36,691 nucleotides of DNA from Acidobacteriota bacterium (GTDB lineage Bacteria > Acidobacteriota > Terriglobia > Acidiferrales > UBA7541): contig QHZD01000050.1 of NCBI GenBank assembly GCA_003225315.1, forward strand, positions 1-36,691, written 5' to 3'. The notes beneath the pieces were generated by a model, which saw nothing but the letters and a program-made list of their open reading frames with translations, searched no databases and was not told the DNA's origin. The position numbers and the translations under genes were made by a program. Below are positions 1-36,691 of this stretch, piece by piece; within the stretch, counting starts at the first letter, position 1; each line of letters starts with the position of its first letter.

Positions 1-68
1 GGACGTAGCTCGGTGGGTGTGGTTTTTACGGACTGATTCAGAGTTCCAAAGCCAGTTGATTTTCTACA

Positions 69-92
69 AGGGCGCTTGCTGGCGGGCGCCCT
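69..92 (+). terminator. Probable terminator of an upstream gene outside the window
   Basis: A perfect 7-bp inverted repeat (AGGGCGC at 69-75, GCGCCCT at 86-92) with a 10-base loop is followed by a short T run (GTTTT, 97-100). It lies 50 bases before the radical SAM gene, so it most likely ends a transcript entering from the left. The T run is weak, so factor-independent termination is plausible but not certain. Confidence 0.45.
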
Positions 93-144
93 CACTGTTT
101 TCTTGGCATGGCCACGGCGGTCCTGTAGGCTGACCTGAACCCCT

Positions 145-1197
145 ATGGCTGAAAAGAAGGCGAACTTCGTTCCTGTCAATGCGCTGGATAAGCGGCCGCC
201 CTCGAAGCGCGACTTGTTGCACGGCCTGGTGCGGCAAGCGCCTTTTGTGGCGAAGAATCTTCAGCTTTACTTTCGCAATGCGTGGCGCCGGCGCGTATTG
301 CGGACCAAAGTGGATCTAGCCTGCAGCTACTGCACGCAGAAAGAGCCGGACGTGTTCAGCCACGAATTGCCGATGCGACAGACGATCCACCTGCTGAAGC
401 GCATTCGAAAAGAGACGGACTCCATCGTGATAACCGGCGGTGAACCGACGCTGCGAGCCGACATCGAAGAATTGACAGAAGCGGCGCGGTTCGAGTGCAA
501 GTACCGCTCGCTGCTGCTGATCACCAACGGCACGCTGCTGGATCGCAAACCGCGAATCCTGCGAGCGGTGACGGGATTAGTGGTGAGCCTGGATGCGCTG
601 GCGGCTGACCCGACCAATCCGCTCTCGAAACCCGCGGCGCTCCCGAAAGTGTTGGAAAACCTGGAGCTAGCGAAGGAACTGCTGGGCAGCCCGCGGCGGA
701 TCACGATCAGCACGGTGATCGAGCAATGGAATATCGGTGAAGTAGAAAAGCTGCTGGACTGGTGCGGGCAGCAGGGATTCGTTTTTGCGGCGCAGTCCGC
801 GCAGATGGAGAAAATGCCGAACCTGGCGCTTCTGCAAAATCCGCAATACCAGGTGCTGGTGGATAAAATCATCGAACGGCGGCGCAGGGGCGTTCAGGCG
901 ATCAACGGCACGCCGCGAACGATTGAGACGCTGCTTCGATTCGGCAGCTTCGAGTGCTACCCGACGATGTTTCCGCGGGTGTATCCGAACGGCGATGTGT
1001 TTTATCCCTGTGAGCCTCTGCGCAAGGTCGCAGGCAATTTGCTTCGGGACGGTTCGCTGAAGAAAATCTTCGCGCGCGGAAAGAAGATTTATGGAGACAT
1101 CCCGCCGTGCCAGGGGATCTGCTATTTGTTCGGAAACGTACTGTCGCATTACTACGTGAATGACTTTTGGGCGCTGGCGAGAGATTTCATTCGGTAG
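145..1197 (+). CDS. Radical SAM protein with an incomplete CxxxCxxC motif
   Basis: This 350-residue protein has the radical SAM layout. A cysteine motif near residue 60 is followed by ITGGEP (residues 96-101, the SAM-binding GGE motif) and LITNGT at 125-130. The C-terminal part carries C271, C289, C322 and C326, which could bind an auxiliary cluster as in SPASM-like domains. The cluster motif is odd: residues 56-63 read VDLACSYC, so C60 and C63 are present but the first cysteine of CxxxCxxC is valine 56. Codon 56 is GTG, more than one change from a Cys codon, so a single sequencing error does not explain it. The substrate cannot be told from sequence. It stands alone; the next genes are on the other strand. 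Family placement is firm, activity uncertain. Confidence 0.85.
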   Translation: MAEKKANFVPVNALDKRPPSKRDLLHGLVRQAPFVAKNLQLYFRNAWRRRVLRTKVDLACSYCTQKEPDVFSHELPMRQTIHLLKRIRKETDSIVITGGEPTLRADIEELTEAARFECKYRSLLLITNGTLLDRKPRILRAVTGLVVSLDALAADPTNPLSKPAALPKVLENLELAKELLGSPRRITISTVIEQWNIGEVEKLLDWCGQQGFVFAAQSAQMEKMPNLALLQNPQYQVLVDKIIERRRRGVQAINGTPRTIETLLRFGSFECYPTMFPRVYPNGDVFYPCEPLRKVAGNLLRDGSLKKIFARGKKIYGDIPPCQGICYLFGNVLSHYYVNDFWALARDFIR

Positions 1198-1220
1198 TGT
1201 AGAAATTTCTTGGCGAGTCT

Positions 1221-1466
1221 TTAGTTGAGGTCGGCGATTTTTTTGTCGAGGTGGGCGAGGGCGGCTTCGAGAGACTTACGGTGGTTGGGGTGAGTGGCGG
1301 ACGCGAGATCGTTGGCGATGCGGGTGCGCGATAACTGAAGATCCTTGCGCGATTGCTCGCGCATAAGTTGTTCCGGAGTTTTCTGTCCTGCAGCCCCTTT
1401 TTGCCTGGGCTCTTCCGTCTCGGCAACCTGTGCTTCGACGTCCTTGCTTTCCCAACCCCGTGCCAT
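1221..1466 (-). CDS. Small conserved-looking hypothetical protein
   Basis: A small soluble protein of 81 residues beginning MARGWESK, rich in Glu, Gln, Ala and Lys. Its C-terminal half (about residues 40-81) is heptad-like and probably a helical hairpin or coiled coil. I prefer the ATG at 1466; a TTG nine codons upstream (1493) is the alternative. It is the last gene of a minus-strand run after the AhpD-like gene and the membrane protein, separated from the latter by 66 bases. I do not recognise a domain. Its function is unknown, and the call rests on gene order, coding character and lack of a better frame. Confidence 0.55.
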   Translation of the reverse strand: MARGWESKDVEAQVAETEEPRQKGAAGQKTPEQLMREQSRKDLQLSRTRIANDLASATHPNHRKSLEAALAHLDKKIADLN

Positions 1467-1532
1467 GCCTATAGTTTGCCACACTTTGCCCAAGCCGTGC
1501 GCGATTCAAGCAAGAAAATTACCAAAGACGAA

Positions 1533-2174
1533 TCATGCGCCGGCCGCGCGGCGTTGTGGAAGAACAGGAAGAGCGGGGCGCATCACGCTGCGAATGGTGG
1601 TCTCGGCGACGCGCGCGAGGTGTTCGCCGAAAGCTCCGCGATAGGCAAAGACGGCTGTCTTGTTCGCCCAGTTGGCGCGCAGGAACCAGCGGCCATGGGA
1701 TTCTTCGGCTTGTACGGACGTGATTTCGGCGACGGCGATTTCCAGAAAAGATTCGAGCCGGGCATTGCGCACGGAAATAAGTTTGTCACCGACGAAAAGC
1801 TGCGCGGCAAAGGAAGGCGCGTCTCCCAGCTTGAAGCGGCCGCCGTTGACGACTACCAAAGCGCCCAATTCGCGAGCCTTGTCACCGGCGATGACATCTG
1901 GCCTGGCGGGAGGCAGAAGAATGGCGCTGATAAACAGGGCCAGACCAACGATGGCCGGAACGAAGCTGCTGCCGAGACCGAGCGGGAGAAGCACCAGAGC
2001 CGCCCCGGCGATTCCCAGGAAAACTCGGAAGAACATCCAAGAGCGCGGGTTGCGGCGCAAGCGCATGATTCTTGGCACGATCAAAACGAGAGCAAAGAGC
2101 CCTCCGATCGTAGCGTTGCGCAACCTGCCGCCGGATGCTTGGGGTTGCGATTGCGGGCTGGAAGTAGCGCTCAT
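1533..2174 (-). CDS. Hypothetical membrane protein with a soluble C-terminal domain
   Basis: The 213-residue product has a short polar N-terminus and about three hydrophobic segments (roughly residues 20-36, 47-66 and 69-88) separated by Arg-rich loops. A soluble region of about 120 residues follows. The Arg-rich MRLRRNPRS stretch (37-45) suggests a cytoplasmic loop. The soluble part contains beta-like segments (LVVVNGGRF, LFVGDKLISVRNARL) but no catalytic motif that I recognise. It starts 14 bases after the stop of the AhpD-like gene, so the two are probably cotranscribed. A long open frame on the opposite strand is a codon shadow. Function unknown. Confidence 0.7.
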   Translation of the reverse strand: MSATSSPQSQPQASGGRLRNATIGGLFALVLIVPRIMRLRRNPRSWMFFRVFLGIAGAALVLLPLGLGSSFVPAIVGLALFISAILLPPARPDVIAGDKARELGALVVVNGGRFKLGDAPSFAAQLFVGDKLISVRNARLESFLEIAVAEITSVQAEESHGRWFLRANWANKTAVFAYRGAFGEHLARVAETTIRSVMRPALPVLPQRRAAGA

Positions 2175-2188
2175 GGATGGTCAATCAT

Positions 2189-2539
2189 TCAGGGATGCAA
2201 ACTCTTGATTTCGCGCATGCGTGCAAAAGCGCGCCGCACGTGGGGAATGGTGATGGAGCCGCCGACGATCAACGCGACGTTGAGCGCGTCAATCACTTCA
2301 TCGCGTTTCCAGCCTTCTTCTCCGCAGCGGACCAGGTGATAGGTGATGCAATCGTCGCAGCGCAATACGGCGGAGGCGACCAAGCCGAGTAATTCTTTTG
2401 TCCTGGTGCCGAGCGGGCCGGGCTCGTAGGCCTGGTGATCAAGAGCGAAGAAACGCTTCATCCCCAGGTGGCCGCAACCGAGAATTTCCTCGTTCAGGTC
2501 AGCGCGAAATTTCTGAAAATCTTCCAGGTGATCGGCCAT
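2189..2539 (-). CDS. Carboxymuconolactone decarboxylase (AhpD-like) family protein
   Basis: A 116-residue all-helical protein of the CMD/AhpD family. It has the family CxxC redox motif (CDDC) followed by a histidine (CITYH), the arrangement used by AhpD-type alkylhydroperoxidases. AhpD-like proteins reduce peroxides or disulfide partners in the cytoplasm. The LLGLVASAVLRCDDC and VIDALNVALIVGGS segments are typical of the family. The ATG at 2539 is chosen because GGAGG lies just upstream; an 11-codon longer frame has no comparable signal. It heads a minus-strand run with the membrane protein and the small hypothetical protein. The physiological partner cannot be read from the window. Confidence 0.85.
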   Translation of the reverse strand: MADHLEDFQKFRADLNEEILGCGHLGMKRFFALDHQAYEPGPLGTRTKELLGLVASAVLRCDDCITYHLVRCGEEGWKRDEVIDALNVALIVGGSITIPHVRRAFARMREIKSLHP

Positions 2540-2583
2540 GATTCCTCCGGAGAATAAATGCCGGCGCACCAACCGTGCCCGCT

Positions 2584-2613
2584 ATTATGAACCAACTCGG
2601 AGCCAGGTGTTAA
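2584..2613 (-). promoter_or_regulatory. Sigma70-like promoter of the AhpD-like gene
   Basis: Read on the minus strand, TTAACA (2613-2608) and CATAAT (2589-2584) are spaced by 18 bases. The predicted start lies about 38 bases before the ATG at 2539 and upstream of its GGAGG. Predicted by eye only. Confidence 0.45.
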
Positions 2614-2637
2614 CGCACATAACTAGGGGCACGAAAC

Positions 2638-4344
2638 TCAAGGTGCATAGCCGGGGCCGCGGAGCACTTTCCCTGGAAGAGCGCCGGTCATCATGGTCTG
2701 GTCGATGACCGGCACGCCGTTCACGAGCACATAATCCATCCCTTGCGACAATTGGTTGGGATATTCGAAAGTCGCGACGTCGTGAATCGCTGCAGGATCG
2801 AAGATGACGATGTCCGCGCACATTCCCGCCTTCAAGACGCCGCGGTCCGTGAAGCGCATGCGTTGCGCCGGCAAGGCAGTGAATTTGCGGATGGCGTCTT
2901 CCAAAGTGAGCTTGTGTTCTTCGCGGACATATTTGCGAAGGATGCGCGGGAACGTGCCGTAGGCGCGTGGGTGGGGATGTTCGCGCCCGAGGATGCCCTC
3001 GGGTGAAGTACCGGAGGAGTCGTTGTCGACGGAGACCCAGGGCTGCTGGAGCGCCAGGGAAACGTCCGGCTCGGACATGCCGAAGACGGCCACGGAAGTG
3101 AGTCCATGGTCTTCGATGAGAAGGTCGAAGAGCGCGTCCATCGGCTCCTTGTGCCAGGTTTTTGCGATCTCGGCGAGCGTTTTGCCTTGCAGGGGAAGCA
3201 ATTGGGAATTATGCACGACGCCGACGAGGACCGCTTCGGGGCCGGGAATCTCCTGCCATTCGTTGTCCCATCTATCGGAAGGTGTGAGCATGTCTGTGCG
3301 GATGCGGGCGCGCGTTGCAGGATCCTTCAAACGCTCGATGAGCTTGGTGTTGCCGCCGTTGTGCGCCCACGCAGGAACGAAAGCGGAGAAGTCGTTGAAC
3401 CAGGCGGTGTAGGCGTAAGTGTCCGCGGTGACGTCGAGCCCTTGCGCCCGGGCGGCGTTGATCTTCGCAACGACTTCCGGCATGTGTCCCCAGCTTGGTT
3501 TGCCGCCGACTTTCAAATGCCAAATTTCCACGGGGATGCGGGCTTCGCGACCGATGCGCAGTGCCTCGTCGATCGCTGCCAAAATGCCGGTGCCTTCATT
3601 GCGCATATGCGTGGCGTAAATGCCGCCGAACCTGGAAGCCTCCGCGGCGAGGGCGATCAGCTCTTCGGTCTTGGCGTACGGGGCCGGAGCGTATTCGAGA
3701 GAAGTGGAAACGCCCACGGCACCGTCGCGCATGGCCTGGCGCACGATTCCCCTCATTTGCTCCAGTTGCCCGAGTGTAGGCTGGACGTCGTTGTCGCCGA
3801 GTACCATGCGCCGGACGCGCGTGGCGCCTACGTAGCTGGCAATGTTGATCCCGGTATGCTGCTTTTCGAGGCGGGAAAAGTATTCGCGAAAAGTGCGCCA
3901 GTCGACGTGAATGCGATAGTGATCGTACTGTTCCTGATCGGCTTTGAGAATGGCGTCATTCAGTGGGGCGATCGATTCGCCCTCGCCGGTGATTTCCGTG
4001 GTGATTCCCTGATAGATTTTGGAGGGCACGCGCGGATCGACGAGGATTGTGTATTCCGATTGCCCGAGCATGTCGATGAAGCCCGGAGCGACGACCTGGC
4101 CGCGCGCGTCGATGGTGCGGGAGCGCGGCGCGTCATGAAGATTCCCGATGGCGGCAATCTTTCCGTCGCGAATTGCTAGATCGCCCGAATACCAGGGCGA
4201 GCCTGTGCCATCGATGATGTGGCCGTTGGTGATGACGATGTCGTAAGGCTGCTCCGTGCCCATGGATTCGACGGGAACGATACTGAAGAGCAAGACCACG
4301 GACAAGAAGATGGATTTCCCTCGATGGAAATTACCGTTCGTCAT
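2638..4344 (-). CDS. D-aminoacylase (N-acyl-D-amino-acid deacylase)-like amidohydrolase with altered metal site
   Basis: A 568-residue exported protein (signal peptide about residues 8-28) of the N-acyl-D-amino-acid deacylase branch of the amidohydrolase superfamily. Family signatures are PGFID (87-91), DPR..SKI.QGITTEI (103-118), ATHMR (H246), IWHLK (H276), VSVDNDSSG (D440/D442) and HPHPRAYGTFPR near 456-467. Characterised enzymes have an HxH after PGFID and a metal-binding Cys in a GNCG motif. Here these positions read LGQSE (93-97) and GEGES (120-124), so those ligands are absent while both later histidines remain. I recall this LGQSE variant as a recurring subgroup, but that is memory, not a search. 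ATG 4344 has GAGGAG just upstream. It starts 16 bases after the YtcJ-like gene, as part of the regulator operon. The likely role is removal of acyl groups from amino compounds in the periplasm; activity is unproven. Confidence 0.82.
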   Translation of the reverse strand: MTNGNFHRGKSIFLSVVLLFSIVPVESMGTEQPYDIVITNGHIIDGTGSPWYSGDLAIRDGKIAAIGNLHDAPRSRTIDARGQVVAPGFIDMLGQSEYTILVDPRVPSKIYQGITTEITGEGESIAPLNDAILKADQEQYDHYRIHVDWRTFREYFSRLEKQHTGINIASYVGATRVRRMVLGDNDVQPTLGQLEQMRGIVRQAMRDGAVGVSTSLEYAPAPYAKTEELIALAAEASRFGGIYATHMRNEGTGILAAIDEALRIGREARIPVEIWHLKVGGKPSWGHMPEVVAKINAARAQGLDVTADTYAYTAWFNDFSAFVPAWAHNGGNTKLIERLKDPATRARIRTDMLTPSDRWDNEWQEIPGPEAVLVGVVHNSQLLPLQGKTLAEIAKTWHKEPMDALFDLLIEDHGLTSVAVFGMSEPDVSLALQQPWVSVDNDSSGTSPEGILGREHPHPRAYGTFPRILRKYVREEHKLTLEDAIRKFTALPAQRMRFTDRGVLKAGMCADIVIFDPAAIHDVATFEYPNQLSQGMDYVLVNGVPVIDQTMMTGALPGKVLRGPGYAP

Positions 4345-4360
4345 CGTCTGCTCCTCGGAA

Positions 4361-6079
4361 TCATTTTGTATCAGCTTGAAAAACTAACCGTCCGCCCACA
4401 ATGGTCGTGACGACCTTTGTGGCGGCAATCTTATGCGGGTCGATGTCGAAGATATTCTGCGAAAGAATGATGAGGTCGGCAAGCTTACCGATTTCCAGCG
4501 AGCCTTCTGTTTTTTCACGGCGCCCGGCAAACGCCGCTCCGAGCGTGTAGCCGTCAATCGCTTGCGCCACGGTGAGCCGCTGCTTGGGGACGAAGCCTGC
4601 TTCTGGCTTACCTTCCAACGTTTGGCGCGTGACTGCAGTTTGAACTCCTTGCCACGGATCGAGAGTCACGACCGGCCAATCGCTGCCGAAGGCCAGGCGG
4701 CCTCCTGCATCAGCGATGGTCTTCCAGACCCACGCGCGGGAAGCACGATCGGGGCCGGCATTCCGCGCCCAAACGTCCAGCGTGTCGGCGTCCGGATAAG
4801 AATGGAGCGGCTGCATGCTGGCGATCACACCGAGCTTGCCGAATCGGGGAATGTCGGCCTGCGTGATCGTTTCAATGTGCTCGATGCGTGGCCGGCGATC
4901 GTCAGTGTGGTTGCGCGCCTCGGCATTTTCGTAAGCGTCAAGCGCGGTGCGCACGCCGTAGTCGCCAATCGCATGCGTGAAAAGCTGCAAGCCGCGCTTG
5001 TCCAATTCTGCGACTGCCGAATTGTAGTTCGCCGGCTCCCAGAAGAGCTTGCCTTTCAGGGAAGGATCGTCGCTGTACGGCTCGAGCATCGCCGCGGTGT
5101 GCGATTCGATAACGCCGTCCACCATGAATTTGACGGCACTGGCGTCAATCCAATCGTCGTGGAATTTTTTGCGGGCTTGTTCGATGGCTTTAAGATCCTG
5201 CGGGCGGAGCTGGGGAGGATTTAGAAAGTATGCGATGTACAAGCGGACGCTGAGATCGCCACGGCGTAGCATTTCATCGAAAAGATCGAGGACTTCAAAA
5301 TCGCCGCCGGCGCTGTGTACGCGCGTGATACCGCGCTCGTTCGCCCATTTCATGCCCGCGCGCAGCGCCAAAAGTTTCTCGGCACGAGACGGCTTTGGAA
5401 CGACTTTAGCGACCAGATCCTGAGCGGACTCCTTTAACGCGCCCGTGGCCTCACCGGTTTGCGCGTCGCGCACAATCGCGCCATTCGGAGGATCGGGAGT
5501 TTCCCGCGTGATTCCGGCCAACGCGAGAGCTTTCGAATTGGCCCAATAGGTATGCCCGTCAAACCCGTCGATGAAAACCGGGCGATCTGGAAAGATTTCG
5601 TCCAGATATTTCTTGTGCGGAAGCGCCTCCGCACCGAACATCGCGTAATTCCAGCCACGGCCGAGGACCCAGTCATTGCCAGGATGCCCAGAGGCATATT
5701 CGCGCAGGCGTTTTTGAATCTCGGCGGGATCCTTTGCGCCTTCGAGATTTACGCGCCCGAGGCTGAAGGAGCCGTCGATGAAATGAATGTGACAATCGAC
5801 GAAGCCCGGGAGCACTAATTTCCTGCCTGCGTCGATCACTTTTGTGCCTAGGCCGCGCATGCGCTCGACTACAGCGTCGTCACCGACCGCTACGATCTTG
5901 CCGCGATGAATGGCTACTGCCTGAGCCCATGGCTGCTGGGAGTTTTCCGTGTAAACACGGCCGTGAACGACGATGATGTCCGCCGGTTCGACGAGCCGGC
6001 CCTGCGCACACACCATCAAGGCAGCACAGAACAACAGACAGAGCGATTGAAGTACCCCGCGAAGAGGACGCATTCTCAT
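4361..6079 (-). CDS. Exported YtcJ-like amidohydrolase (Amidohydrolase_3 type)
   Basis: A roughly 572-residue protein with a signal peptide (hydrophobic VLQSLCLLFCAALMVCA near residues 9-25), so probably periplasmic. The metal-dependent amidohydrolase features are complete: PGFVDCHIH near residue 90-99 (HxH), AVKFMVDGVIESHTA in the middle (the Lys is a candidate bridging residue), FTHAIGD, RIEHIE, and FGSDWPV toward the end. These fit the YtcJ/exoenzyme regulatory AepA-like group, whose substrates are mostly unknown amides or ureides. I chose ATG 6079 with AGGG about nine bases upstream; GTG 6085 is possible. It lies 13-19 bases after the regulator stop and 16 bases before the D-aminoacylase-like gene, so the three form an operon. 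A role in hydrolysing the amide substrate of the island is inference. Confidence 0.87.
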   Translation of the reverse strand: MRMRPLRGVLQSLCLLFCAALMVCAQGRLVEPADIIVVHGRVYTENSQQPWAQAVAIHRGKIVAVGDDAVVERMRGLGTKVIDAGRKLVLPGFVDCHIHFIDGSFSLGRVNLEGAKDPAEIQKRLREYASGHPGNDWVLGRGWNYAMFGAEALPHKKYLDEIFPDRPVFIDGFDGHTYWANSKALALAGITRETPDPPNGAIVRDAQTGEATGALKESAQDLVAKVVPKPSRAEKLLALRAGMKWANERGITRVHSAGGDFEVLDLFDEMLRRGDLSVRLYIAYFLNPPQLRPQDLKAIEQARKKFHDDWIDASAVKFMVDGVIESHTAAMLEPYSDDPSLKGKLFWEPANYNSAVAELDKRGLQLFTHAIGDYGVRTALDAYENAEARNHTDDRRPRIEHIETITQADIPRFGKLGVIASMQPLHSYPDADTLDVWARNAGPDRASRAWVWKTIADAGGRLAFGSDWPVVTLDPWQGVQTAVTRQTLEGKPEAGFVPKQRLTVAQAIDGYTLGAAFAGRREKTEGSLEIGKLADLIILSQNIFDIDPHKIAATKVVTTIVGGRLVFQADTK

Positions 6080-6098
6080 TGGCACGTTACCCTGAAAA

Positions 6099-6929
6099 TC
6101 AGAATGTTGGCGGCGTGTTGATCCACAGCAGCCAGGTTTCCTTCCGACCGGGATTCTTCCAGCGGTGCGGAGTCGAACTCTCGAAATAAAGACTGTCGCC
6201 GGGCTTCAGATGATAATGCTCCTTGGTGTCGAGCCAGATCTCAAAATCTCCGCGCAGGACGTGCAGGAATTCCTCTCCTTCGTGCGAGTAGGATTCGCCG
6301 CTGCCGCCACTGGGTTTGATGCGGAAAAGATGAGGTTCCATCGCCGTGTTTCCCCAGGCAAGAAGTTCCATGCGCACGTCCGGTGTCGTCTCCAGGACTT
6401 TTCGCTGATTCGGGCGCACCAGGCGCGGATTATCGCCGGCAGTTTCGAAGAGGGAAAGAATGTTCGTGCTGTAAAAGCGCGCGATGCGGCGCAGCGTGGT
6501 GATCGAGGAGCGCATCTGGCCGCGCTCGAGAGCGCTGAGAAAACCAACGGAGACGCCGGTGGCGCGAGCCACTTGAGCCAGCGAAAGGCCGCGCCGCGTT
6601 CGCAAGCGCCGGAAACGCTGCCCGGGATGGAGCGAATTCTCCGCGGGAGCAGTGACAACTCCCTGGTGCTTGAGTACGTGGACGATGGCAGCAGGATTGA
6701 GACCGCGAGCCCGGCGCAGAAAAATCGCACGTTGCAGCAAGCGCACATCAGACTCAGTGAAGAGACGGTAGCGGCTCTGCGTGCGCTGCGGCGAGACGAG
6801 GCCCAGGGCTTCCCAGGCGCGCAACGCGGACGAAGATATGCCCACGCGGCGGGCTACTTCACTGATGCGCAGCAGGCGGCGGTCGCTTTGCTTTGCCGAT
6901 GCTTTGGATGAATTCTTTCTGCTTGACAC
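6099..6929 (-). CDS. Three-part regulator: MerR-type HTH, XRE-type HTH and cupin
   Basis: This 276-residue protein joins three modules. Residues about 19-90 are a MerR-type winged helix (ISEVARRVGISSSALRAWEALGLVSP, with the RYRLFTESDV wing region). Residues about 104-160 are an XRE/HTH_3 domain (RLRTRRGLSLAQVARATGVSVGFLSALERG). Residues about 200-272 are a cupin (SHEGEEFLHVLRG, then LKPGDSLYFESSTPHRW). XRE-cupin proteins such as PuuR sense small metabolites, often in amine or amino-acid catabolism; a second DNA-binding head is unusual. Start is GTG 6929. It leads the operon with the two amidohydrolases and is divergent from the TonB receptor. Its start codon overlaps the predicted -35 of the receptor promoter, so it probably controls both directions. 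The ligand is unknown. Confidence 0.9.
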   Translation of the reverse strand: MSSRKNSSKASAKQSDRRLLRISEVARRVGISSSALRAWEALGLVSPQRTQSRYRLFTESDVRLLQRAIFLRRARGLNPAAIVHVLKHQGVVTAPAENSLHPGQRFRRLRTRRGLSLAQVARATGVSVGFLSALERGQMRSSITTLRRIARFYSTNILSLFETAGDNPRLVRPNQRKVLETTPDVRMELLAWGNTAMEPHLFRIKPSGGSGESYSHEGEEFLHVLRGDFEIWLDTKEHYHLKPGDSLYFESSTPHRWKNPGRKETWLLWINTPPTF

Positions 6930-6951
6930 GGTCCCGGTCTTTCTCTAAGTT
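6923..6951 (+). promoter_or_regulatory. Divergent promoter of the TonB receptor gene
   Basis: A perfect TTGACA (6923-6928) is followed after 17 bases by a weak -10, TAAGTT (6946-6951). The -35 covers the first codon of the regulator gene. A strong -35 with a poor -10 is compatible with a promoter needing an activator such as a MerR-type protein, which often acts on altered promoter elements; that is inference. Confidence 0.45.
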
Positions 6952-6957
6952 TACAGG

Positions 6958-6986
6958 ATTATAGTAAGGTTTCAGGGGTATAGCAA
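6958..6986 (-). promoter_or_regulatory. Promoter of the regulator-amidohydrolase operon
   Basis: On the minus strand, TTGCTA (6986-6981) and a perfect TATAAT (6963-6958) are separated by 17 bases. The predicted start lies about 22 bases ahead of the GTG at 6929. It is interleaved with the oppositely oriented receptor promoter. Confidence 0.6.
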
Positions 6987-6990
6987 CCAC

Positions 6991-7017
6991 GAAGAATTGG
7001 TCCTCAAAGAATTCTTC
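6991..7017. promoter_or_regulatory. Inverted repeat between the divergent genes, possible operator
   Basis: GAAGAATT (6991-6998) and AATTCTTC (7010-7017) form a perfect 8-bp inverted repeat with an 11-base spacer. The right arm also lies inside the palindrome AAGAATTCTT (7007-7016). The octamer GAATTCTT recurs at 6910-6917, on the other side of both promoters. Placement suggests binding sites of the three-part regulator; a hairpin in the receptor leader is the alternative. Confidence 0.4.
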
Positions 7018-7035
7018 GCGGCAAGGGGTGAGTTC

Positions 7036-10000
7036 ATGAAGGTTCACGCACGATTCCGGCAGCATTCGACGTGTCGTCGCAGCATTTTATTCGCGATGGT
7101 TCTGACGATAGCAGTGTGCCTCGCGGCGCCACTTGGGGGCGCGCAGAGCACCGGCGGCCGCATCCGCGGCACGGTGATGGATACGAGCGGCGGGGCGATC
7201 GCATCCGCCAAAGTTACGTTGATCAACGAAGCTACGAACGCTACACGCGAAGTTCAGCCAGGCTCCAACGGCGAATACATCTTCCTCGAAGTGCCGGTGG
7301 GGACTTACGAGATCGACGCCACCAGCCAGGGCTTCAAGAAATCCACGCGCAAGGGCATCGTCCTCAATCTCAACGAAGTCGTAAGCGTTGACCTCACGCT
7401 GCAAGTTGGCGGCTCCACGGATGTGGTTGAAGTCACCGGCGCGCCTCCAGTAGTCGATACGACATCGACCCAATTAGGCGCCGTCGTCAACGAGCGCGCT
7501 GTAAGCCAGTTGCCGCTCAACGCTCGTGACACTTACCAATTACTGCAGTTGCAGCCCGGTGTTCAGGGCGTTGGGGGATCGGACCTTTTCTATGGGAGCA
7601 ATCAGTCTGGCGCTGTCTCCGTCAACGGAGGCCGCGGGCGCTCCAACAATTTTAATGTCAACGGTGGCGATGGCAACGATTTGTTTGTGAACTCCCCCGG
7701 GATTCAGCCCACTCCCGACAGCATCGCGGAATTCCGCGTCCTGACAAATACGTTCGATGCCGAATACGGGCGCAACTCCGGCGCTGTCATTAACGTGGTC
7801 ACCAAGTCGGGAACCAACGGCTTCCATGGCAACGTATACGAATTCCTGCGCAACCAGTTATTCAACGCCAAAGGCTTCCTAGACCTGCGGCGGCCCGATG
7901 ACAAGCAAAACCAGTTCGGCGGGACATTTGGTGGGCCGATCAAGAAGGACCGGACTTTCTTCTTCGCGTCTTATGAAGGGCGCCGCGTGGTCCATGGAAT
8001 TTCTTCCGATCCCGTCGTGGTTCCAACGGCTGCCGAGCGTAACGGAGACTTTTCCGCTACGCCGTTTGATCCTAGCGCTACCATTCAGGACCAGCTGGTT
8101 GCGGATGTTTTCAACGCCAGGTGCAATGTCGGCGCCTCAGTCGGCGACGCTTACGCTACGCTGTTTCCCGGCAGCATAATTCCGACGAGCTGCCTGGACC
8201 CGGTCGCAGTTGACCTCATGAAACGGTACGTGCCCTGTCCTAATGCCGACCCCAAGTGTTCCAACCTCACACCAGGCGCCGCCAACACTTTCCGTTCTAT
8301 CCCTAATGACCATTCCCATGCCAATCAGTTCACGTTGAAACTAGACCACAGGATCAACGACAAGCAGAATCTGAACATCTACTACTACTTCAACGATTCG
8401 TTCGACTCGCAACCGTTTACAAGATTCCAGGCGCCTACCCCAAATCTGCTGCAGGGATTCGGCAATAACAACGCCACTCGCGCGCAACAAATTAATGTTT
8501 CGCATACCTGGACCATCAACCCGGTTGTAGTAAACGAATTGCGGCTTAGCTATTTCCGCGAGGCGCAAGGAACATTCCTTCACCCCCAGCACACCAACCT
8601 GGTGACCGATTCCTGCAGTTCCGCGGTGTCCTCGATCTGCTTTACCGGCACCACCGATGTGCCCAGTGTGATCCCACCAAACCCCAAGCTCGGGATCACG
8701 CCAGGTCTCGGCGCGAATCGCGAGGGCGTGCCGTTTATCACCATTTCGGGTGGATTTACCATCGGCAATGACTTTGAAGGCGAGTTGCCGCAGAAGGGAA
8801 ACACCTATCAACTTAACGACAGCTTGACCAAGGTAATGGGCAAGCACACCACTAAGTTCGGCGTCGACCTCAGAAAACAACGATTCTTCCAGACGTTGTT
8901 CTTCGACCCCAACGGTGATTACAGCTACTTCGGCGGCGGTCTCAACGATCCAATCGCGCTGGACCTCAATGGAAATCAGAACCTGTTCCCCAACTATTTG
9001 ATTGGCCTTCCCGACTCGTATTTGCAGGGGTCAGCCCAAAGTGAGGACGTGCGCGGCAACTCCGTCTACCTGTTTGCGCAAGATAGTTGGAAAATCCGGC
9101 GGAATCTGACCCTCAACTATGGATTGCGTTGGGAGTATAACCAGCCACTCTATGATGCGGGCTTGCGTTACCAGACCTTCCGGCCGGGGCAAGCTACCAC
9201 GACTTATCCGTGCCAACTCTCGGCGGCAAGCCAAGCGAACCTCGGATATCCTGATACCAACTGCAACCCTAACGGTTCTGCCGCGGCCGTATTTCCGCTG
9301 GGCCTTGTCGTGCCTGGAGACAAGGGTGTTCCGAAAGGGCTCACCGACAGTTACTACAAGTCTTTTGCTCCCCGGATTGGAATTGCCTGGGATCCAAAGG
9401 GAAATGGCAAGACTACAGTCCGCGGCGGATGGGGACTCTTTTACAACCCGATCGAACAGTTGGTGCTTGAGCAGTTTCAGGCTGAGCCTCCCTTCGGCGG
9501 CAGCTCTCTCCTTTCTGAGGGCCTCTTTAGCACCCCATTTGTGCTTCAAGATCGAACGGTAGCTCCCAATCCCTTTAACGGGATTCTCAGTCCGCCACAC
9601 GGAACCCCGACAGACTGGTCCGCCTTCCGCCCTATCTTGTTGTTTGGGGAACTTGAACCCAAGCTACGCTCGCAGTACACCGCGCAATACAACCTCGGGA
9701 TCCAGCATCAGCTGACAAAGGATATGGTGCTCTCGGTGGGTTACGTGGGGTCACAGGGACACCGCCTGCTCGCCACCCACGATATCAATTTTGGAAACGC
9801 GCAAACCTGCATCGACCTGCAAAACATTTCAGACTACTACACGAATGTCGCGCCCAACGCAGCTCTAGCATCCGATTACGCGTGCGGACCGTTCTTCGCG
9901 GACAGCTCTTTCTTCTTGCCTGCGGGTTCAGTGCCAGCAGGGTTCACGGTGCACTTACCGTACGGCTCGGTTCCGACCATCGGTCCTGGTAATCCGGATA

Positions 10001-10842
10001 CCACTCTAGTCGGCTTGCGTCGCTATAGTTCGCCAATTTGCCAGCCCACCACCGGCGTAGGCTGTCCCTCCGATGGCGTACCGGTATTCTCCAGCATCTT
10101 CGCCCAAGACACAGTCGCGAACTCCAGTTACAACTCATTGCAAGCATCGCTGGAGCGGAGAATGAGCCATGGCTTGCAATTCGAGTTGGCCTACACTTTC
10201 AGCAAGTCCATCGACAACGCCTCCAGCTTTGAGAACATTCTAAAGCCCATTTGCGACCGTTGTAATCGCTCGCTCTCCCTCTTCGACGCACGGCACCGCT
10301 TCGTGATCAGCTACCTTTGGTCGCTTCCGGTTCCCGAATACGATGGTATGAAGGGGAAGATCATGAATGGATGGCAGGTTTCGGGCATCACTACCTTCCA
10401 GACAGGTTTCCCCATTCGACTGGAGTCCAGCAACGACTCGGAACTGGAAAACAGCTTTGACTTCGAGCTGCCTGGTAAACCGGATCTGATTGCCCCATTC
10501 CGCACCTTCAATCCGAGAACCCACGGTGGCCTCTATTTCGACCCCAATTCGTTTGCGCTCCCTGTCCAGGATTCCAATTCGACCCCATTGCAGTTGCTGG
10601 GCAATGCGCCGCGGACTATTTGCTGCGGACCAGGAATCTCCAACTTCGACTTCTCCGTGCAAAAACTCACTCCCTTGAGCGAGCGAACGCACCTCGAGTT
10701 CCGCGCTGAGTTTTTTAACATATTCAACCATACGCAGTTTCTGAACCCGGACGGCAGTATCACGGATGGAGCGGATTTCGGTCGCGTCAAACACACTCGC
10801 GACCCCCGGCAGGTGCAGTTCGCGCTGAAGTTTCATTTTTAG
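7036..10842 (+). CDS. Oar-like TonB-dependent outer-membrane receptor 1
   Basis: A 1268-residue outer-membrane protein of the large acidobacterial Oar/TonB-dependent type. A signal peptide (hydrophobic LFAMVLTIAVCLAAPLGG) is followed by a carboxypeptidase-regulatory-like beta-sandwich (GRIRGTVMDTSGGAIASAKV through SVDLTLQVGG). Next come a plug (QLPLNARDTYQLLQLQPGV, NNFNVNGGDGND, VLTNTFDAEYGRNSGAVINVVTKSG) and a long beta-barrel ending QVQFALKFHF with a terminal aromatic residue. ATG 7036 is chosen because AAGGGGTG precedes it; a TTG 13 codons upstream gives a poorer start. It is divergent from the regulator and upstream of the amine/GABA genes, so it may import the island's substrate across the outer membrane, probably a peptide-like or acylated compound. 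The substrate is inference only. Confidence 0.9.
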   Translation: MKVHARFRQHSTCRRSILFAMVLTIAVCLAAPLGGAQSTGGRIRGTVMDTSGGAIASAKVTLINEATNATREVQPGSNGEYIFLEVPVGTYEIDATSQGFKKSTRKGIVLNLNEVVSVDLTLQVGGSTDVVEVTGAPPVVDTTSTQLGAVVNERAVSQLPLNARDTYQLLQLQPGVQGVGGSDLFYGSNQSGAVSVNGGRGRSNNFNVNGGDGNDLFVNSPGIQPTPDSIAEFRVLTNTFDAEYGRNSGAVINVVTKSGTNGFHGNVYEFLRNQLFNAKGFLDLRRPDDKQNQFGGTFGGPIKKDRTFFFASYEGRRVVHGISSDPVVVPTAAERNGDFSATPFDPSATIQDQLVADVFNARCNVGASVGDAYATLFPGSIIPTSCLDPVAVDLMKRYVPCPNADPKCSNLTPGAANTFRSIPNDHSHANQFTLKLDHRINDKQNLNIYYYFNDSFDSQPFTRFQAPTPNLLQGFGNNNATRAQQINVSHTWTINPVVVNELRLSYFREAQGTFLHPQHTNLVTDSCSSAVSSICFTGTTDVPSVIPPNPKLGITPGLGANREGVPFITISGGFTIGNDFEGELPQKGNTYQLNDSLTKVMGKHTTKFGVDLRKQRFFQTLFFDPNGDYSYFGGGLNDPIALDLNGNQNLFPNYLIGLPDSYLQGSAQSEDVRGNSVYLFAQDSWKIRRNLTLNYGLRWEYNQPLYDAGLRYQTFRPGQATTTYPCQLSAASQANLGYPDTNCNPNGSAAAVFPLGLVVPGDKGVPKGLTDSYYKSFAPRIGIAWDPKGNGKTTVRGGWGLFYNPIEQLVLEQFQAEPPFGGSSLLSEGLFSTPFVLQDRTVAPNPFNGILSPPHGTPTDWSAFRPILLFGELEPKLRSQYTAQYNLGIQHQLTKDMVLSVGYVGSQGHRLLATHDINFGNAQTCIDLQNISDYYTNVAPNAALASDYACGPFFADSSFFLPAGSVPAGFTVHLPYGSVPTIGPGNPDTTLVGLRRYSSPICQPTTGVGCPSDGVPVFSSIFAQDTVANSSYNSLQASLERRMSHGLQFELAYTFSKSIDNASSFENILKPICDRCNRSLSLFDARHRFVISYLWSLPVPEYDGMKGKIMNGWQVSGITTFQTGFPIRLESSNDSELENSFDFELPGKPDLIAPFRTFNPRTHGGLYFDPNSFALPVQDSNSTPLQLLGNAPRTICCGPGISNFDFSVQKLTPLSERTHLEFRAEFFNIFNHTQFLNPDGSITDGADFGRVKHTRDPRQVQFALKFHF

Positions 10843-10870
10843 CGCAAATTGGCAGATTTAGCATGTCCAT

Positions 10871-10896
10871 AGGCGCGGCTCAAAAGGGTCGCGCCT
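10871..10896 (+). terminator. Terminator after TonB receptor 1
   Basis: A perfect 7-bp stem (AGGCGCG at 10871-10877, CGCGCCT at 10890-10896) with a 12-base loop is followed by TCTTA. It lies 28 bases after the receptor stop. The T run is short, so read-through into the catabolic genes is possible. Confidence 0.5.
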
Positions 10897-10905
10897 TCTT
10901 ACGTC

Positions 10906-10914
10906 TGCTAAAAT
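10906..10914 (+). promoter_or_regulatory. Extended -10 promoter of the five-gene catabolic run
   Basis: TGCTAAAAT (10906-10914) matches an extended -10 (TG-N-TAAAAT). No good -35 is seen at the right distance, as is common with extended -10 promoters. The start would be near 10920, leaving a leader of roughly 75 bases before the aminotransferase. Confidence 0.35.
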
Positions 10915-10996
10915 GAGATTAGTCCAGCACCAGGCCTAGCGATTTTTTCGCACACACTGACCGCAGGGAACAGACCTGCTATGACGGAGCACTCCA

Positions 10997-12379
10997 ATGC
11001 ACGACGCACTACAAAAAGAAATCGCCACGTACGAAAAGCGCACGCCGAAATCCGCTGCTGCCCACAAGCGGGCCCTCGAACGCATTCCGCTTGGTGTTGC
11101 CAGCAACTATCGCCACTATGAACCCTATCCGCTTTTCGTGAAGGATGGAAAGGGCAGCCGTATTCACGACGTCGATGACAATGAATACATTGACCACAAT
11201 CTTTGTTTCGGTGCGCTGATGGCCGGGCACTGCCACCCCGCCGTCGTCAAGGCGGTCGAACAGAAGCTGCACGAAGGAACAACCTTCGGCATGCCTCATG
11301 ACCAGGAATGGGAACTCGCGGAGGAAATTTGCAAGCGCTATCCGGTAGAAATGGTGCGTTTCGGCTCCAGCGGGACGGAAGTCACCATGCACGCCTGCCG
11401 CATTGCGCGCGCCGCAACCGGCCGAGACAAGATCCTGAAGTTCGAAGGCTGCTATCACGGCTTGCATGACACTGCACTGGTCAGCGTCAAGCCCAAGGCG
11501 GAAGACTACGGCGATCCGGACGCACCCAATTCCGTACCCGGCGGTGGTGGCGTGCCGAAAGCCTCCCTCGCCAACGTCATCGTCGCGGCTTTCAACAATC
11601 TGGCCAGCGTCGAGCGCCGCTTCAAGGAGAATCCCGGCCAAATCGCCGGCATTATTCTCGAGCCCATTATGATGAACGTCGGACTGTGCATGCCGCAGCC
11701 CGGGTTCCTGCAAGGGCTGCGCGACATCTGCACGAAGAACGGCGCGCTGCTGATCTTCGACGAAGTCAAAACCGGCGCCAAGCTCGCCTGGGGCGGCGCC
11801 AGCGAATTCTTCGGCGTGAAGCCGGACATGATCTGCCTTGCCAAATCCATAGGCGGCGGCTTGCCGCTGGGTGCCTTCGGCGCGAGCCGCACGGTGATGG
11901 ATTTGATTTCACAGCACAAGGTTTTTCACGGCGGCACCTACAACACCAACCGCGTCGCCATGTCTGCCGGTCTCGCGACGTTCCGTGAAGTCCTCACGCG
12001 CGAAAACTACGCGCACGTGGACAAACTCAGCAAAAAACTGACCGAAGGCTACCGCGCCATTGTCAAGAAGTCCGGCTTGCAAGCCTATGTCGCGGGCGCC
12101 GGCGTCAATGGCGCGCTGATGCTTTATCCGCAGGAAATTCGCAACTACCGCGACTGGACCAAGATTGACGTCGATCTCTGGCGCCACTACTGGTTCGGCA
12201 TGGTCAATCGCGGCGTGCTGGCTCAGCCGTATTGGTGGGATGAGCAGTGGACCATCTCTGTTCAGCACACCGAAGCGGACATTGATAAGCATCTTGCGGT
12301 GTTCGAGGAAGTCGCGCCTGCCCTTGCAAAAGCACAGCAGCAGCGCGGCGCGGCATTTGTGGGCGCGGCTGGGCACTAG
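10997..12379 (+). CDS. Class III aminotransferase, glutamate-1-semialdehyde aminotransferase-like
   Basis: A 460-residue PLP enzyme of fold type I, class III. Visible sites are GSSGTEVT (123-130, phosphate contact), CYHG (152-155), FDEVKTG with D255 (pyridine nitrogen) and AKSIGGGLPLGAFG with K283, the Schiff-base lysine. Sequence style is closest to HemL (GSA aminomutase) and its catabolic relatives such as beta-phenylalanine and D-phenylglycine aminotransferases. It is longer than HemL (about 430), and FDEVKTGAK replaces the usual FDEVMTGFR, so a tetrapyrrole role is unlikely here. It heads five genes ending in gabD-like, with 20 bases to the permease. Expected role: first transamination of an amine or amino acid. 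Substrate is uncertain: putrescine, a beta-amino acid or a D-amino acid all fit the context. Confidence 0.85.
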   Translation: MHDALQKEIATYEKRTPKSAAAHKRALERIPLGVASNYRHYEPYPLFVKDGKGSRIHDVDDNEYIDHNLCFGALMAGHCHPAVVKAVEQKLHEGTTFGMPHDQEWELAEEICKRYPVEMVRFGSSGTEVTMHACRIARAATGRDKILKFEGCYHGLHDTALVSVKPKAEDYGDPDAPNSVPGGGGVPKASLANVIVAAFNNLASVERRFKENPGQIAGIILEPIMMNVGLCMPQPGFLQGLRDICTKNGALLIFDEVKTGAKLAWGGASEFFGVKPDMICLAKSIGGGLPLGAFGASRTVMDLISQHKVFHGGTYNTNRVAMSAGLATFREVLTRENYAHVDKLSKKLTEGYRAIVKKSGLQAYVAGAGVNGALMLYPQEIRNYRDWTKIDVDLWRHYWFGMVNRGVLAQPYWWDEQWTISVQHTEADIDKHLAVFEEVAPALAKAQQQRGAAFVGAAGH

Positions 12380-12399
12380 TCTGGTGCGTCCTGTCGTTC

Positions 12400-13875
12400 A
12401 TGGAGAAAACGCCATTGGCGAACGAGGTTACCGCTACCCCGTCAGCACCCGTGACACAAGAAGCGCCGCACCTGCGCCGCGTGCTGGGCCGCTGGGACCT
12501 CGTTCTGCTTTTTGTCGTTGCCGTTTTCAATCTGAACGTCGTTCCGTCCATCGCCGCCAATGGCGGCGTAACGGTTTGGCTGTGGATCATCTCGCTCGCG
12601 CTTTTTTTCTGGCCGCAGGGCATCGCCGTGGTTGAGCTTGCGCATCGCTACCCCGGCGAAGGCGGCGTGTACCTCTGGGCTAAGGAAGTTTTTGGAGACT
12701 TCCACGGTTTTCTTTCCGGCTGGTGCTACTGGACCAACAACATGATGTACGTTCCCACCATCATGTTGTACTTCGTCGGTGTGTTCGTGTTTGTCCTTGG
12801 AGCCGGCCATGAATCGCTCGCGGAGAACAAATCCTTCACGTTAACGGCTTCCTTGATTTTGTTGTTGCTGCTGGTGGTGCTGAATATTGTTGGCCTCGGC
12901 ATCGGGAAGTGGGTGAACAATCTCGGCGCGATCGGCACTTTTGTTGCCGCCACTGTTCTGATCGGCCTGGGAATCGTAATCTGGCTGCGTTTCGGCACGT
13001 CCGTGACGGCGGCGGATTTCCGTATTTCCGCAAGCCCTGGTTTCGTCTTGAATTCCTTCGGCGTGATTTGTTTCGGTCTCGTGGGCTTGGAGCTCGCTTC
13101 GGTGATGGGCGACGAGATCGAGAGTCCGCAAAAGACTCTTCCTGGGGCCGTCGCCTGGGGCGGTCTCCTATCCGGTTTGCTTTACGTTGGGGCGACATTG
13201 ACGCTGCTCATTGCCGTAACGAAGAGCGACATCAGCGTACTGCAAGGCATCGTGCAGGCTGTTGGCCACATGGCCAGCCGGGTCGGGGCCGGATGGATCG
13301 TCGCGCCCTTTGCATTCCTCCTGAGCATCTCGATCGCGGGAATTGGCTCCGCGTGGCTCGGTGGCTCGGCGCGTATTCCTTTTGTCGCCGGCCTCGATTC
13401 GTACATGCCCGCCTTTCTTGGCAAGATTCATCCGAAGTACGCCACGCCGTATGCCGCTCTAATCGTCCACGCGGCCGTATCGCTGGTTCTGGTGGTGATC
13501 AATTTTTCGCTTTCCGGCGCGGGCGTGCAGGAGACGTTTCAGAAGTTGCTCTCCCTCGCCGTCGTGCTGCAGTTGATCCCCTTTCTATACATGTTCGGCG
13601 CGCTGATGAAAATCGCCTCCAGCGATTCTTTCGTAAAGGGCCGCTACGGCAAGACCACGCTGATCCTTGCCGGCTTCAGCGGATTCACAACCACAGGCTT
13701 GGGAATTGCCCTGGCATTTTTCCCGGCGCAGCAGATTAAATCGCTCCTATCCTATGAAATCTGGATGTTTGGGGGCACGTTGCTTTTCATCGGCCTTGCG
13801 GCGTTTTTCTTTTTTATTTACGGCCGCCGTAGAGCCGCGCGGAAATTGGCTGCGGCGTCCGCGCCGGTATTGTGA
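12400..13875 (+). CDS. APC-family amino acid/amine permease
   Basis: A 491-residue inner-membrane transporter with about 12 hydrophobic segments, typical of the APC superfamily. The N-terminus is short and cytoplasmic; TM1 begins at about residue 33. Family-like landmarks are PGEGGVYLWAKEVFG (in the loop after TM2), FGLVGLELASVMGDEIESPQKTLPGAV (TM6 and the following loop) and ARIPFVAGLDSYMPAFLGKIHPKYATPYAAL (between TM8 and TM9). Such permeases bring amino acids, GABA or polyamines into the cell, often by proton symport or exchange. It is tightly packed between the GSA-aminotransferase-like gene and the aldehyde dehydrogenase (20 bases each side), so it should import the compound those enzymes degrade. 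The exact substrate cannot be assigned from sequence. Confidence 0.9.
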   Translation: MEKTPLANEVTATPSAPVTQEAPHLRRVLGRWDLVLLFVVAVFNLNVVPSIAANGGVTVWLWIISLALFFWPQGIAVVELAHRYPGEGGVYLWAKEVFGDFHGFLSGWCYWTNNMMYVPTIMLYFVGVFVFVLGAGHESLAENKSFTLTASLILLLLLVVLNIVGLGIGKWVNNLGAIGTFVAATVLIGLGIVIWLRFGTSVTAADFRISASPGFVLNSFGVICFGLVGLELASVMGDEIESPQKTLPGAVAWGGLLSGLLYVGATLTLLIAVTKSDISVLQGIVQAVGHMASRVGAGWIVAPFAFLLSISIAGIGSAWLGGSARIPFVAGLDSYMPAFLGKIHPKYATPYAALIVHAAVSLVLVVINFSLSGAGVQETFQKLLSLAVVLQLIPFLYMFGALMKIASSDSFVKGRYGKTTLILAGFSGFTTTGLGIALAFFPAQQIKSLLSYEIWMFGGTLLFIGLAAFFFFIYGRRRAARKLAAASAPVL

Positions 13876-13895
13876 ACTGAATTTGGGAGACAGTT

Positions 13896-15377
13896 ATGTC
13901 GAGCACTGCGAAAACAATCGTTCGAGCCTATCAAAACTACATCAATGGCCAATGGGTTAAAAGTTCTTCCGGTGAAATGTTTCCGGTCTACGATCCTTCC
14001 ACCGAAGAGGTGATCGCGCACGTCGCGTCTGGCACGGCCGCCGATGTCGATAGCGCCGTCAAAGCCGCGCGCACCGCTTTCGACTCCGGCCCCTGGCGAC
14101 AGACCACTGCCGCCGACCGCGGCCGCATCCTCTACAAGTTTGCGGAGAAAATTCGCGCCAACGCTGCCCAACTTGCCGAGCTCGAATGCCGGAATTCCGG
14201 CAAGCCCATCGTCGAAGCCGAGTACGACATCGCCGATGCCGCAACTTGTTTCGAATATTACGCCGGCCTCGCGAACAAAGTTCTCGGGCACGTCAATCCC
14301 GTTCCCGCAAACGCCCTGAGTTTTACTTTGCGCGAACCCGTCGGCGTCGCTGGACAAATTATTCCCTGGAATTATCCGTTGGTCATGGCTTCTTGGAAGC
14401 TCGCTCCGGCCATCGCTGCAGGCTGCACCTGCGTTCTCAAGCCCGCGGAGCAAACGCCGCTCACCGTGATGGAAGTCGCCGGTTGGTTTGAAGAATTGGG
14501 CCTGCCTCCCGGCGTCGTCAACATCGTGAACGGTTTTGGCGAAACGGCGGGAGCCGCGCTCGTTGCGCATCCTGGCGTGGACAAAATCGCCTTCACGGGC
14601 AGCGCGGCCGTCGGAAAAATGATCGTCAAGAGCGCAGCGGACACTCTCAAGCGCGTCACGCTCGAACTCGGCGGCAAATCCCCCAACATTTTCTTTGATG
14701 GCGCGGACTGGGAAGCCGCTGTCGATGGCGCCCTCTTCGGCGTCTTTATCAATCAGGGCGAAGTCTGTTCCGCGGGCAGCCGCATTCTCGTCGAAAAGAA
14801 AATCTACTCCAAGTTCCTCGAAGCTATGACCGAAAAAGCTAAGCGCATCAAGCTCGGCGCGCCGCTCGAACGCGAAACCAAGATGGGTCCGCTGGTCAGC
14901 AAGGAGCAATACGACCGCGTCAGCTCCTACCTCGAACTCGGCAAGAAGGAAGCGAAAGTGGCCATCGGCGGCGGGCGCCCGAAGCAGTTCGGCAAGGGCT
15001 ATTATGTCGAGCCGACCATCTTCTACGACGTGGATAACTCAGCTCGCATCTCCCGCGAAGAAATTTTCGGCCCCGTCGCTTCGGTGATTCCCTTCGAAGG
15101 CGAGCCGGACGCCATTCGTATTGCCAACGACACGCCCTACGGCCTGGCCGCCGCAGTGTGGACGCGAGACATTTACAAAGCCTTCCGCGTCGTGAAGTCC
15201 CTACGCGCCGGCATCGTCTGGGTCAATCACATGCAACCGACCTACGTCGAGGCGCCGTGGGGCGGCTACAAACAGTCCGGTTTTGGCCGCGAACTTGGTC
15301 CCTGGGGCCTCGAAGAATACCTCGAAACCAAACAGGTTTTCGTCAATCTCGACGAAACGCCGATCGGCTGGTACTAG
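13896..15377 (+). CDS. Betaine-aldehyde-dehydrogenase-like aldehyde dehydrogenase
   Basis: A 493-residue NAD(P)-dependent aldehyde dehydrogenase of normal family length. Catalytic residues are visible: N159 in IPWNYP, E257 in LELGGKSP, and the nucleophile C291 in NQGEVCSAGSR. The cofactor loop FTGSAAVG is at 233-240. NQGEVCSAGSR and the C-terminal ETPIGWY are characteristic of the betaine/aminoaldehyde dehydrogenase branch (ALDH9/GbsA-like), which oxidises omega-amino aldehydes such as 4-aminobutanal as well as betaine aldehyde. Between an aminotransferase plus permease and gabT-gabD homologs, oxidation of 4-aminobutanal to GABA is the most economical reading, but no choline or betaine gene is near to test the alternative. 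Gaps are 20 bases upstream and 23 bases downstream. Confidence 0.9.
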   Translation: MSSTAKTIVRAYQNYINGQWVKSSSGEMFPVYDPSTEEVIAHVASGTAADVDSAVKAARTAFDSGPWRQTTAADRGRILYKFAEKIRANAAQLAELECRNSGKPIVEAEYDIADAATCFEYYAGLANKVLGHVNPVPANALSFTLREPVGVAGQIIPWNYPLVMASWKLAPAIAAGCTCVLKPAEQTPLTVMEVAGWFEELGLPPGVVNIVNGFGETAGAALVAHPGVDKIAFTGSAAVGKMIVKSAADTLKRVTLELGGKSPNIFFDGADWEAAVDGALFGVFINQGEVCSAGSRILVEKKIYSKFLEAMTEKAKRIKLGAPLERETKMGPLVSKEQYDRVSSYLELGKKEAKVAIGGGRPKQFGKGYYVEPTIFYDVDNSARISREEIFGPVASVIPFEGEPDAIRIANDTPYGLAAAVWTRDIYKAFRVVKSLRAGIVWVNHMQPTYVEAPWGGYKQSGFGRELGPWGLEEYLETKQVFVNLDETPIGWY

Positions 15378-15400
15378 ATTTCAGAGCAAGGAAAACAAAT

Positions 15401-16750
15401 ATGTCTACAATTCAGATTCGCACGGAAATACCGGGACCCAAATCCCGCGCACTGATCGCGCGCCGAGAAGCCGCCATTCCCCGCGGCCCTTCGAACGCCA
15501 CGCCGGTTTTCGCCGCTCGCGCCGAAGGCGCCACCATCGAGGACGTCGACGGCAATCGGTATCTCGATTTTGCCGGCGGCATCGGCTGCCTCAATATTGG
15601 CCATCGCTCTCCCCGCGTGCTCTCCGCGATCCGCGAGCAGATCGAGAAGCACTTGCATCTCTGTTTCGCCGTCACTCCCTACGAAAGCTACGTCGCCGTG
15701 GCCGAAAAACTGAACGCCCTAGCGCCCGGCAATTTCCCCAAGAAAACCATCCTCGTCAACTCTGGCGCCGAAGCCATCGAAAACTCCATCAAGATCGCCC
15801 GCGCCTACACTAAGCGTCCCGCCGTCATCTGTTTCGAAGATGCCTTCCATGGCCGCACGCTTCTCACCATGTCGCTCACCAGCAAAACGCATCCTTATAA
15901 AGCCGGCTTCGCGCCGTTCGCCAGCGACATCTACCGCATCCCTTTCGCTTATCCTTACCGTGGCGAAAAAGGTGCCACCGCCGAAACTTTCGCGCACCAC
16001 CTCGAAGACGCCTTCAAGCGTTCGGTCGCTCCCGAATCCGTCGCCGCGGTGATCGCCGAGCCTGTCCTCGGCGAAGGCGGCTTCATCGTTCCTCCGCGCG
16101 ACTACTTCAAGCTGCTGCAAAACATTTGCCGCCAGCACGGCATTCTCTTTATCGCCGACGAAGTGCAATCCGGCTTCGCCCGCACCGGCAAATGGTTCGC
16201 CTCCGAACATTTCGGCATCGACCCTGATTTGATCACCATGGCGAAATCCCTCGGCGGTGGCATGCCCATCGCCGCGGTCACCGGCCGCGCGGAAATCATG
16301 GACGCCCCCGGCGTTGGCTCTCTCGGCGGCACCTACTGCGGACATCCTCTTTCATGCGCCGCCGCGCTCGCGGCCATCGAAACCATAGAGAAGGACGGTC
16401 TGCTCGCGCGCTCCACGGCTATCGGCAAACGTTTTGAAGAGCGCGCTCTGGCCTGGCAGAAAAAATGGTCGTTGATTGGCGACGTTCGGGGTCTCGGCGG
16501 CATGTGCGCCATCGAATTGGTGCGCGACGCGCAGACACGCGAGCCTGCCGACACCGAAACCAAAGCCATTGCCAAGTATTGCTACGAGCACGGCCTCATC
16601 ACCATTACCGCCGGCACTTTCAACAATGTGATTCGCATCCTCGTTCCGCTGGTAGTCACCGACGGGCAGTTCGACGAAGGTCTCGGTGTCATCGAAGCCG
16701 CGCTCGCCTCCGTCGTGGAACAGAAACGGGCCGCGCTTTCCCACGCTTAG
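15401..16750 (+). CDS. gabT: 4-aminobutyrate aminotransferase-like class III aminotransferase
   Basis: A 449-residue PLP enzyme of the GabT/ornithine-type class III group. Diagnostic parts are NSGAEAIENSIKIAR (120-134), DAFHGRTLLTMSLTSK (147-162), IADEVQSGFARTGKWFASEHFG (251-272) and MAKSLGGGMPIAAVTGR (280-296), with K282 as the Schiff-base lysine. GABA aminotransferase moves the amino group of GABA to 2-oxoglutarate, giving succinate semialdehyde. The ATG at 15401 is preferred, with AAGGAAA upstream; a longer frame running back into the aldehyde dehydrogenase is not credible. The downstream neighbour is a GabD-like dehydrogenase that would use its product. Members of this group also act on 5-aminovalerate and other omega-amino acids, so the symbol is given by context. 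Confidence 0.82.
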   Translation: MSTIQIRTEIPGPKSRALIARREAAIPRGPSNATPVFAARAEGATIEDVDGNRYLDFAGGIGCLNIGHRSPRVLSAIREQIEKHLHLCFAVTPYESYVAVAEKLNALAPGNFPKKTILVNSGAEAIENSIKIARAYTKRPAVICFEDAFHGRTLLTMSLTSKTHPYKAGFAPFASDIYRIPFAYPYRGEKGATAETFAHHLEDAFKRSVAPESVAAVIAEPVLGEGGFIVPPRDYFKLLQNICRQHGILFIADEVQSGFARTGKWFASEHFGIDPDLITMAKSLGGGMPIAAVTGRAEIMDAPGVGSLGGTYCGHPLSCAAALAAIETIEKDGLLARSTAIGKRFEERALAWQKKWSLIGDVRGLGGMCAIELVRDAQTREPADTETKAIAKYCYEHGLITITAGTFNNVIRILVPLVVTDGQFDEGLGVIEAALASVVEQKRAALSHA

Positions 16751-16763
16751 TGCGACGCCTAGT

Positions 16764-16787
16764 AGGACAGGCATTCTTGCCTGTCCT
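16764..16787 (+). repeat. Perfect intercistronic hairpin, REP-like
   Basis: AGGACAGGCA (16764-16773) and TGCCTGTCCT (16778-16787) form an uninterrupted 10-bp stem with a TTCT loop, followed by TGTT. It lies in the 60-base gap between the gabT-like and gabD-like genes. It could be a repeated extragenic palindrome, an mRNA-stabilising hairpin or a leaky terminator. I have an impression of similar sequences in other acidobacterial genomes, but this is memory only. Confidence 0.65.
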
Positions 16788-16810
16788 TGTTGAGAAACAG
16801 GAGTTCAACC

Positions 16811-18304
16811 ATGCAAAACACCATCACAAAAATCGAAAGCCCAGCTTCCCAGCTCAAAGACCCCCGGCTCTTCCGCGAAGCCTGTTACATCGACGGCCAG
16901 TGGATCCAGGCATCGTCGGGCCAAACGCTCAAAGTGGACAATCCCGCCACTGGCGAAATCATCGGCACCGTCCCAAAGCTCACCGGCGCAGAAACTCGCC
17001 AAGCCATCGAAGCCGCCAATCGCGCCTTCCCCGCATGGAGCAAGAAAACCGCCAAGGAGCGCGCCGCCGTTCTTCGCCGCTGGTTCGATCTCATGATGGC
17101 CAACCAGGACGACCTCGCCCGCCTCATGACCATCGAGCAAGGCAAGCCCCTCAGCGAATCACAGGGAGAAGTCGCTTACGCCGCCGCGTTCCTCGAATGG
17201 TTTGGCGAAGAAGCCAAGCGCATTTACGGCGACACCATTCCGCCGCATCAAGCGGACAAAAGAATCGTCGTCATCAAGCAACCCATCGGCGTCGTCGCGT
17301 GCATCACGCCGTGGAATTTTCCCCTGGCGATGATCACGCGCAAAGCCGGCCCTGCCATCGGCGCGGGTTGTACCGTCGTGCTCAAGCCCGCTTCGCAAAC
17401 TCCGTTTTCGGCCCTCGCCCTCGCGGAGCTTGCCGAGCGCGCCGGTGTTCCCAAGGGCGTGCTCAACATCGTCACTGGATCCGCAACCGAAATCGGCGCT
17501 GAGCTGACTTCCAACCCCATCGTCCGCAAGCTCTCCTTCACCGGCTCAACCGAAATTGGAAAAATCCTCATGGCCCAGTGCGCGGGCACTATCAAAAAGC
17601 TCTCTCTTGAACTCGGCGGCAACGCCCCCTTCATCGTCTTTGACGACTCCGACCTGGACGCCGCCGTCGAAGGCGCAATCGCTTCCAAGTACCGAAATAC
17701 AGGACAGACCTGTGTTTGCACGAATCGTCTTCTCGTGCAGGACTCCGTCTACGACGTTTTCGCCGCCAAGCTTGCGCTCGCGGTGAAAGCGTTGAAGCCC
17801 GCTCCAGGCCTGGAACCCGGTGCCACGCAGGGTCCGCTCATTGACGCCGCCGCCGTCCAAAAAGTCGAAAGCCACATCCGCGACGCCCAGTCCAAAGGAG
17901 CAAGAGTCCTCGTCGGCGGCCATCGCCACGCTCTCGGTGGCCGCTTCTTTGAGCCCACCGTCCTGACCGATGTCACTCCGCAAATGGCCATGGCTCGCGA
18001 GGAAACGTTTGGCCCGGTCGCCCCGCTCTTCCGCTTCAAAACCGAAGCGGAAGCCATCGCGCTTGCCAACGACACTGAATTCGGACTCGCCGCCTATTTC
18101 TACGGCCGCGACATTGCCCGCGTCTGGCGCGTCGCCGAAGCGCTCGAATACGGCATTGTCGGCATCAACAGCGGCCTCATTTCCACGGAAGTCGCCCCCT
18201 TCGGCGGCGTAAAGGAATCCGGCCTCGGCCGCGAAGGCTCCAAGTACGGCATCGACGAATTCGTGGAAATCAAATATATGTGCTTCGGCGGCATCACCGC
18301 CTAA
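16811..18304 (+). CDS. gabD: Succinate-semialdehyde dehydrogenase-like aldehyde dehydrogenase
   Basis: A 497-residue aldehyde dehydrogenase closest in style to GabD. Catalytic residues are N169 in ITPWNFP, E267 in LELGGNAP and C301 in NTGQTCVCTNR; the CxC pair 301/303 in this context is typical of GabD-type succinate-semialdehyde dehydrogenases. FTGSTEIGK (243-251) is the cofactor loop. It would oxidise succinate semialdehyde to succinate, completing GABA breakdown. The ATG at 16811 is chosen for AGGAG seven bases upstream; a frame starting 8 codons earlier lacks this. It is the last gene of the run. The flanking gabT-like gene supports the function, though glutarate semialdehyde is also a known substrate in the family. 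Confidence 0.87.
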   Translation: MQNTITKIESPASQLKDPRLFREACYIDGQWIQASSGQTLKVDNPATGEIIGTVPKLTGAETRQAIEAANRAFPAWSKKTAKERAAVLRRWFDLMMANQDDLARLMTIEQGKPLSESQGEVAYAAAFLEWFGEEAKRIYGDTIPPHQADKRIVVIKQPIGVVACITPWNFPLAMITRKAGPAIGAGCTVVLKPASQTPFSALALAELAERAGVPKGVLNIVTGSATEIGAELTSNPIVRKLSFTGSTEIGKILMAQCAGTIKKLSLELGGNAPFIVFDDSDLDAAVEGAIASKYRNTGQTCVCTNRLLVQDSVYDVFAAKLALAVKALKPAPGLEPGATQGPLIDAAAVQKVESHIRDAQSKGARVLVGGHRHALGGRFFEPTVLTDVTPQMAMAREETFGPVAPLFRFKTEAEAIALANDTEFGLAAYFYGRDIARVWRVAEALEYGIVGINSGLISTEVAPFGGVKESGLGREGSKYGIDEFVEIKYMCFGGITA

Positions 18305-18371
18305 CGCAGCGAGCCTGAAGCCGCTCGACGCCTACTCGTGGGACATTTTACGATTATCCGAGTACACAGGA

Positions 18372-18396
18372 GTTAGCGACTAACGTGCGGTAAAAT
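18372..18396 (+). promoter_or_regulatory. Possible promoter and short palindrome before the unknown gene
   Basis: TAAAAT (18391-18396) lies 12 bases before the ATG at 18409, so the transcript would have almost no leader. A small inverted repeat GTTAG-CGA-CTAAC (18372-18384) sits just upstream where a regulator could bind. No clear -35 is seen. Confidence 0.3.
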
Positions 18397-18408
18397 GGTA
18401 GCCCTGTG

Positions 18409-18936
18409 ATGACGCCCTGGTTTATTGCTACCGAAAGATTCGACCAATCTGATGCGCGTTGGGGAGAGTACATCGCGTGGTCTGGCCTTGAACAGCTTGA
18501 CGAAGTTGTTTCTCTCGACGGGAGTCTTTGCCCGACCGTTCTTCCCAATATTAAAAAGGAATACTGGAACCACATCGTGAACGAAGATTTCATGCTTCAC
18601 TTCTTTGTCGACCTCGACTACCTGCGCAATGAAACAGCCGATATTCACAGAAAAAATCTGCTCTGTGTTTTTCGCAATCCGCCTAGCCACCCTAGCTCGC
18701 AAGTTCCGGATGGATTCGAATTCATCGGCTACGACCTCGTTGATAAGGATTCGTCGATCAGTGCCCTTACGAATTGTGGCGGATTTCCAAAAGCATTCTC
18801 CAATGGCGAGCTATCAGAAAACGGACTCTTCAGAACGCATGAACGTTCCCGAGAAGTGCAGGACGCCTTACGTCAGCAATACCCTACCGAACATCACGCA
18901 GATTGCCATCTATGGGCGATTTTCCGTTGTCAGTAA
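18409..18936 (+). CDS. Hypothetical protein
   Basis: A 175-residue soluble, acidic protein without signal peptide or membrane segment. It is rich in aromatic residues in its first half (PWF, RWGEYIAW, EYWNHIVNEDFMLHFF). I do not recognise a domain or catalytic motif. ATG 18409 is preferred over the adjoining GTG 18406. It is about 100 bases after the gabD-like gene and has its own possible promoter, so it may be separate from the catabolic run. The coding call rests on frame length and amino-acid composition and on the absence of a competing frame. Confidence 0.6.
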   Translation: MTPWFIATERFDQSDARWGEYIAWSGLEQLDEVVSLDGSLCPTVLPNIKKEYWNHIVNEDFMLHFFVDLDYLRNETADIHRKNLLCVFRNPPSHPSSQVPDGFEFIGYDLVDKDSSISALTNCGGFPKAFSNGELSENGLFRTHERSREVQDALRQQYPTEHHADCHLWAIFRCQ

Positions 18937-19042
18937 CACGTCTCGGTAATTCGATGAATTTCACTTGGGTAATAAACGCGGAAATCGGACAAGTGCTTTT
19001 CACCCGCCGAGGTAGCCACCAACGGTCTTAGGCCTATCCTGC

Positions 19043-19945
19043 CTACCCCATCCCCGCCAGCGCTCCTCGCATATAAGCAAGGCTCTCAATCACGCCCGGC
19101 ATGGGATCGTCGGCATGAATCTCATACTCCAGATCCACGAAGCCTTTGTACTTGATCGCGCCAAGCGCCTCAAAAATCTTTTTCACCGGCATGATGCCCT
19201 CGCCCATCGCCACCTGGCTCTCTTTGCTCTGGATGTTCGTCAGGTCCTTCATGTGCACGTTAAACAGTCGCGCGCCCACTTCGTGGATCGCCTGAATCAC
19301 GTCCGTTCCCGCGCGAACTGTATGCCCGACGTCAATGCAGCATCCCATCCGCGGATCCATTCCCTTTACCGCCTTCAACACATCCAGCGGCGAATGCCAT
19401 AGTTTATCTTCCGGCCCGTGATTGTGGAGCGCGAAGCGGATGTCGTACTCCTTCACGAACTTTTCAATTCGCGGCAGCGTTTCCGGCGCGGCGTCGCCCG
19501 CCACAATCACGCCAATCCCCGCCCGCTTGCAGTATTCGAACTTGCTCCGGATATCCGCGTCTTCATCTTTCGGGAAATAAATCGTTCCGGCGGCATGCAG
19601 CTTGATTCCTGCTGCGGCATAGTCCGCCAGCGCGGCCGCCTCCGCCTGCGGTTCCATCGGCAGATGATCTTTCGTGTCCTTCGCATTCAGCGCCGGCACG
19701 TTGAGTTGTTTCAGGAAGCCGATCATCTGCGCCCGGTTGAAGTTGCGGAACGTGTAACTGGCCACGCCCAGTTGAATCGCTGATCCATCGCCAGCCGGTG
19801 GCTGTCCCGCCCCAACTGCGAAGGCATCCTTCGAGGCAGCCAACGCCGCCGCAACTAGTGCGCCAGAGCGCACAAAATCGCGCCGCGAAAAAATGCTTCT
19901 TATTTTTGTCTCATCATCCGACTGGCACGGCCGCCTCTTAGACAT
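19043..19945 (-). CDS. Tat-exported sugar phosphate isomerase/epimerase-like TIM-barrel protein
   Basis: A 300-residue protein of the xylose-isomerase-like TIM-barrel family (AP endonuclease 2 fold). A twin-arginine signal (SRRDFVRSGALVAAALAAS) directs it folded to the periplasm. Barrel landmarks are LGVASYTFR, FALHNHG (metal-site His), CCIDVGHTVRAG (Asp and His ligands), FNVHMKD and FVDLEYE near the C-terminus (catalytic-type Glu), so the divalent metal site looks complete. Start ATG 19945 overlaps the end of the oxidoreductase gene by 8 bases; ATG 19966, seven codons earlier, is the alternative. The pairing with a Tat-exported Gfo/Idh/MocA protein is common in organisms that modify sugars or inositols in the periplasm. 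The substrate is unknown. Confidence 0.85.
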   Translation of the reverse strand: MSKRRPCQSDDETKIRSIFSRRDFVRSGALVAAALAASKDAFAVGAGQPPAGDGSAIQLGVASYTFRNFNRAQMIGFLKQLNVPALNAKDTKDHLPMEPQAEAAALADYAAAGIKLHAAGTIYFPKDEDADIRSKFEYCKRAGIGVIVAGDAAPETLPRIEKFVKEYDIRFALHNHGPEDKLWHSPLDVLKAVKGMDPRMGCCIDVGHTVRAGTDVIQAIHEVGARLFNVHMKDLTNIQSKESQVAMGEGIMPVKKIFEALGAIKYKGFVDLEYEIHADDPMPGVIESLAYMRGALAGMG

Positions 19946-21257
19946 GCGGCGCCCAGCCCTTTTCATATTCGCGTCCCCACATCTTCATCGCTTCTTCGTC
20001 TCCCTGGATTCGCCCGTCTTTCGGATCGAGAACCAGCTCCCGCTTGACTTCCCACGCGATGTTCGAAAGCTGCAGCATTGTCACGGCGACGTTCCCCACG
20101 GCGATCGGCGCGTTCAGCTTTTCGCCTTTCCGGATTCCCGCGATGAAATTGGCGAAGTGCCTGTCCGTCATGGAGTCGGCTCCGCGCAGGTCCGCGGACG
20201 ACGTTGTGCTTCCGGCCTTGAACTCATTCGTCTTGTTTCCCTTGAGGTCGTAGATTTCGTAGCCGTCGCGATCCATAACCACCGTACCCGTCGTTCCCAG
20301 GATCGCCGAGCCGCGGTCGCGTCCGTAACACTTCATTCCCTGGCAGCACGTCCCTTCCCAGGTGAGCATTTTGTCTTCGTACACGAAGCTCGTCATCAGC
20401 GTGTCATAGAACTGCCAGTCGTCTTTGAAGTGATATCGGCCGCCGGTCGCGGCGACCCGTTTCGGATAATCCACGCCCAGCGCCCACCGGCACACATCCA
20501 CTTCGTGCGTTCCATTATTCAGCGTTTCGCCGGTGCCATAGGTTCTGAACCAGTGCCAGTTGTACGGGTGCACGTTGTCCCTGTAAGGACGGCGCGGCGC
20601 CGGGCCCTGCCACAATTCCCAATCCAGTTGCGCCGGTACCGGCGCTTCTTTCCCCGTGCCGATGGACTTCCTCGTGTTGCTGTACCAGGCTTTCGCCAGG
20701 TACGGCTTGCCGATGATGCCGGTATGAATCTTCTCTACGATCTCCATGCTGTGCGGCGAAGAGCGCTGCTGCGTGCCCATCTGCACCAGCTTTCCATGCT
20801 TCTGCTGCGCCTCCACCAGCATCGCGCCTTCCGCCGGATTGTGGCTGCAGGGCTTTTCCACGTAGACGTGCTTGCCCGCCTGCAATCCCGCGATGGCCAT
20901 CGGTGTATGCCAATGGTCGGGAGTGGCGATCGTGATCGCGTCCACGTCCTTCTGCGCGAGGATCGCGCGAAAGTCCTTTTCCGCTGTCGGCGCTTCGCCC
21001 ATCTCGCGCTCCGTCGCATCGGCGAATTTTTTCAGGATATTGCCGTCCACGTCGCAGACGTGCGAAATGCGCGCGGCGCTCTTGTTCGCCTTCAGCGACG
21101 AAAGGTGAGCATATCCGCGCCCGTTCAGCCCGATCACCGCAAAGTTCAGCCGGTCGTTGGCGCCAACGATCCGCTCATAACTCTTCGCCGTCGTTCCCAC
21201 GGCCAGCCCCGCCGCTCCCACTGCCATTGCATCCAGAAACTCGCGTCGTGTAACCAT
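19938..21257 (-). CDS. Tat-exported Gfo/Idh/MocA-family oxidoreductase
   Basis: A 439-residue protein with a twin-arginine signal (TRREFLDAMAVGAAGLAVG). A dinucleotide-binding Rossmann domain follows (FAVIGLNGRGYAHL), then the family EKP motif (HVYVEKPCSHN) and TPDHWH. The C-terminal part, with GTHEVDVCRWALG, is the substrate/oligomerisation domain. Such proteins oxidise or epimerise sugars and cyclitols with NAD(P), and exported members carry the cofactor tightly bound. ATG 21257 is chosen for GAGGAAG just upstream; a GTG four codons earlier is possible. It is translationally coupled to the isomerase-like gene through an 8-base overlap. The substrate is not known. Confidence 0.9.
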   Translation of the reverse strand: MVTRREFLDAMAVGAAGLAVGTTAKSYERIVGANDRLNFAVIGLNGRGYAHLSSLKANKSAARISHVCDVDGNILKKFADATEREMGEAPTAEKDFRAILAQKDVDAITIATPDHWHTPMAIAGLQAGKHVYVEKPCSHNPAEGAMLVEAQQKHGKLVQMGTQQRSSPHSMEIVEKIHTGIIGKPYLAKAWYSNTRKSIGTGKEAPVPAQLDWELWQGPAPRRPYRDNVHPYNWHWFRTYGTGETLNNGTHEVDVCRWALGVDYPKRVAATGGRYHFKDDWQFYDTLMTSFVYEDKMLTWEGTCCQGMKCYGRDRGSAILGTTGTVVMDRDGYEIYDLKGNKTNEFKAGSTTSSADLRGADSMTDRHFANFIAGIRKGEKLNAPIAVGNVAVTMLQLSNIAWEVKRELVLDPKDGRIQGDEEAMKMWGREYEKGWAPHV

Positions 21258-21399
21258 CGTCTTCCTCACTTCTGGCGGCCCTTACTGCCTCCCGCCACCG
21301 CAAATCATAGCTCGCAAACACCTCCAATTTCCAGCCTTCGGCCGCGTCGCCGCGTAACGACACTTCTTTTCTCGATCCATATTTGTCCGACTGATTGGT

Positions 21400-21723
21400 T
21401 TAGGCGCGCTTCACTTTCGCGTCTGTCATGCGGATGATAAGCCGCTTGCCGACCGCTCTAGCTGCCCGCGCAATCGTATCAAGCGTCACCGAAGCATTCC
21501 GAGGATCGAGTAGACGATCCAGCTGTGACCGGCTCGTGTGAATCTGCCTCGCCATCGCTTGCTTGGTCTTCTGCTGTTCTTGCATGGCCTGTTCGAGTTG
21601 CCACGCCAGTACCCGTTTGATTGCCACCGCCTCGGCCTGTTCCCGGATTCCTTCCTCTTCGAGGAAGCTATCGAAGGTTGACCCGCTGTGGTCCGTTCTC
21701 TTGCGATTTTTTCTTGCGCTCAT
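21400..21723 (-). CDS. XRE-family antitoxin of a HigBA-type pair
   Basis: A 107-residue protein with a charged N-terminus (MSARKNRKR) and a helix-turn-helix in its middle (KTKQAMARQIHTSRSQLDRLLDP, about residues 52-74). The C-terminal part TLDTIARAARAVGKRLIIRM is typical of HigA-like and Xre antitoxins. It would neutralise the preceding RelE-fold toxin and repress their joint promoter. Its ATG overlaps the toxin stop in ATGA (21720-21723), so translation is coupled. The toxin-first gene order matches higBA rather than relBE systems. Confidence 0.85.
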   Translation of the reverse strand: MSARKNRKRTDHSGSTFDSFLEEEGIREQAEAVAIKRVLAWQLEQAMQEQQKTKQAMARQIHTSRSQLDRLLDPRNASVTLDTIARAARAVGKRLIIRMTDAKVKRA

Positions 21724-22097
21724 GGCAGCCCTCTCTGATGTTTGTTCTTGTCGCTCCTCGCCAGTTTCAAATCGTCGTCAGGGGTCTTCTGTGTTTTCTT
21801 GATGAATCCGTGGAGCAGGACCATCCGGCCCCTCCTGTCGATATAAAAAAGCACGCGCGCGATTCGGTTCTGGGCCAGGCTCGTCCGCACTTCATGGATG
21901 CCGTCGCCCACTGGCCTGCAAATAGGCATCCCAATCGGCCAGCCGAACTCCACGGTCTTGATATCCTCTCCGATGCGTTTCCGGTCATCGGCTGGCAACT
22001 CCTTGAGCCATTCTCGAAGCCGCTCTCTGCCCGCTTCAGTGCGATAGAAGATCGCCGGAACCCGCTTGCCCTGTCGTTCAAGGGTCTCAGACTGCAA
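21720..22097 (-). CDS. HigB-type toxin, phage Gp49-like family
   Basis: A 125-residue RelE-superfamily protein of the phage-derived Gp49-like group. Features are FYRTEAGRERLREWLKELP, DIKTVEFGWPIGMP, GIHEVRTSL, RIARVLFYIDRRGRMVLLHGFIKKTQKTP and an Arg/Lys-rich tail. HigB-like toxins cut mRNA on the ribosome. No ATG or GTG exists at the expected start; TTG 22097 gives a normal N-terminus ahead of the conserved KRVPAIFYRTEAG, so weak translation initiation is likely. The frame stays open upstream, but no better start or ribosome-binding site is seen. It is cotranscribed with the antitoxin from the palindrome-bearing promoter region at 22143-22160. Confidence 0.85.
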   Translation of the reverse strand: MQSETLERQGKRVPAIFYRTEAGRERLREWLKELPADDRKRIGEDIKTVEFGWPIGMPICRPVGDGIHEVRTSLAQNRIARVLFYIDRRGRMVLLHGFIKKTQKTPDDDLKLARSDKNKHQRGLP

Positions 22098-22142
22098 GCC
22101 TGGTCTAGGGAAGGGCTTGGGTTTCTTACCAACGGAAAGGAG

Positions 22143-22160
22143 TGTACCATATACGGTACA
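22143..22160. promoter_or_regulatory. Palindromic operator of the toxin-antitoxin genes
   Basis: TGTACC (22143-22148) and GGTACA (22155-22160) form a perfect 6-bp inverted repeat around an AT-rich 6-base centre, about 46 bases ahead of the toxin start. AT-rich -10-like sequence overlaps it. This is the usual place for antitoxin autoregulation. Confidence 0.6.
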
Positions 22161-22337
22161 TATAAGGAAGTCCGTCTAAGGCGCGTGGATCACCCTCAAC
22201 GGCGGTGGTCCGGACGATAGATCGTAAAACGAAGTTTGGGTGCCCTACTCTCGGTTTATGAGGGAGGGGCCTGACTCTGCTTCTTTCTTGCTCGTCTCCA
22301 TGCTATCTCACAGCATCCAAAGCACTTAAAGTAATCC

Positions 22338-22365
22338 TTGACATACGTTACCAATATGCTATAAT
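22338..22365 (+). promoter_or_regulatory. Consensus sigma70 promoter without an obvious gene
   Basis: TTGACA (22338-22343) and TATAAT (22360-22365) are both perfect, with a 16-base spacer and an extended -10 TG (TGCTATAAT). Transcription to the right would start near 22372. No gene follows on the plus strand; the next gene, DUF2911, is on the minus strand. A small noncoding RNA or the remains of a lost gene are possible. Confidence 0.65.
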
Positions 22366-22592
22366 AGTTTCCTTAAGTCGGCACGATCACTTCGTCTACC
22401 GCCATAGCCTCGGTGGATCGTAAATCCCGATCCTGTCGGAATCGCACATTCTGACCTGGTCGGAAAAGAGGCTACCCTGCGACCCAAGTTCGGCCACTGC
22501 GCGGTCTTTCCAACTGCTTCAATATCTTCGTCCTTGCTCCAATGCTGGCGGCACTACAACCGTAAACCCTTGCCCTTCAATCTTTTTGCCGA

Positions 22593-22792
22593 CCCCCACC
22601 CTCTAACTCCTGTCGTCTCAATATCTTATGAAAACAGTGGGGGGAGGGGCTTCTCAACGTTCAGACTCCTGTCGCGCCTTAAATCCTTTAACCGCAACAC
22701 TTACGGACCCCCCCGTAAATGTTGCAAACAAGAGACTTACGGTTCTGCTAAGCCCTTTGAATGCAACACTTACACGAAACACGGGGGGGGTC
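22593..22792. repeat. Cluster of C/G tracts and inverted repeats
   Basis: GCAACACTTACGG (22694-22706) and CCGTAAATGTTGC (22713-22725) pair with a single mismatch around a C-only loop. GACCCCCCC (22706-22714) is a perfect complement of GGGGGGGTC (22784-22792), so these two folds exclude each other. CCCCCAC (22593-22599) complements GTGGGGG (22637-22643). GCAACACTTAC recurs at 22763-22773. The element lies directly after the stop of the minus-strand DUF2911 gene and could also serve as its 3' end. Confidence 0.65.
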
Positions 22793-22809
22793 TCAGTTAT
22801 GGTTAACGG

Positions 22810-23895
22810 CTACTTATTGATGTCGTCCTTCGCTTCCAGGCGTTTCAGCAATGGCTGGAGAAACGGCTTCGTCCCATCCGGCGCTCCGCTGATCGCCTGC
22901 GTCATTTCCTTGGCGGCTGTTGGGAAATCGCCCGTGTTCGACGAAATGCGCGCGAGGGCCAAATGGCTGATCCAGTGATTTGCATCCTTTTTCGGCACCT
23001 GAGGAAACAGTTCAAATGCGCGCTTGGCGTTCCCCGCTCTTTGCAGACCGCGAGCGTATGTGTAGAGCTGAATCGCGCTGGCCTTATCGAACGCCTTGGC
23101 AAGCACCTTGGCCCCTTCATCCTTTCGCCCCATGGCATCGAGGATGCGCGATTTGGTTTCCAGATTTTCAAACCGCTCTTCGTTCTGGATCGAAGTGTCT
23201 TCCCACTTCAGCGCTTCTTCCAGGTTGTAATTGTTGTCCAGGCACCACTGAGCCGCCTCGTCGAATCCGGCCCACGTGAATCCGCCGACGCTCCGCAATT
23301 CGTTTTTGACGCTCTTCAGCACCACGGCCTTCACGTCCGCGGAAACGTGAAAGGGAACCGCGAGTTTCTCCCAGCGCAGCGTCGCAGCCGCCGAATCCGG
23401 TTTAACTTCTTCAAAGGTGTACGTCAGCGCTTCGCGGAAATCCCCGGCTTGCGGCTTCGCAGTTACGCGCAGCGCATCTTCCTTTTCGTCATAGCTAAAG
23501 CTGCCCCAGGAAGTCGAGTTCTTCGAGAAAATAATCGTCCACTGATCCTTGTCCGGAATGGTGTGCAGTCCATAAGTCCCCGCCGCAAGCGCTTTTCCTT
23601 CGACGCTCACGTCATCGGAAAAAGTGATGGTCGTATTCTCGTTCGCGCCCGCGCGCCACACTTTTCCATAAGGCACCGTCTTGCCCCAAATCTCCCGCCC
23701 ACCGACTTCCGGCCGGTGATAGACGATCGTGACATCCGTCAGTCCAATCCGCTGTGATACTGTCCCGCGCTGGCTGAGCCGCGGAATGTTCAGCTCCGTC
23801 GCCTGGCTCCCGTTCTTGAATTGCGCGCCGGCGTTCCCGGCCAAAACGCCGAGTCCCACCAGCAAGCCCAAACCACACTTCCACACGTTGCGCAT
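22810..23895 (-). CDS. Exported DUF2911 protein with TPR-like C-terminus
   Basis: A 361-residue exported protein. A signal peptide (LGLLVGLGVLAGNAGAQ) precedes a DUF2911 domain covering about residues 35-190. Its signatures are VTIVYHRPEVGGREIWG, VPYGKVWRAGANENTTITFS, LAAGTYGLHTIPDKDQWTIIFSK and WEKLAVPF. The remaining part is helical and TPR-like (AMGRKDEGAKVLAKAF, RAGNAKRAFELFPQV, NTGDFPTAAKEM). DUF2911 proteins are frequent in Acidobacteria and Bacteroidetes; no activity is established. ATG 23895 is chosen for the strong purine-rich GGAGAGGAGAAGG upstream; a longer frame starting at 23964 is unlikely. Confidence 0.88.
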   Translation of the reverse strand: MRNVWKCGLGLLVGLGVLAGNAGAQFKNGSQATELNIPRLSQRGTVSQRIGLTDVTIVYHRPEVGGREIWGKTVPYGKVWRAGANENTTITFSDDVSVEGKALAAGTYGLHTIPDKDQWTIIFSKNSTSWGSFSYDEKEDALRVTAKPQAGDFREALTYTFEEVKPDSAAATLRWEKLAVPFHVSADVKAVVLKSVKNELRSVGGFTWAGFDEAAQWCLDNNYNLEEALKWEDTSIQNEERFENLETKSRILDAMGRKDEGAKVLAKAFDKASAIQLYTYARGLQRAGNAKRAFELFPQVPKKDANHWISHLALARISSNTGDFPTAAKEMTQAISGAPDGTKPFLQPLLKRLEAKDDINK

Positions 23896-24066
23896 AATCA
23901 CACCTTCTCCTCTCCGCCGAAAACAACGATACGGATGTCTTCCTTCTTCTCTCTGGCAGACCACCCCAATCGCGATAGACGCCCTCCCGGCAAAGGGGTG
24001 AGCAGAAATCCGGTGGGCGGCACGGGTGAATTGGACGTTTTCAGGCTAAAATGTTTCTCAAGCGTG

Positions 24067-24086
24067 GGGCCCGTAGCTCAGCGGTT
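24067..24086 (+). pseudogene. 5' remnant of a tRNA gene
   Basis: GGGCCCGTAGCTCAGCGGTT reads like the first 20 bases of a tRNA: acceptor strand GGGCCCG, TA, and D-arm GCTCAGCGGTT. After this the sequence diverges; no anticodon arm, T-arm (GGTTCGAATCC) or 3' acceptor strand follows. A TAAAAT box (24047-24052) sits at the right distance upstream for a tRNA promoter. This looks like a tRNA gene whose 3' part was lost, for example by recombination, but a chance match of 20 bases must be excluded. Confidence 0.45.
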
Positions 24087-24112
24087 CTGATTGTCAGCCG
24101 GTAGCGGCGTAG

Positions 24113-26077
24113 CTAAGGATGGACGCGCGCCGCCCATCCACCTCCGGGCGCCAATTTAATTTTTAGTTTCGTGGATTTGTTGACTTGCACGCTTATTTTC
24201 TTGTAGTCGGAGGCCATCCGGTTAGCGTTCGTACCGTCCTGATAGGCGTCGATCGAGAAATTGCCGTCAGGCAAAAAGGAAAAATCAACTTCCAGTTCGC
24301 GCGCCGTCCAATCGGTCATCGCGCCCACGTACCAGTCGCTGCCGTTCCTGCGCGCCACTAAAACGTATTCGGCGATACGGCCATCCAGGACTTTCGTGTC
24401 ATCCCACACGGAGGGAACGGGACCGAGAAACTCCATAGCTTCCTGCTCGCGCAAATAATTTGATGGGCTGTCCGAGAGCATCTGCAAGGGGCTTTCGAAG
24501 ACCACGTACATGGCAAGCTGGTGGCAGCGCGTGCCCAGCGCCATCGGCTGCTGGTGGATTGGAGCAAAAGTGGTTCTGGTCGCGTTGCGCATCGCGCCTG
24601 GAGTGTAGTCCATGGGACCAAGGAACATTCTCGTGAATGGAAGCGTGACGTTGTGTTTCGGTTCGGAGTCCGCGCTCCACTTGCTCCACTCCATTCCGCG
24701 GACGCCTTCGCCGCTGATCATGTTGGGCCACGTGCGGGTCATGGTGACTTGCTTTTGCCCGCCGTGAAAATCGACGAGCATCTTGCGCTTCGCGGTTTCG
24801 CTGCACACCTTATAGTAGAAATTGATCAGCTTCTGATCGTCGCGCTGCATGAAATCGACCTTGATTCCTTTGATGCCCCACTTCGCGTATTGATCGAGCG
24901 CGGGAAGCAGCTGATCGTCGAGCGATTTCCAAATGACCCAAAGAATGACGCCTACGTTTTTTTCTTTGGCGTACGCCGTCAATTCCTCCATATTTATTTC
25001 CGGAACGACTTCCAGAACGTTTCCAAGCTTGTACCAGCCTTCGTCCAGAATGATGTACTGGAGACCGTACTTCGCAGCGAAGTCAATGTAGTACTTGTAA
25101 GTCTGCGTGTTAATTCCGGCCTTGAAATCCACGCCGTAAATATTGTTGAAGTTCCACCAGTCCCACGCGACTTTTCCCGGCTTGATCCAGGAAGTGTCCT
25201 GCAATTGCGAGGGCTTGGCCAAGAGCCACACCAGCTGATTGGTCAGCAGGTCGCCGTCTCTTTCAACGATGCCCACCAGCCGCCAAGGAAAAGTGCGCGT
25301 TCCCGAAGTGACGGCGATGTAGTCGGCGGCTTCGGCGACGCGGAAGTCGCGGTCTTTCTCCAGTTTTTCTTTCAGCGGATAATGCGGAAATGTTCCGACA
25401 AGTGCAGGGCCGTTCGTGCCGTGAAGCCACATCCCGGGATAATCTTCCACATCGGATTCGGCGATCGCTAGTTTGGCGCCTTCGCCCGCATCCACAACCG
25501 CGGGCATGGTTGCGATGAAAGCCGGATCGATTTCCTTCAGACGCTGGGGAACATATTTCCGTTCATTGTGGGAAAATATGCTGTCTTCCTGCGGATAAAA
25601 GACGGTGGCATCTCCCGGGAAATTGAATTTCACTTCCTCGCCGTAAATTCTCACTTGCTGCTGAGGAAGCGACGTTTCGAACCGGTAGGCTGCGCCTTCG
25701 TTGTAGGCGCGAAAGACGACGGCGTAGCCGCCATCCATTTCGATACGCACTTCATTGTAATTCTCACGAATCTTTGCGAACTTTTGATGAACGGCGGGTT
25801 CAACCGTTTGGTCGTAGCTGCGTTTTTTGGAGGAGCGGACTTTCGGGTCCACGCCCAGAGTCTTGTGGTCAACATCGAGAGAAAGAGTGCAATCCTGGAG
25901 CAAGGCGCGGCCCTTTAGGAGCACGTCGTAGCGGACTGCCGGAACGGTGCGGATTCGAATCTCGATGCGGTTATCGGGAGAGCGCAGATCGAAGCTCGAT
26001 TGAGCGGGAGCCGAAGTGGCGGTGGCCAGGATGGCAGCGAGCAGGGTCAGAAGAGAATTGTGTGTTCGAATACTCAT
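24113..26077 (-). CDS. Glycoside hydrolase family 97 protein (alpha-galactosidase or alpha-glucosidase)
   Basis: A 654-residue exported protein (signal peptide LLTLLAAILATATSAPAQS) with the three-part GH97 architecture. An N-terminal beta-sandwich (FDLRSPDNRIEIRI onward) is followed by a (beta/alpha)8 barrel (WDWWNFNNIYGVDFKAGI, YIILDEGWYKLGN, GVILWVIWKSLDDQ, GIKGIKVDFMQRDDQ) and a C-terminal beta domain. GH97 enzymes hydrolyse alpha-glucosides or alpha-galactosides in the periplasm. The KVDFMQRDD segment places an Asp where the retaining, alpha-galactosidase-like members have their nucleophile, whereas inverting SusB-type members lack it; I therefore lean to a retaining enzyme. ATG 26077 has GAGGAG upstream, and a longer frame to 26248 crosses the promoter. 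A LacI-type operator overlaps its predicted -35. Confidence 0.9.
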   Translation of the reverse strand: MSIRTHNSLLTLLAAILATATSAPAQSSFDLRSPDNRIEIRIRTVPAVRYDVLLKGRALLQDCTLSLDVDHKTLGVDPKVRSSKKRSYDQTVEPAVHQKFAKIRENYNEVRIEMDGGYAVVFRAYNEGAAYRFETSLPQQQVRIYGEEVKFNFPGDATVFYPQEDSIFSHNERKYVPQRLKEIDPAFIATMPAVVDAGEGAKLAIAESDVEDYPGMWLHGTNGPALVGTFPHYPLKEKLEKDRDFRVAEAADYIAVTSGTRTFPWRLVGIVERDGDLLTNQLVWLLAKPSQLQDTSWIKPGKVAWDWWNFNNIYGVDFKAGINTQTYKYYIDFAAKYGLQYIILDEGWYKLGNVLEVVPEINMEELTAYAKEKNVGVILWVIWKSLDDQLLPALDQYAKWGIKGIKVDFMQRDDQKLINFYYKVCSETAKRKMLVDFHGGQKQVTMTRTWPNMISGEGVRGMEWSKWSADSEPKHNVTLPFTRMFLGPMDYTPGAMRNATRTTFAPIHQQPMALGTRCHQLAMYVVFESPLQMLSDSPSNYLREQEAMEFLGPVPSVWDDTKVLDGRIAEYVLVARRNGSDWYVGAMTDWTARELEVDFSFLPDGNFSIDAYQDGTNANRMASDYKKISVQVNKSTKLKIKLAPGGGWAARVHP

Positions 26078-26138
26078 AAGGCGGACTCCTCTTCGACAGA
26101 AGGGATGTGATTCCCTTGCCCCGCGGGCATGTCGCGCC

Positions 26139-26167
26139 ACTCTACTTTTTGGAGAGACTTTTGTAAA
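26139..26167 (-). promoter_or_regulatory. Promoter of the GH97 gene
   Basis: On the minus strand, TTTACA (26167-26162) and TAGAGT (26144-26139) are separated by 17 bases, a moderate sigma70 match. It gives a leader of about 55 bases before ATG 26077. The -35 is covered by the AAGCGCTT operator. Confidence 0.5.
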
Positions 26168-26176
26168 GCGCTTAAC
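26163..26176. promoter_or_regulatory. LacI-family-type operator at the GH97 promoter
   Basis: GTAAAGCGCTTAAC is symmetric at 6 of 7 pairs around a central CG, the usual form of LacI-family operators. It overlaps the predicted -35 of GH97, so repression by steric block is expected. The same AAGCGCTT core occurs twice in front of the second TonB receptor. Confidence 0.55.
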
Positions 26177-26204
26177 CTTGCGGACCTGGTGTGATCCCGT
26201 TAAC

Positions 26205-26815
26205 TCAGGGCTGGCGTGACGTAAAATCCAGCAACAGGGAAAGGACAACCTGCTGCTCGGTATCGGTTAGAAACCGCTCGATTACGCGCGATGTGACCAT
26301 GAATTTAGCAATTGTGGACATTTCGATCAGAGCGATGATTTCCTGCTCCTAGTAGTTTGGCGCCAAGTCGTCGCCCTTGAACTGCCGTTTCATTTGGTCC
26401 ATGCCCATGTGAATGGCGCTGTGCATGAAGTTCATGATGCGGAGATATAGCGACTTGAAATCGCCGCCCAAATGGAAATGATTGTCGACTTTCTCGGGTG
26501 CGTGAAGAACTTTATCCTGAATCTGTCCGTGCACATCTCTTCAATGACTTGACGGTCCCCCATAGCGATCAGGTGGACGCGCACGAGCGTCTCAAACACG
26601 GGACGGAGAAGCGAAAAAGCGCCCGCAGGAAAATTGTCACGAAAAAGCGTCAGAAGGGAATTGTGCACGCTCGCGTTGATAGCCCATTGGCTGGCAAGCA
26701 TCCAATCCGCGACAGTTTTGATAGGGAGTCCACTAGGACGCGCGACCAGATCATCGAGTTTGTTCGCCGACTCAGATGAGACGCGCAAGGCTTCCGCCAC
26801 GGAGTTCGAGAGCAT
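26205..26815 (-). pseudogene. Broken gene for an unknown protein of about 203 residues
   Basis: The reading frame from ATG 26815 encodes a plausible protein (MLSNSVAEALRVSSES through VIEEMCTDR). It then must shift frame around 26480-26535 to continue as KVLHAPEKVDNHFHLGGDF through DDLAPNY. That frame meets an amber stop (26351-26349) and runs on as EQEIIALIEM through LDFTSRQP to TGA at 26207-26205. A shift of one lost or two gained bases plus one nonsense codon are needed to explain it. I recall intact proteins of this type in related genomes, but cannot name the family. The remnant lies between the GlcG-like gene and GH97, whose operator begins 28 bases beyond its stop. Confidence 0.65.
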
Positions 26816-26850
26816 GTCATATTTTCAATCCCGGAGGAATTCTGCGTCCA

Positions 26851-27315
26851 TTATTTTTTGAAGAGGGCGTCGAGAGCAGCTTGGGCGATGGCCTCGTCGA
26901 TCTCGGATTTGGCACCGCTGGCGGCGATACCGCCGATGGTCTGGCCATCGATCTGGATGGGCAGGCCGCCCTGATTGGGAAAGTAGTCAGGAAAAGCCAA
27001 GGCTTCCACGTTGCCCTTTTTCACGTTGTCAGCGGCGTCTTTCGAGGAACTCCTGTAGAAGGCCGCGTGCCGGGCCTTCTTCTGCGCCCACACGATGGTA
27101 TTGAGGGAGGCGGCATCGGCTTTTTGGAGGAAAAGCAGATTGCCGCTTTCGTCCACGATGCAAATGGTGACTTCGACGTGGCGTTTCTGGGCCTCCGCCT
27201 CGGCGGCGGCGACCATGGTCTTGATGGCCGCCAGGTTCAGGTATTTTTTGGAGGGCAGGTCGGCGGAACAGACTGCCAGGGAAAAAGCGAGCGTGGCAAA
27301 AAGTAGTTTGAGCAT
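26851..27315 (-). CDS. Exported GlcG/HbpS-family protein
   Basis: A 154-residue protein with a signal peptide (LLFATLAFSLAVCSA) and the complete GlcG/HbpS (heme-degrading-type) domain. Typical segments are LAAIKTMVAAAEAEAQKRHVEVTICIVDESGNLLFLQKADAAS, KKARHAAFYR, GNVEALAFPDYFPNQGGLPIQIDGQTIGGIAASGA and DEAIAQAALDAL. Members bind heme or small molecules, or have no known role. The Cys in LAVCSA is not in a good lipobox, so ordinary signal peptidase cleavage is more likely. ATG 27315 is chosen because the signal peptide begins there; the longer frame to 27486 has no such support. Confidence 0.87.
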   Translation of the reverse strand: MLKLLFATLAFSLAVCSADLPSKKYLNLAAIKTMVAAAEAEAQKRHVEVTICIVDESGNLLFLQKADAASLNTIVWAQKKARHAAFYRSSSKDAADNVKKGNVEALAFPDYFPNQGGLPIQIDGQTIGGIAASGAKSEIDEAIAQAALDALFKK

Positions 27316-27458
27316 GGGCAGGATGCTACCCCTTGCCTTTTGATTTTTCCAGATGGATTTGCCTCTGAGAAACGGAGCATGAAACAGAGAAACGGTCCGT
27401 TTCCAGCTTACGGTGAAAACTGAGGCGGTATCGTGACTCGCGCACGAGCGCGGACTTT

Positions 27459-27752
27459 CTAGGTAAACCGGCGCCACGGTGGCCAAGGGTCGGGGTCAGG
27501 TTGGAAGTCCGCGTCAAGGATTTTGTCGCCTTCGGCTGGTGGAGCGAGCACGTCGCGCGCCAGGGTTGCGTCTTCCTCGCGCACCAGAATTTGAAACCCT
27601 GCGCCGGACCACGCAAGGTGTTCACGCATTCCTCCCGCCGTGTCAGCCTTGATCATTGTCTGGATGTCAGCATCTTCGAGCGCGCCCTTCGCCAAGTCCG
27701 CCTCAGGGCGGCTACCGTACGACCGGACAACAACGAGCTTAGCGTGCTGCAT
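27459..27752 (-). CDS. DUF2007-like putative signal-transducing protein
   Basis: A 97-residue protein resembling the DUF2007 family: LVVVRSYGSRPEADLAKGALEDADIQTMIKAD, then FQILVREEDATLARDVL. This is a small ferredoxin-like alpha/beta fold seen also in PII-like and ACT-like sensors. The C-terminus is Pro-, Asp- and Trp-rich (DPDPWPPWRRF). ATG 27752 lies only six bases after a TATAAT box, with no ribosome-binding site, so the mRNA is probably leaderless. The longer frame to 27926 would run through the divergent promoter. Function unknown. Confidence 0.75.
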   Translation of the reverse strand: MQHAKLVVVRSYGSRPEADLAKGALEDADIQTMIKADTAGGMREHLAWSGAGFQILVREEDATLARDVLAPPAEGDKILDADFQPDPDPWPPWRRFT

Positions 27753-27758
27753 AGCAAT

Positions 27759-27764
27759 ATTATA
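27759..27764 (-). promoter_or_regulatory. -10 box giving a leaderless DUF2007-like transcript
   Basis: TATAAT on the minus strand ends six bases before ATG 27752, so transcription should start at or next to the start codon. The -35 is weak. Confidence 0.5.
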
Positions 27765-27832
27765 TGCCAGGCCAAGCTGGGTGCTGGCTTGGCCACCCTC
27801 TCCGCTACTTCCCGGTTGGCGGATTTCCGATT

Positions 27833-27838
27833 TATAAT
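27833..27838 (+). promoter_or_regulatory. -10 box giving a leaderless transcript on the plus strand
   Basis: TATAAT (27833-27838) ends seven bases before ATG 27846 with no ribosome-binding site between them. It mirrors the arrangement of the divergent DUF2007-like gene. No clear -35 is seen. Confidence 0.5.
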
Positions 27839-27845
27839 CTGTTTC

Positions 27846-28211
27846 ATGGCGAATCCCAATCCACTGGCAGGCGTCGTTCCGCAGGTCGTCCATCCAGTGA
27901 ACGACGGCGAAACCACTGTTTCCCAATATGTTGAAAAGATCGAAGGCGAAGTCGCACTCGATACCTACGTTAAGGCGCAGACGTCCGCACCCGAAGTTGG
28001 GAAGCGGATCACTGAATTGGAGAATTGCCTGCAGCGCCTTGCCAGTGCCGTCTTGACTTCAAGCGACGTTGACAGACATCAGGAATTACGCGATGCCGCC
28101 GAGGAAGCAAAACTGGTTCTAAAGAATCGACTCGAGGTCGACGAAAGCAAACATCGATTCCACAGTGAATTGGGAGTATTTAAGGACGAATTGCGAATTA
28201 TCAAGGACTAA
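27846..28211 (+). CDS. Hypothetical coiled-coil protein
   Basis: A 121-residue soluble protein with a Pro/Val-rich N-terminus (MANPNPLAGVVPQVV) and a helical, charged remainder (GKRITELENCLQRLAS, RHQELRDAAEEAKLVLKNRL) that looks like a coiled-coil hairpin. No known domain is recognised. The ATG is supported by a TATAAT box at leaderless distance; the frame extending back to 27501 is overlapped by the divergent gene. It stands alone between divergent and convergent neighbours. Confidence 0.6.
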   Translation: MANPNPLAGVVPQVVHPVNDGETTVSQYVEKIEGEVALDTYVKAQTSAPEVGKRITELENCLQRLASAVLTSSDVDRHQELRDAAEEAKLVLKNRLEVDESKHRFHSELGVFKDELRIIKD

Positions 28212-28302
28212 CTTGGCCTGACTCTGACCCGCGCGTCTTTCTTCCTGCCTCCGGAACATGAATTCATAAAGAATCTGGCGGTGAATTAAAAATCTTGCGG
28301 CG

Positions 28303-29508
28303 CTAGCTCGCCCAGCTTAAGAGCTGCTCCAAGCTGGCGGAGGTATTTGATACGGTGCCGCGCGGCAAAGAAGGCCCGATGGCGACGGCTTCGTTGTGCC
28401 CTTCGAACCACACCAGGAACGAAGATTGATCGGCTCCGGTGAGGCGCTGGAGGTTCAACCAGTTGTAGTAGGCGCCCATGTCCGCATCCATCAAGGAGCC
28501 GAGAGGATCAAGCTCCGCAACATCGCGACTGGTGGAGAGCATCTCGTTCATGGGCTTCTGGCGTTGACGTGGGGCGAAGCGAACCAGCAAGGTGAGCGGT
28601 TGGGCGCGCCGCAGGGCTTCGCGAGCGGTCCACTGCGCGAAGGTAGTGCTGAAAATCTGTGTACCGGAGCCTTCGGTAAGCATTTTGACCTGGAAGCGAT
28701 CCAGCACGAGGTTGCCAGCTTTGCCCAGGCCGAGATCCGCGGGACGAAGCTGTGCGAGATGCGTGCGGAGAGCTTCCGGTCCCATGCCGGGGCGTTGGAT
28801 TTCCGCACGAATTTTGGCGGACAAAGCGGCGCGGACGGGTTCGAGGGCGTGGTAGGAGACACAAGTGAGCGCGGGATCGTGAGCCGCGGCTTGGCCGCCA
28901 TCGATGTACCAGTGAGCGTAAGGAAGAGGATGCGCTTTGGCACGGGCGGCGATCACGTTCAGCAAAAGTTCGAGGCCGTTCTCCGGCTTGACACCGCTGA
29001 AATAGGCACCGTGCGAGCGGAGTTTGCGAAAGAGAGGCTCGTCATGGGCGGTGACTCCCTGGCCGATGACGGTGATTCCGAGGCGCGGCACGGGAGGCAG
29101 CTCCGCCGGCACAACCGCGCGCAAACGATCGGCGTAGGCGACCGCGGCGATTCGAAAGGCGTCGAGTTGGTGAGTGGTCCAGAGATGCGACGAGAGTTGT
29201 TCGACGAATTGAGAGGGAGCATTCACCCAATCGGAATTCTCAAGCTGGAAGGAAAGGCGGATTTGCGCGAAGCCTTGCAGCCAGTCCTTGATTTGTTCGG
29301 AAGAAAGCGAATTCAGGTTGGCGAGTTCTTTTTCCAGGGCGCGGCGCTCGGCGGGAAACTTGAAATCGTATTCGATAACTTCCCGCAACAGGCTCGGCAA
29401 GAAGCTCAACGGCAGGCGTCGCAGCGAGGCAACGTACTCGGTGACCAGTTTTCTGGCCTCCGGCGGATAGCCATTGAACTGCTCCGGTTTGAGTTCGGAT
29501 GGAAGCAT
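28303..29508 (-). CDS. Large hypothetical protein coupled to the Tat-exported phosphatase-like gene
   Basis: A 401-residue soluble protein without signal peptide. Its N-terminal third is helical (YPPEARKLVTEYVASLRRLPLSFLPSLLREVIEYDF). The middle has alpha/beta-like stretches (RLGITVIGQGVTAHDEPLFRKLRSHGAYFSGV, YAHWYIDGGQAAAHDPAL), and a motif near the end reads DPLGSLMDADMGAYYNWLNLQRL. I do not recognise a family; I suspect a lineage-restricted acidobacterial protein. Its ATG is only four bases after the stop of the alkaline-phosphatase-fold gene, so expression is coupled. A 422-residue frame on the other strand is a shadow. The tail (FLVWFEGHNEAVAIGPSLP) may be a beta edge. Confidence 0.75.
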   Translation of the reverse strand: MLPSELKPEQFNGYPPEARKLVTEYVASLRRLPLSFLPSLLREVIEYDFKFPAERRALEKELANLNSLSSEQIKDWLQGFAQIRLSFQLENSDWVNAPSQFVEQLSSHLWTTHQLDAFRIAAVAYADRLRAVVPAELPPVPRLGITVIGQGVTAHDEPLFRKLRSHGAYFSGVKPENGLELLLNVIAARAKAHPLPYAHWYIDGGQAAAHDPALTCVSYHALEPVRAALSAKIRAEIQRPGMGPEALRTHLAQLRPADLGLGKAGNLVLDRFQVKMLTEGSGTQIFSTTFAQWTAREALRRAQPLTLLVRFAPRQRQKPMNEMLSTSRDVAELDPLGSLMDADMGAYYNWLNLQRLTGADQSSFLVWFEGHNEAVAIGPSLPRGTVSNTSASLEQLLSWAS

Positions 29509-29512
29509 AGAT

Positions 29513-30721
29513 TTACAAAAGTTCCGGTATCGGCTTGCCTTGCGCGAGCGAAGCGGAAAACCCCAACATGGAGCCGAGAGTTGGAACGAGATCGGTGGAC
29601 TCCATCGGGCGGTCGAAAACCACGCCCTCGCGAACGCCAGCGCCCAAGGCCATCATCCAGGTAGTGCGGGAGACGGCATCGCCGGTGCGATGATGCTGGA
29701 ATCCGTTGCCGCCGGAATCGTCGTCCGAGTCGCGGCCAAAGTCCGGCAGAATGAAAAGAGTTGTCTTGCCTGCGTACTCCGGGTCGCTCTGGATCGCTTT
29801 CCAGATGTCGGCGCAGAGACGATCGGTGCGGCGGATGCCGTCAATGTAAAGGGAGTAGGCGCCGGCGTGCGCGATATCGATATCGTGCATGGTGATCCAG
29901 AGAAGGCTCGGGGCTTGCTGCCGCATAAGCTGACGAACAATGTAGACGGAGAGCTCGTCGGGACTGGACAATGCGAGGGCGTGGGTCTTGAAGTCGTCGA
30001 CGGAGAGCTTCAGCATCATTCCTAATTGCTGCAATTCAAATTCGCTGCCGCCAAGTTCCGGAGTGTAGAAAGGCGTCTCGTAGTTGTCGCGGAGAAGGTG
30101 TTCGTAGTCCGGGCCGCCGCCGGAAGTTGCCGCGGTCAGGAGATGCTTGGGCAGAATTACTTTTGCTCCCAATCCCGGACCATAGGAACGATGGCTGCTT
30201 TCTCCAATGCGATTGAACCCGTTACTGGGAGCGACGACCCAGGCATCGGAGGCGGGACGTTTCAAGTCCTTACGGAAATATTCGAAGACGGTCGGATGCT
30301 CCGGGGGAAGGGAAGCAAAGTTGTTGATGGTTTCATAGACGCCAGTCGCCAGGCTGGCGGTCGCGACGTAATGGCCCAGGATTCCGCGGTTCACCACCTG
30401 CGTGAAGAAGGCGGACTGGGGGATGAGTTCGCGCATCAAGTGAGGAATGTTTTCCTGGCCTTCGGGAGCGAAGGTTTCCTGGTCGCGTGCACCACCGCCA
30501 AAGGTAATCACGACCACTTTGCGCTTGCTGGAAGGGATGCCCGTTCGAGCGATCAGACGGGAGGGCAGAAGGGAACTGCCCAATGCAATTCCCGCTGTGC
30601 TACGCAAAAATTCGCGGCGGGACCAGGCGAGATGGCGCGCGAGTTCCTGAGGAGTGGATGCTTTTACGGCGGCCAGGCGAGCCCGGTCCCCTGCGCTTCG
30701 CGATGAAGAATCGAAACTCAT
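29513..30721 (-). CDS. Tat-exported alkaline-phosphatase-superfamily protein
   Basis: A 402-residue protein with a twin-arginine motif (WSRREFLRSTAGIALGSSLL) after a 30-residue N-terminal extension. It then shows alkaline-phosphatase/sulfatase-fold features: VVVITFGGGARDQETF, NIPHLMREL, GHYVATASLATG, LLWITMHDIDIAHAG, LFILPDFGRDSDDD and FQHHRTGD (metal-type Asp and His). It resembles exported DUF1501 or phosphatase-like proteins. The usual Ser/Thr/Cys nucleophile position is not clear, so catalytic activity is open. ATG 30721 is preferred; the longer frame begins at a TTG. It lies after a TPR gene (111 bases) and four bases before an unknown gene. Confidence 0.8.
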   Translation of the reverse strand: MSFDSSSRSAGDRARLAAVKASTPQELARHLAWSRREFLRSTAGIALGSSLLPSRLIARTGIPSSKRKVVVITFGGGARDQETFAPEGQENIPHLMRELIPQSAFFTQVVNRGILGHYVATASLATGVYETINNFASLPPEHPTVFEYFRKDLKRPASDAWVVAPSNGFNRIGESSHRSYGPGLGAKVILPKHLLTAATSGGGPDYEHLLRDNYETPFYTPELGGSEFELQQLGMMLKLSVDDFKTHALALSSPDELSVYIVRQLMRQQAPSLLWITMHDIDIAHAGAYSLYIDGIRRTDRLCADIWKAIQSDPEYAGKTTLFILPDFGRDSDDDSGGNGFQHHRTGDAVSRTTWMMALGAGVREGVVFDRPMESTDLVPTLGSMLGFSASLAQGKPIPELL

Positions 30722-30832
30722 TCCATTGAACCGCTTTCCGTAAAAACTACGACGCGGCCGAACGAGTGTCAAGACATCCGGCGTCGCCGCAAAGCTTTTT
30801 CTTCATGCCCTTGCCGCGAAAGCCGGAGGGAA

Positions 30833-32248
30833 TCACGGTTTCGCAGTGGGGGAATCCTTAGCCGAATAAACAAACTGCCGAATTTCGGCGCGTTGCTTGT
30901 CCAGGTCGGCGAGGTGCTGTTCGCGGAGCCGCTGATAGACCTGAAACTGCTGCTGGGCGCGATCCTTTTCGCCAGTGCGGACATAAGCCTGGCCGAGACG
31001 ATAGTAAGCGTCGGCAAGATCGGAATTGAGCTCAAGGGCCCGGATATATTGCGGGATGGCTTGCGTATATTTATTTTGGTCAGAGTAAAGATTGCCCAGT
31101 TGCAGGTGCGCTTCCGCAAGCTTGGGGTCGAGCGCCAGCGATTTGTTCAGCAAGGATTCGATTTGGCGAAGATCCAAGCTGGGATCCTGGGCGCGTTTGC
31201 CCTTCCATAAACCCATTGCGTAGTAGTAGAGGGCGCGCGCGTTCTTGGGCTGAAGCTCCGCGAAACGGCGAAAGCGCTCGATGACGTCGTCGGCCTGGCT
31301 CGGCGAACTGTCGTAAGCCTTGGAAAGAAAAAGATAGCAGCCGGGATCGGCGGGATTGAGATCGGCAGCACGCAAAAGCGATTTGACGGCGTCGTCATAG
31401 TTGCCACGGGCATAAAGAGCCATTCCGAGGCCGATCATCAGGCGCTGCGAGGCGGGATAGCGCGCGGAAGCCTGCTGGAAAACCTCGACAGCAGGGCCAA
31501 GAGTGCGATGGAGAAGGAGTTCGCCGCCCCAGTCAAAGAGATTGCTCTCACTGGGATCCATGTGGGCGGCGGTTTCGTATTCGTTTTCAGCAACAACGAA
31601 CTTGTCGTCTTTTTCTTCCAATTCGCCCAGGAGGTTGTGCAATTCCGCGGTGTTCTTTTGCTTCAGAAGGTTCCGGATCAGTTGCCGGGCATCCGCGAGC
31701 CGGCCGATTCGAAGGTAAGCCAGAGACAAGTCGTAGCCGTTATCGTAGGAGGAAGGATTGATTTGCTGAGCCTTTTCGAGAAAGGGCGCGGCGTCGGCGA
31801 TTTTGCCAGAGCGAACATAGGCCTCGCCCAGATTGTGGTTGGTGTCGAAGTTGCGCGGGTCGAGATCCACGGCCTTCTTGAACTGTTCGGTGGCGAGATC
31901 GAGTTTCCCCAGACGCGCGAGATTGGCGGCAAGATTGGTTCTGGCGGGGGCAGAATTGGCCTTCAGGTGCACAGCCTTCTGGAGATGCTGCGTGGCTCTA
32001 GCGTCCTGCGATTGCGCGGAATAGACCAATCCCAGGAGTTCCTGAACTTCAAAGCTTTCTGGAGCTTCGCGCACTAGGTTCTCCAGCTTTGCGGCGGCTT
32101 CGGAGTAACGGCCCGAGTCATATTCAGCTACGGCGGCCTGGAACTCGCGATCCAAATCCCGGCTCTGCGGCGGGCTGGCAGCTGCCGTTGCCGAAAGGCA
32201 TGCCACGAGGGCCAAAGAGACTGAACAGATCAACCAGTTTCGGATCAT
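30833..32248 (-). CDS. Exported tetratricopeptide repeat protein
   Basis: A 471-residue exported protein. A signal peptide (WLICSVSLALVACLSATAAAS) is followed by about ten TPR units across the whole chain. Examples are AVAEYDSGRYSEAAAKLENLVREAPES, HLKANSAPARTNLAANLARLGKLDLATEQFKKAVDLDP, NHNLGEAYVRSGKIADAAPFLEKAQQINP, and near the C-terminus AEAHLQLGNLYSDQNKYTQAIPQYIRALELN. TPR arrays hold protein complexes together, here in the periplasm or cell envelope. It precedes the phosphatase-like and unknown genes on the same strand and probably works with them. ATG 32248 is preferred, with a GTG one codon earlier also possible. Confidence 0.88.
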   Translation of the reverse strand: MIRNWLICSVSLALVACLSATAAASPPQSRDLDREFQAAVAEYDSGRYSEAAAKLENLVREAPESFEVQELLGLVYSAQSQDARATQHLQKAVHLKANSAPARTNLAANLARLGKLDLATEQFKKAVDLDPRNFDTNHNLGEAYVRSGKIADAAPFLEKAQQINPSSYDNGYDLSLAYLRIGRLADARQLIRNLLKQKNTAELHNLLGELEEKDDKFVVAENEYETAAHMDPSESNLFDWGGELLLHRTLGPAVEVFQQASARYPASQRLMIGLGMALYARGNYDDAVKSLLRAADLNPADPGCYLFLSKAYDSSPSQADDVIERFRRFAELQPKNARALYYYAMGLWKGKRAQDPSLDLRQIESLLNKSLALDPKLAEAHLQLGNLYSDQNKYTQAIPQYIRALELNSDLADAYYRLGQAYVRTGEKDRAQQQFQVYQRLREQHLADLDKQRAEIRQFVYSAKDSPTAKP

Positions 32249-32320
32249 CACGACATTGCAGATTACCACTGCGCCGTGGCGGGCGGGAGTAGGGATTCAG
32301 ATAAGAACCTGGAACAAAGA

Positions 32321-32347
32321 GGGCGCCTCGATCCGTTCGAGGCGCCC
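32321..32347 (-). terminator. Terminator of TonB receptor 2
   Basis: GGGCGCCTCGA (32321-32331) and TCGAGGCGCCC (32337-32347) form a perfect 11-bp stem with a 5-base loop. Read on the minus strand it is followed by TCTTTGTT. It lies 25 bases after the receptor stop codon. Confidence 0.75.
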
Positions 32348-32371
32348 ATCCTTGCGGGGTGTAACCTGGGT

Positions 32372-35300
32372 CTAATAATACAGTTTCAACGCGAACTGGA
32401 TCTGCCTCGGATCGTGCGGAGCGTCACGAGTAGAGCCGATTTCTCCGAAGGTGTTACTCGTAAAGTTGGTCGATCCGGAGATAGCAACAACGCCGTTGCC
32501 GCCGAATCCCGGAGAATTAAAATTCGGGTGATTAAAAATGTTGAAGAGCTCCGAGCGAAACTGCAAGCGTACGCGTTCGTTGAACGGGAAGTCCTTGAAG
32601 ATGGAGAAATCCAGCCTGTGGAATCCCGGTCCCGGTATCTGGGCAGGCGGGCCTCCCAACGCGCTAAGGCCACAATTCGTCGCCACACCGCCCACCAAGG
32701 TACAAGCCGGGGGCTGGCTGAAAGCCGCAGCGTTTCCAATCCAACTCAGCTTGCCATTAGAGTCGGTGTGCAGTCCAAGTTTCGGGCTCTGTCCGCTAAC
32801 AAGGAGATCATAGCATCCCGTTCCTTTGCCCGTTCCTGAGGGGCAGTTGAGGGTAATCGGTTGACCTCCTTGAAGTGTCGCGATCCAGAAGACACTCCAG
32901 CCTCCGACCACCTTGTCGGTGGCACCGCTAATACCGGACATGTAGCGCTTGCCCTTGCCGAACGGGAGTTGGTAGCCGCCGCTGAAGTGAAAGACATTTC
33001 GGATATCGAAACTCGCCAAGCCGTAATCGCCTTGGATTCCGAATCCCGGAACTGACGGAGCACGATATCCTGCAAGGCTACCTCCGTTGAGCAAGTCGCC
33101 GGCGTCCGAGCGTGTCTTGGAGAAAGTGTAAGTGGCCAGGAAATTCAACCCGCCAGCAAATTGCTTCTCAACCTTGGTCTGCAGGGCATGGTACACACTG
33201 TCGCCCTCGGTCGCCGCATAACTCGCGCCCTCTCCGAAATCAGGAAACGGCAGATAGGTAGCAGCATAGGGTATGGAAGGGGGCAAGTTCGTAGGGACGA
33301 TTTGGCTCGGGCGGTTAGAGCCTGGAAAAGATTCCAAATGACGCGCCAGCGAAGTCACGTAGCCTGCTTGCACGGACATCGAAGGAGTCAGTTGGTACTG
33401 TATGGTCAAATTGCCACCCATCGAGTAGGGAGTTAGGTAATCGAACTGAATACCGCGCAGAGCCAAGCCGCTGGCGATGACGCTAAGCGGATCCAGTGGA
33501 GTGCAAGAAAACCCGGTCTCAAGTTTTGCGCTGCCAATGGGCGTCGCTGCCGTCGAAGTGCATCCAGCATAGGCAATCGGGTGGCCAGCGTCCGGCGGTT
33601 GGAACTGGAAATTGAACTGGAAAGGATAGTTTTCACCAAGGTTAGGTGAGAAACCACGGTTTTCGAAACCGTTGTAGAAAATGCCAAACCCGCCGCGAGC
33701 GACAAGTTTGGGGCTTACCTGATACGCAAAACCGAAGCGCGGGGCAAAGTTCGTCTTCTGGGAGTGGCCAAGTCCGCTGCCGTAAGCATTTGTCGCGAGA
33801 CACTTGATCTTGTCTTGAGCCAACAGAGTGGTGAAGCTCACAGATACGAACGTATTATTGCAGGAGTTCTTGCCCCCCGGCATTAAGTAGGTCGGACCAT
33901 TGAGCGGACCGCCCGAGGGGATGAAGTTGGCTTGGTTTCCGTGGTGCTCAAGAACCAGTCCGAAGAAGTCCCAACGTAAGCCCACGTTGAGGGTCAGCTT
34001 GGGCGTTATTTTCCAATCGTCATTGATGTAGCTGCCGTAGTAGTTCTTTCCGTTATCGGTCAAAGAGATGTTGGATACGAACACGCCATTGTGAGTCCCT
34101 CCATCATCGCCATTGCCGGAGGGACCGCCAACGAAATCGGGGAAATTAGCGCCAGTTCCGAGACTATTAACAGTCGGAGTCAGCAAGAACTGAGCGCGGC
34201 CAGTCTTACCCTTTCCCACGCCCGGGATTTCTGTATAGAGACCACTATAGTCAAACTGCCCGCGGGACCAAGGAGGCTGGAGGGTCGAGAACTTGACGTG
34301 CTGAAACTCAAAACCCATCTTAAAAGTATGTTTGCTGTAAATCTTTGTGACATCGTCGGTAATCTGGAAAGTGGAACTGACTTCGTCCGAAGGCAGGAAC
34401 GCGTTGCTGCCAAGCGTGGCTAACCCGCTGATTCCGAAGGCCGGAAGCCCGCCATTTTCAGACAGCTGCGGGATGCCCACGACACCACCTTGGGTTAGAG
34501 GGAGGTTGCTTAGGTCGTTGGCGGCCGGCGAAACACGCGTAGTGTGTAAGTAGTTCAAACCAGCACGGACTTCGTTAACCAGAGCCGGAGAGATTGTATG
34601 TGTCCAGCCCAAAGCACTCTGCTGAGCGTTCGCCGTCTGATTGCCCTCTTGGAAGCCGCCTCCGTCAGGGATGCCACCGAAAATGGCGGGGATGAGTTGA
34701 GGGTCGTCAACATAACTGAATCTGAAGAACAGGGTATCCTTCTCGCTAAAATTGATGTCCAGGCGGGAATCAAAGGCATTGCGGTCTTCCCGGAGAGCTG
34801 GTGAATCCGCGAAATTGGAAAACAGCGAGGTGACCGCATTGTCCGTCGGGTTCGGATAGAGATTCAGCAACTTGATGGCATTGGCGTCCAAGCGTCCGGC
34901 GGGAAGATGATTCAGGTTGCAGCCTGCGGCGGTAAAGGCGAAGTTAGCCGGCGCGGACCCACACGTGCCGAAGGGATCGCGGACAAACACACCAGGAGAG
35001 ATCTGACGTGTCGTTGCAGGATCCAAGATGGTCCCGGTCGGCATTGTGCGGCCCAGAGCGTCCGTCTGTAGAACCGGCTGACCGCTGACAAATTGACTGG
35101 TAATCAGGTCTGAGAAATCCGTGTAGCCGCTATTTCGTTCGAGGAGGCTTGGTACGCTCCCGGAATGAACTGTCCCCTGCACCCTGCGCAGGCCTTCAAA
35201 ATCGCCGAAGAAGAAGACCTTGTTTCGACCATCAAATAGATGCGGAATTCTGACTGGTCCGCCGGCAGACACTCCAAACTGGTTCTGGCGGTATTCACCT

Positions 35301-36169
35301 TTTTTGACTTTGTTTGCGTTTTCAAAGAAGTCGGCGGCATCTAGTTTATCGTTCCGGAGAAACTCCCAGACGGTACCATGTAGTTCGTTGGTGCCTTGTT
35401 TGATCGTGGCATTGAGAATGGCAGCCCCGGAGCGGCCGAACTGTGCGCTGAAACCGGTGGTCTGAACCTTGAATTCTTGAATGGCATCGACGGGCGGAAG
35501 AACGACAAAGTTTGTACCATTCAAAAAGTCCACAGTGTCCGAATTGTTGTCAATACCATCGAGCAAGTAATTGTTCTGCGCGGGCCGAAGTCCATTGGCA
35601 GCAAAAGCTCCATTAGCAGCATTGCCGCGCGTATCGGCTTGAGGCGTGTTCACGCCGGCAGCAAGTTGCGCTAGGAATGTAAAGTTGCGTCCGTTCAAAG
35701 GGAGATCATTCACGCTCTTAGAGTCCACCACTTGACCGACTGAACCACTCTGGGTTTCAAGCACAGGAGGGGCCGCCGATACTTCAACAGTTTGCGTCAC
35801 GCTGCCAGGATTGAGCGCGAAATTGACCACCACGTCCGCACCGACGTTGACCACGACGTTCGTTTGAGTGATTGTTTGGAAGCCTTGGAAGGATGTCGTT
35901 AGCTTGTAGCTCCCAATTTTGACTGGCGTAAACTTGTAGCTTCCATCCGGGGCGGTCGTCGTGGAAAGAGCGGCGCTTGTGCCTTCGTTAGTCAGCGTCA
36001 CCTTGGCGCCGTTGATTGCTGCCCCTGAGGCGTCTGTTACCGTCCCCAGAATCGTGCCGGTGTCCACCTGAGCGCGGACAGGCGAGGCGCTCAAGAACAG
36101 AAGCAACAGCACAACTGTCATCGTCAAGGATGCTCGCAGGAACCCGTATGAAATAGCCTTACGATTCAT
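32372..36169 (-). CDS. Oar-like TonB-dependent outer-membrane receptor 2
   Basis: A 1265-residue receptor of the same class as the first but clearly a different paralog. A signal peptide (LTMTVVLLLLFLSASPVRAQ) is followed by a carboxypeptidase-regulatory-like domain (GTILGTVTDASGAAINGAKVTLTNEGTS), the plug (VNDLPLNGRNFTFLAQLAAGV, NNYLLDGIDNNSDTVDF, VQTTGFSAQFGRSGAAILNATIKQG) and a barrel ending QIQFALKLYY. ATG 36169 is preceded by GAGGAGGAA, an excellent ribosome-binding site. The gene has a long leader with two LacI-type operator cores (36218-36225, 36446-36457), so uptake of a sugar, possibly the glycan cut by GH97, is likely. The substrate is inference. Confidence 0.92.
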   Translation of the reverse strand: MNRKAISYGFLRASLTMTVVLLLLFLSASPVRAQVDTGTILGTVTDASGAAINGAKVTLTNEGTSAALSTTTAPDGSYKFTPVKIGSYKLTTSFQGFQTITQTNVVVNVGADVVVNFALNPGSVTQTVEVSAAPPVLETQSGSVGQVVDSKSVNDLPLNGRNFTFLAQLAAGVNTPQADTRGNAANGAFAANGLRPAQNNYLLDGIDNNSDTVDFLNGTNFVVLPPVDAIQEFKVQTTGFSAQFGRSGAAILNATIKQGTNELHGTVWEFLRNDKLDAADFFENANKVKKGEYRQNQFGVSAGGPVRIPHLFDGRNKVFFFGDFEGLRRVQGTVHSGSVPSLLERNSGYTDFSDLITSQFVSGQPVLQTDALGRTMPTGTILDPATTRQISPGVFVRDPFGTCGSAPANFAFTAAGCNLNHLPAGRLDANAIKLLNLYPNPTDNAVTSLFSNFADSPALREDRNAFDSRLDINFSEKDTLFFRFSYVDDPQLIPAIFGGIPDGGGFQEGNQTANAQQSALGWTHTISPALVNEVRAGLNYLHTTRVSPAANDLSNLPLTQGGVVGIPQLSENGGLPAFGISGLATLGSNAFLPSDEVSSTFQITDDVTKIYSKHTFKMGFEFQHVKFSTLQPPWSRGQFDYSGLYTEIPGVGKGKTGRAQFLLTPTVNSLGTGANFPDFVGGPSGNGDDGGTHNGVFVSNISLTDNGKNYYGSYINDDWKITPKLTLNVGLRWDFFGLVLEHHGNQANFIPSGGPLNGPTYLMPGGKNSCNNTFVSVSFTTLLAQDKIKCLATNAYGSGLGHSQKTNFAPRFGFAYQVSPKLVARGGFGIFYNGFENRGFSPNLGENYPFQFNFQFQPPDAGHPIAYAGCTSTAATPIGSAKLETGFSCTPLDPLSVIASGLALRGIQFDYLTPYSMGGNLTIQYQLTPSMSVQAGYVTSLARHLESFPGSNRPSQIVPTNLPPSIPYAATYLPFPDFGEGASYAATEGDSVYHALQTKVEKQFAGGLNFLATYTFSKTRSDAGDLLNGGSLAGYRAPSVPGFGIQGDYGLASFDIRNVFHFSGGYQLPFGKGKRYMSGISGATDKVVGGWSVFWIATLQGGQPITLNCPSGTGKGTGCYDLLVSGQSPKLGLHTDSNGKLSWIGNAAAFSQPPACTLVGGVATNCGLSALGGPPAQIPGPGFHRLDFSIFKDFPFNERVRLQFRSELFNIFNHPNFNSPGFGGNGVVAISGSTNFTSNTFGEIGSTRDAPHDPRQIQFALKLYY

Positions 36170-36445
36170 AACCGTTCCTCCTCAGTCTCTTTACACCAAA
36201 GCGCAGCAACTCTTGTGAAGCGCTTGCACCCCAAGCCAACTCCTCGACTATTACAGGGAATCGAAAAACACGTTCCCCAAGCCTTCCTCGAACAATTTCT
36301 GCGGATGGCGGCTTGACCTATCAACCAATCGAGCGCGCGAAGGGAGAGCACATACCGCTCCGCGGCACCGATGTATATTTTTCCTGAGACGCTTGAGCGC
36401 CAGAAAGGATGTATGACACGATACCAATCGGGCCCCCCAAACCAC
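36170..36445 (-). other. Long leader of TonB receptor 2
   Basis: No gene is seen. If transcription starts near 36464 the receptor mRNA has a leader of nearly 300 bases. It ends in the GAGGAGGAA ribosome-binding site and contains the operator-like site at 36215-36229. Small frames here do not look coding. Confidence 0.45.
36215..36229. promoter_or_regulatory. Second LacI-type operator core before TonB receptor 2
   Basis: GTGAAGCGCTTGCAC contains the AAGCGCTT core (36218-36225) with imperfect flanking symmetry. It lies 46 bases upstream of the start codon, inside the predicted leader, and could act as an auxiliary operator or road-block. Confidence 0.4.
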
Positions 36446-36457
36446 TTAAGCGCTTAA
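36446..36457. promoter_or_regulatory. LacI-family-type operator of TonB receptor 2
   Basis: TTAAGCGCTTAA is a perfect 12-bp palindrome. It starts about 7 bases after the predicted transcription start of the receptor gene, a typical repressor position. It shares its core with the GH97 operator. Confidence 0.55.
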
Positions 36458-36470
36458 CCTAGTGGCCAAG

Positions 36471-36499
36471 CTAATACACCGTTCATTGCATCTTGTCAA
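36471..36499 (-). promoter_or_regulatory. Promoter of TonB receptor 2
   Basis: On the minus strand a perfect TTGACA (36499-36494) and TATTAG (36476-36471) are separated by 17 bases. The start would be near 36464, with the TTAAGCGCTTAA operator just downstream. The insertion-sequence end begins about 20 bases upstream of the -35. Confidence 0.6.
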
Positions 36500-36520
36500 G
36501 CAATTCTTTTCATCTGTCGT

Positions 36521-36691
36521 TAGCACATGATATGTCCGCTTGATTAGCATGTGAAATGTCCGCTTTTGAGAGGCGGCTGGGTGTAGACCGCATTCCGGGA
36601 GGTTGCCGGGATGGTTTACACCAGGGTCGCCATGGAGCGGGCGATGAAAGTACAGGAAGTGATTTTGCGGGCCATCAGCAAGCAGATTCAT
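36521..36691 (+). mobile_element. Left end of an insertion sequence, cut by the window edge
   Basis: Two related 21-base units, TAGCACATGATATGTCCGCTT (36521-36541) less its last base and TAGCATGTGAAATGTCCGCTT (36545-36565) less its last base, stand in direct order 24 bases apart, as expected for transposase-binding sites in an IS terminus. A transposase-like frame begins at 36611. The exact outer end (perhaps slightly left of 36521) and the right end are not defined here. Confidence 0.6.
36611..36691 (+). CDS. N-terminus of a probable ISNCY-type transposase (partial)
   Basis: From ATG 36611 the frame reads MVYTRVAMERAMKVQEVILR and continues to the window edge (27 codons). GGGAGG lies upstream at a suitable distance. 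The MKVQEVILRA start matches what I remember of helix-turn-helix transposases of the ISNCY group, and the repeat-bearing IS end just upstream agrees. Only the N-terminus is visible, so the family needs the continuing sequence. The 81-codon frame on the opposite strand is rejected in its favour. Confidence 0.6.
   Translation, partial: MVYTRVAMERAMKVQEVILRAISKQIH

Follow-up and report, generated by a model that had tools for sequence, protein, structure and literature searches.

The MerR-XRE-cupin regulator encoded in the 36,691-nucleotide stretch of DNA from a soil acidobacterium analysed here (the window) is probably, at roughly 60%, a local ligand-responsive autorepressor of GABA-type amine catabolism, which would block two face-to-face promoters from a conserved inverted repeat upstream of its own gene. 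Repression of the adjacent genes and its relief by a pathway metabolite are what we infer from the position of this site and from the neighbouring genes, and by analogy with known regulators. The architecture itself is not unique; new here is the conserved upstream inverted repeat. For an architecture recurrent in acidobacteria and rhizobia, the analysis supplies partner genes, candidate ligands and a site predicted to bind the protein, and the question of why a repressor keeps two unrelated DNA-binding heads is made testable. The matter is also relevant to rhizobia, where a relative of the regulator is often found head-to-head with gabT, a gene reportedly highly expressed in R. leguminosarum bacteroids, to judge from the title of a paper. 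The features of the window are collected in Table 1.

Table 1. Regulator, neighbouring genes and predicted control elements in the window (positions on the 36,691-nucleotide stretch).
Feature	Position	Strand	Basis
Amidohydrolase 3 family protein	2638–4344	−	NF006560, 213.9 bits, under the cut-off of 340
Amidohydrolase 3 family protein, likely cotranscribed with the regulator	4361–6085	−	Domain match
MerR-XRE-cupin regulator, 276 aa	6099–6929	−	Open reading frame, GTG start
Cupin_2 sensor, residues 201–270	6120–6329	−	Pfam Cupin_2
XRE/Cro HTH_3 domain, residues 107–155	6465–6611	−	Pfam HTH_3
MerR-type winged helix, residues 21–88	6666–6869	−	Pfam MerR_1
Predicted receptor-promoter −35 (TTGACA, divergent), over the regulator start codon	6923–6928	+	Fixed offset in relatives
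Predicted receptor-promoter −10 (weak; TAAGTT, some relatives having TAACCT), over the right operator arm	6946–6951	+	17–18-nt spacing to TTGACA
Predicted operator AACCTTAC-TATAATCCT-GTAAACTT, 25-bp inverted repeat with 9-bp spacer	6947–6971	−	Conserved upstream box
Regulator −10 box (TATAAT), at the centre of the operator	6958–6963	−	Consensus scan
Regulator −35 box (TTGCTA), 17-bp spacer	6981–6986	−	Consensus scan
Receptor-like outer-membrane protein, divergent	7036–10842	+	CarboxypepD_reg and OMP_b-brl_4
Class-III aminotransferase, GSA-aminomutase-like	10997–12379	+	Profile matches
APC amino-acid/GABA-antiporter-like permease	12400–13875	+	Profile matches
Aldehyde dehydrogenase, betaine/aminobutyraldehyde-type	13896–15377	+	Under the cut-offs of the models listed
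4-Aminobutyrate transaminase GabT	15245–16750	+	TIGR00700, 590.7 bits, cut-off 506.65
Succinate-semialdehyde dehydrogenase GabD	16787–18304	+	NF008415, 863.5 bits, cut-off 828

Domain architecture and conservation of the regulator

By its domain matches, the regulator is an XRE-cupin-type protein with a MerR head. The MerR_1 (E 8.8e-17, 61.4 bits against a cut-off of 21.6), HTH_3 (E 6.2e-15, 55.4 bits against 23) and Cupin_2 (E 3.5e-18, 65.5 bits against 27.2) models of Pfam are all matched above cut-off in a single chain, which bears out the original prediction of two HTH domains and a cupin sensor in one protein of 276 residues. Among the NCBIfam models, the best match of residues 97–276 is PuuR (NF007408; 67.2 bits, far under the cut-off of 211), and the best matches of the MerR part are FtsR and HspR, both under cut-off (44.8 bits against 105 for HspR), so that by these models the regulator is an equivalog of neither PuuR nor HspR. 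In members of the MerR family, the winged helix is typically followed by a long helix for dimerisation. In an AlphaFold2 model built from 18 close sequences, which is of modest quality (mean pLDDT 63.8) and weak in its cupin part, helices are placed at residues 59–75 and 79–88, followed by a low-confidence linker to the XRE domain at 103, with no long helix between the end of the MerR part (around residue 88) and this point.

Conservation was analysed in an alignment of 42 sequences, consisting of the window protein and 41 relatives from Acidobacteriota and Alphaproteobacteria. These were drawn from 51 proteins, of which eight close relatives were dropped as redundant and a further one (L067) was excluded because its frame hits stop 47 residues into the match. 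MerR_1, HTH_3 and Cupin_2 are matched in 42 of the 42 sequences; sequences with a single HTH, which the original prediction named (as homologues with only one functional HTH) as the case that would speak against it, do not appear among them, although the matches to both HTH models indicate presence and not function. In the MerR head, R37, W39, E40, G43, R49, R55 and L86 are invariant; the XRE domain has just two such residues, R110 and E135. The invariant residues of the cupin include Y214, H216, G218, E219, E220, F221 and H255, and the C-terminal W-x-N-T-P-x-T-F is invariant as well. Where cupins usually have the first His of their metal motif, the regulator has a Tyr.

Over all pairs of the 42 sequences, the identity is 0.60 for the MerR HTH helices, 0.49 for XRE helices 2–3 and 0.58 for the cupin (0.50 and 0.45 for the entire MerR and XRE domains, respectively), whereas among same-class relatives the MerR and XRE helices are equally conserved (0.87 vs 0.88). 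From these helix identities, both heads look maintained, the MerR head being somewhat stricter over long distances, although the difference is modest. The equal conservation within the class would also suit a PuuR/PauR-like repressor in which the XRE head alone binds DNA and the role of the MerR domain is now confined to dimerisation or contacts with proteins, and the XRE-cupin proteins PsdR and PauR are described in PMC7901475 as binding palindromic motifs, read by the authors of that study as support for dimers. However, six MerR residues between R37 and R55 are invariant against two in the XRE domain, and the 'ERG' of the XRE helix in the window protein reads ERTS in 17 of the 18 alphaproteobacterial members, which makes DNA binding by the XRE head alone rather unlikely.

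Genomic context

On the minus strand, a point left unstated in the original prediction, the regulator is likely the first gene of an amidohydrolase operon, the successive genes being separated by gaps of 13 and 16 bp. The receptor and amine-catabolism genes run in the opposite direction; among them, gabT lies about 8 kb from the regulator, and the true start of gabT is probably at about 15.4 kb. The profile matches of these neighbours agree with the original placement of the regulator between divergent operons for amidohydrolases and for uptake and amine catabolism. As to the class-III aminotransferase, it passes the cut-off of the glutamate-1-semialdehyde aminomutase subfamily model NF000818 (406.4 bits against 398) and remains under that of the GntE transaminase. 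Beyond the amidohydrolases, a radical-SAM protein is encoded at positions 145–1197 of the window; in one relative locus (L014), an 86%-identical radical-SAM protein is encoded downstream of the regulator, and the amidohydrolase is missing there.

The gene of the receptor adjoins that of the regulator in every full-length close relative (17/17), the aminotransferase is seen in 14, the remaining three loci ending before it, and an amidohydrolase lies directly downstream of the regulator in 12; for these counts, the examined stretch stops short of the gabT region. The order receptor, aminotransferase, permease and dehydrogenase recurs in all three same-class loci with longer flanks. A GabT-like gene, mostly several kb off, is present in the flank of 8 of the 11 more distant acidobacterial loci, two of the three others being short contigs. 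Among the 19 selected alphaproteobacterial loci, 13 show a head-to-head arrangement of gabT and the regulator gene and six do not, and gabD follows gabT in 12 of these 13. Ten of the 21 GabT-like proteins were scanned with TIGR00700, and eight passed the cut-off, with those of L059 and L060 just below it. On the basis of these neighbour counts, GABA-type catabolism is the most recurrent partner of the regulator, the amidohydrolases being accessory.

The predicted operator and the two promoters

A box upstream of the regulator gene is common to the close relatives amid otherwise diverged DNA, and it has the form of an inverted repeat, AACCTTRC-N9-GYAAGGTT. In the window, the right arm is imperfect, 6 of its 8 positions matching the left arm, while three same-class loci (L048–L050) carry the perfect repeat AACCTTGC-N9-GCAAGGTT. 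At up to three mismatches, the element is present in a single copy in the genome of the window. A 27-nt pattern made from regulator-linked loci was searched at no more than one mismatch in 299 genomes of the class, with the reversed pattern as control: it was found in 38 genomes, and the control in none of the matches listed. All of the 38 element-bearing genomes are among the 46 with the regulator, and all but one of the 39 copies are found upstream of a regulator gene at a distance of no more than 200 bp (38/39), an association (Fisher p ~1e-40) in which the kinship of the genomes is uncorrected and the pattern itself derives from regulator-linked loci. The element is missing, at the same threshold, from 13 of the 51 regulator matches of the class sample, corresponding to eight genomes and five second copies; one of these 13 genes is truncated where its contig stops.

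In the consensus scan, the promoter of the regulator (TTGCTA-17-TATAAT) has a score of 10/12. Of the 28 distinct loci, only 10 have a −35 that matches TTGACA in at least four of six positions, and the conservation of the −10 is not independent support, since the reading of the loci required TATAAT. On the other side, TGTCAA, the complement of TTGACA, is found 43–44 nt from the start of the element in all 28 distinct loci (41 rows read, from which 13 duplicates were removed). In L024, L105 and L106, the codon at this position has changed from a GTG or ATG to another one, and two codons upstream there is an ATG, and in L048–L050 the protein match starts about 100–165 nt after the start of the element; TGTCAA is kept in each of these loci. 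As it is fixed even where the start codon has moved, TGTCAA is probably retained as the −35 of the divergent receptor promoter. The consensus scan did not pick up the receptor promoter, its −10 included. According to this predicted arrangement, a protein sitting on the inverted repeat would block both promoters.

The same arrangement bears on the promoter twisting put forward in the original prediction, considered here as a MerR-type activator that would distort the DNA through its MerR head upon ligand binding to the cupin and switch on the receptor/gab operon. MerR activators typically bind a dyad inside a long promoter spacer of 19–20 bp. Here, Pfam does identify a true MerR winged helix, and the receptor promoter, with its consensus TTGACA and poor −10, could need activation; nevertheless, the repeat has its centre at the −10 of the regulator and overlaps the predicted −10 of the receptor instead of falling between a −35 and a −10, the predicted spacers measure 16–18 bp (a normal 17 bp for the regulator), and the modest model (18 sequences, pLDDT 63.8) shows no long helix of the MerR dimerisation kind ahead of residue 103, where the XRE domain starts. 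Therefore, the twisting mechanism finds no match in the predicted promoters, and an activator appears quite improbable.

Further regulon sites in the genome of the window were sought with a looser pattern, ACCTTRC-N9-GYAARST, at up to two mismatches. It gave 200 matches against 424 for the reversed control and is thus not enriched, the known site being the only exact match among those listed. Within the class, an odd copy of the element was observed in genome G491 (L119, G491:C40:24000-34000, near 4943–4969), upstream of another receptor-like gene. No regulator gene was found in the surrounding 10 kb, a regulator paralogue is located 15.9 kb away, and a class-III aminotransferase is encoded a few kb off. 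This receptor-side copy keeps the same TGTCAA spacing, as read by eye, and for this reason suggests a target acting in trans.

As regards the Alphaproteobacteria, TTGCATTTTTTCTGCAA is found upstream of the regulator at up to four mismatches in 14 of the 19 loci, which are related to each other and from which the pattern was drawn, and a version with five mismatches (counted by hand) is found in L045. The 13 gabT-linked loci are all among the 15 with a TTGCATTTTTTCTGCAA-like site, the other two being L062 and L075. In L044, L047 and L078, the box occurs twice in tandem upstream of the regulator, at a distance of 33 bp. These tandem copies, like the extra element of G491 beside a receptor gene, would suit a protein whose heads each read a site of their own, the contact with two kinds of sites suggested in the original prediction, or bridge two copies by looping. 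Against this, only one kind of conserved site is seen, in a single copy in the genome of the window, and such a two-site function is the least probable of the explanations weighed here.

The rhizobial arms fit a CTTGC-N9-GCAAG core, as does the acidobacterial site. When YTTRC-N9-GYAAR was scored in the 260 bp upstream of each regulator against shuffled sequences, p<0.05 was reached in 3 of the 19 alphaproteobacterial, 1 of the 11 distant acidobacterial and all three same-class loci. Of the spacer lengths compared, 9 bp had the highest mean score for the alphaproteobacterial loci (8.58, the next being 8.21), while for the distant acidobacterial loci 9 and 6 bp tied at 8.18. Because the single-locus shuffles are rarely significant, the sharing of the operator across phyla, plausible as it is, is suggestive only.

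Proposed mechanism and comparison with known regulators

In the autorepressor model that is preferred here, a dimer, probably held together by the cupins, would bind the 25-bp inverted repeat. RNA polymerase would thereby be kept both from the regulator/amidohydrolase promoter, the −10 of which lies inside the repeat, and from the divergent receptor/aminotransferase promoter, the predicted −10 of which lies over the right arm. When a metabolite of the amine pathway binds to the cupin, whether putrescine, GABA or another, related omega-amino acid, the protein would come off the DNA and both operons could be transcribed. The MerR head would be the likelier main reader of the repeat, with the XRE head probably adding contacts or positioning the dimer. 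A broader version of this model, in which a family of two-headed repressors crosses the phyla, the MerR and XRE heads both reading one operator (YTTRC-N9-GYAAR) that silences face-to-face promoters until a GABA/polyamine-type ligand enters the cupin, is possible but doubtful.

The model draws on the XRE-cupin proteins of Pseudomonas, which, according to PMC7901475, are repressors that bind beside their own genes; among them, PauR controls polyamine genes and gabT2. It is by this analogy, with repression of neighbouring genes and the case of PauR, that local autorepression relieved by a metabolite of the amine pathway is the most likely reading. PuuR of E. coli and PauR of P. aeruginosa share with the regulator an XRE HTH and a C-terminal cupin, but in these proteins the XRE domain is at the N-terminus and there is no other DNA-binding domain, whereas in the regulator MerR_1 is placed ahead of it. 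From a functional perspective, PuuR and PauR repress polyamine/GABA catabolic targets (gabT2 in the case of PauR; PMC7901475), and the proposed targets of the regulator are likewise of GABA type; likely autoregulation is a further point in common.

With respect to the other head, HspR is a MerR-family heat-shock repressor with a MerR-type head like that of the regulator, and its HAIR operator, given as CTTGAGT-N7-ACTCAAG in PMC6102357, has a CTTG half-site in a wide inverted repeat that resembles the site proposed here, although it differs from AACCTTRC-N9-GYAAGGTT and the target genes are different. The likeness of the half-sites and the higher conservation of the MerR helices over the 42 sequences both favour the MerR head as the main reader. 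To our knowledge, HspR has neither an XRE domain nor a cupin. GABA or related catabolism is also controlled by regulators of the MocR/GabR type, by a PucR-type GabR and by a sigma54-type GabR, which are described with other domain architectures.

A further likeness concerns the 'MerR family transcriptional regulator' of the rhizobial gabT loci (for example in Sinorhizobium and Shinella), which is about 42% identical over 93% of the query. It has the same three domains and a divergent gabT; its neighbours are gabT and gabD, with no receptor or amidohydrolase match in four loci, and its XRE helix is altered.

Distribution of the architecture

No other full-length match to the regulator was found in the genome of the window, the nine further matches being all partial. 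The scan of genome contigs gave 19 loci, namely the 17 full-length close relatives, L025, which is cut by a contig end, and L027, which matches the MerR part only; among the actinobacterial genomes, L027 and its genome (G396) gave only partial matches. With the own genome counted, the regulator is matched in 15 of the 396 genomes of the phylum sample (E<=1e-30) and in 46 of the 299 of the class sample (E<=1e-40). Moreover, 464 plasmid records match, and in 127 of them a single place accounts for 80% or more of the query, the identity being 41.6–42.9% among the best 40 rows. With a Shinella member as query, 121 plasmid records were found (E<=1e-25), including 82 of Sinorhizobium, 15 of Shinella and 9 of Ensifer. 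Of eight annotated family loci, one is labelled 'cupin domain-containing protein', the other seven carrying the name 'MerR family transcriptional regulator'. Given this recurrence across the samples and these annotations, MerR-XRE-cupin is, as far as domain matches tell, a recurrent architecture under a generic name, and it is more widespread than had been implied by the original prediction. No paper on the MerR-XRE-cupin architecture was found in the open-licence literature.

Some members are found in other settings. A three-domain relative on plasmid p5 of Paracoccus sp. SCSIO 75233 (L077), 38% identical in the alignment, has as neighbours an M20 peptidase, a protein with an adenine-deaminase C-terminal domain and a cyclase-family protein, which constitute a different catabolic setting. 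A second group, encoded on Sinorhizobium plasmids (L066 and L076) and in Shinella (L075), is 34–35% identical to the window protein; in these three loci gabT is not head-to-head with the regulator, and the regulators of L075 and L076 adjoin electron-transfer flavoprotein and folate one-carbon genes.
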